Position numbers and translations under genes: made by a program. Below are positions 1-64,000 of a stretch of DNA of 64,000 bases, one piece after another. Source of the stretch: Granulicella mallensis MP5ACTX8 (GTDB lineage: Bacteria > Acidobacteriota > Terriglobia > Terriglobales > Acidobacteriaceae); contig NC_016631.1 of assembly GCF_000178955.2 (NCBI RefSeq), forward strand, positions 186,001-250,000. Direction: 5' to 3'. The notes beneath the pieces were generated by a model. It saw only the letters and a list, made by a program, of their open reading frames with translations, had not been told where the DNA came from and made no database searches. The stretch's first letter is position 1. Each line of letters opens with the position of its first letter.

Positions 1-1
1 G

Positions 2-328
2 CGGGAGCATTCCGATGGCGTGTGGGCGCTGGGCGACCAGGCAGCGGTGATTCCTTCGTTCACCGGCGACGGCATGTCGATCGCGCTGCACAGTGGACAG
101 CTTGCCGCTGCGATGTATCTGCGGGGTGAGACGGCCGAGAGCTTTCAACCGCGGCTGCAGGGTGAGCTGTCGCGGCAGGTATCGCTGGCAACGGCGCTAT
201 CGCAGGCGATGGTGAGCCAGCGTCGGCGGATGTTGGTAGAGGCCGCCGTGCGGCTGTGGCCGGGAGTTCTGCGGCAGGTAGCCGTGCGGACGAGGATTCG
301 TCCTGGGGTAATGCTGAACTGTTCTTAA
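2..328 (+). CDS. FAD-dependent oxidoreductase, C-terminal fragment
   Basis: The reading frame is open at the left edge, so only the last ~108 residues are present. They contain the segment GDQAAVIPSFTGDGMSIAL, which matches the conserved 'GDaA...P..GeGi..Al' region of group A flavin monooxygenases and geranylgeranyl-reductase-like proteins, where it contacts the FAD pyrophosphate and ribityl. An arginine-rich helical tail follows. The substrate cannot be inferred without the N-terminal Rossmann and substrate domains. The GTG at 20 is internal and not the true start. The next gene begins shortly after on the same strand. Confidence 0.75.
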   Translation, partial: REHSDGVWALGDQAAVIPSFTGDGMSIALHSGQLAAAMYLRGETAESFQPRLQGELSRQVSLATALSQAMVSQRRRMLVEAAVRLWPGVLRQVAVRTRIRPGVMLNCS

Positions 329-370
329 AAGGTGCTGAGGGCATCGCACTTCTCATTTACCATTCCGTCC

Positions 371-991
371 ATGCCCACTGTGAATGCAGCCGTCGACGCC
401 TATATTGCGAAGTCCGCTCCCTTCGCGCAACCGATTCTGACGCATCTGCGTGAGGTGATGCATGAAGCCGCGCCCGAATTGGAGGAAGCGATGAAGTGGT
501 CGCGGCCCTTCTTTATGTATCGCGGCGTGATCCTGGGCAATCTCTCGGCGTTCAAAGAGCACTGCAGCTTCGGGCTCTGGGGCACGGAGATTGCGGAGAT
601 CCTGCACGCCGACGGCATCGCGTCGAGCGAAGGAATGGGAACGTTCGGACGTATTACTTCGGTGGAAGACCTGCCGCCGCGCAAGAAGCTGGTGGGCTAT
701 GCGAAGCAGGCAGCAAAGATGATCGCCGAGGGCACGCGCACCAAGTCGCTGCCGTCGCGTCCTCGGGTCGCCAAGGCTACGGTGGAGGTCCCCGAGGCCC
801 TGGCTGCGGCGCTCAAGAAGAACAAGGCTGCCGCGAAGCACTTTGAGGCCCTGAGCCCAAGCTGCCGCCGCGAGTACTCCGAGTGGATCGCCGACGCCAA
901 ACGCGAGGAGACGCGCGACAAACGAGTGGCCACGGCGCTGGAGTGGATCGCCGAGGGTAAATCGAGAAACTGGAAGTACGAGAAGGGGTAG
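371..991 (+). CDS. DUF1801 / YdeI-OmpD-associated family protein
   Basis: A cytoplasmic protein of 206 residues. The N-terminal ~115 residues resemble DUF1801: a helical start (AVDAYIAKSAPFAQPILTHL) and then the MKWSRPFFMYRG and FGLWG segments. The C-terminal half (roughly 125-206) is the Lys/Arg-rich YdeI/OmpD-associated helical domain, with the pattern ALKKNKAAAKHFEALSPSCRREY...W. The biochemical role of this family is not established. I chose ATG 371 because the conserved domain begins directly after it; a GTG at 332 would add 13 residues with no recognisable content. No clear Shine-Dalgarno is visible at either site. Confidence 0.8.
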   Translation: MPTVNAAVDAYIAKSAPFAQPILTHLREVMHEAAPELEEAMKWSRPFFMYRGVILGNLSAFKEHCSFGLWGTEIAEILHADGIASSEGMGTFGRITSVEDLPPRKKLVGYAKQAAKMIAEGTRTKSLPSRPRVAKATVEVPEALAAALKKNKAAAKHFEALSPSCRREYSEWIADAKREETRDKRVATALEWIAEGKSRNWKYEKG

Positions 992-1054
992 GTGGTGTCT
1001 GGCGAACTGGGAACGTCAATTTAGGCACATGTCTTGTCCAAAGCCCCACCGAAT

Positions 1055-1274
1055 CGTCATCCTGAGCGGAGCGCCTCGCGCTTTTGCGAGGTGCGGAGTC
1101 GAAGGACCCCGAGGGGTTTGATCTCGACTATGCTGTCGGGATCGTTTCCAGCACGAAAGTCCAGGCTCGAACGCTTGAGGTAGAAAAGGGGTAAAGGGTA
1201 TGGGCAGGATTGAGACCTTCGGGGTCCTTCGACTCCGCGTCTCCAACAGCCGGGACGCTACGCTCAGGATGACG
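1055..1274. repeat. Inverted-repeat element, GTCATCCTGAGC class, copy 1
   Basis: The left end (CGTCATCCTGAGCGGAGCG, then GAGTCGAAGGACCCCGAG) is mirrored at the right end (GGGGTCCTTCGACTCCGC ... CGCTCAGGATGACG). The ends enclose about 100 bp that contain a GAGGTAGAAAAGG-like core. The same ends and a similar core recur at 38539-38760 and 47096-47316, with a ~31-bp minimal form at 40062-40092. Short reading frames on both strands inside it are by-products of the palindrome. It occupies most of the 992-1580 gap. Confidence 0.85.
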
Positions 1275-1463
1275 TTTCGGTGGTGAGATTAAAGACGCTA
1301 TGGATGCTCCATCTTGAAAGACACGGTCTAGCGCCTAAGTCATCCACCCGTAAGACGGCGTTCATGAACAGGCGCGTACTCCTGAGGTAATCTTTGTGAA
1401 TCTGGGCGAAAGTTTGTAGGCGTAAAGAAGGCATCTTCTTCCGCAACCTGTGAAACCACGTCC

Positions 1464-1541
1464 TCCGGTTCGCACTCGCCTGGCGCGTGGAACCGGGGGA
1501 TCGTGTCTCACGTATAGGACTTCGGAGACGTGTGTTCCCCC
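1464..1541 (+). promoter_or_regulatory. Overlapping hairpins in the leader of the permease pair
   Basis: Two stems can form between 1464 and 1541. One pairs CCGGTTCGCAC with GTGGAACCGG (about 1464-1497). The other pairs GGGGGATCGTGTCTC with GAGACGTGTGTTCCCCC (about 1494-1541). They share the G-run near 1494-1498, so they would compete. They end ~40 nt before the start codon at 1581, and a TAGACT hexamer (1560-1565) lies in between. If transcription starts at that hexamer, the hairpins are upstream DNA and not leader RNA. The function is unknown. Confidence 0.3.
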
Positions 1542-1580
1542 ACTTCCCGACGCGCACGGTAGACTGAGAGCGGTTCCGCT

Positions 1581-2807
1581 ATGGAGACAAAAGAAGCATT
1601 ACGGATAGCGCTGCAGTCGCTATGGGCTAACAAGCTGCGTACGATCCTGACGCTGCTGGGCGTGGTCATCGGTGTGGCGTCGGTGATCGCGGTAGTTACG
1701 CTGGTCAACGGCGCGAATGTCTACGTCGCTACAAAGGTCAACGGCTATGGCGCAGATGTCTTCACCCTTTCCAAGCAGCCGGCGTTTACCGACAGCTACG
1801 CCGACTTTCTGACCTACGAGAAACGCAAGATCATCGGGATGGAAGACTATCACGCGGTCCAGAACGATTGCCGGCATTGCCTGCAAGTCGGCGCGATGCA
1901 GTCGAGCCTCGGCAAGATCGTCTTCGGCCCGCAGTCCAGCTCCGATACAACCATCCGTGGCTATACCTCCCTGATGGCGGAGATGCAGAACCTCAACATC
2001 GTCGAAGGTCGCGACATTACGCAGGCCGACGAGGACCACGCGGCGCATGTCGCGCTGATCGGCTCCGACATCGAAGAGAACCTGCTAAAGGGCGACGACC
2101 CCCTCGGCAAGGAGATTCGTGTCGACGGAGTGCCCTACACGATCATCGGACTGAGCGAAAAGCAGGGTAAGACACTGGGGCAGAGTCAGGACAACTGGGT
2201 TGCCGTACCCCTGACCGCGTTCGATAAGACCTATGGCTCGTCGAAGACGTTGACGATCTACTCCAAGGCCGGCAACGCGCCGGGAGCGATGGAGGCAGCC
2301 ACGGACGAAGCACGGCAGTTACTGCGGCTTCGGCGGCACGACCTGCCCGGCGCACCGGACAGTTTCACCCTCGAAACCAGCGATACCCTGGTCGGTCTAT
2401 GGACCCAGATCAGCGGCAGCTTTGAGGCTGTGGCCGTGGCGATTGCAGCTATCTCGCTGATCGTCGGCGGTATCGTCATCATGAACATCATGCTGGTGAG
2501 CGTGACCGAGCGCACCCGCGAGATCGGCGTGCGGAAGGCCCTGGGCGCCCGCCGCAGCGATATCATGCTGCAGTTCCTGCTGGAGTCGGGAACGATGTCG
2601 TTGCTTGGTGGAGCGATTGGCGTGATTGGCGGCGTGGGCGTAGCGCAACTCATCACCCTCTTGCTGGGTTTCCCCGCGTCTATTGCGCTATGGAGCATCT
2701 TTGCGGGCCTGGCTGTGGCGGCATCCGTGGGCCTGTTCTTTGGCGTCTACCCGGCACGCAAGGCGGCTGAACTGGATCCGATCGTTGCCCTAAGGAGCGA
2801 GTTCTAA
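1581..2807 (+). CDS. MacB-like ABC transporter permease (FtsX domain), first of a pair
   Basis: A 408-residue inner-membrane protein with the MacB layout. A transmembrane helix near residues 20-43 follows the cytoplasmic start (ALRIALQSLWANKLRTILT). A large periplasmic MacB_PCD domain spans about 45-275. Three C-terminal helices of the FtsX domain sit around 282-305, 335-360 and 370-390, with the family signature VSVTERTREIGVRKALGAR between them. The protein ends in the typical PARKAAELDPIVALR. MacB-type permeases normally pair with an ATPase and transduce movement to periplasmic partners; no ATPase gene lies nearby. It overlaps the next gene by one base (TAATG), so the two are probably co-translated. 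A TAGACT hexamer lies 15 nt before the ATG. Confidence 0.9.
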   Translation: METKEALRIALQSLWANKLRTILTLLGVVIGVASVIAVVTLVNGANVYVATKVNGYGADVFTLSKQPAFTDSYADFLTYEKRKIIGMEDYHAVQNDCRHCLQVGAMQSSLGKIVFGPQSSSDTTIRGYTSLMAEMQNLNIVEGRDITQADEDHAAHVALIGSDIEENLLKGDDPLGKEIRVDGVPYTIIGLSEKQGKTLGQSQDNWVAVPLTAFDKTYGSSKTLTIYSKAGNAPGAMEAATDEARQLLRLRRHDLPGAPDSFTLETSDTLVGLWTQISGSFEAVAVAIAAISLIVGGIVIMNIMLVSVTERTREIGVRKALGARRSDIMLQFLLESGTMSLLGGAIGVIGGVGVAQLITLLLGFPASIALWSIFAGLAVAASVGLFFGVYPARKAAELDPIVALRSEF

Positions 2808-4054
2808 TGCGAGCGAGCGATCAACGCGAATCCGTAAAGATGGCGCTAGACACCCTGCGCGCGAACAAGCTGCGTTCCGGCTTGACGATCCTCGGTATCG
2901 TCATCGGAGTGATGACGGTGATCGCGATCTCGTCGGTCATCAATGGGCTGAACTCATCGGTCTCCGGCATGGTTGAGGCGATGGGAACCAACGTGCTGTG
3001 GGTCTTTCGCTTTCCCGTCATCGGCGTTCGCCCGACGACGGAGATGCTCGCACGCAAGCAGCTCACCTTTGATGACGAGGAGGCGATCGCCGCGCTGCCG
3101 CATGTGTCCTCGGCCTCGGCCTCCCTGCGCTACCAGAACTTCCAGTTCGGCGCGGGCTCGGCGACCGCGAAGTTCCGCCAACGGAAGGTGGAAAATGTTT
3201 CGCTGGAAGGCGATACGATCTCCTCGCAGGCGGTCTATGACTGGGATATCCACGAGGGCCGTTACTTCACGCAGACCGACCAGGACCGTGCCACCGATGT
3301 GACCGTGCTGGGTCACGATACCGCGGAGGACCTGTTCGGAAACGTCGACCCTATCGGCCAGGAGATTACCGTCGAGGGACGTACCTTTACCGTGGTGGGC
3401 ACACTGGACAAGCAGAAACAAGCCTTTGGCGGCGGTAAAAATCCCGCCGACAGCTTTGCCTACTTTCCAATTACGACCTTTCACAAGCTGCATCCCGAGG
3501 TGCTCGACTACTGGTTGAGCGCGAAGTTCGACGACCAGAAGAACAAGCCCCTCGTCGAGGATGAGATTCGCGACCTGCTGCGCCGCCGGCGCAAGGTGCA
3601 CAACGAGGCCGCGGACAACTTCGCCATCTTCGGTTCGGACGCGATTACGCGTCTATGGACGGAGGTCACCGGCAGCCTCTTTCTGCTGATGTTCGGCCTG
3701 AGCGCGGTGGGCCTGATGGTGGGCGGAGTCGGCGTGATGAACGTGATGCTGGTCAGCGTAACCGAGCGCACACGCGAGATCGGCGTGCGCAAGGCCATCG
3801 GCGCGACGAGAAATATCATTCTGCTGCAGTTCACGCTGGAGGCTATCGTGCTCTGCGCCGTGGGCGGACTCATTGGGATTACACTCGGCTCGATCGTCGC
3901 CTTCGGACTGCACTATCTGTTGTCGAGCGAAGTAAGCGTGCTGTGGATCCTGGCGTCGTTCCTGTCCTCATGCGCCATCGGCTTGATCTTCGGAATCTAT
4001 CCGGCATGGAAGGCTGCGAATCTCGATCCAATCGACGCCCTTAGGTACGAGTAA
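2807..4054 (+). CDS. MacB-like ABC transporter permease (FtsX domain), second of a pair
   Basis: A 415-residue paralogue of the preceding protein with the same architecture. An N-terminal helix follows ALDTLRANKLRSGLTILGI. A periplasmic MacB_PCD domain covers about 45-285. The FtsX domain carries VSVTERTREIGVRKAIGAT and a PAWKAANLDPIDALR tail. The start overlaps the stop of the upstream gene by one base, which favours a heterodimeric permease with equal subunit expression. The direction of transport and the substrate cannot be read from the sequence. As for its partner, the nucleotide-binding subunit must be encoded elsewhere. An inverted repeat directly after the stop codon may end the transcript. 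Confidence 0.9.
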   Translation: MRASDQRESVKMALDTLRANKLRSGLTILGIVIGVMTVIAISSVINGLNSSVSGMVEAMGTNVLWVFRFPVIGVRPTTEMLARKQLTFDDEEAIAALPHVSSASASLRYQNFQFGAGSATAKFRQRKVENVSLEGDTISSQAVYDWDIHEGRYFTQTDQDRATDVTVLGHDTAEDLFGNVDPIGQEITVEGRTFTVVGTLDKQKQAFGGGKNPADSFAYFPITTFHKLHPEVLDYWLSAKFDDQKNKPLVEDEIRDLLRRRRKVHNEAADNFAIFGSDAITRLWTEVTGSLFLLMFGLSAVGLMVGGVGVMNVMLVSVTERTREIGVRKAIGATRNIILLQFTLEAIVLCAVGGLIGITLGSIVAFGLHYLLSSEVSVLWILASFLSSCAIGLIFGIYPAWKAANLDPIDALRYE

Positions 4055-4056
4055 AG

Positions 4057-4161
4057 CAGGGATTAGGGCACAGGGATTAGGGATTAGGAAACAGCCTGGA
4101 AGAGCAAGCCGTCGCTGAAGCCGCTATTTTCTAATCCCTAATCCCCAATCCCTAATCACTG
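4057..4161. repeat. Hairpin made of short GATTAGG-type direct repeats
   Basis: The left arm has a repeated GGGATTAGG unit separated by GCACA; the right arm has the complementary TAATCCC units. The arms pair imperfectly around a ~40-nt loop. It starts 2 nt after the stop of the second permease and ends just before the promoter-like hexamer of the next gene. The same left-arm wording (CAGGGATTAGGGCACAGGG) recurs at 59740-59814. A role as transcription terminator is plausible but not shown. Confidence 0.8.
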
Positions 4162-4167
4162 CTCTTC

Positions 4168-4173
4168 TACACT
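4168..4173 (+). promoter_or_regulatory. -10-like hexamer TACACT, 6 nt before an ATG
   Basis: TACACT ends 6 nt before the ATG at 4180, the spacing expected if transcription begins at the start codon itself. The same arrangement occurs before several other genes in this window. No obvious -35 is visible. Confidence 0.35.
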
Positions 4174-4179
4174 AGCCAG

Positions 4180-5346
4180 ATGGAAACTCTTTCGCTCACA
4201 GTTGAGATTGTTGCGGCGCTGTTGACTGCGAGCGGCATTGCCTATGGTCTGTTGGCGCTGTTCGGAGCGCGGGCGTTTGAGCATGACGCGCGTGCCGCTG
4301 CGAAGCTGGGTGCAGAAGGATTCGCTCCGGGCGTTTCAGTTCTCAAGCCTGTGAAGGGCGTTGATTCGCGCATGTATGCGGGCTTTGTGAGCCACTGTGT
4401 ACAGCAGTATGCGGGCGAGTTCGAACTGCTGTTCGGCGTCAGCTCGCTGGACGATCCCGCAGTCGCCGAGATTGCTCGATTGCGCATCGAGTATCCGCAG
4501 CTCAACATCCGGCTGGTGGAGTGCCCGGAGCGTCTGGGGTCGAATGGCAAGGTCTCGAACCTCGCGCAGATGCTTCCGCATGCACGCTTTGAACACATCG
4601 TCGTGAATGACAGCGACATTCTCGTCTCACCGCGGTATTTGAGCCGGGTTCTCACGCCTTTTGCCCAGGAGAAGACAGGCCTAGTGACTGTGCCCTACGT
4701 CGGTCAGGCAGAGGGAACTCTCTGGTCACGGTTGGAGGCCCTGGGGATCTCGACGGATTTCATGGCGGGTGTGCTGACGGCACGCAAGCTAGAAGGCGGC
4801 ATTCACTTCGGATTGGGTTCAACCCTGGCGACGACGAAGACAGCGCTTGCCGCCATCGGTGGCTTTGAAGCCCTGGTCGAGCAGCTTGCCGACGACTATG
4901 AGATGGGTGTGCGGCTATCGCGTGCGGGCTATCGTGTGGAGCTGGTGCATGAGGTCGTGGCGACCACGGTGCCTGCCTATACGCTGCGCGGCTTCTGCGA
5001 ACATCAGTTGCGCTGGTCGCGGTCCACACGCGACTCTCGCCGCGCAGGCTATATCGGGCTGGGCGTGACGTATGTGCTGCCGTGGTCGCTGGCGGCGGTA
5101 CTGGCCAGCGGTGGTTCGCTGTGGAGCTTCTCGTTGTTCAGTCTCGCGCTGCTGGTGCGCGTGGCCGTGGCGCTGACGGTGGGTGTCGGCATTCTGCGCG
5201 ATGGGCAGGTACTGCGCGATCTCATCCTGTTGCCGCTGCGCGATTGCTTTGGGTTGTTCTTCTGGGCATGGAGCTACGCGTCGGATGTCGTGGTGTGGCG
5301 CGGAGAGCACTTTCGGCTGAAGCGTGGGCGGCTGGAACGGGTTTAG
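4180..5346 (+). CDS. hpnI: Hopanoid glycosyltransferase HpnI-like (GT2/GT21)
   Basis: A 388-residue membrane-bound glycosyltransferase resembling ceramide glucosyltransferases and HpnI, which adds an N-acetylglucosamine unit to bacteriohopanetetrol. There is an N-terminal helix (about 8-30). The GT-A fold covers about 48-285 with the processive-type motif set: DD at 91-92, DSD at 144-146 for nucleotide-sugar and metal binding, DDYE at 238-241 and the QLRW box at 276-279. Two or three C-terminal helices lie between about 295 and 370. Its length is normal for HpnI. No other hopanoid gene (hpnK, hpnH, shc) is in the window, so assignment rests on the protein alone; a glucosylceramide-synthase-like role on another lipid is the main alternative. 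Confidence 0.8.
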   Translation: METLSLTVEIVAALLTASGIAYGLLALFGARAFEHDARAAAKLGAEGFAPGVSVLKPVKGVDSRMYAGFVSHCVQQYAGEFELLFGVSSLDDPAVAEIARLRIEYPQLNIRLVECPERLGSNGKVSNLAQMLPHARFEHIVVNDSDILVSPRYLSRVLTPFAQEKTGLVTVPYVGQAEGTLWSRLEALGISTDFMAGVLTARKLEGGIHFGLGSTLATTKTALAAIGGFEALVEQLADDYEMGVRLSRAGYRVELVHEVVATTVPAYTLRGFCEHQLRWSRSTRDSRRAGYIGLGVTYVLPWSLAAVLASGGSLWSFSLFSLALLVRVAVALTVGVGILRDGQVLRDLILLPLRDCFGLFFWAWSYASDVVVWRGEHFRLKRGRLERV

Positions 5347-5391
5347 TTACCGAAGGTTCCAGCCTCTTGTCACGCATCTATGCGATTCACT

Positions 5392-6252
5392 CTAGCTCCG
5401 CAGGTCATCCTCACGCCTTGATTCGTTCGGTCCCCGCAGATGCTCTTCGATGTCGCCGAGCTTGTCGGCGAGGAAGTGGATCTTGCGGGAGAGCGCCTGG
5501 ATCTCGGTCTCCGCGCGGCGGTTGACCTCGAAGTCCAGTTCGCTGCGCAGACGGTCTTTGGTGTCCTGGCGGTTCTGGCTCATCATGATGACCGGTGCCT
5601 GGATCGATGCAAGCATCGAGAGGAACAGGTTGAGCAGGATGAAGGGGTACGGGTCCCAGGCCTTGCCCTTGAGATGGATATTGATCAATGTATAGACCGT
5701 CAGCACGGTTCCGAAGAGAATGATGAAGGTCCACGAGCCGCCAAAACTGGCGACGACGTCCGCGAGGCGCTCGCCGAAGGTCTCCTGCTCGTCGATCAGT
5801 TCATTTGCATTGCGCATGGCGCGGTTGCGGATGACACCTTGTGCCGTGTGAATATCGCGCGCGAGCACGGTCATCATGTCCAGGCCGGCCATGGGCTTCT
5901 TCAGGAGCAACGCTTCGATATCGTTGCGGTCGATCTCCAGGCAGGTGGTGGGCTCGGTCGTAGTCGCCGAGGTCTGGTGCGTCGTGTTTTCGAGCATAGA
6001 GGCAAAGCCGAAGAAGTCGCCATGGCGTGGCTCAGAGAAGAGGACCTCCTGGCCATCTTCGTCGATGAGCGTGACCTCGACGGCGCCGGAGAGCATGACG
6101 AAGGCGCGTGTGCTGGGCTCGCCAACCTTGTAGATGCGCTGCTTGGCCGCGAAGTCGCGGAGTTCAACCTGCTGGGAGAGCACGGCGATCTCATCGTCGT
6201 CGAGCAGGGAAAAGAGCGGAACGTGGCGGAGTTCTTCGGGGAGACAAGCCAT
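5392..6252 (-). CDS. Cyclic-nucleotide-binding domain fused to DUF1003 membrane domain
   Basis: A 286-residue protein. Residues ~8-120 form a cNMP-binding (CRP-like) beta-barrel, with LFSLLDDDEIAVLSQQ at its start and GDFFGFASMLEN in the phosphate-binding cassette position. Residues ~145-250 are DUF1003, with two transmembrane helices (WTFIILFGTVLTVYTLI and PFILLNLFLSMLASIQAPV) and then the MMSQNRQD motif. The C-terminus is a charged coiled coil. DUF1003 function is unknown; the fusion suggests a membrane process gated by a ligand or simply structured by the barrel. I chose the ATG at 6252 (MACLPEEL) because the frame upstream runs into the neighbouring gene and contains nothing recognisable. 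Confidence 0.85.
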   Translation of the reverse strand: MACLPEELRHVPLFSLLDDDEIAVLSQQVELRDFAAKQRIYKVGEPSTRAFVMLSGAVEVTLIDEDGQEVLFSEPRHGDFFGFASMLENTTHQTSATTTEPTTCLEIDRNDIEALLLKKPMAGLDMMTVLARDIHTAQGVIRNRAMRNANELIDEQETFGERLADVVASFGGSWTFIILFGTVLTVYTLINIHLKGKAWDPYPFILLNLFLSMLASIQAPVIMMSQNRQDTKDRLRSELDFEVNRRAETEIQALSRKIHFLADKLGDIEEHLRGPNESRREDDLRS

Positions 6253-6284
6253 AAGGAAAAGATAAATGTAGTAGTGAGTAAAGA

Positions 6285-8315
6285 TTACCTGTTTGGCTGG
6301 TTGCTGACGATCTCCTTGCCTCCATTTTTCACGAGAATGTAAACCGGCCCGGGAAGTGCAGGCAAGTTTCGAGGCTCGTCGGTGAGCGACTGCCAGAGGA
6401 AGATACGCTGCGACCCCGTCCATTTCTGCGCGATGGACCGCGGCGTCTCAAAGATCGGTGGAGCGTCAGGAAAGAAGCTGCCGTACCAGAGATTCGAGCT
6501 GCGGCCTTCGAGGATGTGGATGTCGTTGCGGTGCAGGTAGAAACCAAGGGTCGAGCCGGACTCGTATTCTCCGTGGATCGCTATGATGTCTTGCGGCTGC
6601 ACCTGGGGGGCGATGGCCCTGGCCAGTTCAGCCGATCCAATGACGGGGGCGAAGATCTGCAGGCCGAGATGCGCCGCCAGCAGAAAGCCGAAGGCACCAG
6701 CCGCGAGCGCGAGGTTAGCGAAATGAGCTTTCACTCCGTAGCGACGTAAGGGGCTCCGCAGCAGGAATGCCCACAGGGGACCACCCAGGAGACTCAACGC
6801 GGCTAGTGCCAGCGGTACGCGGAAGAGCCCGAGGGCCTGTGCGTTGAGGTCGAGAAAGTGGCCCATGCTCAGGGCATAGTCGCCTGGGTTCTGCTGTAGA
6901 AGCTGCGCAAGATCGGTGTTGGGTGCGGGGGCCTTGGTGTGGAGCAAGAAATAGACACTGGCTGAAGCGAAGACTGCCCCAAGAAGCAGAAGAACTCCAA
7001 TGCAACGGCGTGCTGCTCGCCGATGTCTCTGGGCCTCCGGTTTCGTCGGCGCTTGATAGGCAAGCCAGCCCGCAATGAGTATCGCGATTGCCGGAAGAGC
7101 GGGCAGCACGTAGTACTCCTGTCGTGTGGAGAGCGAGAAAAAGAGCAGTACAAAAGCCGCCCACACGACGCAGAGCAAAAGTCCCCGATCCTTTAGTCCT
7201 AAGGCATGCTGCGAAAGTTGAGTTCGCCATTGACGGTTGCGCCAGGGGAGTGCCCCTCCGACGGCTTTGAATACGAACGCCGACCAGGGCATCATCCACA
7301 CGAAACACAACCCCCAGAAGAGCCACAGGGGAGCGGTATCGTAGTCGTGCGGCACGCGCAGGTTCAGATAGCGCAGCACGTGCTCGTTCATGAAGTAGAA
7401 CCAGAACCAGCCGCGCACATTGCCGTCCGTGGGTAGCGGCACGATCCAATGTCCCTGAACGAAGTGAAACGGCGTCGGGTGTCCCTGTGTCGGGTTCGCG
7501 AGGCCTGCCAGAATGTGCCACGGTGCCGCGAGGAGCAGAAAGACTCCGAGCGAAGTCCACGGGTACAACTCGCCCAGACGTCGCCAGGTCCCGCGCAGCC
7601 CGCGCGTCAGCAGCCGGTAGGCGAGCACGATGCCGACAGGAAAGACGATACCGATCAAGCCCTTGGTCAGAACGTTGAGAGCGCAGGCCGCGGCGAAGCC
7701 TCCGCAGTAGAGGCGAAGATGCGTCTTTACGCCTTCAGTTTCGAGTTTCGAGTCTCGAGTTGTGAGATCTGCCTCTCGAATCTCGGAACTCGTGTCTCGT
7801 GTCTGATCGCTGTCGCTTTGGGGCGGGCTATTGAGCTCTTCGGTACGCCAGAAGCAGTAGAGCGCGAGCGAGATCCAAAGGCACACCCCGACATCGGGAA
7901 TGGTGATGCGCGTGAAGATGAAGAGGCCGAAGCTCGAGAGCAGAATCAGGGCCGCATACAGTCCTGCTCGCGTGCTGCGAAACAGGCGTCGTGTGAAGGC
8001 TTCAATGACCAGCGCCAGGGCCAGCACGGCGAATGCCAGCGGCAATCGCGCGGCTGCCGCTGAAGTCCCGAACAGCTTCATGCTCGCCGCCATCGACCAG
8101 TAGAGCAGGGGTGCTTTTTCGAGATACCGGATCCCATTCGCGTAGAGCGTCACATAGTCGTGGCGCAGCAGCATCTCCCGTGCGACTTCGGAGTGGACAG
8201 AGTCCGCGTCATCCAGCAGCGGCGGAGCGAACAGGGTGAAGCTGGCGTAGAAAGCCAGCCACAGCAACAACACGCTGAGCGGGGTGGATCGCGGTCGAGA
8301 GGGCACCTGGGGCAT
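6285..8315 (-). CDS. ArnT/PMT-like glycosyltransferase of family GT39
   Basis: A polytopic inner-membrane protein of 676 residues with about ten transmembrane helices. The first periplasmic loop has the family's acidic motif LLDDADSVHSEVAREML, with the catalytic acidic pair, followed by YLEKAPLLYWS. Such enzymes transfer a sugar from a polyprenyl-phosphate donor to lipid or protein at the periplasmic face; the acceptor here is unknown. A hydrophilic insertion (about residues 165-205) between helices is encoded by an inverted repeat of TCGAGT-type units (7735-7806). I placed the start at ATG 8315; an upstream ATG at 8381 would overlap the divergent gene at 8363. The gap to the downstream CNB-DUF1003 gene is 32 bp, so the two may be co-transcribed. 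Confidence 0.85.
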   Translation of the reverse strand: MPQVPSRPRSTPLSVLLLWLAFYASFTLFAPPLLDDADSVHSEVAREMLLRHDYVTLYANGIRYLEKAPLLYWSMAASMKLFGTSAAAARLPLAFAVLALALVIEAFTRRLFRSTRAGLYAALILLSSFGLFIFTRITIPDVGVCLWISLALYCFWRTEELNSPPQSDSDQTRDTSSEIREADLTTRDSKLETEGVKTHLRLYCGGFAAACALNVLTKGLIGIVFPVGIVLAYRLLTRGLRGTWRRLGELYPWTSLGVFLLLAAPWHILAGLANPTQGHPTPFHFVQGHWIVPLPTDGNVRGWFWFYFMNEHVLRYLNLRVPHDYDTAPLWLFWGLCFVWMMPWSAFVFKAVGGALPWRNRQWRTQLSQHALGLKDRGLLLCVVWAAFVLLFFSLSTRQEYYVLPALPAIAILIAGWLAYQAPTKPEAQRHRRAARRCIGVLLLLGAVFASASVYFLLHTKAPAPNTDLAQLLQQNPGDYALSMGHFLDLNAQALGLFRVPLALAALSLLGGPLWAFLLRSPLRRYGVKAHFANLALAAGAFGFLLAAHLGLQIFAPVIGSAELARAIAPQVQPQDIIAIHGEYESGSTLGFYLHRNDIHILEGRSSNLWYGSFFPDAPPIFETPRSIAQKWTGSQRIFLWQSLTDEPRNLPALPGPVYILVKNGGKEIVSNQPNR
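7735..7806. repeat. In-frame inverted repeat of short TCGAG units within the GT39 gene
   Basis: The left arm has TTTCGAGTTTCGAGTCTCGAG; its imperfect complement lies in CTCTCGAATCTCGGAACTCG to the right. The architecture (6-8-bp direct units arranged as a hairpin) matches the intergenic repeats at 4057-4161 and 59740-59814 although the unit sequence differs. It keeps the frame and encodes a Ser/Asp/Glu/Thr-rich loop of the membrane protein. Confidence 0.6.
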
Positions 8316-8348
8316 CGCCTCAAGTGTAAGCTGTGGGCCGAAGTCGGA

Positions 8349-8354
8349 TAGACT
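8349..8354 (+). promoter_or_regulatory. -10-like hexamer TAGACT before the Rieske gene
   Basis: TAGACT ends 8 nt before the ATG at 8363, the same short-leader arrangement seen elsewhere. It lies in the 47-bp gap between divergent genes (8315 and 8363), so it may be the promoter of the rightward gene. Confidence 0.35.
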
Positions 8355-8362
8355 GAGGCCCG

Positions 8363-9514
8363 ATGGGTAATATGAGGCCAATTCGTGCGGGACAGGAATT
8401 AGTACAGCTTACGGGCACTTCGGCAAAGGACGGCCCACCCGCCGAACTCATCTTTGGCGACTGGTATCCCGCGCTGCGGGCAAGCTCGCTCAAGCGCAAA
8501 GACACGGCAGTGACTACGCTGCTGGGCATTCCGATGCTGCTCGGCCGCAAGAGCGATGGCGCGCTCTTCGCCATGCGCGATCTCTGCCCGCACCGCGGCA
8601 TCCCGCTTTCAGCGGGCTGGTTCGATGGCGAGACGGTGCAGTGCAAGTATCACGGCTGGCGCTTCGAGCCCTGCAGTGGACAGTGCCAGGAGATCCCCTC
8701 TCTTACCTCGCACGATTCGCTCGAACCGACGAAGATCTACGCGAACTCGTTCCCGGTGGTGGAGCGCGACGGTTATGCCTGGGTGTACGTGCCGGAGGCG
8801 GGAGCAGGCCGGGTAACCGAGGAAGCCACGCTGCCCCCTGTGCCGGAGCTTCCGAAGTTCGGCTCTCGTTTTCGCAGCGCGCACCTGCAGGCCGAGCTGC
8901 CCTGCAATGTGGATCACGGCATCATCGGCCTGATGGACCCGGCGCATGGGCCGTTCGTGCATCGTGCGTGGTGGTGGCGCAGCGCGGCGAGCATCCACGA
9001 GAAGACCAAGAAGTTCGAGCCAATAGAAGACCTCGAGCATGACGGATTTAACGCTGGTTTTCGCATGTCTCCGCATGCACCGTCTTCCAACAGCGCACCA
9101 TATCGCCTGTTGGGCAGGCCGGTGACGATGATCGACTTCGTTCTGCCGAATCGCCGTTACGAGACGATCCTGGCGGAGAACGCGCGCGGCAAGAAGCGCT
9201 GGTTCTCCTCGTTGACGACAGTGACCCCGGTTACAGCGTCCACCTGCCGCATCGACGTGATCGCGGCGTGGGATATCGCGTATCACGTACCCTTTGTCAC
9301 TCCGATAGCCCGTTACTTTGGGGCAAAGTTCGTTCAGCAGGATCAGCAGACGATGATCGAGCAGGCCCGCGGCCTGCGCTCCAACCCCGGCCTCATGCTG
9401 ATCGACGATGCCGACAAGCCCGCCAAGTGGTACTTTGCGCTCAAGCAGCGCAGGCTGAAGGGGATTGGAGAGCATCCGCTGAGTGAGCCGGTGGAACTCC
9501 ACTGGCGGAGCTGA
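8363..9514 (+). CDS. Rieske non-heme iron oxygenase, catalytic subunit
   Basis: A 383-residue soluble protein. The N-terminal Rieske domain (about 31-130) has both halves of the 2Fe-2S site, CPHRG (C75, H77) and CKYHGW (C94, H97). The C-terminal part carries the mononuclear iron motif around 178-196 (NVDHGIIGLMDPAHGPFVH), which supplies the two His ligands and the bridging Asp. The class includes vanillate O-demethylase-, pheophorbide-oxygenase- and sterol-desaturase-like enzymes; the sequence does not fix the substrate. No reductase or ferredoxin gene is adjacent, so electrons must come from a partner encoded elsewhere. The neighbours do not form an obvious catabolic cluster. Confidence 0.88.
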   Translation: MGNMRPIRAGQELVQLTGTSAKDGPPAELIFGDWYPALRASSLKRKDTAVTTLLGIPMLLGRKSDGALFAMRDLCPHRGIPLSAGWFDGETVQCKYHGWRFEPCSGQCQEIPSLTSHDSLEPTKIYANSFPVVERDGYAWVYVPEAGAGRVTEEATLPPVPELPKFGSRFRSAHLQAELPCNVDHGIIGLMDPAHGPFVHRAWWWRSAASIHEKTKKFEPIEDLEHDGFNAGFRMSPHAPSSNSAPYRLLGRPVTMIDFVLPNRRYETILAENARGKKRWFSSLTTVTPVTASTCRIDVIAAWDIAYHVPFVTPIARYFGAKFVQQDQQTMIEQARGLRSNPGLMLIDDADKPAKWYFALKQRRLKGIGEHPLSEPVELHWRS

Positions 9515-9674
9515 AGCGCTGATCGGCCGCCATCGAGAGATGGATTTATACTTTGGAAATTATTCTAAAAAAGTCGCTGGAATCGTCTTGTACGGAATAG
9601 ACTTGGGGCCATCTTCAGATTCTTATATTTCTTATTGCTGCAAGTGAATCAACGAACAGCGATAAATCCAAAGG

Positions 9675-12533
9675 ATGTCTCCCGTGGCCTCTTTCAGGAC
9701 TCTTCTCGGCACTTTTGCACTGTCTGGTCTTCTAATTTTCGCGGGATGCTCCGGGCATCCGTACCAAGCGTCTGTTCGACCGGCGGTGGCCGGAATCAGC
9801 GGGCAGGTTCACGGGGGACAGCAGCCGGTCGTGGGTGCGACGATCCAGCTCTATACGGTTGGGACAAGCGGTGTCGGCTCTGCCTCTACCCCCCTGCTTA
9901 CTCAGACTGTAACCACGGACGCCGGCGGAAACTTCAGTATTGCAAATCTCTTCTCCTGCACCGATGCGACGCTGGTCTATATCACCGCCACCGGCGGCAA
10001 TCCGGGCGTGTCGAGCAATAATCCGAATATTGCTCTCATGACGGCCCTTGGACCCTGTTCTTCTCTCGGCAGCAATATCCAGTTTATTTCTATCAACGAA
10101 CTGACGACCGTGGCGGCTGTCGCGGCTCTGGCGCCGTTTATGCAGTCACCGACGGCTATCGGCTCGGGAGCGCTCAATGTCTCCACCCTTACCGCAGCGT
10201 TTACGCTGGCCGCGCAGCTTGTCGATCCATCGCAAGGCATGTCTCCCGGGCTAAATATTCCTGCGGGACAGCTCGCGCCCGTGAACGAAATTAATACTCT
10301 TGGGAATATCATTGCGAGCTGCGTGAATTCGGTGGGAGGAGCCGCGGGAGACTCTTCGTCGTGTGGGCAGCTCTTCTTGCTTACGACTCCTCCGGGCGGT
10401 ACGCCACCGACAGACACGATCGCGGCATTACAGGTCCTTGCGCTCAATCCCGCGCTGAATACCTCGCAACTGTTCGTCCTTTCGACCTCGTCCGGGCCGT
10501 TTCAGCCGCAGCTTACCGTCGCTCCGTCGAACTTCCGTATCCAGCTCGTCCCCGCCGGTCTTACGGTCCTGCAGATAAGCCCTTCGTCTCTCTCGTTTCC
10601 GACGACAGCGGTTGGATTTCCTGCGACTGCTCTTCCGATCATGATCCGGAACAGTGGATCGACTTCGGTTGCCATCAGTTCCATCGCGATCACAGGCGCC
10701 AACGCAGCGGATTTTGCACAGACGAACAATTGTGTTTCGAGCCTTTTTCCTTCAGGGACCTGCACCGTGCAGGTAACCGCAACCCCATCGGCAACCGGCA
10801 CGCGCAACGCCTCCCTTGTGATTACGTCGAACAGTCCCGACTCTCCCCAATTTGCTGCGCTTTCCGTTGTGGGCGAAGCTCCAGGCGCCGGACCGGTGAC
10901 GATCAGTCCCACGACCCTTAGTTACACCCTTGGCGGCACGGTCCAGGATGTCACCTTGTCGAATCTTGGCTCCACGCCGCTCGCGATCAAGAGCATTACC
11001 GAGACAGACACCAACTCGCCGCCAAGGCCTGCTTTCTCCATCGTCGGCAATAACTGTGGCACCAGCCTACCTGCGCAATCGGTCTGCACGATTTCAGTAG
11101 CCTCTCTTCTGACGCAGCTTAATAGCACTGAGCAGCCATTCGTATATACCGGTACGCTTACCGTGGTGGACGATGCGGAAACCGGGCCGCAGACGGCTGC
11201 GCTTACCTCTGCCAATACGGGCCTCTTCCAGGGAACTACCGTGAATGGCGTCGTTTCTTTTCCGGCAAACCAGAACGGTTATCAGCAGACGGTAACGGGC
11301 GTCCTTTACGAGTCGCCCAGTTACTACACCACCGCCCCACCTGTCTCATTGGCCCTGGCAGGACAGGACCCGGGCGATTTCTCGGACACCGTGGCGCAGG
11401 TCGGTCCCTCTGAACCGGGCTGCAATCCCTCGATAAGTGGAAACCCGTGCCTTCTTTTCACGTTCAATTTCACACCCACGGCAGCAGGGATACGGACGGC
11501 AAAGGCCATCATCAATCAAGGGAACCAGTATTTGCTGTTGACCGGTACAGGCGTCGGTCCGGGGCCTTCGTTTACCCTCGGATCGCCCTCGATCTCCCTG
11601 AGCAGCGCCTTGCCCAGCGCTCCTGATCCTCACGGCAATGATTCGGCATCGGTTCCGCTGACTATCACCAATACGGGAACGACTACCTTCAGCTTTTCGG
11701 CAAGCTTTTCCGGGGCCAATGCTTCCTTGATGACCGTCAGCGCCGGGAACTGCACCTCTGTAGCTCCCCAGGCTTCCTGCACCGCGACCGTCGGATTCAA
11801 CTCGGCCACCGTGGGAACATTCACAGCATCGCTGACCGTAAAAGATGCGAACTCCACCTTCTCCCGCAGCATTCCCATCACGGCTAATGCGTCGTATTGG
11901 CCGGTGGCCGTCTCTCCGAGTTTTCTGCAGTTTGATCTGCAGGCTTTAAATACGACCAGTGCCGCGAAGACGTTCACGCTGGGCGATCTGAACGGCTATC
12001 CTCTGGGGCACGCACTCACTGTTGCCCTGGCCTCTCCCAGCAACTTTGTCCTGACACAGGGCTCCACCTGCCCGGCAAGCCTGACGCAGGCCTGCACCCT
12101 GGCTGTCGCCTTCAGTCCTATCCAGGCAGGCAATATCTCTGAGTTTGCACTCATTACCGATCAGGTGAGCGGGTACACGACCAAACTGCAGCTTATCGGG
12201 AGCGCGGGTTCTTCGGCAGTCTCCCTCTCTAGTTCCTTCCTTCAGTTTCCTTTGAGAGCGACTGGAACAACCTCCATCCCGATGAGCGTTATCGTGACCA
12301 ATACAGGAGTGGCTAATCTGATCATCAGCAGTATCGGTCTTCAGGGCGCGATCAATGGCAATTTCACCCAGACCAACAACTGTACAGCCGCGACGATCCC
12401 CGTCAATGGGACTTGCACGATCAACGTAACCTTCGCACCCACGGCAACGGGTATGCAAACGGGGCAAATCAACATATTGAGTAACACTCTCAGCGGTATG
12501 GACTTCATTGCGCTGTCAGGCACCGCTAACTAG
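9675..12533 (+). CDS. Large lipoprotein with choice-of-anchor-D (ASPM-SPD-2-hydin-like) repeats
   Basis: A 952-residue exported protein. The N-terminus is a lipoprotein signal peptide ending in the lipobox LIFAGC (Cys about residue 25). A transthyretin/carboxypeptidase-like beta domain follows (about 40-110; ISGQVHGGQQPVVGATIQLY and then DAGGNFSIANL). The rest contains several Ig-like ASH/hydin repeats of ~100 residues, each recognisable by ISP..LSF...VG, V.I.N.G and CT..V.F.PTA.G segments (for example near 300, 405, 650, 755 and 865). It is rich in Ser, Thr and Asn. Such proteins are numerous in Terriglobia and are thought to be surface or adhesive; the exact function is unknown. The stop codon lies within an inverted repeat (12530-12646). 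Confidence 0.8.
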   Translation: MSPVASFRTLLGTFALSGLLIFAGCSGHPYQASVRPAVAGISGQVHGGQQPVVGATIQLYTVGTSGVGSASTPLLTQTVTTDAGGNFSIANLFSCTDATLVYITATGGNPGVSSNNPNIALMTALGPCSSLGSNIQFISINELTTVAAVAALAPFMQSPTAIGSGALNVSTLTAAFTLAAQLVDPSQGMSPGLNIPAGQLAPVNEINTLGNIIASCVNSVGGAAGDSSSCGQLFLLTTPPGGTPPTDTIAALQVLALNPALNTSQLFVLSTSSGPFQPQLTVAPSNFRIQLVPAGLTVLQISPSSLSFPTTAVGFPATALPIMIRNSGSTSVAISSIAITGANAADFAQTNNCVSSLFPSGTCTVQVTATPSATGTRNASLVITSNSPDSPQFAALSVVGEAPGAGPVTISPTTLSYTLGGTVQDVTLSNLGSTPLAIKSITETDTNSPPRPAFSIVGNNCGTSLPAQSVCTISVASLLTQLNSTEQPFVYTGTLTVVDDAETGPQTAALTSANTGLFQGTTVNGVVSFPANQNGYQQTVTGVLYESPSYYTTAPPVSLALAGQDPGDFSDTVAQVGPSEPGCNPSISGNPCLLFTFNFTPTAAGIRTAKAIINQGNQYLLLTGTGVGPGPSFTLGSPSISLSSALPSAPDPHGNDSASVPLTITNTGTTTFSFSASFSGANASLMTVSAGNCTSVAPQASCTATVGFNSATVGTFTASLTVKDANSTFSRSIPITANASYWPVAVSPSFLQFDLQALNTTSAAKTFTLGDLNGYPLGHALTVALASPSNFVLTQGSTCPASLTQACTLAVAFSPIQAGNISEFALITDQVSGYTTKLQLIGSAGSSAVSLSSSFLQFPLRATGTTSIPMSVIVTNTGVANLIISSIGLQGAINGNFTQTNNCTAATIPVNGTCTINVTFAPTATGMQTGQINILSNTLSGMDFIALSGTAN

Positions 12534-12646
12534 AGCAAATTTCCTGTAGGTGTATAGCGAAACCGCGACATTTATGGCCGTTTTTCCCCAGAAAAACGGT
12601 ACTGCACGCCCGATTCAACTTCCCAGTAACAGGAAATTTGCTCTAG
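12530..12646. repeat. MITE-like element with 18-nt perfect inverted ends
   Basis: CTAGAGCAAATTTCCTGT at 12530-12547 is exactly complemented at 12629-12646. The left end contains the TAG stop of the lipoprotein gene. An inner hairpin with perfect 9-bp stems (CCGTTTTTC / GAAAAACGG, 12578-12599) lies in the loop. It sits between convergent genes, so it may end transcription from both sides. A structurally similar element lies at 32085-32199. Confidence 0.8.
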
Positions 12647-12660
12647 AGCTCCGTTCTGGG

Positions 12661-13380
12661 TTAGCTGCCGGCTTCCTGCAGTGCCGCTTCGAGCAGCTCG
12701 CGGCCGCCTTCAACAATGCGTCCGTGGCCGGCGGCAACGCGATGAAAGGGGGCCTCGAGGGGCATCGTATCCAGCAGCTGCCGTATGCTGGCTTTCATCG
12801 TCGGAGCGTTCCAGGATGCCCAGCCGGGGAGCAGAAAGTACCACGGCCCGACGCCGGGAATATGGACATTGCCGCCTACGGTGACCAGGGAATCGCCCGC
12901 ATAGAGCGTCCCGTCACGCTCGTCGTAGAAGCTGAAGTGGCCTGGGGTATGTCCCGGCGTCGCGAGGCACCGCAAGGAGCCGAAGAGCTCAAAGTTGGAC
13001 ACGAGATGCGTTGGCACGGTGCTGGCTCCCGGAAGGCTGCCTTTGATCTTGCTCTGCGGCTCGCCGGGGTCGAGTGAGAGGTCCTGCGCGGGTTTCTTCG
13101 GGAGCAGGCGTGCGTCACGGTGGCTGATGGCGACATCGATCCTGCCGAGCCGTTGCGACAGTTCATCCAGCGAACCGATGTGGTCGCCATGCGCGTGCGT
13201 GAGCAGGATGCGGTTGATTGGCCCGCCAAGACTCTTTGCCGCGTTAAGGAAGTCATCCGTGGAACCTGGCAGCCCGGTATCGATCAGCGTGAAGCCATCG
13301 TTCTCTCGTACAAGATACGAGTTGACCAGGCCGAAGCGTGTGAGCTGCCATGCATTGCTGGAGAGTGGTGTGACCTTCAC
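12661..13380 (-). CDS. MBL-fold metallo-hydrolase
   Basis: A 239-residue metallo-beta-lactamase-fold enzyme. The metal motif is intact: H62-A-H64-G-D66-H67 in LLTHAHGDHIGS, a third-site His in ATPGHTPGHFSFYD, an Asp in YAGDSL and a final His in VAAGHGRIV. The family includes glyoxalase II-like thioesterases, lactonases and other hydrolases, and the substrate is not evident. No signal peptide is visible, so it is probably cytoplasmic. Translation likely starts at GTG 13380, because an AAGGAG Shine-Dalgarno lies 8 nt before it. The gene converges with the lipoprotein gene. Confidence 0.88.
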   Translation of the reverse strand: MKVTPLSSNAWQLTRFGLVNSYLVRENDGFTLIDTGLPGSTDDFLNAAKSLGGPINRILLTHAHGDHIGSLDELSQRLGRIDVAISHRDARLLPKKPAQDLSLDPGEPQSKIKGSLPGASTVPTHLVSNFELFGSLRCLATPGHTPGHFSFYDERDGTLYAGDSLVTVGGNVHIPGVGPWYFLLPGWASWNAPTMKASIRQLLDTMPLEAPFHRVAAGHGRIVEGGRELLEAALQEAGS

Positions 13381-13525
13381 GGAGAAAGCTCCTTGAGTTT
13401 GCAGGTGCCGGCAAACTGCCTCTCATTGGATGCAGAAGGAGGCGCTTCGGTGGGCATTGGGAGGCCGAAGGTGTCCTCCCCATTCTCTCGCGTAGAGTGC
13501 AAATATTTGATGTGGCAAGAATCGG

Positions 13526-13551
13526 AAGGGAATGGCTTCAGCCATGCCCTT
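13526..13551. repeat. Palindrome with GGCTTCAGCCATGCCCTT core
   Basis: AAGGGAATGGCTTCAGCCATGCCCTT is a near-perfect 26-bp palindrome in the gap between the GH57 and MBL genes. The same core (AAGGGCATGGCTTCAGCCATGCC) forms the outer parts of the larger repeats at 52632-53136 and 56515-56860, so this looks like a solo copy. Confidence 0.7.
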
Positions 13552-13579
13552 ACACACTGCCACCATGGGATGGCAGTCC

Positions 13580-16168
13580 CTAAAACGCCCGCACACCCTC
13601 TTCCACGACCAGGTTATCGACCGCGATGTTCAGCGCGAGACCCAGTTTGCGGAAGCCATCGCGCCACTCGCGTGTCCAGTAGTTGCTGTCGCTGCGGCGC
13701 AGCAGGTCGTTCCAGATATTCTGTGCCTGCCAAAGGTTGATATCCATCGGCAGGGTTCGCAGGCTTTCGGCGATTGCCACAGTCTCGTTCAGGACCGCAG
13801 CCGTCTGTTGCTCGGCCGCGCCCTCCAAACGGATCATGGTGCGCTTCATGCGCTTGTCGGCAGTAAAGCCGAGCAACTGCGAGTCGAGGGTCACGCCATC
13901 CAGCTCGGCGCTGCGCAGCAGGCGTGCGACTTCGGCTGCATCGTAGCTCTCGGCTTCGAGCGCGCGCCGCAGCCCCGCGTTGATGGCGAAGCCCGCAGTC
14001 AATGCCAGAGCGGGTGGTGCAGCCACGTTCGACTCCGCGAGGAAGTGCAACAGCGTCGCGTGTTCTTCGTAGATGCGGGTCAGCGAGCTCTCTACCTCCG
14101 AGAGCGTCTGGTCGAGAATGCTCTTGAGAATGCGGTGCTGCTCGTCCGCAAACAGCGAGGTCAACGAGTAAAGTGTGCCGCCGAAGAAGCCGTCGATCAG
14201 ACGGACCAGCTCCGGCAGGTTGGCTCGCTGGATGGTCGTGCTTGCCTCTTCGACGAACGTCGCCCATGCCTCTTCAATCTCGGGCGTATAACGCTTCACC
14301 GCGGCGGAGAGGTTCTGATCGCCGAGATGCAGCACGGCAAAACAGATCTCCTCGGTCTCTTCGGTAATTCTGGAACGCAGCGCCGCGCGACCCAGGGCCA
14401 CGCGGCCTCGGCCTGAGGTCAGCAGGTCGTAGTTATGGCGATGTACGTCGAAGCAGAACAGTTCGCCTGCATCGGGATAGTTCCGGAACATCGAGCTGAT
14501 GGCGTAATGTGCTCCGACGTGTTCTAAATCGAGCCGTGAGCCGATGACGAAACGGATATAGATCTCTGCGGCGTCACCGATCTCAGCTACATTGCTCTTG
14601 GCGCGTGTAAGGATCGCGAGGAACTCGGCTTCGAGCTCCGCGGCGGCCGCGCCAAACAGTTGATTGGCAAGCTGAATGACCCGCCCCGCGTAAGCGATGA
14701 TCTGGACCGTCTCGATGCCCGAGATCTCGTCGAAGAACCAGCCGCAACTGGTGTACATGAGCTGGGTGTGGCGTTCGAGCTCGAGCAGCTCCAGAGCTGT
14801 GACGCGTTCGGCAGGCGTCAATTCATGGGTTGCATGTTCGCTGAAGAACCAGTCGATATTGACCGTGCTGCGGTCGAGCACGACCTGGATGTAGGCATCG
14901 CGGGCGGCCCACAGGTCTTTGAGCAGCGGTTGTGCAACGGCCTCGGCCAGCGGCGCGGTCTTGTCGCGCAGCAGATCGAGGGCTTCGCGGAGCGGGCCGC
15001 GCCACTGCTGATTCCAGCCCTGCCTGCCGCCGTTACAGCCGCAGTTGGAGCGCCAGCGCTCCACGCCATGCGCACAGCTCCAGGAGGTGTTGTCGACGAC
15101 CTCGGCCTCCCACTGCGGCGGAAACTTCGCGAGGAACTCGCCGTAGTTGGTGAGGGTTGCGAGCTTGTTTTCCTCGATCCAGTGCAGCGCATAGCTCAGG
15201 GCCATCTCGCCATGTTTGTGGTGGTGGCCGTAGCTCTCTCCATCGGTGGCGACGTGCGCCAGCTGTGGTTCGTTGGGAGCCTTATCGGCACGGAGACCGC
15301 CAACCAGCCGGCGTCCGAAGTCTTCGCCGGAGTTCAACAGGCCCTCAAAGGCAATCGCTCGCGAGCCTGGGCCGTCGTAGAAGAACACCGCAATGGAGCG
15401 GCCTTCATTTAGCCGGATCCGGTATGGATGCGTGGGATCGACGATGGCGTTGGGCGTTTCGGTCCAGGCTGGTTCGCTAGCCTTGGGAGAGGTTGCGGAC
15501 TCTGCTTTGGACGCTGCGGCCTTCGGAGTCTCTGTCTGAATTTTGCGTACCCGCGCGCACTGGTGGGGCGCGAGGATGGTGTACTTGATGCCCTCCTGCG
15601 CCATCAGGTCGAGCACGGAACTCGAGACGGCGGTCTCAGCCAGCCACATGCCTTCGGGCTTGCGGCCGAAGCGGTGTTCGAAGTCGGCGATGCCCCAGCG
15701 GATCTGGGTGCGGGCGTCGCGCTCGCTCGCCAGCGGCATGATGATGTGGTTGTAAACCTGCGCCAGGGCGGACCCATGGCCGGAGTAATGCTCGGCACTG
15801 GCCCTGTCCGCGTCCTGGATCATCCGGTAGGTGCGTGGCGCAAAGTCAGCTAGCCAGCTCAGCAGCGTGGGGCCGAAGTTGAAGCTCATCCGGGCGTAGT
15901 TGTTCAGGATGCGGACGATCTCCCGCTCTTGATTGGTGATGCGCGAGGCGCCGTTCGGGGCATAGCACTCGCTGGTAATGCGTTCATTCCAATCGTGATA
16001 CGGTGCCGCGGAGTCCTGTACCTCGACGGTCTCGAGCCAGGGGTTTTCGCGCGGTGGCTGGTAGAAGTGACCGTGTACGCAGATGTAATGCGGCGGCGGT
16101 GAGACTGCCTGGTCCTTGAGTTCAGCGGAGCTGGCGGGATTTTGAATACGAGCCTTCAGCTTGGTCAT
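13580..16168 (-). CDS. DUF3536 / glycoside hydrolase family 57 protein
   Basis: An 862-residue cytoplasmic protein. Residues ~28-330 are a GH57 N-terminal catalytic barrel, beginning with the family start YICVHGHFYQPPRENPW and including EGMWLAETAVSSSVLDLMA, where the catalytic Glu of GH57 is expected. The remainder matches DUF3536, mostly helical, including WSCAHGVERWRSNCGCNGG. GH57 enzymes act on alpha-glucans (amylase, 4-alpha-glucanotransferase or branching enzyme); members with DUF3536 are uncharacterised. ATG 16168 is chosen because a GGGAGAG Shine-Dalgarno lies 5 nt before it; the frame is open further upstream but encodes nothing recognisable there. No glycogen gene neighbours it. Confidence 0.85.
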   Translation of the reverse strand: MTKLKARIQNPASSAELKDQAVSPPPHYICVHGHFYQPPRENPWLETVEVQDSAAPYHDWNERITSECYAPNGASRITNQEREIVRILNNYARMSFNFGPTLLSWLADFAPRTYRMIQDADRASAEHYSGHGSALAQVYNHIIMPLASERDARTQIRWGIADFEHRFGRKPEGMWLAETAVSSSVLDLMAQEGIKYTILAPHQCARVRKIQTETPKAAASKAESATSPKASEPAWTETPNAIVDPTHPYRIRLNEGRSIAVFFYDGPGSRAIAFEGLLNSGEDFGRRLVGGLRADKAPNEPQLAHVATDGESYGHHHKHGEMALSYALHWIEENKLATLTNYGEFLAKFPPQWEAEVVDNTSWSCAHGVERWRSNCGCNGGRQGWNQQWRGPLREALDLLRDKTAPLAEAVAQPLLKDLWAARDAYIQVVLDRSTVNIDWFFSEHATHELTPAERVTALELLELERHTQLMYTSCGWFFDEISGIETVQIIAYAGRVIQLANQLFGAAAAELEAEFLAILTRAKSNVAEIGDAAEIYIRFVIGSRLDLEHVGAHYAISSMFRNYPDAGELFCFDVHRHNYDLLTSGRGRVALGRAALRSRITEETEEICFAVLHLGDQNLSAAVKRYTPEIEEAWATFVEEASTTIQRANLPELVRLIDGFFGGTLYSLTSLFADEQHRILKSILDQTLSEVESSLTRIYEEHATLLHFLAESNVAAPPALALTAGFAINAGLRRALEAESYDAAEVARLLRSAELDGVTLDSQLLGFTADKRMKRTMIRLEGAAEQQTAAVLNETVAIAESLRTLPMDINLWQAQNIWNDLLRRSDSNYWTREWRDGFRKLGLALNIAVDNLVVEEGVRAF

Positions 16169-16367
16169 GGCTCTCCCAAGGATATAGCCGGAGACCCTGT
16201 GATTTGCATAGTCGTCAGCATGAATCGTCGATCGTTTTTGGCTGCCGAGCCTGCATTGGTTGCCTCGTTCGAGAAACGTTTTCACAAATGAATCCGGCAA
16301 AGGCCGTAACCCTTCTGATATCGCTATTTGGAGCGACGCAGACTGGTCGGTACAGGTTCCTGTTGGG

Positions 16368-16748
16368 TTACTGGTTCGTTCGGCTATCGAAACAGGCTGT
16401 GACTGCAATTGCCAGCCAGTAGGCCACGATATCCCGCAGCGAGAAGATACGGCCCAGCAGGAGCTGGCCGGCAAGCGTATGGCGGAAGGCGTTAAGTCCG
16501 GGCGAATGATACAGCTTGAAGCACTCGACCGCTACCGCAACCATGCCGGCAACGATGGCCAGGGTCTGAGGTTTCTTCTTTGGCAGAAAGAACGCAACGA
16601 GCCAATAGACCATGATGGCCCACAGGATGGAGCCACCGTATTTGACGAGGACGGCAACCAGGCCAAGCGGTACCAATCTCCAGACCAGACCGCCGGCGAG
16701 GGTGATGAGCGCAAGGGTAGCGCAGGCGATTCGACGATTCGATCTCAC
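16368..16748 (-). CDS. DUF2809 small membrane protein
   Basis: A protein of 126 residues with four predicted transmembrane helices (about 9-27, 31-48, 56-74 and 98-118). It has the DUF2809 pattern: a VKYGGSILWAIMVYWLVAF segment, then VECFKLYHSPGLNAFR and GQLLLGRIFSLRDIVAYW. The function of the family is unknown. GTG 16748 is the likely start, 15 nt after the stop of the upstream alkA-like gene, with AGGGG about 11 nt before it. The arrangement suggests a two-gene unit with the glycosylase. An upstream start at 16847 in this frame would overlap the glycosylase and lacks helix content. Confidence 0.75.
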   Translation of the reverse strand: MRSNRRIACATLALITLAGGLVWRLVPLGLVAVLVKYGGSILWAIMVYWLVAFFLPKKKPQTLAIVAGMVAVAVECFKLYHSPGLNAFRHTLAGQLLLGRIFSLRDIVAYWLAIAVTACFDSRTNQ

Positions 16749-16762
16749 TTCTGGTTTGACCC

Positions 16763-17479
16763 CTACTCCGGCTGCACGGTTTTGCCGGCGGCAAGATCGC
16801 AGGCTCGCCACATGTACCAGCTTGCGACCGAGCACCACGGCGCCCATTTCTTTGCGCGTTTTGCGATCTGTTCGTGGGTGGCCAGAAGGTCGGGGGTGAC
16901 TTTTTCCGTGGGCTTGAGGCCCAGATAGGTCAGGGCAAAGCCCTTGCGAATGCCGTAATCGCTGCTAGGCAGGACGTTCGGACGCCCGAGGCGGAAGATC
17001 AGCATCATCTCGACGGTCCACTTGCCGATGCCGCGCACCTGTGTCAGGTGCTCGATGATGTCGTCGTCGCTCATGCGACGGATGCGGGCTATCGTAGGCA
17101 CGGTGCCGTCGAGCGTCTTGGCGGCCAGGTCGCGCAGAGCCAGTGCCTTGTTGTGTGAGAGCCCGGCGGCGCGAAGCTGTTCGTTCGGGCAGTCGAGCAG
17201 ATCTTGTGGCTCAGGATGGTTGCCGATACCGCAGGCATCCGCGAACGATGCCAGCAGCCGCGCATGGATGGTGGCGGCGGCCTTGCCATGGAGTTGCTGG
17301 TAGATGATGGACTGTGTGAGCGCCTCGAAGGGCGACTGTTGCGCAGGCAGCCGCACCGTAAACGGCCCAGCCTTGGCGATCAGCTTCGCAAGTTTGGGAT
17401 CGGCGGCTGAGAGCGCGTCGGTAGCTTCTGTGGGATCGTACGGCAGCTTTCGGGTAGAGCCGGAGCGTGGGCGAGGCAT
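16763..17479 (-). CDS. DNA-3-methyladenine glycosylase II-like (HhH-GPD)
   Basis: A 238-residue base-excision repair glycosylase. The helix-hairpin-helix is LTQVRGIGKWTVEMML (about residues 144-159), followed by the conserved loop LPSSDYGIRKG containing the catalytic Asp (about 172). The N-terminal helical part (LTQSIIYQQLHGKAA) also fits the family. It lacks the four-Cys iron-sulfur loop of MutY/Nth and lacks the N-terminal TBP-like domain of E. coli AlkA, so it is the short AlkA type found in many bacteria. It should excise alkylated purines from DNA. The DUF2809 gene follows after a 14-nt gap. Confidence 0.88.
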   Translation of the reverse strand: MPRPRSGSTRKLPYDPTEATDALSAADPKLAKLIAKAGPFTVRLPAQQSPFEALTQSIIYQQLHGKAAATIHARLLASFADACGIGNHPEPQDLLDCPNEQLRAAGLSHNKALALRDLAAKTLDGTVPTIARIRRMSDDDIIEHLTQVRGIGKWTVEMMLIFRLGRPNVLPSSDYGIRKGFALTYLGLKPTEKVTPDLLATHEQIAKRAKKWAPWCSVASWYMWRACDLAAGKTVQPE

Positions 17480-17597
17480 GAAGAGAGTTTGCCATAGAGC
17501 GCTGTAGTTTCACCTGTTTCGCGGAGCTGTCCTGTCTCTTGTTCATGCGGCTGTCTGACTTACTGGAGGGGCAATCGATATCTGTAGTTTCCGCAGG

Positions 17598-17603
17598 TAG
17601 AAT
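17598..17603 (+). promoter_or_regulatory. -10-like hexamer TAGAAT, 6 nt before an ATG
   Basis: TAGAAT ends 6 nt before the ATG at 17610. This supports both the start of the small gene and the idea of a leaderless transcript. Confidence 0.35.
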
Positions 17604-17609
17604 TCGCAC

Positions 17610-17873
17610 ATGATCGCTCGAGTACAGGAAACTACAGAAGGATTCGTGATCGTTATTCCCCCTGCTGAGGCCAAGGCGTGGGGACTGAGGGAGAACTTTC
17701 CTCTGGAAGTACATCGTGTGGGTTCAACTTCCGAAGACGATGCTCCGGAACTCATCCAGGCGCGCCATCAGGAAGTGCTCAAGGTCGCCGAACAAGTCAT
17801 AGAGGAGCACGCCGCAGCTTTTCGTGAGCTGGCTAAAGGCCCCGAAGGTCCTGGTCCGTACGGCGATGTGTAG
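17610..17873 (+). CDS. Small AbrB/MazE-like protein, possibly an orphan antitoxin
   Basis: An 87-residue protein. The first ~40 residues (MIARVQETTEGFVIVIPPAEAK and then LRENFPLEVHRV) have the alternating pattern of a swapped-hairpin AbrB/MazE DNA-binding fold. The rest is an acidic helix (RHQEVLKVAEQVIEEHAAAF) that could bind a toxin. The final GPEGPGPYGDV is unusual. No toxin-like frame lies downstream (the next gene is 386 nt away), so it is either a solitary antitoxin or a regulator. The similarity is by pattern only and is modest. Confidence 0.5.
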   Translation: MIARVQETTEGFVIVIPPAEAKAWGLRENFPLEVHRVGSTSEDDAPELIQARHQEVLKVAEQVIEEHAAAFRELAKGPEGPGPYGDV

Positions 17874-18259
17874 CCAAAGAAATCCTCAGGCGAACTCGGA
17901 CTAATGTGGACGGGATTTAGAAAAATGGTTCTTTCCTGTAAAACATTTTTATAGCGAATTTGCCGCATCACCAGCGGGGAATCATCGTTTGATGTAAATA
18001 GAAACCGCTCGTTTTCCCGGTCGATAATCGCTGGTCGTTTCGACTATCGAACATTAGGGCCCTAAAGCCAACGTTGGTGTAACAATTCGGCTGCTATACT
18101 CGATTTTTCACAGGGCTTGTTTTCAAACCTTTGGAAACACCTATCACGGTATCTTTGTGAGTAGGTTCACTTTCCGAAGGCGCAGCACTCTCAGGTAGTT
18201 GGTTATTCGGTTCAAAACTCCACAGGTTTTTTTGATGCAGAGGAAGCAGGAACGCACTC
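17874..18259 (+). promoter_or_regulatory. Upstream region of the act-cox operon with a putative promoter
   Basis: This 386-bp gap holds no credible gene. A candidate sigma-70 promoter is TTGGTG (18074-18079) with TATACT (18095-18100), a 15-nt spacer, somewhat short. An inverted pattern, GTCGATAATCG ... CGACTATCGA, lies at about 18017-18050 and could be an operator. The leader to actA would be ~155 nt. No strong Shine-Dalgarno precedes the ATG beyond the purine run AGAGGAAGCAGGAA at 18239-18252. Confidence 0.4.
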
Positions 18260-19155
18260 ATGGCGCAAGTATTTGACCGCAGTTCGAACGCACTGGCTCG
18301 CGCGAGCCTGGTGCTGACGGGCTTGATCGTCATCGCGCTCGGTGTGGCGCTGAACTCATTGCAGCGGTCGCCGTGGGTGACCAAGCAAGGGCAGCGGCCG
18401 GACCAGCCCGTCCCTTTCAGCCACAAGCACCACGTCGAGGGCCTCGGGCTCCAGTGCCAGTACTGCCACGTATCCGTGGAGAAGAGCTCGTACGCGGGTA
18501 TTCCGCCGACTAAGACTTGTATGAACTGTCACTCCCAGATCTGGACCGACGCTCAGTTGCTCGAGCCGGTGCGGCAGAGCTGGGCGACCGGTAAGTCGAT
18601 CAACTGGATTCGCGTCCACGATCTGCCGGACTACGTGTACTTCAATCACGAGATCCACGTGAACAAGGGCATCGGCTGCGCAAGCTGTCACGGCCGTGTT
18701 GACGAGATGCCGTTGATGTACCAGGAAAACACGCTGCAGATGGAGTGGTGTTTGAACTGCCATCGCAACCCTGCAGTGAACCTGCGGCCCGCCAGCGAGG
18801 TCTACAACATGGCGTGGGCAGGCCCCTCGACCGACAAGCCCGTCTGGTGCACCACGACCGGCAAGGGTGGACCCACGGCACAGGGCGTATCCTGCGTGAC
18901 CAAGGATCCAGGCAACCAGAACCCCGAGTTGGCGCAGTTGACCAAGCCCGAGGCTCCGGCAGCTTCGCAGTCGGGAACGAATCTCCAGCCGCATCCGTTG
19001 ACGGGTGAGGGCCAGACGGTCTCCGATATGCCGCAGATTGCAATGCCTGCCAGCTATCAGAAGTTCACCAGCCAGATGGATCTCGGTCGCTACCTGACAG
19101 CGCAATACCACATCCGCTCAGCCAACGAGCTGTCGAGCTGCGAGGTGTGCCACCG

Positions 19156-19159
<4 letters not shown>
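18260..19159 (+). CDS. actA: Alternative complex III subunit ActA, pentaheme cytochrome c
   Basis: A 299-residue protein with an N-terminal membrane helix (about 13-32) that acts as an anchor or uncleaved signal. It carries five CXXCH heme motifs: CQYCH (66-70), CMNCH (87-91), CASCH (140-144), CLNCH (164-168) and CEVCH near the C-terminus (294-298). In known alternative complex III, ActA collects electrons from ActB and passes them toward ActE or the oxidase on the periplasmic side. It is the first gene of a twelve-gene operon. Its stop overlaps the start of actB by 4 bases (ATGA). Confidence 0.92.
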
Positions 19160-22368
<3,209 letters not shown>

Positions 22369-22369
22369 G

Positions 22370-23818
22370 ATGGCAACCCAAGGTCCTATCCATGATCCGA
22401 ATGCGGCGCTCGATCCTATGATCGACCCGCAGACGGGTGAGTACGCGGTCATCGCGCCGGGCCACAACTTCAAGAGTGTGACGCAGAAGATCGCGGGTAT
22501 CGTGCTTACCGCCGACACACCCTGGGCGTGGACGGGCGGTCTGTTCCTGGCCGCAACCGTAGCGTTGGGCGTAGTCATCGGTGTTACCTGGCTCGTCCTC
22601 AAGGGCGTCGGCATCTGGGGTGTCACTATCCCTGGCGCGTGGGGCTTTGCCATCATCAACTTCGTTTGGTGGATCGGTATCGGCCACGCCGGAACGCTGA
22701 TCTCGGCCATTCTGCTGCTCTTCAAGCAGACTTGGCGCAACTCGATCAATCGATTTGCCGAAGCGATGACCATCTTTGCCGTCTGCTGCGCGGGCCTCTT
22801 CCCGCTGCTGCACGTCGGTCGTCCGTGGCTTGGTTACTGGCTGTTGCCGTACCCGAACACGATGAACCTCTGGCCGCAGTTCCGCTCGCCGCTGGCCTGG
22901 GACGTCTTCGCCGTCTCGACTTACGCGACGATCTCGGTGGTCTTCTGGTACATCGGTATGATCCCGGATTTCGGTACGCTGCGCGATCGCGCGAAGCTGC
23001 CGCTGGCCAAGGCCTTCTACGGCATGCTCTCGCTGGGCTGGCGTGGATCGACTCGCCACTGGATTCGCTACGAGTCGGCTTCGCTGCTGCTCGCCGGTCT
23101 CTCGACGCCTCTGGTGCTCTCGGTGCACACCACCATCAGCTTCGACTTCGCGGTCGCGGCTATGGCAGGCTGGCATACGACGATCTTCCCGCCGTACTTC
23201 GTCGCCGGCGCCGTTTACTCAGGGTTCGCGATGGTGCTTACGCTCGCCATCCCAATCCGCAAGTTCTATCACCTGGAAGACCTGGTTACGCTTCGCCACC
23301 TCGATAACATGGCGAAGGTGATGTTGACGACCGGTTCGATCGTTGCCTATGGCTACGGTATGGAAGTCTTCATGAGCTGGTACTCAGCCAGCCACTGGGA
23401 GTTCTTCATGATGTGGAACCGTATGTTCGGGCCGATGGGCTGGGCATACTGGATACTCATCCTGACCAACATTGCGATTCCGCTGACCACGCTCTGGTCG
23501 CGTAAGCTGCGCGTCAATGTCGGCTACCTGTTCTTCCTGTCCTTCGTGGTGAACATCGGTATGTGGTTCGAGCGTTTCGTCATCGTCGTGACGTCTCTCT
23601 ACCGCGACTATCTGCCGTCGAGCTGGGGAACCTATCGCGCGACCAAGTGGGACTATATTCTGTTCCTCGGAACGTGGGGAATGTTTACCTTCCTGTTCCT
23701 GCTGTTTGCGCGCTTCGCTCCCATGATTCCGATGTCGGAGATCCGCATGATGCTGCCGCAGACCAAGGTTCATCACCCTGGTGCAGATGCTGAAGTTGTT
23801 ACCCAGGAGGCCCTCTAA
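22370..23818 (+). CDS. actC: Alternative complex III subunit ActC, NrfD/PsrC family quinol-binding protein
   Basis: A 482-residue integral membrane protein with about ten helices, of the NrfD/PsrC family. Recognisable segments are WGVTIPGAWGFAIINFVWWIG, HAGTLISAILLLF and AVCCAGLFPLLHVGRPW, which line the quinol site in known structures, plus DFGTLRDR on a cytoplasmic loop. It should oxidise menaquinol or ubiquinol and pass electrons to ActB. ATG 22370 lies 1 nt after the actB stop; an in-frame TTG at 22361 is less likely. It shares one base with actD (TAATG). Confidence 0.92.
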   Translation: MATQGPIHDPNAALDPMIDPQTGEYAVIAPGHNFKSVTQKIAGIVLTADTPWAWTGGLFLAATVALGVVIGVTWLVLKGVGIWGVTIPGAWGFAIINFVWWIGIGHAGTLISAILLLFKQTWRNSINRFAEAMTIFAVCCAGLFPLLHVGRPWLGYWLLPYPNTMNLWPQFRSPLAWDVFAVSTYATISVVFWYIGMIPDFGTLRDRAKLPLAKAFYGMLSLGWRGSTRHWIRYESASLLLAGLSTPLVLSVHTTISFDFAVAAMAGWHTTIFPPYFVAGAVYSGFAMVLTLAIPIRKFYHLEDLVTLRHLDNMAKVMLTTGSIVAYGYGMEVFMSWYSASHWEFFMMWNRMFGPMGWAYWILILTNIAIPLTTLWSRKLRVNVGYLFFLSFVVNIGMWFERFVIVVTSLYRDYLPSSWGTYRATKWDYILFLGTWGMFTFLFLLFARFAPMIPMSEIRMMLPQTKVHHPGADAEVVTQEAL

Positions 23819-24360
23819 TGCCGGTACACGAGGGAGTTTACGGTCTGATCGCTGAGTTCAATACTCCCAGCGAGTTGGTGAATGCGACTGAGATGGCGCA
23901 CCGCGCCGGTTACCGCCGCATGGAGTGCTACACCCCCTATCCCGTGGAAGAGGCAGCCGAAGCGCTGCGTTTCCATAAGACAGGCGTGCCGCTGATGTGT
24001 CTTCTGGGCGGTCTCATGGGTCTCGTTACCGGCTATGGGATGGAAGTCTGGGTCAATACGTTGGGCTATCCGCTCAACATTGCAGGACGCCCGCTGTTCA
24101 GCTGGCCGGCGTTCGTGATCCCAGGCTATGAGTGGACGATTCTGTTCGCTGGTCTGTCGGCGGCGTTCGGCATGCTGGCTCAGAACGGCCTGCCGCAGCT
24201 TTACCACCCGTTGTTCAACGCACCTAACTTCCGCGACGGTGCAACGACGGACAAGTTCTTCCTCTGCCTCGAAGCACACGATCCGAAGTTTTCGGTGACC
24301 GAGACCAGGGCGTTTCTCGAAGGGTTCTCTCCTGTCTCCGTTGTGGAGGTGGACCACTAA
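23818..24360 (+). CDS. actD: Alternative complex III subunit ActD (DUF3341)
   Basis: A 180-residue protein of the DUF3341/ActD family. A cytoplasmic alpha/beta N-terminal domain (EGVYGLIAEFNTPSELVNAT, then MECYTPYPVEE) is followed by two transmembrane helices (about 60-80 and 98-120) and a soluble tail (FLCLEAHDPKFSVTETR). It has no cofactors in known complexes and stabilises the membrane arm. It overlaps actC and actE by one base each, so expression is tightly coupled. Confidence 0.92.
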   Translation: MPVHEGVYGLIAEFNTPSELVNATEMAHRAGYRRMECYTPYPVEEAAEALRFHKTGVPLMCLLGGLMGLVTGYGMEVWVNTLGYPLNIAGRPLFSWPAFVIPGYEWTILFAGLSAAFGMLAQNGLPQLYHPLFNAPNFRDGATTDKFFLCLEAHDPKFSVTETRAFLEGFSPVSVVEVDH

Positions 24361-25148
24361 TGCAAGGAAACAGGAAACAGGAAACGGCGATGCGAGTAGC
24401 GCGTGCAGTGACGGGGCTTTCGGCGATGGCGGCGATGCTGGTTTTGGCCGGCTGCCGTCAGGACATGCACGATCAGCCGAAGTTCTTTCCGCAGCGCGGA
24501 ACCTCGTTCTACGCCGATGGCCGCTCCGTGCGTCCGCAGGTGGAGAACACCGTGGCGCGCAACCAGCTCCATCAGGATGCGTACTTCTTTACCGGTCTGC
24601 AGAACGGCAAAGAGGGCGAGGGTCTCCCGATCCAGTTGACCCCCGCGGTCATGGAACGCGGCCAGGAGCGCTTCAATGTCTACTGCACGCCCTGCCACTC
24701 TCGTGTAGGCAATGGTGACGGCATGATCGTGCAGCGCGGCTACCGCCCGGCAGGCGACTTCCACACGGACCGCCTCCGCAATGCTCCGCTTGGCCACTTC
24801 TTCAATGTCATGACCAACGGCTTCGGCTCTATGCCGGATTATGCCGCGCAGTTGACGCCGGAAGATCGTTGGGCGGTTGCGGCTTACATTCGCGCACTGC
24901 AACTCAGCCAGAATGCGAAGCAGTCCGATGTGGCTGCGGGGCAGCATGTGCAGAGCCTGCACGATATTGCAAAGGATGAAGGCCTGCCTCCGGGATTTGC
25001 GGAACCATGGGGTCTGCCCTCGACGGCGATCTATGGAACGCCGAACAATCAGGACAACGGTATTCCGGGACAGAATTTGGGCACGGCTCCTGCGGCAGCG
25101 GCAAAGAGTGCGCAGCCAGCAGCACAGCCGGCCGAGACAAAGCAGTAA
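24360..25148 (+). CDS. actE: Alternative complex III subunit ActE, monoheme cytochrome c lipoprotein
   Basis: A protein of up to 262 residues. It has a lipoprotein signal with lipobox VLAGC and one heme motif CTPCH (about residues 107-111), followed by GNGDGMIVQRGY; a methionine ligand is probable in FGSMPDYA. It should be the periplasmic electron exit toward the oxidase. The start is ambiguous: ATG 24360 overlaps the actD stop (TAATG), whereas ATG 24390 gives an ideal 22-residue signal peptide. Between them lies a tandem GGAAACA run that may serve as a Shine-Dalgarno for the second ATG. The tail is Ala/Gln/Pro-rich. Confidence 0.9.
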   Translation: MQGNRKQETAMRVARAVTGLSAMAAMLVLAGCRQDMHDQPKFFPQRGTSFYADGRSVRPQVENTVARNQLHQDAYFFTGLQNGKEGEGLPIQLTPAVMERGQERFNVYCTPCHSRVGNGDGMIVQRGYRPAGDFHTDRLRNAPLGHFFNVMTNGFGSMPDYAAQLTPEDRWAVAAYIRALQLSQNAKQSDVAAGQHVQSLHDIAKDEGLPPGFAEPWGLPSTAIYGTPNNQDNGIPGQNLGTAPAAAAKSAQPAAQPAETKQ

Positions 25149-25190
25149 GAACAGATTTCGAAACTTCTGGAACTTGAAGGCGACTGACGA

Positions 25191-26534
25191 ATGTCACTTG
25201 AACACGAACATCACGGAGCGGATTTGACGCACGGGAACGCAGGGCATCACGGCCCGAAGATGCTGCCCAGCGTGCTGACGGCACCTGCCGTCGTAGGCGC
25301 CTGGCGCACCCGCGCCGCCATCGTCGCGGTCATCTTCGCGGTGGTTTCTCTGGCCTTTTTCTTCGTCCCAGGCGGCAAGTCGCATCTCCTGCGTGCCTAC
25401 CTGATGGGCTACATGACATGCTTCAACTTCTGCGGCGGCGCTCTTGCCTTCCTGATGGTGCAGTATGTTTCGGGCGGTAAGTGGGGCCAGATTCTGCGCC
25501 GTCCGCTGGAAGCCATGACCCGCACGATCTGGGTTGTCTTTGCGATGTTCCTGCCTGTGATGTTCCTGCTGAAGCATCTCTACATCTGGGCTGCTTACCC
25601 AAACAAGGCTGCTCTTCTGGATGCCTACAAGACGGGTCATATCACGCAGGAGCAGCAGCTCACGGCTTCCTCCAAGCTCACCATGTTGAGCCCGACGAGC
25701 GCCTGGGTCGAGTATCTGCTGGTGCTGGGCTTTATGGCGCTGGTCATCACGCTGCTCAATAAGTGGTCTGTACAGCGCGACAACGACCCTCAGGCTGGAA
25801 CGCTGGCCAGCTTCGACAAGTGGCGCGTCAAGTTCGAGAACCTCTCCGGTCCGTCGATCCTGTTCTACGTCATCCTGATGTCGGCCTTCGTCATCGTCTT
25901 CGTCAAGTCGCTGGATGTTACCTGGTACTCGTCGGTGTATGGCCTGCAGTTCCTCGTCGCGCAGGGATACGGCGTACTCGCACTGGGTATCCTGAGTCTC
26001 ATCCTGCTCTCCCGTTATGAGCCGATGAAGACGATGTTCCGCACGACCGAGCAGCACGACATGGGCAAGCTCACCTTCGCCTTCGTCATGCTGAATATCT
26101 ACCTGACCTTTGCGGAGTTCCTGATCATCTGGTCGGGCAACCTGCCGGATGAGATTCCCTGGTACCTGCACCGCATCCATGGCGGCTGGTGGTATGTCTG
26201 CTCGGCTGACGTCATCTGCCACTGGCTCATCCCGTTCTGCATCCTGCTCTCGCGCGATATCAAGCGCTCCAAGAGCAAGATGATCTGGGTGACCGTATTC
26301 ATGATCTTCGCCCGCTTCATCGATATGTTCTGGCTCATCGAGCCGAACTTCAAAGATGCCGCCGGCAACCTGCACCTCGCGGGTAACTTTGGAATCCTGG
26401 CCTACATTACAGTGCCTGTCGCCGTCGTCGCGTTCTGGATGTTCTTCTACCTGACCGAACTGATGAAGCGTCCGCTGATCAATGTGAACGACCCGCACAC
26501 GCAAGAGCTTTTGGAGCCTGAGCATGCACACTGA
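25191..26534 (+). CDS. actF: Alternative complex III subunit ActF, second quinol-binding-type membrane protein
   Basis: A 447-residue integral membrane protein with about ten helices, a shorter paralogue of ActC of the NrfD type. The His-rich N-terminus (EHEHHGADLTHG) is followed by a first helix at about 43-62 and the ActF-typical segments LMGYMTCFNFCGGALAFLM and NLPDEIPWYLHR. It packs against ActC in known complexes and may take part in proton movement. The last 11 bases overlap the next gene. Confidence 0.9.
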   Translation: MSLEHEHHGADLTHGNAGHHGPKMLPSVLTAPAVVGAWRTRAAIVAVIFAVVSLAFFFVPGGKSHLLRAYLMGYMTCFNFCGGALAFLMVQYVSGGKWGQILRRPLEAMTRTIWVVFAMFLPVMFLLKHLYIWAAYPNKAALLDAYKTGHITQEQQLTASSKLTMLSPTSAWVEYLLVLGFMALVITLLNKWSVQRDNDPQAGTLASFDKWRVKFENLSGPSILFYVILMSAFVIVFVKSLDVTWYSSVYGLQFLVAQGYGVLALGILSLILLSRYEPMKTMFRTTEQHDMGKLTFAFVMLNIYLTFAEFLIIWSGNLPDEIPWYLHRIHGGWWYVCSADVICHWLIPFCILLSRDIKRSKSKMIWVTVFMIFARFIDMFWLIEPNFKDAAGNLHLAGNFGILAYITVPVAVVAFWMFFYLTELMKRPLINVNDPHTQELLEPEHAH

Positions 26535-27204
26535 AGGACACGACGCAGGTCGCCCGGAGGGCACCACCCCGCATCCGCCGCATCAGCGTGATTCGGAACA
26601 TCCCGGCTATGAAGTACAGGACGTGAACGCGGGCGGTATCGCCACATTCCTCGCGGGACTGTTCGGCACGGTATTGATCTTCTTCGTCTTCTGCTTCTTT
26701 ATGGGCAAGGCGATCAACACGATGATGGTCACGCACGACGAGAAACCCAACAAGTGGCAGGCGGATCTTTCGCAGCCCGGCGCTACACCTCGCGGCAATA
26801 AGCGTGAAGATTTGACCTCGGCTGCAGAGATGCAGCAGCGGCAGCTGCAGAGCATGACGCAGGCCTTCCCGACGCCTCGGCTCGAGACGGACGACGGCAA
26901 TCAGGATGTCGCCGATCTGCACGCTCGCGAAGATCTGCTGTTGGATCACTACAGCTCATCGACCGATCTGCCTCAGGGCGCGGTTCGCATTCCTATCGAC
27001 CGTGCGATGCAGTTGGTCGTACAGCGCGGTCTGGGAGCGGCTCCCGCAGCTCAGACACCGCAGGCCGTGATGGCCGGCGAAAGCGCACCAGCGGTTCAGG
27101 CTCCGTTGACCGATGGCTTTGCGCGCACCGGCTACGAGCTCGAGACGATTCAAGCCCGCAACGAGAAGAACGACTTCAATCGGGCAGAAGCAAAAAAAGA
27201 CTAA
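26524..27204 (+). CDS. Membrane-anchored protein of unknown function in the act-cox operon
   Basis: A 226-residue protein. The first ~35 residues are hydrophilic and rich in His and Pro; one transmembrane helix follows (about 38-60; ATFLAGLFGTVLIFFVFCFF). A long periplasmic or cytoplasmic tail contains PRLETDDGNQDVADLHARED and VRIPIDRAMQLVVQRGLG, after which it is low in complexity. The IPIDRAM segment resembles a motif I recall in small proteins next to ACIII genes in other phyla. It lies between actF (11-base overlap) and the SCO gene, so a role in ACIII-oxidase assembly or association is likely but unproven. There are no heme, copper or iron-sulfur motifs. Confidence 0.75.
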   Translation: MHTEGHDAGRPEGTTPHPPHQRDSEHPGYEVQDVNAGGIATFLAGLFGTVLIFFVFCFFMGKAINTMMVTHDEKPNKWQADLSQPGATPRGNKREDLTSAAEMQQRQLQSMTQAFPTPRLETDDGNQDVADLHAREDLLLDHYSSSTDLPQGAVRIPIDRAMQLVVQRGLGAAPAAQTPQAVMAGESAPAVQAPLTDGFARTGYELETIQARNEKNDFNRAEAKKD

Positions 27205-27244
27205 GCACGGCTAGCAGGACACAGGAAGCGATAGAGATCTGACG

Positions 27245-28177
27245 ATGACAGCAGGACGCACAATTCGGATGGCAACAGCGGCGGGACGGGGACTCCTCGG
27301 CCTTGCGCTGGTGCTCGGTTGTGCGGCTCCAGTCTTCGCACAGGTTTCGAGCTACGGCGATAAGGCTACCGGCGATAACACCGGAGACCAGCTTCCGCAG
27401 ATTCTGCAAAAGGTGCAGGTAACCCAGCACCTCAATGCGCAGCTTCCTCTGGACGCAAAGTTCACCGACGACAAGGGCGCGCCCGTTTCGTTGGGCCAGT
27501 ACTTTGACGGCAAGCATCCGGTTCTTCTCTCGACGGTGTACTACAACTGCCCGATGCTGTGTTCGGAAGAGATGGACGGGGTCGTCAGCTCGTTGCTGAT
27601 GGTTCACCTGGTTCCGGGCAAGGACTTCCAGATCGTTGTGGTCAGCATTGATCCGACCGAGACGGCGGATCTTGCGGCTCGCTACAAGGCGCGTTACGTG
27701 AAGCGCTATGGGCATCCCGAGACGGCTGACGGTTGGCACTTTCTTACCGGACAGAAGCCGGCGATCGATGCTGTGACCAATGCCGTTGGGTTTGGTTACA
27801 CGCGGGTCCCTGGACCGGATGGCACGCTCTCGCAGTTTGCGCATGCCAGTTCTATCGAAATTGCCACTCCGCAGGGCAGGCTGGCACAGTATTACCTTGG
27901 CGTCGAATACTCGCCCAAAGACATTCTTCTGGGGCTGATCGATGCCTCAGGCAACAAAATTGGTTCGCCTGTAGCAAACATTCTCACCTACTGCTATCAC
28001 TACGATCCGCAGATCAATAAGCACTCCTTGATCGTGGCGCGGGTCGTTCAGTTGGGCGGTATGGCGACGGTGGCGGGCCTTGGCGGTTTCATGTTTCTGA
28101 TGTTCCGTCGCGACCTGCGGCTGGGGCGCGACCACGATTTACCTCAACCGGATGACGACAACCGGCGGAACGGATAA
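27245..28177 (+). CDS. SCO1/SenC/PrrC family copper chaperone
   Basis: A 310-residue exported protein with a signal peptide (about 1-32), a thioredoxin-like SCO domain (about 75-235) and a C-terminal membrane helix (about 270-290), which is not present in short SCO proteins. The copper site is complete: C102-P-M-L-C106 and the distal His200 in LSQFAHASS. SCO proteins deliver copper to, or reduce, the CuA site of cytochrome oxidase subunit II, whose gene begins 9 nt downstream. It is translated as part of the operon. Confidence 0.92.
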   Translation: MTAGRTIRMATAAGRGLLGLALVLGCAAPVFAQVSSYGDKATGDNTGDQLPQILQKVQVTQHLNAQLPLDAKFTDDKGAPVSLGQYFDGKHPVLLSTVYYNCPMLCSEEMDGVVSSLLMVHLVPGKDFQIVVVSIDPTETADLAARYKARYVKRYGHPETADGWHFLTGQKPAIDAVTNAVGFGYTRVPGPDGTLSQFAHASSIEIATPQGRLAQYYLGVEYSPKDILLGLIDASGNKIGSPVANILTYCYHYDPQINKHSLIVARVVQLGGMATVAGLGGFMFLMFRRDLRLGRDHDLPQPDDDNRRNG

Positions 28178-28186
28178 AGGCTAACG

Positions 28187-29248
28187 ATGGGAATTAGTCC
28201 AGTACTGTGGCAATTTTTGGTGAAGTGGCTGCATGCCTCGGCCCTGTTTCCGGCTGAGGCGTCCACGATCTCGCCTTACACTGACGCGCTCTATTTCTTC
28301 CTGCTGGCGATGACGCTGGTTGGCCTGCTGCTGGTAGGCGTTCTCGTCTTCGGCTTCTCGATTCGCTATCGCCGCGAGAAGAACCCCGTCGCCACGCAGG
28401 TCGAAGGCTCGACGCTGCTTGAGGCGACGTGGACGATCATCCCGCTGGCGATCTTCCTGGTCACCTTCGTATGGGGCGCTCTGCTGTACTTCCGCATCTA
28501 CGATCCGCCAGCCAATGCGATGAACATCTACGTCGTCGGCAAGCAGTGGATGTGGAAGGCCGAGCATCCTGGCGGGCAGCACGAGATCAACGCGCTGCAC
28601 GTACCGGCGGGTCGCCCTGTGCAGCTCACGATGATCTCGCAGGATGTGTTCCACAGCTTCTCGATCCCCGACTTCCGCGTCAAGCGCGAAGTGATTCCGG
28701 GTCGCTACACGACGATCTGGTTCCAGGCGACTACCCCCGGCACGTACCACATCTTCTGCACCCAGTATTGCGGAACGCAGCACTCCGGCATGATCGGTGA
28801 GGTCACCGTTCTCTCGCCGGATGACTACCAGAAGTGGACGCAGCAATCGACCAGCGGCATGAGTCTGGCTCAGAACGGAGAGCGGCTATTTGCCAGCATG
28901 GGTTGCAACGCCTGCCACAGCGGCAACGCCGCGGCACGTGGTCCGAACCTTGCTGGTGTCTATGGCTCCAAGTTGACGCTTACCAATGGCAGCCAGGTGT
29001 TGGTAAACGACGCGTACCTCCGCGATGCGATCCTGAATCCCTCGCAGCACATTACCGCGGGATACGCGCCCATCATGCCGACGTACCAGGGGCAGATCAG
29101 CGAAGACGGCCTGATCGACCTGGTTGAGTACATCAAGAACATGCAATCGAACTTCCGGGTGCAGCAGACTCTGATGACATCGGAGTCTAATCAGGCAGCG
29201 CCCACAACGCCCACCGAGGGCACAACGTCTGAAACGGTGAAGCCATGA
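28187..29248 (+). CDS. coxB: Cytochrome c oxidase subunit II with fused cytochrome c domain (caa3 type)
   Basis: A 353-residue protein. Two transmembrane helices lie at about 33-60 and 82-103. The cupredoxin domain has the full CuA ligand set: H156, C191, C195, H199 and M202 ([12 protein letters not shown]). A cytochrome c domain is fused at the C-terminus with C240-N-A-C-H244 and a likely Met ligand in PIMPTYQG. This makes the enzyme caa3-type: electrons from ActE/ActA can enter the fused heme directly. The tail after ~325 is Thr-rich. The stop overlaps the coxA start (ATGA). Confidence 0.93.
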
Positions 29249-30927
29249 GCACCAGCGTCCCCAATTTGCACACCATCGTCTCTCTGCCCGATCAGAGCAC
29301 GGCTAAGCTGCCGAAGCGGCACTACATCAACAACGAACACGGATTGTTGAGCTGGCTGCTGACGGGAGATCATAAGCGCATCGCGATCCTGTATCTGATC
29401 TCGATCACGTTCTTCTTCTTTATCGGCGGAGCGTTCGCAGGTCTCATCCGGCTGGAGCTGCTGACACCGCAGTCCGATCTCGTCGCGGCGGATACGTACA
29501 ACAAGTTCTTCACCATGCACGGCATCATCATGATCTTCCTGTTCCTGGTACCGTCGGTACCGGCGACTCTCGGGAACTTCCTGATCCCGATCATGCTGGG
29601 CGCGAAGGACCTTGCGTTCCCCAAGATCAACCTGCTGTCCTGGTACCTCTATCTCGCAGGCGGCACACTCACGCTGGCCGCGCTGGTGCTGGGTGGCGTT
29701 GATACCGGCTGGACCTTTACCACGCCGCTCTCGACGCACTACCTGAACACGCATGTCATCACGGCGGCGACGGCTATCTTCATCGCTGGATTCAGCTCGA
29801 TCTTCACCGGTCTGAACTTCATCGTGACGATCCACCGTATGCGCGCTCCGGGCATGACCTGGTTCCGTATGCCGTTGTTCGTATGGTCGAACTACGCTGC
29901 TTCGATCCTGATGGTTCTCGGAACCCCGGTTCTGGCTATCGCGATCGTGCTGGTTGCGCTCGAACGGCTCGTGGGTATCGGCGTCTTCGACCCGGCCAAG
30001 GGCGGCGATCCGCTGCTGTTCCAACATCTTTTCTGGTTCTACTCGCATCCGGCCGTGTACATCATGATTCTGCCGGGTATGGGCGTCATCTCCGAGGTCA
30101 TCTCGACCTTCAGCCGCAAGCGCGTCTTCGGCTACACGGCGGTCGCGTTCAGCTCGGTAGCCATCGCGCTCTTCGGCTTCTTCGTGTGGGCGCACCATAT
30201 GTTCATCATGGGTGTGTCGAACTACTCGGCGCTGGTCTTCTCGCTACTGACGATGCTCGTCGCTGTACCTTCGGCGATCAAGATCTTCAACTGGGCGTTC
30301 ACGCTGCAGAAGGGTTCTATCACCTTCGAGACCCCGATGCTCTACGCCTTCGGCTTCATGGGCCTGTTCACCATCGGCGGTCTGACGGGCGTGTTCCTCG
30401 GTTCGCTGGGTATGGACATCCATCTCACCGAGACCTACTTCATCGTGGCGCACTTCCACTTTGTCATGGTCGGCGGCATGTTGATGGCGTTCCTCGCGGG
30501 CATCCACTTCTGGTGGCCCAAGATGACCGGCCGCATGTATCCCGAGTCGCTGTCCAAGCTGGCTGCGGTGGTTACGTTCATCGGCTTCAACCTGACCTTC
30601 CTGCCGCAGTTCATCCTCGGCTACCTCGGCATGCCGCGTCGCTACGCTGCGTATCCGCCGGAGTTCCAGGTACTGAATGTGCTTTCAACCGCAGGCGCAA
30701 CGGTGCTGGGCGTGGGTTATATGCTGCCGCTGCTGTACCTCGGCTGGTCGCTGAAGTACGGCGCGATTGCGGGTGACAACCCGTGGCAGGCAACAGGTCT
30801 TGAGTGGCAGATTCAGTCGCCGCCATTGACCGAAAACTTCCTCGAAGTGCCGATCGTAGACTATGAAGCCTACGACTACGAGTGGCTCGAGAAAAAGCAG
30901 AGAGAACAGGTGACGACGGTTGGATAA
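29245..30927 (+). CDS. coxA: Cytochrome c oxidase subunit I, A2-type heme-copper oxidase
   Basis: A 560-residue protein with about twelve helices. Heme and copper ligands are all present: H92 (low-spin heme), H268 with Y272 in YSHPAVY (CuB and cross-linked Tyr), H317-H318 (CuB), and H403 and H405 in [10 protein letters not shown] (heme a3 and low-spin heme). The usual D-channel glutamate of HPEVY is Ala here and the preceding YS pair is present, which is the signature of A2-type oxidases such as the Rhodothermus caa3 enzyme. It reduces oxygen to water and pumps protons. It overlaps coxB by 4 bases. Confidence 0.95.
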
Positions 30928-30928
30928 C

Positions 30929-31696
30929 ATGATCGCATCTACGAATCCGGCTATGCATCCGCATACGCACGAGACTGTGGACCACGCCGAGCACGAGCAC
31001 GTCGTGCTGCCGCAGCATCGCCATCACTTTGAGACGGAAGAGCAGCAGCGCGAGGCTGGAAGCTTCGGCATGTGGCTCTTCCTGCTGACCGAAATCATGT
31101 TCTTCGGCGGCATGTTCTTCGCCTACCTGCTTTACCGCAACTGGTACTATCCGGCCTTTACGGTCGCTTCGAACCAGTTGAACGTGCCGGAAGGCGCGAT
31201 TAACACAGTCATCCTCATTACCTCCGGCTTCTTCATGGCGTTGGGTGTGTGGGCGGCCGAGGTTCGCAAAAAGGGTCTGCTGGTCATCATGCTCATTCTC
31301 ACGACGGTCTTCGGCCTCGCCTTTCTGGGCGTCAAGGCCGACGAGTATCACGAGAAATATGAGCTACATCACATTCCAGGCGCCAGCTTCAGCACTGCGA
31401 TGTTTACTAATCCTGCAGCCTTTGGCTTGAAGGAAGAGCCGCTTGCTCCAGACATGGCGCAGCACACGGAGATCTTCTTCTTCCTATACTTTGCGATGAC
31501 CGGTATGCACGCTCTGCATATGATCATCGGTATCGTCATCCTGTTCTGGCTGACATGGCGGGCACATCGCGGAGAGTTCAGTTCCGGATATGTAGCCCCG
31601 ATTGAAAACTTCGGCTTGTACTGGCATTTCGTTGATATTGTGTGGCTGTTCCTGTTCCCGCTGCTCTATCTGATCAACCGTCACCCGCTGAGCTAA
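30929..31696 (+). CDS. coxC: Cytochrome c oxidase subunit III
   Basis: A 255-residue membrane protein of the CoxC/CyoC family. After a His-rich N-terminus ([17 protein letters not shown]) there are about five helices, with the characteristic [37 protein letters not shown] and [20 protein letters not shown]. It has no redox centres and stabilises subunit I. ATG 30929 lies 1 nt after the coxA stop; an in-frame TTG at 30920 is an alternative. Confidence 0.92.
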
Positions 31697-31723
31697 ACAT
31701 CCAGCCCTATTGAAGGAAACACG

Positions 31724-32065
31724 ATGGCACACGAGACCTATCACGATCCATCCAACGTCACGAACCCGGAGCACGCCGATCACCACATCGTGTCGCCGCT
31801 GCAGTACTGCATGGTCTTCGGCACGCTGCTGCTCGGCACCGCTATCACCGTGCTGGCGGCCTATAAGGATATGGGCTGGCTGAATCCGGTGATTGCCCTT
31901 GGCATCGCCAGCTTCAAGGCGGTAGTGGTCATCCTGTTCTTCATGCACGTGAAGTATCAGTCGAAGCTCATCAAGATGACTGTCGCCGCTGGATTCTTCA
32001 CCTTTATCGTGTTGATTACCATGACCCTGAGCGACTACATGAGCCGCGCCTGGGGCATGTGGTAA
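31724..32065 (+). CDS. Cytochrome c oxidase subunit IV (caa3-type small subunit)
   Basis: A 113-residue protein with three transmembrane helices (about 27-46, 53-72 and 80-100). It contains the conserved NPVIALGIASFKAVVVILFF and MHVKYQSKL segments of COX4/CtaF-type subunits. It ends the act-cox operon. A GAAGGAAAC Shine-Dalgarno-like run lies ~5 nt before the ATG. The inverted repeat at 32085-32199 follows and may end transcription. Confidence 0.9.
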   Translation: MAHETYHDPSNVTNPEHADHHIVSPLQYCMVFGTLLLGTAITVLAAYKDMGWLNPVIALGIASFKAVVVILFFMHVKYQSKLIKMTVAAGFFTFIVLITMTLSDYMSRAWGMW

Positions 32066-32084
32066 ACACTTAAGAATCGCATTA

Positions 32085-32199
32085 TCAAAGCGGTTCCATT
32101 GTTGCTGTCTTCGAAGCGAAAGATGTTTGCACGGTTTCTTCCAGAGAAACATGTTGCAAGATTTTTGCGGGATTACAGTAACGGTGGAACCGCTTTTAT
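32085..32199. repeat. Imperfect inverted repeat after the cox operon
   Basis: The left arm, AAAGCGGTTCCATTGTTGCTG (in segments, 32088-32108), pairs with CAGTAACGGTGGAACCGCTTT (32176-32196). A second stem in the loop pairs TGCACGGTTTCT with AGAGAAACATG. Size and two-stem layout match the 12530-12646 element, although the end sequences differ. Its position right after a long operon suggests terminator use. Confidence 0.65.
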
Positions 32200-32278
32200 C
32201 GTTCTACGCCGGGTGCTGACATTCATTGAACTGTCTGTTGCGCAGAGCGCATGAGATCACCGCCTACTGGACGTCCCG

Positions 32279-33448
32279 ATGATCTTCAACGGCTTTACCT
32301 ACTATGTGCTCTTTCTGCTCCCGGCCGCGATGCTGTATCGCTGTGCCGGCGCGCGCAGCCGGCCATGGGTCATTGCAGCCTCGGGCGGCCTCTTCTTTCT
32401 TTATTTTTCGTATGCTCTCGCGGGTGTTCCAGGCATGCTTTGCCTCGGCATCTTTTTGTGGGAAGCACTTACCAGCCGTCTTTATAAACCAGGATCGCGC
32501 TGGTGCATGGCTGGAATTCTGCAAAGCCTGGTCTTTCTGGGAATCTTCAAGTATTGGAACTTCTTCAGCGGCATCCTCTTCTGGAGGCACTCCAACCCGC
32601 TTCTCTGGCGGGGAGCGTTCCTTCCGCTCGGCATCTCGTTTTTCACGTTCGAGTTCTATCACTACGCCTTCGATCGCCGGTCTGGCCGAAGTGAAAAGGG
32701 AACCCTCGGCGAGTACCTCGCCTTCATTCTTTTCTTTCCCACGATGGTCGCCGGGCCTATCAAGCGATTTCAGGACTTTCTCCCCAAGCTCCGCGCGACA
32801 CCCGCGAACTGGGAGCATGACTGGGAGCGCGGCCTCACCCGAATCCTAACCGGGCTCGCCAAGAAGTTCGCCATTGCCGACCTGATGACGGCCTGGACCG
32901 TACACCTGAACCGGCACGACATCCTTGTGGCCGATCGCCGAGTGCTGCCGCTCTGGCTGCTCGCGTATGGCATCAGGATTTACGCCGACTTCTCGGCCTA
33001 CTCGGATATCGCCATCGGCTCGGCCCGGCTCTTCGGCATTGGTGTGCCCGAAAACTTCAACTGGCCCTACGGACGCCGCAACATCCAGACCTTCTGGCGA
33101 AGCTGGCACATGTCTTTGACGCGCTGGCTCATCGACTACATCTTCATCCCTCTGGGAGGGTCGCGCGTTTCCTTGCCACGAGAATGCTTCAACATTCTGG
33201 CTGTGATGTTGATCTGCGGGCTCTGGCACGGAGCGGGTTGGAACTTCCTCGCCTGGGGCCTGTGGCACGGCATTCTGCTCGTGGTTCATCGGCTCTGGCG
33301 AAGGGTTCGCGGCGCTCCCAGTACGCGCGCCATTCCGGTGTTGGCCAGCCGGGTGCTTACCTTTGTGGCTGTGAATGCCGGATGGGCGTTCTTCTGCATG
33401 AATTTGCCCGATGCTATGCTCTTCTACAGAAAGCTGCTGGCTGGCTAA
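32279..33448 (+). CDS. MBOAT family O-acyltransferase (AlgI/DltB-like)
   Basis: A 389-residue polytopic membrane protein. MBOAT hallmarks are PLGISFFTFEFYHYAFD, FPTMVAGPIKRFQDF, NIQTFWRSWHMSLTRWL and the catalytic-His segment LWHGAGWNFLAWGLWHG. MBOAT proteins of this type move acyl groups from the cytoplasm to exported polysaccharides or other envelope molecules; the acceptor is unknown here. It is shorter than AlgI (~520 residues), lacking part of the C-terminal helices. The stop shares one base with the next small gene, and an SGNH-like gene follows, as in polysaccharide O-acetylation modules. Confidence 0.88.
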   Translation: MIFNGFTYYVLFLLPAAMLYRCAGARSRPWVIAASGGLFFLYFSYALAGVPGMLCLGIFLWEALTSRLYKPGSRWCMAGILQSLVFLGIFKYWNFFSGILFWRHSNPLLWRGAFLPLGISFFTFEFYHYAFDRRSGRSEKGTLGEYLAFILFFPTMVAGPIKRFQDFLPKLRATPANWEHDWERGLTRILTGLAKKFAIADLMTAWTVHLNRHDILVADRRVLPLWLLAYGIRIYADFSAYSDIAIGSARLFGIGVPENFNWPYGRRNIQTFWRSWHMSLTRWLIDYIFIPLGGSRVSLPRECFNILAVMLICGLWHGAGWNFLAWGLWHGILLVVHRLWRRVRGAPSTRAIPVLASRVLTFVAVNAGWAFFCMNLPDAMLFYRKLLAG

Positions 33449-33624
33449 TGCTTACGAATCTTCGTAAAACCGTCGAATACCTTGCCGGCCAGCGTGACGA
33501 ACCGGGACCCTGGCTTGTGCACACGCCAGGATGGATCACCGGTTCCATCGTCTGGCTTCTCGCCCTCGTCTTGATCTACTGTTTCTGCGGTCAGACGAAT
33601 GAATTCACGTACATCAATTTTTGA
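33448..33624 (+). CDS. Small single-helix membrane protein in the MBOAT module
   Basis: A 58-residue protein starting at the ATG that overlaps the MBOAT stop (TAATG). A hydrophilic start (MLTNLRKTVEYLAGQRDEPG) is followed by one transmembrane helix (about 30-47; GSIVWLLALVLIYCFCG) and a short tail. Coupling to both neighbours (1-base overlap upstream, 2-nt gap downstream) makes it a likely real gene. It resembles the tiny helper subunits of MBOAT systems such as DltX in position and size only; I see no sequence match. Confidence 0.65.
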   Translation: MLTNLRKTVEYLAGQRDEPGPWLVHTPGWITGSIVWLLALVLIYCFCGQTNEFTYINF

Positions 33625-33626
33625 CG

Positions 33627-34595
33627 ATGAGCTCACGCCCGTTGCTTCGCATCCTCGCTGTTTGCCTCGTCTTGCTGGCCGCAGGAAACCTTCTGCTGTC
33701 GAGGTGGAGTCGTAGCCTTTCCTCTCATAGGGCGATCGACAATCTTCAGCAGGCGCCGGATTCGGACTTGCTGTTCGTAGGCAATTCGCTGCTGGATGGC
33801 CGCGTCGACAGCGCAGCTTTGAATCAAGGCGCAGCTTCCGCGGGCCGCACCTTCAGGCCGCTGAATGCCGCCCTCAGCGCGACTGATCCGCATGACCAGA
33901 CGTTTCTCGCGCAGTATGCCCTCTGGACGCAGCCGCACCTGCACACCCTCGTCGTAGGTTTCTATGACTACCAGCTCACTGAGGAGACCCGCGTCACTCC
34001 GGCGGACCTGCTTGGCAATCACGGCATCGCGCTTGACGAGCGTTTTCCTGTCCGTGTAGTGGCCTCTATCGACCACTTCAGCACCGCTCAGACTGGCGAA
34101 TTGCTTCTTCTGCGGGCTCTTCCCATGGCAGCCAATCGCGTGAGCTTCTGGAAGTATGCCGAGAGGCTGCGCTATTCGATGAGCCGGATGGGCATGCCGC
34201 CCGAGCCACCCATCACCATGATCCGTCCGTGGTCGTACTACAACGGTGAGCCGCGAAAGTTTTTAGAAGACCCCTCGCATTTCAACTCCAGCTACGAGTA
34301 CGTCTTCGGCCAGGCAGCCAAAGAGAGGATGCAGGTCGTTCTCGTTCTCATGCCGATGTCGCCTCTTCACAGTAAGGTCTTTTACACGCGACAACTCTGG
34401 CAGGATTACCTGGTAAAGCTACGGGACCTTGCCCAACAACGCGGGTTTACCTTTGTGGACGCCTCAGCCTGGATGCCGGAGGACGTGCAATTTGAAGACG
34501 CTCTGCATATGACCAAACCTGCGGCTACGACCTTTTCCTTCCGGCTGGGAGCCGAACTGGCGGCGGCACAGGGGAGCGCGAAGGCGGGCAATTAA
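33627..34595 (+). CDS. SGNH/AlgX-like hydrolase or acyltransferase partner, membrane-anchored
   Basis: A 322-residue protein with an N-terminal membrane anchor or signal (about 5-25). A GNSLLDGRVD segment follows in the position of the SGNH GDS motif (here G-N-S). Late in the protein, EDALHMTKPAATTFS carries a possible catalytic Asp-x-x-His. The organisation suits a periplasmic partner of the MBOAT protein that completes acyl transfer to a polymer, as AlgJ/AlgX do. The identity is fold-level only. ATG 33627 is chosen; an in-frame TTG at 33621 overlaps the previous stop. Confidence 0.65.
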   Translation: MSSRPLLRILAVCLVLLAAGNLLLSRWSRSLSSHRAIDNLQQAPDSDLLFVGNSLLDGRVDSAALNQGAASAGRTFRPLNAALSATDPHDQTFLAQYALWTQPHLHTLVVGFYDYQLTEETRVTPADLLGNHGIALDERFPVRVVASIDHFSTAQTGELLLLRALPMAANRVSFWKYAERLRYSMSRMGMPPEPPITMIRPWSYYNGEPRKFLEDPSHFNSSYEYVFGQAAKERMQVVLVLMPMSPLHSKVFYTRQLWQDYLVKLRDLAQQRGFTFVDASAWMPEDVQFEDALHMTKPAATTFSFRLGAELAAAQGSAKAGN

Positions 34596-34601
34596 AGACT
34601 G

Positions 34602-35405
34602 CTACTGCTGGTCTCCGTTTTCCCGCCACAAGATCTGCCGCAGGATTCCCATCCAGGTCATGGCCTCGCGATGGCTCTCGCCAAGCTGCTGGACGAGTTG
34701 CCGCACGATCGGCTCACTGGCATTGGCCGGAAAGCGACGCGAGTAGCCGGTGGCATGCAGCACGTCGAGCAGAAGCTGGGTGAGGCGCTCACGGTCCTCG
34801 GCGGTCGCTGTGGCTTCATGCAGGACAGGCAGTTCCTTGGAGCCCTCGAAGCCCTCGCGCGTCAGTTCGTAGAGGCAGACGGCAACAGACTGGCCCAGGT
34901 TCATCGAGAGGTGCCGCGCAGCCTCAGGAGCGAACATGGGGATCGTCGTGAGCAGTGAGCAGTGGCTCAACTGTTCGTTGGTGAGGCCGGTCTTCTCCGA
35001 GCCGAAGAGCAGCGCTACCTGTTGCGGATGATCGGCAGCGGTCAGTGTGCGTAGTTGACCGAGCATGGTGGGCGCGGCCTGTTGCAGGGCCACGACCTCG
35101 CGCCGCACGTCGCGTTCGCCGATGGCAGTGGTCCCGACGATGAGCGTGCAGTCGGCGATGGCTTCTGCGAGGCTCGAGTACCTTCGAGCTTCTGCCATGA
35201 CGGAGGCCGCGCCCACGGCAGATTTCACATTCTGTTGTGAGTCCTCAAGCTGTGCGGCTTCGAAGGGCGCGGCATAGTCATTGACGATACGGAGATCGCG
35301 GAAGCCGAAGTCCTGCATGGCTCGCGCAGCGGCTCCGATGTTGCTGGGGTTGCGTGCGCCGACGAGGACGACGGTCAGATGGGCTCGCTCGGCGGCGGTC
35401 AGCAT
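34602..35405 (-). CDS. trmJ: SpoU/TrmJ-type tRNA or rRNA 2'-O-methyltransferase
   Basis: A ~267-residue SPOUT methyltransferase. Motif 1 is VLVGARNPSNIGAAARAM near the N-terminus; motif 2 is LLFGSEKTGLTNEQL; motif 3 is MNLGQSVAVCLYE. These form the knotted SAM site of the TrmH superfamily. The C-terminal ~70-residue helical extension, ending FPANASEPIVRQLVQQLG, fits TrmJ, which methylates position 32 of tRNAs. Two starts are possible: ATG 35414 or ATG 35405. TACAAT (35413-35418 on the reverse strand) overlaps the first and lies 7 nt before the second, so I prefer 35405. Other SpoU-family targets cannot be excluded. Confidence 0.82.
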   Translation of the reverse strand: MLTAAERAHLTVVLVGARNPSNIGAAARAMQDFGFRDLRIVNDYAAPFEAAQLEDSQQNVKSAVGAASVMAEARRYSSLAEAIADCTLIVGTTAIGERDVRREVVALQQAAPTMLGQLRTLTAADHPQQVALLFGSEKTGLTNEQLSHCSLLTTIPMFAPEAARHLSMNLGQSVAVCLYELTREGFEGSKELPVLHEATATAEDRERLTQLLLDVLHATGYSRRFPANASEPIVRQLVQQLGESHREAMTWMGILRQILWRENGDQQ

Positions 35406-35449
35406 GAGGTTCATTGTATCGGCGGCCAGTGGGCCTTCGCAGGGCTGCA

Positions 35450-35486
35450 AAAGCAAACGACCGGCTTGAGGGCCGGTCGTCTGTTT
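35450..35486 (-). terminator. Rho-independent terminator for the WXXGXW gene
   Basis: Read leftward, ACGACCGGC pairs with GCCGGTCGT around a 6-nt loop (35457-35480), and the transcript continues with TTGCTTTTGC. It lies 15 nt after the stop codon at 35502 and upstream of the trmJ-like gene on the same strand, separating the two units. Confidence 0.75.
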
Positions 35487-35501
35487 AGCGGTGCGGAGAG
35501 G

Positions 35502-36416
35502 TTAACGTTTCTCCCCGTGCGCCTGGTTATTGGCATGGGGCGCGGCGTGTGACTGCGTGTTCGCGGCAGGCTGAGTGCGCGCCTGGGCTTGTGTGTGTTG
35601 GGTGGCCTCAGGTTGAGTCCGTGCTTCAGGCGTGGGATGTGCCAGAGCGGTATTGTTGTGGACGCCGGCATTGTTCTGGTTTCCGCCGAAGTGGGAAGCA
35701 CCCGTCGGATTGGCGTGGAAGGCCGCTGGCGACGCTGCCGCCGATACGCCGGGGCGTCCGTGGTTTACGCTGGCGAACTGCGAACGGTTCTGCGCGGCGA
35801 AGTTCTGGTGCTCAGCCTGTTCGTGTGTTGCCTCGACGTGCTGCTCGTGCGCGAACTGCGCCTCCTGCGCCGAAGGCCGTGCTTCGATGCCGCCATGGCC
35901 GCCGTTGAACGCCACGTTCGAGTGGTTGACGATGGTGACATTGCGAACATAGACGTTAGTCACACGAACGCCGCCGAGGTTGGCCACCGAGCGGTTGTAG
36001 AAGAACGCGCCGTGGTTCCAGTAGCCGCCTTCAAAGCCGACGCCGCCATAGCCGAAGCCGTAGTTGATGCCGCCATAGAAGCCGACGTGCGGGCCCCAAT
36101 AGCCGCCATGGAAGAGGTAAGCGCCGTTCTCCCAGCCCCAGTAGGCAGGGGTCCAGAGATAGCCCACGGTAGGCGGCTGCACCCAGACGCCGGGGACCCA
36201 GTAGTAGCCGCCGTCCTCGTTGTAGGCCCAGTAGCCGGGTGTCCAGATGTAGCCATCACCGGGGCAGAGGGGCTGTGCATAGACCGGCAAGACCGGGGGA
36301 GCGAAACCGACCGAGATAAAGACCCCGGCATGAGCCTGTGCGGTTGGCAGCAGTGCAACCGGAACGGCCAGAACCGCGGCGATGAGCAGGCGGCGAATTG
36401 TTTTGAAGGAAGCCAT
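35502..36416 (-). CDS. Exported WXXGXW (YXWXPGYW) repeat protein
   Basis: A 304-residue exported protein with a signal peptide ending near AQAHAG (about residue 30). Repeats of aromatic-Pro-Gly type follow: GYIWTPGYWAYNEDGG, YYWVPGVWVQPP and YLWTPAYWGWENG. Next comes a Gly/Tyr/Phe-rich section (GGYWGPHVGFYGGINYGFG) and then a His/Gln/Asn-rich low-complexity tail to the end. The family is widespread in Acidobacteriota and of unknown function. ATG 36416 is supported by AAAGGAG seven nt before it. The low-complexity tail may be disordered in the envelope. Confidence 0.83.
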   Translation of the reverse strand: MASFKTIRRLLIAAVLAVPVALLPTAQAHAGVFISVGFAPPVLPVYAQPLCPGDGYIWTPGYWAYNEDGGYYWVPGVWVQPPTVGYLWTPAYWGWENGAYLFHGGYWGPHVGFYGGINYGFGYGGVGFEGGYWNHGAFFYNRSVANLGGVRVTNVYVRNVTIVNHSNVAFNGGHGGIEARPSAQEAQFAHEQHVEATHEQAEHQNFAAQNRSQFASVNHGRPGVSAAASPAAFHANPTGASHFGGNQNNAGVHNNTALAHPTPEARTQPEATQHTQAQARTQPAANTQSHAAPHANNQAHGEKR

Positions 36417-36669
36417 TCTTATTCTCCTTTGTGCCCAGAGGCTGAAAGCCATAGCCAGAAACCTGCCGGGTGCCCGAACTTTGGGGCTCGATTAGGTGAA
36501 ACCCAGGTGGAAGACGCTTGTTGCTGTATGTTTTTCACCTGAAGTAAGTAAAAACAGGCTCCCTGATTTATTCCCGCTACCGTCGATTTATTTTCGCTAC
36601 CGTCTGTTGTGGGAGTCCGTAACAATCTGCAATCGGCGGAGACGCCTTCCGGCTGCCCGGGCTACCCCC

Positions 36670-36675
36670 TACACT
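36670..36675 (+). promoter_or_regulatory. -10-like hexamer TACACT before dnaG
   Basis: TACACT ends 14 nt before the ATG at 36690, a very short leader, with AGAAAGAG in between as a weak Shine-Dalgarno. Confidence 0.35.
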
Positions 36676-36689
36676 AGAAAGAGACCGTT

Positions 36690-38483
36690 ATGGCCGACAA
36701 CTTCGCCCAGACCGTAAAGCAGCAGACCGACATCGTTCGTATCGTCGGCGAGTACATCAAGCTGCGTAAGTCCGGGGCGAACTGGTCGGCGCTATGCCCG
36801 TTCCACAAGGAAAAATCGGGCTCGTTCTATCTCTATCCTGCAACGACGAGTTATTACTGCTTCGGTTGCCACGAGCATGGCGATGTCTTTACCTTCGTCA
36901 TGAAGATGGAGAACCTCAGCTTTCCCGAGGCCGTGCGTTCGGTGGCGACGAAGATGGGCATTCCGCTGCCGCAACGCGAGTTCAACTCGCCGCAGGAGGC
37001 GCAAGCCGCTGGGCTACGTAAGCAGTTGATCGACGCCCACGAGGCCGCAACGCAGTACTTCCAGCAGAACCTGCACTCTCCGGAGGCCGCCCGGGCTCGT
37101 GAGTACATGACAGGCCGCGGCATCACGCCGGAGACGATCACGAAGTTCCGTCTTGGCTACGCGCCGGACAACTTCAACGACATGCGCGAGCGGCTGAGCA
37201 AGTTCTTCTCCGAAGAGGTGCTGCGCGCCAGCGGGCTGTTCAGTTGGAAGGAGCAGGAAGACGGCTCGCCCGGTCCGATGTACGCCCGCTTCCGCAAGCG
37301 CATCACGTTTCCGATCATGAACGAGCAGGGCAAACCCATTGCCTTTACGGCTCGTGCGCTCGATTCCGTCGACGTCGACCCCAAGGCCGGCGCAAAGTAC
37401 ATGAACTCGCCCGAGACGCCGCTCTATACGAAGGGGCAGGTGCTCTTCAATCTCGATAAGGCCAAGGCCGCCATCAAGAGCAAGGACGCGGCACTGCTGG
37501 TCGAAGGGCAGATGGATTGCATCTCGCTCTTCATGAACGGTGTCGACAACGTGATTGCCACCAGCGGCACCGCCTTTACCGAACACCAGTTGCGCATGCT
37601 GGGACGATTCACCAAACGCGTGTGGTTGAACTTCGACCCGGACCAGGCCGGGGCTAACGCCGCGGAGAAGACTCTTGGCCTGCTGGTGGAGGAAGATTTC
37701 GATGTGCGCGTAATCACGCTGGATGGTGGGCTCGATCCCGATCGCTTCGTGCGCGAGCGCGGCGTGGCGGAGTACGCGACGGCGGTGCGCAATGCCTCTC
37801 GCTATCAGGACTTCCTGATCGAGCGCGCGCGCCTGCAGTTTCCTGCGCGAACGGCAGAGGCGAAGGTGAAGGCCATGAACTTTTTGCTGCCGCACATTCG
37901 CCGCATTCCAAACCTGATCTCTCGCAATGACTTTGCCGAAAACGCCGCGCAGAAGCTGGGCATCGAGAGCTCATTGATGCGGCAGGAGCTGAAGCAGGCC
38001 GCACAGCAGCGGCTCGAAAGCGTACGCGCGCCGCAGCCGAAGGGCGTATCGGAGATCGAGCGCATTCTACTGTGCGCGCTCATCCTGCCGGATGCCGATT
38101 CGTCCCGCATGCTGGCGGCAGAGCAGCTGGCGGCGAACCCGGAGTGGTGTACGGAACTATCAGCAGCCACTCTGATCGATGTGCTGGCGAACGGCCCGTC
38201 GCCGGACAATCCCCTCGAGGCCGCGCCGGACGCCGCTTCGCGCCTGCTGCTGGCGAGTGTGCTGCATCACTCGTCGGGAGAGAGCGAAGCCTCGCGCGAG
38301 ACGCTGCACGAGCAGGTACAGAATGCGTTGCATACGCTGCACCAACGCCGTCTGGATCGACGCCTTCGTGAGGTTCGGACACTGATCGCCGAAGCGACGC
38401 GCCACGGCAATCAGGAGGTGGTGATGCAGTTGGCGCACGAGAAGGTGCAGCTGGACGCTGAGCTGAAGCGCATGGATGGCTAA
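36690..38483 (+). CDS. dnaG: DNA primase DnaG
   Basis: A 597-residue primase. The zinc-binding domain has C36, H39, C57 and C60 (CPFHKE...CFGC). The catalytic core carries the RNAP-like motifs and the TOPRIM acidic residues in LLVEGQMDCISLFMNG, then LNFDPDQAG. The C-terminal ~180 residues are helical, as in the helicase-binding domain, here with low conservation and rich in Ala and Glu. It makes RNA primers for replication. No rpoD or rpsU gene is adjacent, unlike the classic macromolecular-synthesis operon. Confidence 0.95.
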   Translation: MADNFAQTVKQQTDIVRIVGEYIKLRKSGANWSALCPFHKEKSGSFYLYPATTSYYCFGCHEHGDVFTFVMKMENLSFPEAVRSVATKMGIPLPQREFNSPQEAQAAGLRKQLIDAHEAATQYFQQNLHSPEAARAREYMTGRGITPETITKFRLGYAPDNFNDMRERLSKFFSEEVLRASGLFSWKEQEDGSPGPMYARFRKRITFPIMNEQGKPIAFTARALDSVDVDPKAGAKYMNSPETPLYTKGQVLFNLDKAKAAIKSKDAALLVEGQMDCISLFMNGVDNVIATSGTAFTEHQLRMLGRFTKRVWLNFDPDQAGANAAEKTLGLLVEEDFDVRVITLDGGLDPDRFVRERGVAEYATAVRNASRYQDFLIERARLQFPARTAEAKVKAMNFLLPHIRRIPNLISRNDFAENAAQKLGIESSLMRQELKQAAQQRLESVRAPQPKGVSEIERILLCALILPDADSSRMLAAEQLAANPEWCTELSAATLIDVLANGPSPDNPLEAAPDAASRLLLASVLHHSSGESEASRETLHEQVQNALHTLHQRRLDRRLREVRTLIAEATRHGNQEVVMQLAHEKVQLDAELKRMDG

Positions 38484-38538
38484 GTGATGCTTGTAGTTCG
38501 AGCGATCACATTTGTTCTTATCTCAATCGCCTCAACAT

Positions 38539-38760
38539 CGTCATCCTGAGCGAAGTAGCTCGCGCATTTTGCGAGCTACGCAGTCGAAGGACCCCGAAGA
38601 GCTATAAGTCGCCGATACATTTCATACCTTCTCAACCACGAGCTCCCTCACCACGGAGTCTTCGGTTGAAAAGGTTCGATGAGTAGAGATAAGAAGAATT
38701 CTTCGGGGTCCTTCGACTCCGCGTCTCGCAAATGCGCGAGACACTCCGCTCAGGATGACG
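38539..38760. repeat. Inverted-repeat element, GTCATCCTGAGC class, copy 2
   Basis: It begins CGTCATCCTGAGCGAAGTAG and ends ACTCCGCTCAGGATGACG. Next to the ends, CAGTCGAAGGACCCCGAAGA on the left is mirrored by TTCGGGGTCCTTCGACTCCG on the right. The core holds GGTTGAAAAGGT, related to GAGGTAGAAAAGG in copy 1. It fills the gap between dnaG and the convergent tsaD gene and could act as a two-way terminator. Confidence 0.85.
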
Positions 38761-38822
38761 ATGTTGGGGTCGGTGAAAAGAAGAATATTTGAACTGTTCG
38801 CTAACACCAGAACGAACTCGCT

Positions 38823-40001
38823 TTACCCCAGCCGCAACTGCGGCGTAGGTTCCATCGTTTCGGGTGCGAACTGCCCGGCGCGCAGCTTGGGCCAGGCGGC
38901 TGCGGCGATCATCGCGGCGTTGTCGGTGGATAACGCAATCGAAGGAAACGCAACCGGCAGACGCCGCCGTGCGGCCTCGGCAGAGATGCGCTGGCGCAGC
39001 TCGCTGTTAGCGGCCACGCCTCCGCTGACCAGCAAGCCGCGTGCGCCGAAGTGCTCGGTTGCAGCGAACACGGTGCGCGTGAGATATCCCGTTACCGACG
39101 CCTGAAAGCTGGCGATGAGATTAAGCGTTTCGGGTTCGAAGTACGCCAGTGCGCGTGTGAGTGTAGCCGGGTCGCTGGGCTTGCCCTTCGCGAGACCGGA
39201 TTCCTGTAAGGCCCGCGCCCGTGCGTCGATACGTTCCCGCATGGCGTGCAGCTCGACGTAGCGCCGCACCGCCGTCTTGATGCCGCTGAAGGAGAGATCG
39301 AACCGCCGCGTCTGGTCGTCTGCTTCGCGAGCGAGCTTGGGGGCGGTGTTGCCGGTGGCCTTCGTCTTGATCTGCGCGAAGCTGAAGGGCACGGCCTTCG
39401 GGTCTCCGTGCTTCGCGAGCGCGTCCATCCAGGGCCCGCCGGGGTAGGGCAGGCCGAGCAGCTTGGCGACCTTGTCGTAGGCCTCGCCCGCGGCGTCGTC
39501 GAGCGTCTTGCCCACGTTGCGATAGTGCCAGGTATTTTCCGGGGTCTTCGTCGCGAGATAGAGATGCGTATGCCCGCCGCTGACGACCAGCGCGAGCAGG
39601 GGAGAGGCCTCGGCGAATGACTCTTCGGAGTGCATCAGCACCGCGTGGATGTGTCCCTCAAGATGATTCACGCCGATCAACGGAAGCTCTGTGCCGAAGG
39701 CCAGCGCCTTGGCGAAGGTAAGCCCTACAAGCAGCGCGCCGGCGAGTCCGGGGCCTGCGGTTACGGCGATGGCTTCGAGATCGCTGTAGGCCACGCCAGC
39801 CTGCTGCATCGCCTGCTGTACGACGGGGACTATGGCCCGCAGATGCTCACGCGAGGCCAGCTCGGGCACAACGCCGCCGTAGTCGCCATGGATCAGTTGC
39901 GAGGCAACGACGTTGGACAGCGCCTCACGACCGCCGCGAACGACCGCCGCGGAGGTTTCGTCGCAGGAGCTTTCAATGCCGAGGATGAGACCGGAGTGCA
40001 C
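38823..40001 (-). CDS. tsaD: tRNA N6-adenosine threonylcarbamoyltransferase TsaD
   Basis: A protein of 392 residues from GTG 40001. It starts with the ASKHA-fold phosphate loop LILGIESSCDETSAAVV. The metal-binding HxxxH is in NHLEGHIHAVL, and LALVVSGGHTHLY and LLVSGGVAANSELR are also typical. It makes the t6A37 modification in ANN-decoding tRNAs together with TsaB, TsaC and TsaE. The frame stays open to 40103, but that part encodes a minimal repeat (40062-40092) and a Gln/Lys-rich stretch, so I prefer the GTG; an ATG at 40067 is the alternative. Residues of a ~40-amino-acid insertion lie before the SFSGIKTAV segment. It is divergent from the CCA-adding enzyme gene. Confidence 0.93.
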   Translation of the reverse strand: MHSGLILGIESSCDETSAAVVRGGREALSNVVASQLIHGDYGGVVPELASREHLRAIVPVVQQAMQQAGVAYSDLEAIAVTAGPGLAGALLVGLTFAKALAFGTELPLIGVNHLEGHIHAVLMHSEESFAEASPLLALVVSGGHTHLYLATKTPENTWHYRNVGKTLDDAAGEAYDKVAKLLGLPYPGGPWMDALAKHGDPKAVPFSFAQIKTKATGNTAPKLAREADDQTRRFDLSFSGIKTAVRRYVELHAMRERIDARARALQESGLAKGKPSDPATLTRALAYFEPETLNLIASFQASVTGYLTRTVFAATEHFGARGLLVSGGVAANSELRQRISAEAARRRLPVAFPSIALSTDNAAMIAAAAWPKLRAGQFAPETMEPTPQLRLG

Positions 40002-40061
40002 TCGTTCTATCTTAGAACCTGTCGAAATTTGCCGTTGTATTTGCTGTTGTTTGTTTTTCGT

Positions 40062-40092
40062 CGTCATCCTTCGCGTACCGCTCAGGATGACG
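40062..40092. repeat. Minimal GTCATCCT...AGGATGAC palindrome
   Basis: CGTCATCCT and AGGATGACG are the ends of the larger class (1055-1274 and others), here with only ~13 bp between them. It is preceded by a TTGCTGTTGTTTG run as also seen at 52600-52632. It sits between tsaD and the CCA gene and may be a solo tip or deletion product. Confidence 0.7.
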
Positions 40093-40142
40093 GCGAAAAA
40101 CAAGCAACCGCAATCGCACCCTTAGACGGATACTAGAAATCT

Positions 40143-41528
40143 ATGGCAAGGCTGAACAACTCGCACTACGAAGCAGCGCTCACAATTGCACGGCGGCTGC
40201 GCGAACTCGGACACGCCGCGTACTTCGCGGGCGGATGCGTGCGCGACCTCCTGCTCGGCGTCGATCCCCACGACTTTGATGTAGCGACCTCCGCAACGCC
40301 GGATCAGGTGCAGGCCGCCTTTCCTCGTACGGAGTCCGTAGGCGCGCACTTCGGCGTGGTGCTGGTGATCGAACTTGTTCACGGCGAACGCACGGCCACC
40401 GAAGTCGCTACGTTTCGCAATGACGGAGCTTACAGCGACGGGCGCCGCCCCGACGCGGTGCGGTTCTCGCTCGATCCGCGCGAAGACGTGTTGCGCCGTG
40501 ACTTCACGATCAACGGCCTGTTGCTCGACGTCATCGACTACGAAGAAGGCGATCGCCTGCAGGATTGCGTGCGCGACTTCGTTGGCGGGCAGATTGATCT
40601 GGAGTGGAAGCTGGTGCGCGCCATCGGCAATGCCGCCACGCGCTTTGCCGAGGACAAGCTGCGCATGCTGCGCGCGATTCGCTTTGCCGCCCGGCTCGAC
40701 TTTGCCATCGAGTCCCGCACGATGGCAGCGATCCAGGAGCAGGCCGTGACCACCACGCAGGTCTCCGCCGAACGTGTGCGCGACGAGCTGACAAAGATCC
40801 TGACAGAAGGCGGCGCGCGGCGCGGCTTCGAGCTGCTGGAGGAGAGCGGCTTACTCCGTGAGGTGCTGCCGGAGGTTGCTCGCATGAAGGGTGTCGCGCA
40901 GCCGCCGCAGTATCACCCTGAAGGCGATGTGTGGACGCACACCCTGATGCTGCTGGGCCATCTGCCAAAGGCCGCAAGCCCGACGCTGGCCTGGGGCATG
41001 CTGCTCCACGATGTCGGCAAGCCTGCGACGTTTACGCCTCCCGATCCCGCCAGGCCTGGCGATCGTATTCGCTTCAACGGCCACGTGGAGATAGGCGTTG
41101 CCGTCGCTCGCACGATCCTCCTTCGTCTGCGCTTCAGCAACGACGACATGGAGCAGATCCTCGCCCTGATCAAACACCACATGCAGTTCGGCGATGTAAT
41201 GAAGATGAAGCAGTCCACGCTGAAGCGCTTTCTGCGCCTGCCGAAGTTCGACGAACACCTGGCTCTGCATCGCGCCGACAGCCTCAGCTCGCACGGCGCT
41301 CTCGGCATGTACGACTTCGCGAAACAGCACTTCGACGAGATGGGAGAAGAGCAAATCAAGCCCCGGCTCCTGCTCGACGGGGAAGCCTTGATCGCCGCAG
41401 GCTATAAGCCGGGGCCGGGTTTTCGCGAGATGCTGGTGGCGGCGGAGGATGCGCAACTGGAAGGTGTTGTGACCACCCCTGAAGCTGCCCTGAGATTCGT
41501 GGAAGATCGATTCGGCGCACCGAAATAA
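40143..41528 (+). CDS. CCA tRNA nucleotidyltransferase / poly(A) polymerase family protein with HD domain
   Basis: A 461-residue class II nucleotidyltransferase. The catalytic head is FAGGCVRDLLLG, then PHDFDVATSATP with the DxD metal ligands. RRDFTINGLLLD and DKLRMLRAIRFAARL (neck) follow. The C-terminal ~180 residues include an HD phosphohydrolase domain (HPEGDVWTHTLMLL, LLHDVGKP, IKHHMQF). It adds or repairs the 3' CCA of tRNA; in some bacteria related proteins add only CC or A, or make poly(A), so the exact specificity is not certain. It starts 14 nt after the repeat region and diverges from tsaD. Confidence 0.9.
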   Translation: MARLNNSHYEAALTIARRLRELGHAAYFAGGCVRDLLLGVDPHDFDVATSATPDQVQAAFPRTESVGAHFGVVLVIELVHGERTATEVATFRNDGAYSDGRRPDAVRFSLDPREDVLRRDFTINGLLLDVIDYEEGDRLQDCVRDFVGGQIDLEWKLVRAIGNAATRFAEDKLRMLRAIRFAARLDFAIESRTMAAIQEQAVTTTQVSAERVRDELTKILTEGGARRGFELLEESGLLREVLPEVARMKGVAQPPQYHPEGDVWTHTLMLLGHLPKAASPTLAWGMLLHDVGKPATFTPPDPARPGDRIRFNGHVEIGVAVARTILLRLRFSNDDMEQILALIKHHMQFGDVMKMKQSTLKRFLRLPKFDEHLALHRADSLSSHGALGMYDFAKQHFDEMGEEQIKPRLLLDGEALIAAGYKPGPGFREMLVAAEDAQLEGVVTTPEAALRFVEDRFGAPK

Positions 41529-41563
41529 CGAAGCTGAGTGGGAGTTCCGGTAAGATTCGAACA

Positions 41564-43123
41564 ATGCTTAATGGCGTACTATCCGACCGATCGCTTACCC
41601 GTCTTCGCTGGATCGCAAGCGCCGTCTTCGTCGGTCTGTTCGCCTATTATGTGGCGCGCTCGGTGCATTGGCCCATGGTGTGGGACACCCCCATCATGCA
41701 CTACGTCAACTTCCTGATGAGCCGCGGCCTGCGCCCCTACTCCGATATCACGGACATGAACCTGCCCGGGTGCTACCTCACAGAACGTTGGGGCATGGCG
41801 GTCTTCGGCGGGGGAGATCTCGCGTGGCGCGTGTATGAGTTCTTTCTCATGGCCGTGCTCACCGTCAGCGGCATGGTGATCGGTGGCTCGCGCCGCTGGT
41901 TCGCCGGCATCTATGCGGCGACGTTCTTCATCCTGATGCACTGCGCCGAGGGACCCATCCTCGCTACGGAGCGCGATGAGTTGATGATGGTGCTGCTGAT
42001 CGCCGCCACGGCCCTGCTGTTCCTCTCGATCCGCCACCGCATACCCTTGTTGATGCTGGCCTTCGGTCTGCTGTCGGGGCTGGCGATGTCTCTGAAACCC
42101 AGCGCGCTGCTGCTGGACGTAGCGCTGCTGGCGCTGGCCTTTGCCGTCCTCCGGCGGAGCGGCGAGCCTGCAGGCAGATACCTGCTGTGGGGGCTGGCGG
42201 GAAATATCGCTGTTGGGGCACTCATGCTTGAGTTCCTGATCCAGCATCAGGCCCTGCAGGCGTTTCTGTTCATCTGCCTCAAGATTGTGCCTTCGTACGG
42301 GCACCTCAATGGACGTAGTCCTGTCTACATGGTGAGGCATCTCATGCCGTTACCATTGGTGCTTCCCATCGTGTTTGGAGCGCTGGCGGCTGCCTTAGGC
42401 ACTCGGCGCATGGGATGGCAGCGCTGGGCGCTCTTCTTCGCAACGGCCATGGGCGCACTCTCGTACTTCGCGCAGGGCAAGGGATATCTCTACCACCGCT
42501 ATATGTTCATCATGGCCATTCTGCTCTGGGCGGGGTGGGAGATTGCCGAGGCGATGCATCGCGAGGACACCCGTTCCCGTCTGGCAGGTGTGGCAGGCGT
42601 GGCTGCCATGTTCCTGGTCGTTGTGCCGTATTACGGAAGAATCATCCACCGCTCCCCGACAGTTGGCCAGGATGCGGGCGAGCTTCCCTTCGCGCTGCAG
42701 AAGGACCTTACGCAATTGGGCGGCGATAGCCTGCAGCAACAGGTGCAGTGCATGGACCTGATCAACGGCTGCATCGGCGCTCTCTACCGGATGCGACTGG
42801 TCCAGAACACCGGAACGACCGGCGATCTCCTCCTGTTTTCTCCTACGGACAGCCCGGCGGTCGAGTACTACAGAAACTGGTTTCTGGACCGTGACCGCAA
42901 GCATCCGGCCAACGTAGTGGTGGTGGGAAATGAGTGGTTCCAGCACGGCACCGTGAGCTTCGATAAGGTGGACGCGTGGCCTCTGTATGCGGCCTATCTG
43001 CGTTCCACGTACGTTCAGGTTGTAGAGAGGCACTTCGGCGACGACAGTGCACCGGCCTACCGCATCTATCTCCGCAAGGGCAGCGCGGTACTGGCCCAGG
43101 AAGAGATTCACCCACTCCACTGA
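41564..43123 (+). CDS. Polytopic membrane protein, GT-C-like glycosyltransferase candidate
   Basis: A 519-residue protein with about ten transmembrane helices over residues 12-370 and a soluble C-terminal part (about 385-519). The first loop has VWDTPIMHYVNFLMSRGLRPY and TDMNLPG, which resembles the D-containing first periplasmic loop of GT-C enzymes that use polyprenyl-phosphate sugars. I do not recognise a specific family. A TAAGAT hexamer lies 7 nt before the ATG (41551-41556). It lies 35 nt after the CCA gene and 20 nt before the deaminase gene; whether they form an operon is unclear. Confidence 0.6.
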   Translation: MLNGVLSDRSLTRLRWIASAVFVGLFAYYVARSVHWPMVWDTPIMHYVNFLMSRGLRPYSDITDMNLPGCYLTERWGMAVFGGGDLAWRVYEFFLMAVLTVSGMVIGGSRRWFAGIYAATFFILMHCAEGPILATERDELMMVLLIAATALLFLSIRHRIPLLMLAFGLLSGLAMSLKPSALLLDVALLALAFAVLRRSGEPAGRYLLWGLAGNIAVGALMLEFLIQHQALQAFLFICLKIVPSYGHLNGRSPVYMVRHLMPLPLVLPIVFGALAAALGTRRMGWQRWALFFATAMGALSYFAQGKGYLYHRYMFIMAILLWAGWEIAEAMHREDTRSRLAGVAGVAAMFLVVVPYYGRIIHRSPTVGQDAGELPFALQKDLTQLGGDSLQQQVQCMDLINGCIGALYRMRLVQNTGTTGDLLLFSPTDSPAVEYYRNWFLDRDRKHPANVVVVGNEWFQHGTVSFDKVDAWPLYAAYLRSTYVQVVERHFGDDSAPAYRIYLRKGSAVLAQEEIHPLH

Positions 43124-43143
43124 TTTCGAGAGGCTGACTGCCT

Positions 43144-43614
43144 ATGTTGAAGGCTGAGCACACCACCCCGGATTACGCCGCGATGCTGCGGGTCGCGATC
43201 GAAGAGGCCCGCGCAGGACTGGCAGAGGGCGGCATCCCCATTGGCGCCGCCATCTTTCGTGCCGACGGCTCATTGGTCAGCCGTGGGCACAACCGCCGCG
43301 TACAGCAGGACGATCCCTCCATTCACGGCGAGACGGACGCCTTTCGCCGCGCCGGGCGGCAGAAGAGCTATCGCGATCTCATCATGGTCACCACGCTGGC
43401 GCCGTGTTTTTACTGCAGCGGGCTGGTGCGCCAGTTTGGCTTTCAAACGGTCGTTGTTGGAGAGTCGCGAACGTTTCAGGGTGGTATCGAAGAGCTGCGC
43501 GAACAGGGCATCAACGTGATCGATCTCGACTCCGCCGAGTGTGTCGAGATGCTTACGGGTTATATCTCTGCCAGGCCTGAAGTGTGGAATGAAGACATCG
43601 ACGTGGCCGAGTAG
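43144..43614 (+). CDS. Cytosine deaminase of the yeast FCY1 / CMP-dCMP zinc family
   Basis: A 156-residue enzyme. The zinc and proton-shuttle motif is H61-G-E63 in PSIHGETDAF, with C88 and C91 in LAPCFYC. The C-terminal residues ISARPEVWNEDI match the end of fungal cytosine deaminase (which has ERPQDWFEDIGE), and HGE instead of HAE is also typical of that group. It should convert cytosine to uracil, possibly also related bases. An NCS2-type base permease is encoded two genes downstream, consistent with salvage. Confidence 0.8.
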   Translation: MLKAEHTTPDYAAMLRVAIEEARAGLAEGGIPIGAAIFRADGSLVSRGHNRRVQQDDPSIHGETDAFRRAGRQKSYRDLIMVTTLAPCFYCSGLVRQFGFQTVVVGESRTFQGGIEELREQGINVIDLDSAECVEMLTGYISARPEVWNEDIDVAE

Positions 43615-43621
43615 GTGCAAC

Positions 43622-44137
43622 CTAACCCCGTGTCAATTTCGCAATCGACTCAGCCTCGTTAGGCCACTTCGCGATCAGCTCTTCGCGTGGCGCTGACTGG
43701 TAGTCCGCGAACTCGAAGCCGGGACTGACGGTGCACCCCAGCAGGGCAAAGCCTTCCGCCTGCAGTAGTCGTGAGCCCTGCCAGACGCCACGCGGGACGA
43801 GCACCTGCGGGCGCTGGCCCGCTGCGAGGTCCGGGCCGATGAGGATCGTCTCGCTGCGGCCGTCCGGATGAAGCTGCAGCATCTCCACCGCACCTCCCAG
43901 GTAATGGTGAAACACTTCATCGCTGGCGAGGCAGTGCATCTCGCTGAAGGTGTCCGGTTCGAGCAGGTAGTAGATCGCCGTCGAGGTGCTGCGTGGGCCG
44001 TTATAACGGTTGTCGCCAAACTGGCCTGCGGCGATCGTCTCGGTAGCGGCATAGGTCTGGACGAACCAACCGCCTTCGCCCTGAAGGGGCTCCAGGTTGA
44101 GGATCTCTTTTACTTTTTTTGCGCTAAGCGAACTCAT
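43622..44137 (-). CDS. Cupin_5 (DUF985) protein
   Basis: A 171-residue protein with the DUF985 cupin pattern: LNLEPLQGEGGWFVQTYA, then STAIYYLLEPDTFSEMH, DEVFHHYLGGAVEMLQLH, LVPRGVWQGSRLL and LLGCTVSPGFEFADY. The family is often annotated as epimerase-like or of unknown function; metal-binding His residues are in HHYLG and elsewhere. ATG 44137 begins at the domain boundary. It lies between the deaminase and permease genes on the opposite strand and converges with the deaminase gene, leaving only 7 nt between stops. Confidence 0.85.
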   Translation of the reverse strand: MSSLSAKKVKEILNLEPLQGEGGWFVQTYAATETIAAGQFGDNRYNGPRSTSTAIYYLLEPDTFSEMHCLASDEVFHHYLGGAVEMLQLHPDGRSETILIGPDLAAGQRPQVLVPRGVWQGSRLLQAEGFALLGCTVSPGFEFADYQSAPREELIAKWPNEAESIAKLTRG

Positions 44138-44226
44138 GGGGAAGCCTCGAACATCTCTCACGCTATTCTGAAGACCAACAGTCTTTTCTCGCAAATCTGA
44201 TCCACGAAGGGAACCCAGCAGCCTCA

Positions 44227-45534
44227 ATGCGCAGCCGCCTGGAGCACTACTTTCGTTTTGCCGAGCACTCCACCAACTGGCGCACCGAGGTGCTCGCCGG
44301 ACTGACCACGTTCATTACGATGGCGTACATCATCTTCGTGAACCCGTCGATCCTTTCCCAGACCGGGATGCCGCTGGCCGCCGTGACTACTTCCACCTGC
44401 CTCTGCGCGGCCTTCGGGTCGATCCTGATGGGTGCGCTCGCGAACTATCCGCTGGCTCTGGCGCCGGGCATGGGGCTGAATGCGTACTTCACCTATACCG
44501 TCGTCAAGGGGATGGGAGTGCCGTGGCAGACGGCGCTGGGCGCGGTGTTTCTCTCCGGGGTGGTCTTTCTGCTGCTGACCTTCGGCGGCATTCGGCAGCG
44601 GCTCATCAGCGCGATTCCGTATCAACTGCATGCGGCGGTTGCGGGCGGCATCGGCTTGTTCATCGCCTTCATCGGTCTGCGCAACTCGGGCATCATCGTG
44701 CCCAGCGCGGCGACGACGGTCACGCTCGGCAACCTGCACTCTCCCTCCACGCTGCTGGCTATCTTCGGAATTATCTTGATCTCCGTGCTGCAGGCCTATC
44801 GCGTAAAGGCGTCGATGCTGATTGGTGTGCTGGGGACGATGCTGGTGGGCATCCTCTGCCACCAGGTGCACTGGCATCCTTCGACCTTCAATCCACTCGC
44901 GATCCGTGAGACGGCCTTCCACCTGGATCTACGCGGTGCGCTCAGGATGAATGCGCTGGAGATCATCTTCGTCTTCCTGTTCGTCGACCTCTTCGACAAC
45001 ATCGGGACGCTCGTTGCCGTCACCGAACGCGCCGGGTTGATTGCGGAAGACCACACGATTCCAAGGCTGGATAAGATCTTCTTCGCCGACGCCACATCGA
45101 CGGTTGTGGGCGCGCTCGCTGGAACCTCGACGGTGACGAGCTACATCGAAAGCTCCGCCGGAGTGGCCGCGGGTGGGCGCACGGGGGTGACGGCGATTAC
45201 GACCGGTCTGCTCTTCCTCGTAGCGATCTTCGTCGCGCCGGTGGTTGGGGCTATTCCTGACTTTGCGACCGCACCGGCCCTGATCCTGGTGGGCGCGCTG
45301 ATGGTCGCAGGCTCCGCTCGCATCGACTGGGAGGAGCCGCGCGTCGCGGTCCCGGCCTTCCTCACGCTCGTGACCATTCCGCTGACGTACTCCATTGCGA
45401 CCGGGCTTTCGTTCGGCATCATCAGCTTTGCGGTGCTGGAGCTGGCGACGGGCCGTGGACGCCGCCAGCACTGGATGCTCTACGTCCTGGCGCTGCTCTT
45501 CCTGGCCCGTTTCATCTACCTGCATGCGGGATAA
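44227..45534 (+). CDS. NCS2 family (AzgA-type) purine/pyrimidine base permease
   Basis: A 435-residue transporter with ~12-14 helices. The AzgA-subfamily pattern is clear: NWRTEVLAGLTTFITMAYI, NPSILSQTGMP, then ALAPGMGLNAYFTY and FLFVDLFDNIGTLVAVTERAG, and later GALAGTSTVTSYIESSAGVA. The family imports adenine, guanine, hypoxanthine or related bases with protons. The nearby cytosine-deaminase gene fits base salvage. The ATG at 44227 is 90 nt from the divergent cupin start. Confidence 0.9.
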   Translation: MRSRLEHYFRFAEHSTNWRTEVLAGLTTFITMAYIIFVNPSILSQTGMPLAAVTTSTCLCAAFGSILMGALANYPLALAPGMGLNAYFTYTVVKGMGVPWQTALGAVFLSGVVFLLLTFGGIRQRLISAIPYQLHAAVAGGIGLFIAFIGLRNSGIIVPSAATTVTLGNLHSPSTLLAIFGIILISVLQAYRVKASMLIGVLGTMLVGILCHQVHWHPSTFNPLAIRETAFHLDLRGALRMNALEIIFVFLFVDLFDNIGTLVAVTERAGLIAEDHTIPRLDKIFFADATSTVVGALAGTSTVTSYIESSAGVAAGGRTGVTAITTGLLFLVAIFVAPVVGAIPDFATAPALILVGALMVAGSARIDWEEPRVAVPAFLTLVTIPLTYSIATGLSFGIISFAVLELATGRGRRQHWMLYVLALLFLARFIYLHAG

Positions 45535-45640
45535 ATTAGTCTGACAGTCATCAACCGGTGCAGCCTCGTATGAAAGTCTGCATCCAACTCATGAAGACGC
45601 GCCGCCTTCTGGCTTGTGCGTCTTCCCTAGGAGAAAAGCA

Positions 45641-46069
45641 ATGGACCGCAAAGCAACGGCAGTTTGGCACGGCGATTTGAAGGCCGGCAAGGGCAGCATC
45701 AGCACGCAGAGCAACACCCTCAAGGATGCGCAGTACAGCTTCAAGACGCGCTTTGAAGACGGCGTAGGCACCAACCCGGAAGAACTGATTGCTGCAGCCC
45801 ATGCGGGCTGCTTCACCATGGCTTTCAGCAACGAACTCGCGACAGCGGGTCATACCGCCGATACGGTAGAGACCACGGCTGTCGTCACCCTGTCGATGAC
45901 GGCGCCGGAAGGCCCCACCGTCACGAAGATCCTCCTCACCACCCGAGCCACGGTTCCGGGCATCGATAAGGAAACCTTCGACACCATCGCTAAGAAGGCC
46001 AAAGAAGGCTGCCCGATCTCGCGCCTGCTGAAGGCCGCTGAGATTACCCTGGACGCGCAGTTGGTCTAG
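45641..46069 (+). CDS. OsmC family peroxiredoxin
   Basis: A 142-residue OsmC/Ohr-fold protein. The N-terminal strand region (KATAVWHGDLKAGKGSIS) and SYSF-like segment are followed by GTNPEELIAAAHAGCFTMA, with the first catalytic Cys (about residue 59). The second is in AKEGCPISRLL (about 126). It reduces organic hydroperoxides. ATG 45641 is supported by a TAGGAG Shine-Dalgarno at 45628-45633. A strong hairpin terminator follows (46089-46119). Confidence 0.9.
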   Translation: MDRKATAVWHGDLKAGKGSISTQSNTLKDAQYSFKTRFEDGVGTNPEELIAAAHAGCFTMAFSNELATAGHTADTVETTAVVTLSMTAPEGPTVTKILLTTRATVPGIDKETFDTIAKKAKEGCPISRLLKAAEITLDAQLV

Positions 46070-46088
46070 GTCTTTACAAAGACGATGT

Positions 46089-46119
46089 AAAAGGGCGCTC
46101 CCTCAGGGAGCGCCCTTTT
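46089..46119 (+). terminator. Rho-independent terminator after osmC-like gene
   Basis: AAAGGGCGCTCCCT and AGGGAGCGCCCTTT form a perfect 14-bp stem with a single-base loop, and the distal arm ends in TTTT. It lies ~20 nt after the stop and could also serve the convergent YIP1 gene. Confidence 0.9.
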
Positions 46120-46161
46120 GCCTTCATCCGCAATCCTTCAACGAGGTGCGGGTATTCGTTG

Positions 46162-46905
46162 TTAGCTGGTGACTGCCGTGATTCCAGTGAAGATGAGCAG
46201 CATCAGGAACCACCATCCAACGATGATGGTTGCGGCCTGAGCCATACTCTTGCGCGCGACGATCGCCATGCCGATGACCAGCAGTGCCAGCGCCCAAAGG
46301 CCGAACACATCGAAAAAGCTGCCTGCGACTCTCAGGGCTGGTGATGAACCCTGAAGGAAGTAACCGAGGTTCGTCCCGACAGGATTCTGGATATCGAAGC
46401 TCTCAGTGCCAACCCCTGCAAAGAGAAAAATGATGGTCAGTAACGAGATGAAGAGACGTGGCAGACCTGAGTACATGATGACGGCGAAGACCTGACCGAA
46501 GGTCGTTTTTGCGCCCAGTCCAAAGTTGAAGGATCCCCAGAGCACCAGGGCTTCAAGCGCTATCACGAGGAGGAAGGGGATGCAGGCGCCATACGTAAAG
46601 GCACGTGTGAATTTGGCTCCTGCATGCAGCCTGGCAGCCTGTTGCGCCGGCGGCAACTGCTGGAACTGTTCCGCGGCCGCGGGGGTTTTCGTCATCTGGT
46701 GTTCTGTAATGCTTTCGAAGCCGATCTTCTTGTCCATGGCGAAACAGGAGGCGACAGTGGCAAGAACCAGCAGAATAAAGGGCAGCCACCAACTGGTGTT
46801 GCGTAGGATATCGGTAAAGGTTTTGGAGGGCGCGATAAAGGTGTCCACCACGCGCTCAACCTGAGAGAGTGCGGGGGCTTCGGGCAGAGGGGCGGCATCG
46901 GTCAT
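46162..46905 (-). CDS. YIP1 family membrane protein
   Basis: A 247-residue protein with about five transmembrane helices (about 40-58, 105-125, 135-165, 190-212 and 220-242). The N-terminal VERVVDTFIAPSKTFTDILRN is the typical YIP1 entry segment. Bacterial members have no established function. An AAGGAG Shine-Dalgarno lies ~10 nt before the ATG. It converges with the OsmC gene. Confidence 0.8.
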   Translation of the reverse strand: MTDAAPLPEAPALSQVERVVDTFIAPSKTFTDILRNTSWWLPFILLVLATVASCFAMDKKIGFESITEHQMTKTPAAAEQFQQLPPAQQAARLHAGAKFTRAFTYGACIPFLLVIALEALVLWGSFNFGLGAKTTFGQVFAVIMYSGLPRLFISLLTIIFLFAGVGTESFDIQNPVGTNLGYFLQGSSPALRVAGSFFDVFGLWALALLVIGMAIVARKSMAQAATIIVGWWFLMLLIFTGITAVTS

Positions 46906-47095
46906 GAGACAGGGGCTCCTTCAGGGGGGTGTTGGACGATTGACTGCAAGTGTACGCGAAGGAGCAGCGGTCTGGAAGACCTCAATCTTTGGTGGCGCGG
47001 CCCAGGGAGAGACGCATCATTGTGGCGAGCGATAACCCTCGGCAGCATGTTTGTTGAGGCTCACATAGCTTTTGTTTTGCGTCTCCCCACGGAAT

Positions 47096-47316
47096 CGTCA
47101 TCCTGAGCGAAGCGTCCCAGCTTTTGGGGACGCGAAGTCGAAGGACCCCGAGAGTTGCTATCTTGCCCATGTCCTTCGCACCTTTTCTACCTCCAAGGCT
47201 CGCGCCCGGACGTTTGCGGTGGAAAAGGTCCCGACACCCCTGGGTAAGGTCAGGTTCTTCGGGGTCCTTCGACTCCGCACCTCGCAAAAACGCGAGGCGC
47301 TACGCTCAGGATGACG
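47096..47316. repeat. Inverted-repeat element, GTCATCCTGAGC class, copy 3
   Basis: It begins CGTCATCCTGAGCGAAGCG and ends CTACGCTCAGGATGACG, with GAAGTCGAAGGACCCCGAGA mirrored by TCGGGGTCCTTCGACTCCG. The core has CGGTGGAAAAGGT and TTCTACCTCCAAGG. It occupies the gap 46906-47366, which otherwise holds no gene I can support; short frames there run through the repeat. Confidence 0.85.
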
Positions 47317-47366
47317 ATTCTGTGGGAAGACGCAAAATAGGTGATTCGTTGTTGTGATGGCGCTCT

Positions 47367-48686
47367 CTACCCCTCGCCCAGCACCTGCTGTGCCGCACGC
47401 AGGCCGCTGCGGAGCGCCGCATGCACCGTTCCCCAATTCCCGGTCGTGTCGGTATGCTCTCCCGCGAAGAAGAGAGTATCCACCTCCGGCTGGGTCATCG
47501 CTGTAGGAGCATCCATCGCACCGGCAGGAACGTAGCTGTAGGCTCCGCGTGCGAAGGGATCGTTGGACCAGTCATGAGTGTGCGTCTCCAGGAGAGAAGC
47601 GTGCACCAGGGCTTCGTCCATCGAGAAGACCTCCGCGAGGGCTGTGCAGGCCTCACGGCCCAGCTCCTCCGCGCTCTTGCCTTCAAGCAGTTTGGCGCGA
47701 GGCCCTCCCACCCAGCCGGTCAGCGTAGGAGACGCCTCCGGTTCAGGATGCGGTGTCCACCAGACGGCGGGCAGACGCTTTGAGGTGAAGAGGAAACTCA
47801 TCGTTTGCAGACTTACGGCATCGAGGGCAGGCGATTGCTCCCACCAGCGCTCGCGGAAGACCAGCGTAAAGCGAACGGCGTGGCCCATCTCCAACCGCCG
47901 CGCTTGTGAGATAGCCGCGGGTTCCGGCGTGATGTGCAAGGCAGCCTCGCCGTTGACGCGTTGCAAAACGCCGAGGGGCAGCGTGACGATGCACTGCTTC
48001 GCGCGCAGCGTGCCCTGGGTCGTTTCGACTTCAACGCTATGTGCGCTCCACCGGATAGCGAGGACCTCGGTGTTGAGCCGCACATCGCCGCCAAGCTCTT
48101 TGACGCGGCCAGCCAGGTACTCCGCGAGCTGCGCATAGCCTCCGCGAAGATGCCAGGCACGGTCGCCCTCGATGGCGTCCTCTGCCTTCTGCTGTACTCC
48201 CAGAGAGCGTATGCCGATTTTGTGCGCGTCGGCGGCGTTGAAGCCTTCGACGTAGCCCAGCAACGCGGGGCGATCTTCTTCGGCAACCTCGCTGGTGGCA
48301 AGCCAGTCGGTAAAGGAGACATCCTCGCCTGCAAAGTCTTCGAGTTCTTCCAGCGGCGCAAACATCTCCTCGTCCTGCGGGTCGTCCTCGATCAGACCCC
48401 CATCCCATTCCTCGCGCAGCATCGTGCCGTCGCGTTCGGTGGTCTGCGCTTCACACTCTGCGAGAAGCGCCCACAGCTCAGGAGCACGTCCGTGGACGAA
48501 CTCCGCGCCGAGTTCAACGATGCCTCCGCCTGCGCTCACTCGCGTAAGCAGACGCCCACCCACGCGATCGCGAGCCTCCAGTACATTGGCCCGTATGCCG
48601 CGCTCGCCCAGGGCGCGTGCTGCTGCGAGCCCGGCGATACCGGCTCCAAGAATTAGAACGTCGTTATCTTTTGTCTCATCGCGCAT
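47367..48686 (-). CDS. Flavin-dependent amine oxidase family protein
   Basis: A 439-residue flavoprotein. It has the Rossmann FAD motif LILGAGIAGLAAARAL near the N-terminus and the following RDRVGGRLLT (RxGGR) motif. FFAGEHTDTTGNWGTVHAALRSG near the C-terminus (in segments) is the second FAD-contacting region typical of monoamine/polyamine oxidases. No signal peptide is apparent. The amine substrate is unknown. ATG 48686 is chosen; it starts 17 nt after the stop of the pectate-lyase gene on the same strand, so co-transcription is possible. Confidence 0.87.
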   Translation of the reverse strand: MRDETKDNDVLILGAGIAGLAAARALGERGIRANVLEARDRVGGRLLTRVSAGGGIVELGAEFVHGRAPELWALLAECEAQTTERDGTMLREEWDGGLIEDDPQDEEMFAPLEELEDFAGEDVSFTDWLATSEVAEEDRPALLGYVEGFNAADAHKIGIRSLGVQQKAEDAIEGDRAWHLRGGYAQLAEYLAGRVKELGGDVRLNTEVLAIRWSAHSVEVETTQGTLRAKQCIVTLPLGVLQRVNGEAALHITPEPAAISQARRLEMGHAVRFTLVFRERWWEQSPALDAVSLQTMSFLFTSKRLPAVWWTPHPEPEASPTLTGWVGGPRAKLLEGKSAEELGREACTALAEVFSMDEALVHASLLETHTHDWSNDPFARGAYSYVPAGAMDAPTAMTQPEVDTLFFAGEHTDTTGNWGTVHAALRSGLRAAQQVLGEG

Positions 48687-48702
48687 GAACGATTGGATGC
48701 GT

Positions 48703-50073
48703 TCATTTCGCTGAATGTGCGGGCTTCCATGTAGCGTATGCCTGGAGCGTCTTCTCCGGCCCATTGCCGTACCACGCGTAGCCGTTGCGCCGTTCGAGTG
48801 TGAGGTCCATCACGTCGTCATGGATTGTCTTGTCGCGATCGCCGAAGATCGGTTTGCCGGTCGTCAGTGAGTAGTACCGCGCCCACAGCGGACCCGCGCC
48901 CGGCGAGGCCGTCAGTTTGCGTCCCCCTGGAGTGTTTCGTCCGCCACTCCACTCGTAGCCCATGATCTTGTGGGCCTCGAACCATGCGGCAGCCGCGTCT
49001 ACGGAACGCACAACGGCAGGAGAAGGATGGCTGAGCGACATCAGGTACTCCATCACACTGGCCGATTCGCCTGAACTAAGCGCCTCCGGCTCGAAGTTGC
49101 GCGCGGCGACAGGGGCCAGCGTCAGCGGATCATGCTGCTGCGCCCAGACGGCGAGGACGGTGCCCCTGCCATCCGCCGCAGGCACACGGACCTGCGTTGC
49201 GAGGATGCATTGAAGCGCCCTGGCCACGGCTGCCTTGGCCTTTACACGTAAGGCTGTGGGAACGAAGCTGTAGTCCTCCATTGGCTGCTGCGAATCCGCC
49301 GCGCCCGCTTCCTTGCCGGCAGCAGCGCGCTCGCCCCTTGCCGCCAGCGTTAACACCTGGGCCGACTCCGTTACGGCATCGTCGTTGAAGGTGATCGCGT
49401 CGTGATAGCCACCTTCCAGGGGCCAGACCTGTGGCCATCCGCCGTTCGGGAACTGCGCCTGCAACAGGTACTTGATTCCGCGCAGAGCCGCGGCACGATA
49501 GGCATCGCCCTCATGTCCGGGCAGTGCCGCCGAGAGCTCCGCAAGAAAGTGCAGCTCGGTGTTGGTGGCGTCGTTGTCGAGCGTGCCGACATAGTGCCAC
49601 TTCTCATCGGCGGCCTGATCGAAGTCGCCCGGCCCACTGCCGACCGGCGCAAGGTTCGCCGTGGCATAGCTCTGTCCACGCAGCCGCGCGGAGGCGCTCA
49701 TATCGAGGTTCTTCGACCAGCCTCCTGCCGCCGTCTGGAACGACAGGATGACATCGCCGATGTGTCGCGCCTCCTCGCTCTTGTAGAAATCAGGTGAGCG
49801 ATGCAGCGGAATCGATCTGGCCGAAAAATACTGTTTCGGCAGCGGGGGTATCTCTTCCAGGCCCTCGCGCTCTGTGGCCAGCGCAGCCTTATCGGCGCGC
49901 ATCTGCTCCGCGGATCGCTTCAGGTAGTCGAGCCACGGCCCGCGCTGCGCCGCTGGAAGCGCCATTACACGGGCTTCGGTCAAAGCTTCGGCAGGCTTGC
50001 TCGTGCCAATGACCGAAGCATGCAGGGGCAGCAGAACAAAGAGAAAAAGGGTAAGGGAGCGCACGGACAACAT
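48703..50073 (-). CDS. Pectate lyase, family PL10
   Basis: A 456-residue secreted enzyme. A signal peptide ends near ASVIG (about residue 20). The body has PL10 features: ILSFQTAAGGWSKNLDMS, then DNDATNTELHFLAEL, KYLLQAQFPNGGWPQVWPL and HDAITFNDDAVTE, and finally GRNTPGGRKL and RRNGYAWYGNGPEKTLQ. The Asp-rich DNDATNTE and the NDD segments form the calcium and catalytic region in known enzymes. It cleaves polygalacturonate by beta-elimination, suggesting use of plant-derived pectin. No other pectin gene is nearby. Confidence 0.9.
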   Translation of the reverse strand: MLSVRSLTLFLFVLLPLHASVIGTSKPAEALTEARVMALPAAQRGPWLDYLKRSAEQMRADKAALATEREGLEEIPPLPKQYFSARSIPLHRSPDFYKSEEARHIGDVILSFQTAAGGWSKNLDMSASARLRGQSYATANLAPVGSGPGDFDQAADEKWHYVGTLDNDATNTELHFLAELSAALPGHEGDAYRAAALRGIKYLLQAQFPNGGWPQVWPLEGGYHDAITFNDDAVTESAQVLTLAARGERAAAGKEAGAADSQQPMEDYSFVPTALRVKAKAAVARALQCILATQVRVPAADGRGTVLAVWAQQHDPLTLAPVAARNFEPEALSSGESASVMEYLMSLSHPSPAVVRSVDAAAAWFEAHKIMGYEWSGGRNTPGGRKLTASPGAGPLWARYYSLTTGKPIFGDRDKTIHDDVMDLTLERRNGYAWYGNGPEKTLQAYATWKPAHSAK

Positions 50074-50111
50074 CCTACGCCTGTCTTACAGGATTAAGCC
50101 AAGGAGAAAGT

Positions 50112-50391
50112 GCGAGTGGTAAGTGGCAAGTGGTAAGTGGTAAGTGGTAAGTGGCAAGTACAGTGCTTTTGTTTTTCTGGTTGTCATTCCGAGCGTAGCG
50201 AGTGAACCTGCTGTCTCCCGCTCTTCGCAAGTTTCACCACGAACGTTATGCTCCAGCGCAAGATTTATGTTTTGGGCAACACAAAAAACGGGAGACCGCA
50301 GGTTCATCGGCTGCGCCTCGGAATGACAACCAGAAAGACAAGAGCAACAACGAAAGCACTGCACTTCTCACTTCTCACTTGCCACTAGCAC
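50112..50391. repeat. Nested repeat: AAGTGGT hairpin around a GTCATTCC inverted repeat
   Basis: Tandem AAGTGGT/AAGTGGC units at 50115-50160 are mirrored by CACTTCT/CACTTGCCACT units at 50361-50385. Inside lie GGTTGTCATTCCGAGCG (50179) and CGGAATGACAACCAG (50319-50333), the ends of another repeat class that is also found at 52632-53136. The inner part has ACCTGCTGTCTCCCG on the left and CGGGAGACCGCAGGT on the right. The gap 50074-50391 holds no supported gene. Confidence 0.8.
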
Positions 50392-51177
50392 CTAGTCAAG
50401 CCGCACCAGATAAGGCAACGCCGCCGGATCGGGTGTGCCGATCCAGTCGGCGATCTCGGCGGCCTGGGTCTTGCTGTGTTGCACTGGGTCGATCCGCACC
50501 CAGAAGCCGGTGGGGCCGGAGAATTCGGTGACTTTTGCCGTGTTGTACCGGTGCAGCAGTCCGGCCTTTAGGTCGAGTGCATCGCCCTCTGTCTTGAACG
50601 CGCCGGTCTGCACACACCACCTGCCCTCGGGGTCGGGGCTTGCATGAGCAAAGGCCTCAACCTTCACCTTCGCCACGCCCGCACGATAGATCCCAACGGC
50701 TTTAGCTGCACCCATGGAGAGGTCCAGTACGCGGCCGGGCGCAAACGGCCCGCGATCGGTGATCCGGACCAGCACCTGTTGGCCGGTGGCAAGGTTGGTC
50801 ACGCGCACCGTTGAGCCCATCGGCAGAGTGCGGTGAGCGGCGGTCATCTCGTTCTGGTCGAAGATCGTGCCGTCGGCGGCAGCGTGGTGGTGATAGATCG
50901 TGCCATACCAGCTTGCGGTGCCCTCTTCGGTAAAGACAGGCCTGCCGCTGGTGTCGTCAAAGAAGCCCTTAGGAGCGCTGGAGGCCTCTTTTTTGAGGTC
51001 GATGGGCGGTTCGGTGGAGGCCGTGCTCGTAGTCGAACGATGCGAGTTCACGGGTGGCGGCGGAGGCTGATAAGCAACGGTCGTCCTATGGTGACACCCC
51101 GCCATGAGGAGAGAAGCAAGCGCCATCATGGCGAACGTTGCCGCCCTGCGGCCAAGGTCTGCGCGCAGTTTCTTCAT
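50392..51177 (-). CDS. rlpA: RlpA family septal ring lytic transglycosylase with SPOR-like domain
   Basis: A 261-residue lipoprotein (lipobox LMAGC, Cys 28). The double-psi beta-barrel of RlpA is at about 85-180: EEGTASWYGTIYHHHAAADG, MTAAHRTLPMGSTVRVTNL and VRITDRGPFAPGRVLDLS, including the catalytic Asp and the His. The C-terminal ~75 residues (WCVQTGAFKTEGDALDLKA) look like a SPOR peptidoglycan-binding domain. It cleaves denuded glycan strands at the septum. The start overlaps the upstream small gene by 4 bases (ATGA). Confidence 0.88.
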   Translation of the reverse strand: MKKLRADLGRRAATFAMMALASLLMAGCHHRTTVAYQPPPPPVNSHRSTTSTASTEPPIDLKKEASSAPKGFFDDTSGRPVFTEEGTASWYGTIYHHHAAADGTIFDQNEMTAAHRTLPMGSTVRVTNLATGQQVLVRITDRGPFAPGRVLDLSMGAAKAVGIYRAGVAKVKVEAFAHASPDPEGRWCVQTGAFKTEGDALDLKAGLLHRYNTAKVTEFSGPTGFWVRIDPVQHSKTQAAEIADWIGTPDPAALPYLVRLD

Positions 51178-51455
51178 CGCGTCTCTCCCTTGGATTCTCT
51201 GGAGTTGCCGGATTCGCTGGTTTCGCTGCCTGGATTGGAGCGCTTGCTGTCGTCCATGTGTTCCGCGAGTTGTTGCAGCCGGCTCGCGGCGCTGCGCAGG
51301 GCAGTCGAGCCGTTGCGGCGAACCTCGGGAACGACCTCGTCATCGATGAACCGCACGACGCGCCGCAGCTCCTCCTGAAACTCATCGCGAAGCCGTGCGC
51401 CGGTCTCTGCGACCCGCTCTTCCCAGGGACGTTTTGTTCCGCTTTGCTGCTCCAT
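51174..51455 (-). CDS. Small charged helical protein upstream of rlpA
   Basis: A 93-residue protein whose stop overlaps the rlpA start (ATGA). It is almost entirely helical and charged (ERVAETGARLRDEFQEELRR, then VIDDEVVPEVRRNGSTALRS-like segments), with a Ser/Asn/Glu-rich tail. There is no signal peptide or membrane helix. I do not recognise the family. The coupling to rlpA argues that it is real. A frame on the same strand up to 51538 is out of phase with it and was not chosen. Confidence 0.6.
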   Translation of the reverse strand: MEQQSGTKRPWEERVAETGARLRDEFQEELRRVVRFIDDEVVPEVRRNGSTALRSAASRLQQLAEHMDDSKRSNPGSETSESGNSRESKGETR

Positions 51456-51696
51456 TGGCCCATACCCCTCGCGTCGGCAACGCTTCCTCTTCGATGATTC
51501 GTTCGTGCAAGCGGAGAGTCAACGTCATTGCGGGACACAGTGCCTAGCTGGTAACGACCCTGCTTTGTCTATCAGCTAACGTATCCAAATACAACCGCAT
51601 GGGGGCCGAAGGCGTCCTTTTATAAAGAGCCCCATCACCGGCGGGGCAAGACTGCCGTTTCAGTGCAGCCGTTGGCCGGAAGAACGGAAGGGCTCG

Positions 51697-52572
51697 ATGA
51701 ACTTGAATTTGCGTAGCTGGAGTATTTCTTTTTTTGTTCCAGCGCTGTTCGGCACAGTATTGGTAGCAGGGCCAGGCACGGCACAAGGTCAGGATCGGAT
51801 CTTCTCTCCGGGCGCAGCTCGAACAGAGACGATGTTGCTGGCTTCTTCTGACTCAGCGAAAGAGTTCTTCAAGTCGGTCGCCGTCTCCGATGCCGTATCG
51901 AGCAGTAGCGACGATACGGAGGATCTGCCTGACGCCCCCAGCGCGGTTGCTCTTCGTGAGCCGGTCTCCGCACCTCGGGGCCAGGTGGAGAGTACGCATG
52001 TCGCTTCGACGCTGACGAAAAACATCCCCGCCGGATGGACGGCACAGCCCCTGACGACGCGTCAACAGGTCGTACTTGGCATCCATAACCTTTACTCGCC
52101 ACGAGGCATTGCCGGGATGGTATTTGCGGCAGGCTACTCGCAACTGGCCAACGGCCAGCCGAACTACGGCAGCGACACGGATGCCTTTAAAAAGCGGTTG
52201 GGAGCGGTGGTTCTTCGTGACACCACAGAATCTCTGTTCGCGGATGCGATCCTCGCTCCCATGCTGCATGAGGATAGCCGCTACTATGTGCAGGGGCCGC
52301 AGCACAACTTTTTCTACCGCATAGCGTACGCGGCATCACGTCCGCTGATTACGCGTACGGATAGCGGAGACTCCACGGTCAATGGCTCCCTGTTGCTGGG
52401 GTATGCCGCGTCCAGTGTGCTGACGAACGCTTCCTATCCAAGCATCAACAGAAACTTTCACGATACGGCTTCCACCTATGGCGGGTCGCTGGGTGGCGCA
52501 GCTCTCGGTTTCCTCCTCAACGAATTTCATGATGAGGTATTGCAGACACTGCATCTCGAGAAGAAAGATTAG
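51697..52572 (+). CDS. Exported protein of unknown function with LPDAPSA motif
   Basis: A 291-residue protein with a signal peptide (about 1-31; cleavage near AQG). A Ser/Asp-rich linker with DLPDAPSAVALRE follows, and then a domain of ~190 residues rich in Gly, Ala and aromatic residues: QQVVLGIHNLYSPRGIAGMV, LEDSRYYVQGPQHNFFYR-like and GGSLGGAALGFLLNEFHD. The second half may hold short hydrophobic or amphipathic strands, as in outer-membrane proteins. I recall similar exported proteins with DLPDAPSA in Terriglobia; no function is known. The stop is followed by a long repeat block. Confidence 0.65.
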   Translation: MNLNLRSWSISFFVPALFGTVLVAGPGTAQGQDRIFSPGAARTETMLLASSDSAKEFFKSVAVSDAVSSSSDDTEDLPDAPSAVALREPVSAPRGQVESTHVASTLTKNIPAGWTAQPLTTRQQVVLGIHNLYSPRGIAGMVFAAGYSQLANGQPNYGSDTDAFKKRLGAVVLRDTTESLFADAILAPMLHEDSRYYVQGPQHNFFYRIAYAASRPLITRTDSGDSTVNGSLLLGYAASSVLTNASYPSINRNFHDTASTYGGSLGGAALGFLLNEFHDEVLQTLHLEKKD

Positions 52573-52631
52573 AGCAGCTGTCCGTTCTTCTGGTTGCCGT
52601 TGCCTTTGCTGTTGTTTTTGTTGTTGCTTTT

Positions 52632-53136
52632 CTGGTTGTCATTCCCGAAGGGAATCTGCTGTTTGCTCGTATCACCACAAATAAAGGTGTGAAAACCGGA
52701 AGGGCACGGTTTCAACCGTGCCACTAATGCCCAGGTTGGAAGCCTTGTACCGCTCTGCCGAAGGCTGGAGTGAAGGCGCAGCCGGAACGACTGAATTGCT
52801 CTCCTTTGTCGGGCCGAAGACGCTTGGGAATGCCCACGTGTCTCTCTTTGCTGCCACCTTCACGAAAGTCCGACGGGTGAATTGCTAGCTCCACATCAGC
52901 TGTGCTGCAGCGATTCGTGCCGACAGCCAGACTCATTCGCCTCCACCAAGAAGAGCAATTCAGTCGTTCCGGCTGCGCCTTCACTCCAGCCTTCGGCAGA
53001 GCGGTACAAGGCTTCAGCTCTGCCTTTTACGGCACGGCTGAAGCCGCGCCCTTCCGATTTCTGCCAGTGCGCGCATTCGTGCCTGTCCGTGCAGGGAAGC
53101 AGGTTCCTCGGCGGTGCCTCGGAATGACAACCAGAA
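52632..53136. repeat. Large nested inverted repeat with perfect 61-nt inner arms
   Basis: The outer ends CTGGTTGTCATTCCC and GGAATGACAACCAG (as at 50179-50333) enclose a second layer with GGAAGGGCACGGTTTCAACC and its imperfect mirror (about 53029-53060). Inside, 52741-52801 is exactly the reverse complement of 52953-53013 (61 of 61 bases; key text CTGCCGAAGGCTGGAGTGAA). The central ~150 bp contains GTCGGGCCGAAGACGCTTGG. Apparent frames here are artefacts of the repeats. The whole 52573-53156 gap is non-coding as far as I can see. Confidence 0.9.
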
Positions 53137-53156
53137 CCGCAACAGCGGAGGTTAAA

Positions 53157-53190
53157 CAGAAAGGCCCAGTCCGTAGACTGGGCCTTTCTG
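53157..53190 (-). terminator. Hairpin terminator between convergent genes
   Basis: CAGAAAGGCCCAGTC and GACTGGGCCTTTCTG form a perfect 15-bp stem with a CGTA loop. It lies 17 nt after the stop codon of bamA (leftward). The AGAAAGG/CCTTTCT ends supply a T-rich side in both directions, so it can also stop the rightward transcript. Confidence 0.85.
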
Positions 53191-53207
53191 CTTCTTGTTT
53201 CCTGCTC

Positions 53208-56200
53208 TTAGAACGTCGTTGCGACGGTAAAGCGGAAGGTCTTACGTGGCTCTCGCAGTACGTAATCCGCACCGTAGAGTTGCAGGGCTTGCTGGTAGGT
53301 GAACTGACCCGCACCCAGATTGGTGGGGAAGAGTTGCTGGAACTGCTGCGGCGTTACAGCCAACTGCTGTGGCAGGTTTCTGTAGAGACGTAGCGGGTTG
53401 TAAGCGTAGTAAATGCGGAACGGTGCGTTGACGATCGGCAGGATGACCTGCAGCTCGGCGCCGTTCGACATACGCGGGACGATGTTTGTATGGGGCACCG
53501 TGGCCAGGTCGAGCGGGAAGGTCACCTTCTGTCCGCCGAAGCAGGCACCGTTGATGACCTCAGGGCAGCCATAGAGCGGCGTGTTGAGGATCGATTGGCC
53601 GAGCACGCTCTGGCGTAGCTGCGACTTCTCCGTATCGAACGTCAGGCCGAAGTCGGTGAAGACAGCAAACGTCACCTGGTTGACGATCGGGATACGATAC
53701 TCGACGTTCGACGTAAGGCTGGTATCGCCGCCGATGGGAGCCAGACGATAGATAGGCAGGGGGATCTGCACGTTGCCCAGTGTGGCGTTGGTCGGGTCGC
53801 GCGGAACCAGCGTGCCGTCGGGGTTAGTGAGGTTGAACAATACCCGCGTCGGGATGAAGGTATACGGTGAGCTCGAACGGATGTCGAAGCCGCGTACTTC
53901 GTTCTCGCCGCCGCCATAGATACGGTTGAAGGGTGGTGCAACCTGACCGCCGAAGCCGGCGACGTTGGAGAGCTGGATGCGATAGCCCAGGACGTTGTGT
54001 CCTTCACGATCCATCCTTAGGCCCTTCATCGGGAAGAACTGGCGGTAGGTTGCGGTTGGCGCGTAGTACTTGGTGTTTCCACCAACACCTGCTACCTCGA
54101 ACGCAATGTTGAAGTCCTTGCCGTGGTGCGGTCCCTGTGCCCGGTCCAGCGTCGAGAAGCTGAAGCTGGGAGTGATCTTGGAGGTGATGATGCCGGTCAG
54201 TTGGCTCGATCCTGCGATACCGGAACGGAATGCCAGCGATTGGAAGACGTTGCGCGTCGTATCGCTGAAGGTCGTAATGCCTGAACGCGACAGGGAGTAG
54301 GTGACACCGACCCTGGCCACGCCCGAACGACGGAACAGCTTGCGCAACGGCGTGCCCGTTGAGATGGTAAAGCCGGTCGAGGACTGGTTGTAGTTGCTCG
54401 ATAGCGACTGTTGCTGGTTCGCCTGATTCGATCCTGCCACGGTGCCGGTAAGAGAGGCGGCCTTGGCTGGGTTGAAGTCGGACTTGCTGCTGAACACCTG
54501 CATACCCAGCGAAATCGGCTTGTTGCGCAGATAGGGCTCATTGAAGCCCAGGCTCAGGGTGCGCGACAGATCGCCGATGTTAGCGGTTACGTTCAGGGTC
54601 TCGCCCAGTCCGAGGAAGTTGTTGGTCTCGTAATTGAGGCCGATGAAGGAGCCGGAAAGACCGCTGAGTCCGCCGTTCAGGCCGATGGAGTTCTTGCCCT
54701 TCTCCTTCAGCTTCAACAGCAGGTCGACCGTGCCGGCGTCAGCGTTCTGGCGTGTCTCCACGTCCTGCTCAGCCTTCAGCGTGTCGAAGTAGTTGAGCTG
54801 GTTCAAGCGCAGCAGCGAGAGATCGACGAGACGGCTGTTGTAGACCTGGCCCTCTTCGATGAGGATCTCGCGGCGGATGACCTTATCGCGGGTGATGGTG
54901 TTGCCCGAGAACTCGATGCGCGAGACGTAGAACTTCTTGCCTTCGTCGATATCGACATCGAGATAGACGAGCTTTTTGGCTTCATCGACACGCGGGGTCG
55001 GCGTGCCGACCATGTTGATGAAGCCGCCCTCGCCATAGGCCTTGCGCAATGCTTCAATGCCCTTGCCGAAGAGCGTGGCGTTGAAGTACTCGCCGTCCTT
55101 CTGCGCGAACTGCGCACGCAGGGCCTTCTTGTTGGTGTATTCCTTGTTGCCGGTAAAGGTGATGCCGCCCAAACGATAGCGAGCACCTTCTTCGACGGGG
55201 ATCAGGATGTCGACGCGCTTGCCGGTAGAAGGACGCAGCGTGAAGGGATTGATACCGCCGGCATTGCGGACGTTGGTCTGCGGCTCACCGGTCAGTGCTT
55301 TGAAGTAACCCTTGTCGCGATAGGCTCCGCGCACGCGCTCTGCATCTTCGTCCAGCTTGCTGGCGTCGAAGGTGCGAGGCAGAAGATCTTCGAGGAAGAT
55401 CGAGTGCGGAATGCCGATGGGCTTCAGGTTCTTCATCGAGGCGCGGAGTTCACGCGCGTTGAGTTGCTGATTTCCCTGGAAGACGATCTTGCCCACCTTT
55501 ACGGTAGGGCCTTCCTTGATATTGAAGGTCAGCGCAACGGCTGCTGGAGGAATCGTCTTGATCTCGGTCTTGATGACCGCGAACTGATGTCCGTGTTCGC
55601 CGAGCATCTCCTGCAGGACGACTTCCGCACGCTTGACGCGCGTTTCATCGAACTGGCTCTCGACGGTGAGACCGACTTTTTCTTTCTTCCAGCGGTCGTA
55701 CACATCGGAGATGGTAACGGCGTTCAGGCCCTTGAAGTTCATCTCGCGAATGGTGGGCTTTTCGCGCACGTACACGATGAGCTGAACGCAGTTTGCCTCA
55801 TTGACGCGCTCGATGCGCACATCGTCGAAGTAGCTGGTGTTCCAGAGCGAATTGAAATCGCGTTCGACCACGACGGGATCGAAGGGATCTCCAGGCCGCG
55901 AGAACAACCGCGCCAGGATGGACTCCTTGGGGATGCGGCGGTTACCGATGACCTGCGTCTGGCACAGGATCTGCGGGCCTGCTTGCGCTCCGCTGAACTG
56001 CGGCTGGGCCTGCACCTGCGCTCGAAGTGCGGGTGTGAGAGCTGGAATCAAGGCCATCGTCGCCAACGCTGTAAGCGCGGTGACTGGAATGCGAATGCGG
56101 CTCGAGCGCGCGCGCACAGGCTGGGACGTACTGATCAGAGAGCTTCCGCTCACTCGCGTTCCGGTAAAGATAACCACACCCTCACTGCTCTTTGAATCTC

Positions 56201-56222
56201 TCAAAGCTTTTTTGAATACCAA
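53208..56222 (-). CDS. bamA: Outer membrane protein assembly factor BamA
   Basis: A protein of up to 1004 residues. After a signal peptide (about 45-72, with ALTPALRAQ) come about five POTRA domains (to ~475). Recognisable POTRA text: IPKESILARLFSRPGDPFD, VGKIVFQGNQQLNARELRA and FYVSRIEFSGNTITRDKVIRRE. The C-terminal barrel (~500-1004) has YGGGENEVRGFDIRSSSP, matching the conserved barrel region, and ends in FRFTVATTF, a beta-signal with terminal Phe. It inserts outer-membrane proteins. The first codon at 56222 is TTG; GTGs at 56177 and 56153 are alternatives. It is longer than the ~800 residues of E. coli BamA, mostly through barrel loops. Confidence 0.93.
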   Translation of the reverse strand: MVFKKALRDSKSSEGVVIFTGTRVSGSSLISTSQPVRARSSRIRIPVTALTALATMALIPALTPALRAQVQAQPQFSGAQAGPQILCQTQVIGNRRIPKESILARLFSRPGDPFDPVVVERDFNSLWNTSYFDDVRIERVNEANCVQLIVYVREKPTIREMNFKGLNAVTISDVYDRWKKEKVGLTVESQFDETRVKRAEVVLQEMLGEHGHQFAVIKTEIKTIPPAAVALTFNIKEGPTVKVGKIVFQGNQQLNARELRASMKNLKPIGIPHSIFLEDLLPRTFDASKLDEDAERVRGAYRDKGYFKALTGEPQTNVRNAGGINPFTLRPSTGKRVDILIPVEEGARYRLGGITFTGNKEYTNKKALRAQFAQKDGEYFNATLFGKGIEALRKAYGEGGFINMVGTPTPRVDEAKKLVYLDVDIDEGKKFYVSRIEFSGNTITRDKVIRREILIEEGQVYNSRLVDLSLLRLNQLNYFDTLKAEQDVETRQNADAGTVDLLLKLKEKGKNSIGLNGGLSGLSGSFIGLNYETNNFLGLGETLNVTANIGDLSRTLSLGFNEPYLRNKPISLGMQVFSSKSDFNPAKAASLTGTVAGSNQANQQQSLSSNYNQSSTGFTISTGTPLRKLFRRSGVARVGVTYSLSRSGITTFSDTTRNVFQSLAFRSGIAGSSQLTGIITSKITPSFSFSTLDRAQGPHHGKDFNIAFEVAGVGGNTKYYAPTATYRQFFPMKGLRMDREGHNVLGYRIQLSNVAGFGGQVAPPFNRIYGGGENEVRGFDIRSSSPYTFIPTRVLFNLTNPDGTLVPRDPTNATLGNVQIPLPIYRLAPIGGDTSLTSNVEYRIPIVNQVTFAVFTDFGLTFDTEKSQLRQSVLGQSILNTPLYGCPEVINGACFGGQKVTFPLDLATVPHTNIVPRMSNGAELQVILPIVNAPFRIYYAYNPLRLYRNLPQQLAVTPQQFQQLFPTNLGAGQFTYQQALQLYGADYVLREPRKTFRFTVATTF

Positions 56223-56514
56223 ACCCTGCGCGAACGAAGGGAATCTTGATTATAGGGGATGCACTGCTACTCGGGAGAAGCGAAGTGTAGCGGCGACCCT
56301 TCGGCGTACATAAATCAAGATCTTCCTCCGAACCTTGCTCCCGGACCTGAAGCCCACGTTTTGCAGTTGCCTTTTTCATGACGAATTTGCTTTTCATTCG
56401 CGTCGCCAAAACCGTAAAGCGTGGATAGGAAAAACAAAGGCAAACGCTTTAGGGTGTGTCATCAAACGGCTGTTGGGATGAAGTTCGATTGTGCAAATGG
56501 CTCGCTGTGGCACT

Positions 56515-56860
56515 GTTTCGTTAAGGGCATGGCTTCAGCCATGCCGCAGGAAACCGGGCCGAAGGCCCATACCTCTCTGCCGAAGGCTGGAGTGAAGGCG
56601 CAGCCGGAGCGACCGAATTGCTTTCCTTGATTGCGGCGAAACGGGTGGCCACATCCTCGAACGTGTCCCTGGTGGTTCTTGTGCAGCCTGGTCGCACGAA
56701 GGAAGGCAATTCAGTCGTTGCGCCCTGTGGACTTCACTCCGGCGTTACCACCCAGCGAGCAAAAGCGGCTCGCCGGGGCCCGGTTCTTCGGCAGAGTGGA
56801 AAGGGCCTCTCAACACTGCCTTTGCGGCATGGCTGAAGCCATGCCCTTCCGATCCATGCC
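56515..56860. repeat. Degraded copy of the nested repeat
   Basis: The left side has TTAAGGGCATGGCTTCAGCC, then CTGCCGAAGGCTGGAGTGAA with GGCGCAGCCGGAGCGACC. The right side mirrors these: GGAAGGCAATTCAGTCGTTG, a Gly/Arg-coding insertion near 56750-56800, then TTCGGCAGAGTGGAAAGG and GGCATGGCTGAAGCCATGCC. The right arm is interrupted, so this copy is less perfect than 52632-53136. The gap 56223-56916 contains no gene I can support. Confidence 0.8.
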
Positions 56861-56916
56861 TCGACAAACCGATTGCACGGTTCGACCAGACTCCAGGTGC
56901 CGTTTGGTGATGCATC

Positions 56917-58545
56917 CTAGCGTCTGCTGTAGGGAACAGTCAGGCCGACAAGATCCGCGCTCTTCAGGAACTCCTGCAGTCCGGCCGCCAGCTTGGGTTC
57001 GATTGAGCTCACGGGGGAGCTTGTATCGGAGGTTTCGATCTTCAGCAGCACGGGGACGGGGCGCGTCGCGTCGGCCTGGAGCGGTAGTCCGCGGTGCGGC
57101 TTGGCGTACACCAGGGTTACATGCTGGCTGGTCTGCGAATACTGCCTGCAGGCCCCGCCATCGCATACGGTGGAGGCCTCCAGCTTTTGCGTCAGGCCGT
57201 CGTTATAGGTCGCGGCGGTTAGGTCGACCGGTCCCTGCGTAGATGGCGATTCGATCTGTCCGTGCCAGGTTGGGTTCTCGCCCCGGGCGATGTGGCAGAC
57301 CTCGGCATCGTGCACGCCCAGCTCCGGAGAGATCCCAAGAGAGACATGCGTCCCGGCAACTCCGGGGGCATCTCCCGGCGCCTCGTACTCGCCCCACACG
57401 TAGACTACGGTTCCGTCGACCAAACCCTCAGCCCAGGAGCGTACTAGCGAGAAGTTGCCGATGTGCTGGGGCATGGGAGGAGGTGTGGCCGCGGACTTCA
57501 CGGCCATCGCGTCGACGCGGGCGGTGTGCATCGCCTCAAGGCCGAAGACCGTCGACAGGATCAGGATGGCCACCACCTTTGCGAGGTAGGGCACTGCCAC
57601 CGGGCCGCGTGACGGCTTCTCTTCCGGCGGCGCAGCGTTCACATCTTCCGGCGTGCGGCGCAGCTTCTCAATGGTGGTGAAGAACAGGAACGCCGCCAGC
57701 AGAAACAGGCAGGCGCCTACGATGTGATCGGCCAACTGTTCATGGGCCTGCAGTGCAGGAAAGGAGACCGCGATCCGGTCATAGACCACTAGGCTGCACA
57801 AGCGCAGCAGGTTGAAGACGTATCCCAGCAGGACCGCACCGAGCACCAGGGGAGCGAACACGAACCAGCGAAAGCGGTAGACATAGCCAACGACGATCGC
57901 CGTGAGTCCCAGGGTGATCGATCCGCGCAGACCGTCGCATCCGGGGGCGATGAACATCCCAAACCTGGGAGCGAACAGGATATTGAGGTCCACGGTGCTG
58001 AGCTTTGCGCCAATGAGCTGGGCAAAACCGCGTGCGACAGAGGCCCCGGCATGCTGAAGCGGGAGATCGACAAAATGGCTGAAGGTCTGGGGGACAGGGA
58101 TAACGGCCCACATCAAAAGGATGGGGAACCAGGCGGCACGCAGAAGGCGCTTTCCACCGAAGAGCAATACCATGCCGGTCGCATAAACCACTGCTACCAG
58201 TGGAAGCGGTGGCAGTTGCAGCAGCCAGTCTTTGTTAACAGTTACGATCAGGAGCATCTGATCGCGAAGAAACATGAGGATGGAGGAGGTTGCCAGAACT
58301 GCGAAACCCCACCAGGAGCCTTCGGTCTCCCACCCAATGGATCGCCAGGCCCTCAAAATAAGGGCGAAGCAAATGATGGGAACGACCATTCCTATCGATT
58401 TAAGGGCGTCGGTTCGCCAGATCTCAAGCAGGGCCTGTACGGAACCGTAGATACTTAATAGGCCTACCGCCGCGCACACTGAGGCGTACGCGACGGCGAC
58501 TTGCGGCCTGAATCGCTCTGGAAAGATGCTCGACAAAGAAGACAC
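56917..58545 (-). CDS. xrtJ: Exosortase J-type protein with fused EpsI-like domain
   Basis: A 542-residue membrane protein. Residues ~15-300 form the exosortase/archaeosortase core with about eight helices and the intramembrane triad: Cys203 in APGCDGLRG, Arg248 in VFNLLRLC and His274 in LADHIVGA. The C-terminal ~215 residues after a further helix (about 325-345) form a periplasmic EpsI/DUF3485-like domain (QHIGNFSLVRSWAEGLVDG ... VCHIARGENPTW). Such fused exosortases in Acidobacteriota are the J type, to my recollection. They recognise C-terminal tripartite sorting signals. The likely target is encoded directly upstream (58577-58777) on the same strand, 31 nt away. The start is GTG 58545. 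Confidence 0.85.
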   Translation of the reverse strand: MSSLSSIFPERFRPQVAVAYASVCAAVGLLSIYGSVQALLEIWRTDALKSIGMVVPIICFALILRAWRSIGWETEGSWWGFAVLATSSILMFLRDQMLLIVTVNKDWLLQLPPLPLVAVVYATGMVLLFGGKRLLRAAWFPILLMWAVIPVPQTFSHFVDLPLQHAGASVARGFAQLIGAKLSTVDLNILFAPRFGMFIAPGCDGLRGSITLGLTAIVVGYVYRFRWFVFAPLVLGAVLLGYVFNLLRLCSLVVYDRIAVSFPALQAHEQLADHIVGACLFLLAAFLFFTTIEKLRRTPEDVNAAPPEEKPSRGPVAVPYLAKVVAILILSTVFGLEAMHTARVDAMAVKSAATPPPMPQHIGNFSLVRSWAEGLVDGTVVYVWGEYEAPGDAPGVAGTHVSLGISPELGVHDAEVCHIARGENPTWHGQIESPSTQGPVDLTAATYNDGLTQKLEASTVCDGGACRQYSQTSQHVTLVYAKPHRGLPLQADATRPVPVLLKIETSDTSSPVSSIEPKLAAGLQEFLKSADLVGLTVPYSRR

Positions 58546-58576
58546 CAGCAGCCATCAAGCTGCAACTCACCAGATT

Positions 58577-58777
58577 TTACTTTTGATCTGACTTGCGGCG
58601 GGCGCGAAGACGCGTCCTGAGTGCGGATACGGCGTACGCGCCACCGGAGAGGCCTGCCAGAATCAGGGTAGGATTCTCTGGTGTGTCCGTGCAGCCGGTC
58701 AGCACGGATTGTGCATGCATTGGCATAGCTGCCATGAAGGCGAGGGCAAGGGTCGCGAACAGAAAGGTCTTCTTCAT
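58577..58777 (-). CDS. PExPT-CTERM small sorted protein, probable exosortase J substrate
   Basis: A 66-residue protein. Signal peptide 1-22 (MKKTFLFATLALAFM... then MHA). Only about 10 residues follow (QSVLTGCTDT) before the sorting signal: P33-E-N-P-T37, a hydrophobic helix (38-53; LILAGLSGGAYAVSAL) and a basic tail (RTRLRARRK). This is the tripartite organisation of PEP-CTERM-like proteins with the variant PExPT. It is the first gene of a two-gene unit with xrtJ, with AGGGA ~10 nt before the ATG. I recall the name PExPT-CTERM protein from acidobacterial annotations. A single Cys (29) is the only reactive residue in the passenger. Confidence 0.85.
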   Translation of the reverse strand: MKKTFLFATLALAFMAAMPMHAQSVLTGCTDTPENPTLILAGLSGGAYAVSALRTRLRARRKSDQK

Positions 58778-59152
58778 AAGTAGTATGTCCCTATTCGTTG
58801 TTGGATGCGTTCAAGTCTAAAGATGCCGTCGGCTTTCCGTTTGGATGCTTCTGAAGCTAAAACCTTCGGGATGAACCGCGCAGAACATCGTGTCCTTTAC
58901 GTTCTTAGACACATCATCAACAACAAAGTTCTGAGCAGTTGTCTTATCGTATCGAGTGGCTGGTGCTAAGTCAATCGGAAAGCGATTCACTACAAAGATA
59001 CTGCTGGTTTTGCAGGGGCAGCTTTCCAACTGTTCCGACGCTTTGATCTTAGCCTATAACCCGTAAAGATCCAGGGTTTTCGCCGTTTTTTCACATCAAA
59101 CCGTCAACGTCTGTAAAATCAGGCGTTGTATTCAATGGAGGACAGCAACACA
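58778..59152. promoter_or_regulatory. Divergent upstream region of the xrtJ unit and frr
   Basis: This 375-bp stretch must carry the promoters of the leftward xrtJ unit and the rightward frr gene. A purine-rich GGAGG at 59137-59141 is the ribosome-binding site for frr. A frame at 58817-59029 (reverse) encodes 70 residues with no recognisable pattern and I do not call it. AT content is visibly higher around 58900-58990 than in nearby genes. I see no clear -35/-10 pair that I would defend. Confidence 0.35.
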
Positions 59153-59737
59153 ATGGCATCGGCAATGGCGAGCATAGTCGCACTGAAGGGCGTGTACGAG
59201 GAGTTGAAGTCGCGCATGGACAAGACTGCGGAAGACTTCCGCGCCAACCTGTTGAGTGTCCGTACGGGCCGGGCTTCCGTTCATATGCTCGATAACGTCA
59301 AGGTTGACTACTATGGTACGGAGACTGCGATTGCGCAGGTTGCGCAGGTCACCACGCCTGAGGCCAACCTGATCGTCGTCCAGCCATGGGAGCAATCCCT
59401 GGTACAGGCGATCGAAAAGGCCATCCGCACCAGCAGTCAGGGATTCAATCCCATGCACGACGGCAAGATCATCCGTGTGCCCATTCCGCCGATGACCGAG
59501 GAGCGCCGCCGCGAGGGGATCAAACAGCTCGCCGGGGTGCTCGAAGATCACAAGACCTCCATCCGCAATATCCGTCGCGATGGCAATGAGACGGTGAAGA
59601 AGGCCGCCAAGGACAAGCTGATCTCGGCTGACGACGAAAAGCGCGCCAATGAAGAGATTCAGCAGCTTACGGACTCTCAGATCAAGCGCGTTGAGGATCT
59701 CTTCAAAGCGAAGGAAAAAGAAGTGATGACGCTGTAG
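59153..59737 (+). CDS. frr: Ribosome recycling factor
   Basis: A 194-residue RRF. Typical segments are DFRANLLSVRTGRASVHML, VDYYGTETAIAQVAQV, IIRVPIPPMTEERRREG and RNIRRDGNETVKKAAKDK. It splits post-termination ribosomes with EF-G. ATG 59153 is preceded by GGAGG 11 nt upstream; ATGs at 59126 and 59135 in the same frame would place that Shine-Dalgarno inside the gene. No pyrH or tsf gene is adjacent in this window. The stop is followed by a perfect 31-bp hairpin. Confidence 0.95.
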   Translation: MASAMASIVALKGVYEELKSRMDKTAEDFRANLLSVRTGRASVHMLDNVKVDYYGTETAIAQVAQVTTPEANLIVVQPWEQSLVQAIEKAIRTSSQGFNPMHDGKIIRVPIPPMTEERRREGIKQLAGVLEDHKTSIRNIRRDGNETVKKAAKDKLISADDEKRANEEIQQLTDSQIKRVEDLFKAKEKEVMTL

Positions 59738-59739
59738 TA

Positions 59740-59814
59740 CAGGGATTAGGGCACAGGGGTTAGGGATTAGACAGATGTCTTTCCTAATCCCTAACCCCTG
59801 TGCCCTAATCCCTG
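59740..59814. repeat. Perfect 31-nt inverted repeat of GGATTAGGG units between frr and folP
   Basis: 59740-59770 (CAGGGATTAGGGCACAGGGG then TTAGGGATTAG) is the exact reverse complement of 59784-59814, with a 13-nt loop. It lies 2 nt after the frr stop. The right arm encodes the last seven residues and stop of the convergent folP gene. It is a likely bidirectional terminator of the same class as 4057-4161. Confidence 0.9.
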
Positions 59815-60708
59815 CTTTACCGCATCTGCTACTGCCGCAGCTTCTCTTGCCTGCTGCACATCGTGCACACGCAGAATGTGCGCTCCATTCAAGATGGCGG
59901 CGACGTTTGCGGCGATGGTTGCAGTACGGCGTGCCTCGGCGAGGGGCAGGCCTGCCGGTTGGACGGCACGCACCGCCTCACCGAGAAAGGCCTTGCGAGA
60001 AACCCCGGCCAGGAGAGGGTAACCAAGCTTGCTGAGTTGGTGAAGACCCGCCAACAGCGCGAAGTTGTCCCGGCCCAGCTTGCCGAAGCCGAATCCCGGA
60101 TCGATGACGATATGTTCCCGGGAGATGCCGGCGGACTGGGCCACCATGAGCTGCTCCCGCAGTCCCTCCTGCACCAGGGGAACGACCTCTTCCGGAGTCA
60201 AAGGGGGCAGGGCGCGCCAGTCCTGCGGACGGCCGCGGGTATGCATCAGCAGCAGGCCGCAGTGTGCGGAGGCGACGGTCGTAACCATGGCTTTATCCCA
60301 TAACAGGCCGGAGACATCATTGATGATCTCAGCTCCCATAAGGGCTGCGTTCCGTGCCGTGGCCGCGTGGTACGTATCGACGGAGACGATCGCCTGGGAG
60401 CGCTCCCGTAATAGGCCCTCGAGAACGGGCAGCAGGCGCAGTTGTTCCTCTTCGGAGCTGAGTGGCTCGGAGCTGGGCCGCGTCGACTCCGCGCCAAGAT
60501 CGATGATGTCGGCGCCGCTGTCGACCGCCGCGACGGCTGCGGCGATTCCGGCGGCAGTCATCTGGCCTGTGTCCTGCCGGGCGACGCCGTCGCCGGAGAA
60601 GCTGTCGGGCGTCAGGTTGACGATCGCCATGATCAGCGTTCGCTCGCCCAGTGCGAGCGTTCGGGTGCGGAGCCGCCAGTCAAAGTGTGGACGCGGGGCG
60701 AAGGTCAT
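59791..60708 (-). CDS. folP: Dihydropteroate synthase
   Basis: A ~305-residue TIM-barrel enzyme of folate synthesis that joins pterin pyrophosphate with p-aminobenzoate. Signatures: MAIVNLTPDSFSGDG, DSGADIIDLGAESTRP, then INDVSGL, IDPGFGFGKLGRDNF and LLAGVSRKAFLG. ATG 60708 is chosen because TACAAT lies 6 nt before it on the reverse strand; ATG 60738 would overlap the divergent dacB start. The C-terminal residues QGLGHRG come from an intergenic-type repeat that has run into the gene. Confidence 0.93.
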   Translation of the reverse strand: MTFAPRPHFDWRLRTRTLALGERTLIMAIVNLTPDSFSGDGVARQDTGQMTAAGIAAAVAAVDSGADIIDLGAESTRPSSEPLSSEEEQLRLLPVLEGLLRERSQAIVSVDTYHAATARNAALMGAEIINDVSGLLWDKAMVTTVASAHCGLLLMHTRGRPQDWRALPPLTPEEVVPLVQEGLREQLMVAQSAGISREHIVIDPGFGFGKLGRDNFALLAGLHQLSKLGYPLLAGVSRKAFLGEAVRAVQPAGLPLAEARRTATIAANVAAILNGAHILRVHDVQQAREAAAVADAVKQGLGHRG

Positions 60709-60736
60709 CTGCGAATTGTAGATGTAGACTGCGGCC
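60709..60736. promoter_or_regulatory. Compact divergent promoter region between folP and dacB
   Basis: Only 28 bp separate the two ATGs. On the reverse strand TACAAT (60715-60720) ends 6 nt before folP ATG 60708. On the forward strand TAGACT (60725-60730) ends 6 nt before dacB ATG 60737. The symmetry suggests two leaderless transcripts whose -35 regions would each lie in the opposite gene. Confidence 0.5.
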
Positions 60737-62401
60737 ATGCGTGCCTCTTGCAGTCTTGTGTTTGCCCTGGGTCTCGTTGCCGGTCTCACGGCCTCCGCCC
60801 AAACGCCCTCCATCGTTCCGCCGCCTATCGTTCATCCCGCATTCCCGACGGGACCGGGCACGCCTCTGGGAGCGACGATCGAAGCCCTGCTGGCCGATCC
60901 TGCCGTCTCCCGCGCCCACTGGGGGATCGCTGTTACGACGTTAGACGGCGTGCCGCTCTATGGTCTCGACGAGGGCAAGCTGTTTCGTCCGGCGTCGAAT
61001 AACAAGCTCTTCACCACGACGGCTGCCATGGCGTTGCTTGGCCCGGACAGAACCTTCGAGACACGTCTCTATGGCAAGCTCGACGAGGCTACCGGCGTAG
61101 TGAACGGCGACCTCGTGCTGGCCGGCGGAGGCGATGCGAACTTTGGAGCGGACAACCTGCCGTATGTGGCCCCCGCCCAACGGGCAAAGGACAAGGTAAA
61201 GCCGCCCGCTCTCCACGATCTGGAAGCGTTGGCCGATCAACTCGTGGCCAAGGGCGTGAAGCGCGTCACAGGCAGGATCATCGGCGACGATACGCTGTTT
61301 CCGTGGGAGCCCTATGCGGAGGGTTGGGAGGCCGACGATCTGGTGTGGGGCTATGGCGCTCCTGTCAGCGCGCTCACAATCTCGGATAACGAACTGCGTC
61401 TGACCATCACTCCTCGCAAGGCGATCAAGCCGGCAGATGGGCCGGCGGATCGGGCGGCGATCGTGGAACTCGAACAGAATGGCGTGCCCTATTACAGCGT
61501 GCAATCCGAGGTGACGACCGGGGAGGCGCACACTCCCTCGCTGGGGGTACAGGTCGAACATGCGCCGGGCTCTCGTGTGTTGCGGGTCTATGGAGAACTG
61601 GCTGAGGATGCCAGGCCGGATGTCGAGTACATCGCTATCGACGACCCCGCGGTGTATGCGGCGATGGCCCTGCGCGGCATGTTGCTGGAACGGGGCATTG
61701 CTGTCGTCGGTGAGGCCCGGGGAGAGCATAGACCGGTGGTCGATGGGCGGGGGTTCTCGTCCGTTCTGCATGCGCCCGGTGGGCAGGAAGAGGCTACATT
61801 CAACGCTGGACCGACGGGCGAATCCTGCGAATCCTTGTGGCCGCAAGAGGAGGTCCTGGCCTCGCATACGTCCGCGACGCTGGCCGAGGACGTGATCTTC
61901 ACCGACAAGGTCAGCCAGAACTTACATGCGGAGTTGCTGTTGCATCATCTCGGGCAGCACGTCTCCTGTGGTCAGGGATCGACGGTTGGAGGCGCGCGCA
62001 TGGTGCGTGCTTTTCTGCTGCACGCGGGGCTCGATGGAGACGACTTCGTCTTCTACGATGGCTCGGGCCTGAGCACCCATGATCTCGTTGCGCCGCGTGC
62101 GACCGCGCAGCTATTAGCTTACGCGGCAAAGCAGCCATGGTTTTCGCGATGGAAGCCCGCGTTGCCAGTGGGCGGCGAGGACGGATCGCTGGCCGCGCGC
62201 TTCGCTGATCCGCCGCTCAAAGATCATGTCTTCGCGAAGACGGGGACGCTGGGCGAGTCGCGGGCGCTTTCGGGGTATCTCGACGGCGCAAGCGGGCGGC
62301 AGGTTATTTTTTCTATTGTGGTGGACGATCACTCGCCGCAGAGTTCGGCGGATCGGGTTGCGATGGACAAGATCGTTGCGGCCATTGCTGCTGCGGAGTG
62401 A
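60737..62401 (+). CDS. dacB: D-alanyl-D-alanine carboxypeptidase/endopeptidase, PBP4 family (S13)
   Basis: A 554-residue periplasmic penicillin-binding protein. A signal peptide ends near ASAQT (about residue 22). The nucleophile motif S87-N-N-K90 is in RPASNNKLFTTT. The second motif is the S-G-L form in FYDGSGLSTHDLV, and the KTG box is in HVFAKTGTLGESRALSGYL near residue 500. A large insertion domain between motifs 1 and 2 is typical of class C type-4 proteins. It trims peptidoglycan peptides. It starts at ATG 60737, close to the divergent folP. Confidence 0.93.
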   Translation: MRASCSLVFALGLVAGLTASAQTPSIVPPPIVHPAFPTGPGTPLGATIEALLADPAVSRAHWGIAVTTLDGVPLYGLDEGKLFRPASNNKLFTTTAAMALLGPDRTFETRLYGKLDEATGVVNGDLVLAGGGDANFGADNLPYVAPAQRAKDKVKPPALHDLEALADQLVAKGVKRVTGRIIGDDTLFPWEPYAEGWEADDLVWGYGAPVSALTISDNELRLTITPRKAIKPADGPADRAAIVELEQNGVPYYSVQSEVTTGEAHTPSLGVQVEHAPGSRVLRVYGELAEDARPDVEYIAIDDPAVYAAMALRGMLLERGIAVVGEARGEHRPVVDGRGFSSVLHAPGGQEEATFNAGPTGESCESLWPQEEVLASHTSATLAEDVIFTDKVSQNLHAELLLHHLGQHVSCGQGSTVGGARMVRAFLLHAGLDGDDFVFYDGSGLSTHDLVAPRATAQLLAYAAKQPWFSRWKPALPVGGEDGSLAARFADPPLKDHVFAKTGTLGESRALSGYLDGASGRQVIFSIVVDDHSPQSSADRVAMDKIVAAIAAAE

Positions 62402-62404
62402 GGG

Positions 62405-62485
62405 GTAAGTCAGCGAGTCAGCTTGCTTCGCGTCAGCAAGTCAGCAGTAGATTTGTGGCTGACTCGCTGACCTGCTGACTCGCTC
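62405..62485. repeat. Hairpin of CAGCGAGT/AAGTCAGC units after dacB
   Basis: GTCAGCGAGTCAGC and GTCAGCAAGTCAGC on the left are mirrored by GCTGACTCGCTGACCTGC and GCTGACTCGC on the right. The unit length and hairpin layout match the class at 4057-4161, 50112-50391 and 59740-59814. It lies between convergent genes, 1-4 nt from each stop. Confidence 0.75.
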
Positions 62486-62486
62486 T

Positions 62487-62741
62487 CTACCGTGGCGTGT
62501 GTTTCTTCACGAACTCGCGTAATTCCAGGTTTAGTTCGAGCGCCTTCTGCACCCCGGAGTCGAGCATTCGCAGCCAATCGCTGGCAGGTTCCTTGAGCTC
62601 GGCCATACTCAGCAGGTAGCTGGTCTGGACGATGACTTCAAGCGAATTGGAGAGATCGTGCGCCAGGCGGCGGATCTCAAGCGCAACTTCTTCGGGAATT
62701 TGTTGCTGATTGGCCAAGGTATCGGTCGAGGACTTACTCAT
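62487..62741 (-). CDS. 84-residue stand-alone histidine-kinase-type helical protein
   Basis: A small helical protein. Residues 22-46 (EIRRLAHDLSNSLEVIVQTS) read like the H-box of a histidine kinase dimerisation domain, with H28 followed by D29 and N32; the Pro usually after the Asn is absent (Ser). There is no ATP-binding domain, and no sensor, receiver or membrane helix. Phosphotransfer use or dimerisation with a kinase is possible but not shown. It lies between dacB and the tRNA gene. Confidence 0.6.
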   Translation of the reverse strand: MSKSSTDTLANQQQIPEEVALEIRRLAHDLSNSLEVIVQTSYLLSMAELKEPASDWLRMLDSGVQKALELNLELREFVKKHTPR

Positions 62742-62916
62742 CAGATTGTAGACGGCTCCTCTACGCTAGGTCGTTGTGGTTAGTTCGACGAGGACTGTGA
62801 AGAAAACGATTCGCCAAAGTTCAACAGCTCGACCGGAGAACAGTTTGACATGAGGTGCACCCCTCTGGGAAACTAAGAGTTCACGCAGTTGGCGCCAGGC
62901 GCTCGGCTGAAGTGAG

Positions 62917-63002
62917 CCGAAATGGCGGAATTGGCAGACGCGCATGGTTCAGGTCCATGTACTCGCAAGGGTGTGGAGGTTCGAGTCCTCTTTTCGGCAC
63001 CA
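62917..63002 (+). tRNA. tRNA-Leu(CAG)
   Basis: An 86-nt tRNA with a long variable arm. The acceptor GCCGAAA (62917-62923) pairs with TTTCGGC (62992-62998), followed by discriminator A and an encoded CCA end. The anticodon stem-loop CATGG-TTCAGGT-CCATG gives anticodon CAG. The variable arm pairs CTCGC-like bases; the T arm has GGTTCGAGTCC. It reads the Leu codon CUG, common in GC-rich genomes. Confidence 0.95.
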
Positions 63003-63015
63003 AGATCTGATGTGA

Positions 63016-63043
63016 CAAAGGGCGGGTTTATCCCCGCCCTTTG
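63016..63043 (+). terminator. Terminator after tRNA-Leu
   Basis: CAAAGGGCGGG and CCCGCCCTTTG form an 11-bp stem with a short TTTATC loop. It is 14 nt after the tRNA and lies between it and the convergent gene at 63068-63484, so it can act from both sides. Confidence 0.8.
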
Positions 63044-63067
63044 CTGCGTTTATAGGGATTGCTGCGT

Positions 63068-63484
63068 CTAGGTGTAAATCGCTGCTTCAAACCGGCGAAT
63101 CGCCTCTTCATCCCAGGCATGGGAGTTTTTCCGCCAGATCTCGCCGCTTTGCTCCAGAAAGTTGGGGAAGTTCGTGCGGCAGAAGCTCAGCTTCCTCGCA
63201 AAATCAATCAATGCCTGCGCACTGCCGTCGATGTACAGCACGCATTGCTGGCCGTCCCGCGACCACTGCACACTGGCGATGTACTCGCGGTCGGGCTCTT
63301 TGAACGAGGAGATGTTGTAGACCAGCATCGCGTCCATGATGCTGTGTTCCTGGGTCTCCTGGGAACGGTCGCAGGCGTAGAAGTATCCGCTTTCGCCTTC
63401 GTCCTCAAAGACGGCCGTCCAGGGAACGGCGGGCGAGTCGGAGGAGAGAAAGGCATCACCGGGTTTGAAGGTCAACGAATCCAT
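63068..63484 (-). CDS. Small protein of unknown function (possibly DUF2251)
   Basis: A 138-residue protein with no signal peptide or membrane helix. Conserved-looking segments are PWTAVFEDEGESGYFYACD, IMDAMLVYNISSF and QCVLYIDGSAQALIDFARK, and then FCRTNFPNF near the end. The composition (many aromatic residues, central YIDG) resembles DUF2251 as I recall it, but the match is uncertain. ATG 63484 is used; an in-frame TTG at 63499 is the alternative. It converges with the tRNA. Confidence 0.6.
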   Translation of the reverse strand: MDSLTFKPGDAFLSSDSPAVPWTAVFEDEGESGYFYACDRSQETQEHSIMDAMLVYNISSFKEPDREYIASVQWSRDGQQCVLYIDGSAQALIDFARKLSFCRTNFPNFLEQSGEIWRKNSHAWDEEAIRRFEAAIYT

Positions 63485-63530
63485 ATCTACAGGGTACAAG
63501 GCCTCGCTGCTAGTAAACTCACCTCAGACG

Positions 63531-64000
63531 ATGAGACTTAAAGGCTTCTACATTGGGCGCGGACAGAGAGTCGCCGCGCTGTTGCTGCTTATACTCTTCG
63601 GCGAGTGCCTTTGGTCGATCGCGCACCGGCCGCTCGACGCCAACGATTACCGCTACGCGCGCTGCGGCCGCGAGATGTGGGAGCGGCCCTCCCCCGTTGC
63701 CGGCTACTTCACCACCTGCGGCAACCTGAACGGCGACGGAACCTTCGCCTATCGCCTGGCGGGCTTTCCGCTCACGGCCCAGCGTCTCCTGATGCTGGGG
63801 GCCGATCACTTCCGCAAGCCTGAAAACAAGCTCTACGCGAACGGTGGGCTGAACGGGACCACCTGGGAGACGCGGCACGAACTCTCCTGGGTGAAGTATC
63901 TGCTGCGGCTCCCGTTCTGCCTGTTTGCGGTGTGGCTTGGCGGGGGACTGTGGTGGGTCGCCAAGCGGCTCTTCGGCAATGAGGGTGGCGCGCTGGCGCT
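63531..64000 (+). CDS. Membrane protein, N-terminal part (open at the right edge)
   Basis: The first 156 codons from ATG 63531, running past the end of the window. An N-terminal helix (about 13-31) is followed by a periplasmic loop with HRPLDANDYRYARCGREMW and then GDGTFAYRLAGFPL, and a second helix starts near 128 (LLRLPFCLFAVWLGGGLWW). The arrangement (one helix, a long loop with an acidic motif, more helices) suits GT-C glycosyltransferases, but the family is not certain from this part. A TAAACT hexamer (63514-63519) lies 11 nt before the ATG. Confidence 0.6.
   Translation, partial: MRLKGFYIGRGQRVAALLLLILFGECLWSIAHRPLDANDYRYARCGREMWERPSPVAGYFTTCGNLNGDGTFAYRLAGFPLTAQRLLMLGADHFRKPENKLYANGGLNGTTWETRHELSWVKYLLRLPFCLFAVWLGGGLWWVAKRLFGNEGGALA

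Follow-up and report, generated by a model that had tools for sequence, protein, structure and literature searches.

Exosortase J and its cargo-less PExPT-CTERM substrate in Granulicella mallensis, and a lipoprotein-like family that recurs beside them in related loci

INTRODUCTION

Exosortases were discovered through comparative genomics, and the roles of their processed products are mostly open. Among the closest described systems, the archaeal exosortase-like enzyme archaeosortase A processes PGF-CTERM proteins of Haloferax, for which cleavage and attachment of a C-terminal lipid have been shown (PMC7157517). Its tag is tripartite, like that of PExPT-CTERM, but it ends proteins such as the S-layer glycoprotein, whereas the PExPT-CTERM tag ends almost nothing. 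The MYXO-CTERM tag, whose Cys was examined for its part in cleavage and is presumed to carry a lipid (PMC11980579), shares with the PExPT substrate an invariant Cys in the motif that precedes a helix and an Arg-rich tail. The motifs themselves differ (GCGC in MYXO-CTERM versus GCxDSPExPT), myxosortase is an unrelated protease of the CPBP type, and MYXO-CTERM tags dozens of proteins per genome. In cyanobacteria, ScyE and ScyF are described as PEP-CTERM proteins (PMC12188702). The tag of ScyD, ScyE, and ScyF sits on the protein itself, whereas in the loci of exosortase J (XrtJ) propeller and tag are separate genes, and the XrtJ-linked propeller proteins mostly carry a lipobox. Last, the XrtF system of Flavobacterium johnsoniae resembles XrtJ in being a variant exosortase with an adjacent associated protein and no known targets; deletion of either gene impairs colonization and biofilm formation (PMC10936215). 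XrtF belongs to a different exosortase family from XrtJ.

Here we analyze an XrtJ locus of the soil bacterium Granulicella mallensis MP5ACTX8, within a stretch of 64,000 nucleotides (the window), and compare it with the loci of its relatives.

RESULTS AND DISCUSSION

Identity and layout of the gene pair

Both open reading frames lie where the initial annotation placed them, with a spacing of 31 nt (Table 1). The larger one matches TIGR04199 with 909 bits (cutoff, 200) over model positions 2 to 522 of 522, as well as PF09721 with 124.7 bits in the Pfam scan. The 66-aa protein matches TIGR04200 ("targ_of_XrtJ," PExPT-CTERM) with 87.3 bits (cutoff, 40) over positions 1 to 57 of 57, with zero Pfam matches over the cutoff. 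As both proteins are far above the curated family cutoffs, the pair is not due to chance, and as the two models are curated as partners by name, the pairing was already known. In its identity this pair is typical of its known family: the two genes are adjacent, both exceed the curated cutoffs, and the pair itself shows no difference from the known type. The nature of the substrate is less ordinary. Among the literature matches listed, we found neither a description of XrtJ/PExPT function nor one of the recurring module neighbor and the several copies per genome reported below, and the main text of a Granulicella trace-element proteome paper (PMC7315648) gave no match to the terms looked for. 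Two aspects look new, the cargo-less substrate and the recurring module-gene neighbor.

Table 1. Features of the XrtJ locus and related genes in the window (positions of the window)
Feature	Coordinates	Strand	Basis
Exosortase J (XrtJ), 542 aa, membrane enzyme	56917..58545	-	TIGR04199 and PF09721 matches
XrtJ exosortase core, residues ~1-309 (boundary approximate)	57619..58545	-	PF09721 at 27-292; helical in AF2 model
XrtJ C-terminal domain, mostly beta, residues ~310-542	56917..57618	-	Part of TIGR04199; strands in AF2 model
PExPT-CTERM substrate, 66 aa, cargo-less	58577..58777	-	TIGR04200
Predicted 15-residue stretch, from likely signal-peptidase site (MHA/Q) to end of PENPT	58667..58711	-	Sequence; homologue layout similar
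Motif G-C-T-D-T-P-E-N-P-T in substrate	58667..58696	-	Conservation among homologues
Hydrophobic helix and Arg/Lys-rich tail of substrate	58580..58666	-	Sequence; tail-only profile
BamA/Omp85-like gene, conserved downstream flank of window-type locus	53208..56222	-	14/61 loci; named by sequence features
Divergent gene like frr (ribosome recycling factor), conserved flank	59126..59737	+	Same 14 loci as BamA flank
Candidate partner family member, lipoprotein-like, 952 aa	9675..12533	+	Module profile E 1.6e-75; NF012200 165.6 bits, 5 stretches

The locus follows the order frr / substrate-XrtJ-BamA, with only the substrate and XrtJ between the divergent gene, presumably frr, and the BamA-like gene. 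This window type was found in 14 of the 61 compared loci, at 13 distinct places, and the 13 distinct XrtJ sequences form one group with 100/100 support in a midpoint-rooted XrtJ tree. That no exopolysaccharide genes lie near the pair holds for the genes within about 5 kb.

A sorting tag without cargo

The signal peptide, T-P-E-N-P-T, hydrophobic helix, and Arg/Lys tail described at first for the 66-aa protein are all visible by eye, and the substrate profile detects no second substrate in the window at E 1e-9, in line with the remark that no other protein there has such a tail. We compared 49 distinct stop-to-stop frames, some of them nearly alike. Their common layout is a signal peptide, a few residues, G-C-x-[D/N]-[S/T]-P-E-x-P-[T/S], a helix, and a basic tail, the exceptions being L063, whose tail is lost at a contig end, and L079, whose signal peptide is unclear. 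No cargo domain was seen in any of the 49 sequences. The Cys is present in 48 of 49, the preceding Gly in 44 of 49, and D or N before S/T-P-E likewise in 44 of 49; the P, E, and P of the motif are invariant in 22 diverse rows.

Little sequence separates the two predicted processing sites. By a crude AxA rule, which finds no site in 11 of the 49 substrates, the distance from AxA to S/T-P-E is most commonly 6 residues (17/49) and otherwise 4 to 18. Position -3 relative to the Cys holds Q in 29 of 49 sequences and I, L, or V in 13 of 49, and an AxA-type site often precedes; the consensus of the lipobox recognized by LspA is [LVI][ASTVI][GAS]C right after the h-region. After both predicted cuts about 10 to 15 residues would remain, and the predicted 15-residue stretch of the window protein would be nearly all of the substrate left outside the membrane.

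To look for cargo-bearing proteins with the same tail, we ran a tail-only profile against 24 genomes; none was found among the candidates scored (the best 150 of 152 to 189 in 5 of the 24 genomes). The 40 matches at E <= 1e-10 are all short, 66 to 241 aa from stop to stop, and the longest of these frames seem to extend upstream of the likely start. Four weak rows at E 0.03 to 0.09, covering profile positions 15-37, 15-34, 15-35, and 6-36 in frames of 65 to 137 aa, were left uncounted.

The enzyme

The XrtJ alignment comprises 42 distinct sequences of at least 290 aa each (that of L112 is a non-XrtJ exosortase), including three short rows without the C-terminal domain (L063, L064, and L114). 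From the catalytic set first proposed, Cys203, Arg248, and His274, the first two occur in 42 of 42 rows, but His274 is not a family residue: the position holds Y in 37 rows, H in 4, among them the window protein, and L in 1, next to an Asp273 that is invariant (42/42). Exosortases in general have a His as the third catalytic residue. As H274, though present in the window protein, is not a family feature, the mismatch does not count against membership in TIGR04199.

The C-terminal part was initially read as an EpsI-like domain. An additional domain is indeed there, giving 331.6 bits to TIGR04199 by itself, but its likeness to EpsI is unproven: DUF3485 (PF11984), which we take to be the EpsI-type Pfam family, did not match the window protein; of three stretches tried, just one matched, and weakly (E 0.07). 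The AF2 model (mean pLDDT 72) combines a helical core with a strand-containing C-terminal domain, which is predicted to be periplasmic. Sequence relatives of XrtJ in the PDB were absent at E <= 1. The best match of the C-terminal fold was SciW, an Eag chaperone, at E 0.081, with none at E <= 0.001. SciW was solved with a transmembrane domain bound, and a likeness to it, only a lead drawn from the model, would suit a C-terminal domain that grips the substrate helix. In one genome (G419, L134:9343-9966), only the C-terminal part of XrtJ was matched (profile positions 365-522), and the exosortase core was absent.

Copies in the genome and in relatives

A search of the whole genome (6.24 Mb, single contig) detected three full-length XrtJ genes, at 242929-244482, 2973644-2975215, and 5897805-5899373, and three TIGR04200 proteins over the cutoff, one beside the first XrtJ, one beside the second, and a third at 5286324, about 0.6 Mb from the nearest XrtJ. 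The tail-only profile returned the same three substrates, and classical PEP-CTERM (PF07589) had zero matches over the cutoff (best E, 0.016). An adjacent substrate was looked for at the third XrtJ and none was found. The system had been pictured as one enzyme with one substrate, a picture that could be checked by looking for further tails in the genome. Many PEP-CTERM proteins were not found, yet there are three substrates rather than exactly one, and one of them is not adjacent to an enzyme. The absence of PF07589 together with the three tail matches supports a narrow substrate range: the idea of a small substrate set stands, and the one-to-one idea fails. As a separate observation, the third XrtJ (L020:4757-10461) adjoins a gene for a 1299-aa outer membrane beta-barrel protein, the cluster of which recurs in L054, L055, L113, L119, and L120.

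For the family we drew 200 genomes, in which the substrate was scored on the best 30 candidates, at most, per genome. XrtJ exceeds its cutoff in 14 of them and the substrate in 17; by this scoring the substrate is present in 14 of 14 XrtJ-positive genomes versus 3 of the 186 others. One substrate-positive genome (G326) has an XrtJ match under the cutoff (174 bits), the gene lying in two frames near a contig end, and another (G373) has no XrtJ at E <= 1e-30. The substrate of G304 adjoins a non-XrtJ exosortase, whose best models, XrtA and XrtW, both score under their cutoffs; this PENPT protein (L112:9027-10128) is the sole substrate without a Cys. A wider draw of 297 genomes from the phylum, with at most the best 21 candidates scored per genome, gave substrates over the cutoff in 13.

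Positive family genomes hold 1 to 5 substrates over the cutoff among the best 30 candidates, and a single XrtJ over the cutoff can be accompanied by up to 5 substrates (G456) or by 2 or 3 (G112, G147, and G356). The expectation that the substrate always sits beside XrtJ did not survive the comparison, as 14 of 37 substrate rows other than the window type have no XrtJ in the stretch compared. Universal adjacency is ruled out by such stretches in the genome of the window (G000) and in G112, G130, G147, G202, G356, G373, G418, and G456. A different arrangement is seen on one MAG contig (L057:2445-9572), where two divergent XrtJ genes point away from each other and the interval holds one substrate gene and two further genes.

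A module protein family recurs beside the substrate

Most of the remaining loci with an exosortase have, next to the substrate or XrtJ, a gene that encodes a protein of about 640 aa. These neighbors mostly have a lipobox, judged by eye, and NHL/SMP-30 propeller matches in those scanned, and they share a conserved N-terminal module of 290 positions, of an HGGQQPI type. The module alignment has 29 rows from 42 cluster members, with 8 of the 42 (fragments, other propellers, and outliers) and identical copies left out. Two stretches of the module gave nothing over the cutoff in Pfam, and a CarboxypepD_reg match that overlaps the module of the window protein is under the cutoff (E 0.003). In five proteins compared with NCBIfam, no best-scoring stretch falls inside the module. 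Against the PDB, the module profile reached only E >= 0.05, with catechol dioxygenases, and an AF2 prediction of one module protein without an alignment had a pLDDT of 39. ScyE/ScyF models match the propellers of 2 of 5 module family proteins scanned, below the cutoff. An odd number of conserved Cys residues, such as a disulfide with the substrate would involve, was looked for in the module proteins and not seen; beyond the lipobox Cys there are four, each of them kept in at least 28 of the 29 rows.

Neighbors were counted in 50 substrate rows (13 of the window type and 37 others), six duplicates being left out. With the module profile, a module gene was found within 2 kb of the substrate in 26 of the 37 other rows, or 25 of 36 if L063 and L165, two contigs of one MAG, are, as is probable, two ends of one substrate gene. 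The module gene is present in 20 of 23 rows with an exosortase in the locus and in 6 of 14 rows without one, and the 26 linked rows include gammaproteobacterial and deltaproteobacterial MAGs (L063/L165 and L064). Near the window-type substrates the count is 0 of 13 within the stretches compared. The closest module gene in the window is the one at 9675..12533, and its distance of about 46 kb from the pair makes it a family member only, not an operon partner. Its N-terminal module is followed by five choice-of-anchor D/HYDIN Ig-like stretches, without an NHL propeller; the module is the part in common with the XrtJ-linked proteins, and the remainder is swapped.

Module copy numbers in the 200 family genomes are lower bounds, at most the best 12 candidates having been scored per genome. 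On this scoring, 15 of 17 substrate-positive genomes have the module, versus 18 of 183 substrate-negative ones (Fisher p ~8e-12, uncorrected for phylogeny). The genome of the window has at least about 20 genes of the family, and in a family this large chance should account for some of the module neighbors. A full-length search of G094 retrieved a single relative, the gene beside XrtJ, and the module profile retrieved three. One region of the G. mallensis genome (G000:C1:5134865-5149586) is dense in NHL lipoprotein matches, with about seven genes in 15 kb by match positions.

What the pair may produce

We favor, with a rough probability of 45%, the reading that XrtJ yields a surface-bound Cys mini-peptide that acts with module proteins or with exopolysaccharide. 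Signal peptidase I would remove the signal peptide at AxA/Q, and Cys203, helped by Arg248, would attack near PExPT and free the helix and basic tail. The remaining peptide of about 10 to 15 residues would end near PENPT and, if archaeosortase A is a guide, would probably become linked to a lipid or to some other nucleophile of the envelope. Its conserved Cys, whether free, disulfide bonded, or acylated, may be the functional group, by analogy with MYXO-CTERM. The mini-peptide would then act in trans. Its partners would be distinct surface proteins, mainly of the kind that has the HGGQQPI-type module and mostly a lipobox and an NHL propeller, and in the SPECPT class of substrates the peptide may act with exopolysaccharide. 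The window locus could have arisen in the Granulicella type by relocation from an older gene set with a module protein, in which case the partner proteins of this genome would be encoded away from the window pair. A surface role is suggested by analogy with XrtF (PMC10936215) and CrtB (PMC12188702). With Cys and PExPT kept both within Acidobacteriota and by MAGs that are classified in two further phyla, such a tag-only substrate is about the simplest test case for an exosortase, since the cleavage site and any attached group of a 10- to 15-residue product could be read directly by mass spectrometry. The module link, if real, would give a role to a large and so far unnamed family of Acidobacteriota surface proteins.

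A bolder reading is a split exosortase system, in which a free-standing tag gene is processed to the surface-bound Cys mini-peptide and the cargo is a separate, expanded set of lipoproteins, recognized by their N-terminal module and joined in trans. Propellers of the cyanobacterial ScyE/ScyF type that are tagged directly would be expected if fused and split forms both exist; still, we regard the split system as distinctly unlikely. Against any partnership with the module proteins, the stretches compared contain no module gene in 8 of the 14 rows that have no XrtJ close by and in 3 of the 23 remaining rows, and, among at most the best 12 candidates per genome, the module occurs in 18 of 183 substrate-negative genomes and is absent from 2 of 17 positive ones. 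Loci from a single genus have, in many cases, a common ancestry.

A plainer account is an ordinary dedicated exosortase that processes one small surface protein with a role of its own, the neighbors being incidental. The curated pairing by name fits it, dedicated systems that have one adjacent target are described in PMC3237569, and at window-type loci the pair stands alone between frr and BamA with a module gene near 0 of 13 rows. It sits less well with genomes that pair a single XrtJ with as many as 5 substrates, with the three enzyme copies here, and with a module neighbor that returns in 20 of the 23 other rows linked to an exosortase, among them MAGs from two further phyla, and we consider it possible but somewhat unlikely. 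The small protein might instead occupy or stabilize XrtJ, as a regulatory or dummy substrate, while other proteins are the real substrates, much as XrtF of F. johnsoniae has a co-encoded associated protein and no known targets (PMC10936215). This is improbable given that no other matching tail occurs among the candidates scored in 24 genomes, that conservation lies in the motif itself, and that several genomes keep substrate copies distant from XrtJ. Improbable, too, in our view is a released signal, a short pheromone-like Cys peptide with an N-terminal Gln cut free by signal peptidase I and XrtJ. The size of the product, the near-constant motif, and the near lack of sequence between the two predicted processing sites would agree with it, but no receptor or kinase was recognized among the subset of recurrent neighbor clusters that was annotated. 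Exosortase products are described as surface attached or released (PMC12188702), so release is possible but not favored.

SPECPT substrates and polysaccharide genes

The side of the preferred reading that involves exopolysaccharide comes from loci outside the window. The initial annotation saw no exopolysaccharide genes nearby; the SPECPT class of lone substrates speaks against the lack of such a link, as it adjoins a polysaccharide export gene (SLBB/Poly_export) in two congeners (G130 and G418). Next after the export gene comes a Wzz-type gene in G130; in G418 the gene in that place belongs to the same cluster. In G. mallensis itself the SPECPT substrate adjoins a nucleotidyltransferase (PF00483) gene, which we take to be RmlA-like, and its other scanned neighbors are not polysaccharide genes. 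A divergent XrtJ in L062 lies downstream of sugar-transferase, GHMP kinase, and nucleotidyltransferase genes, and L059 carries genes of the same clusters as these polysaccharide-type neighbors. The neighbors of other lone substrates (G147, G202, and G112) are mixed.
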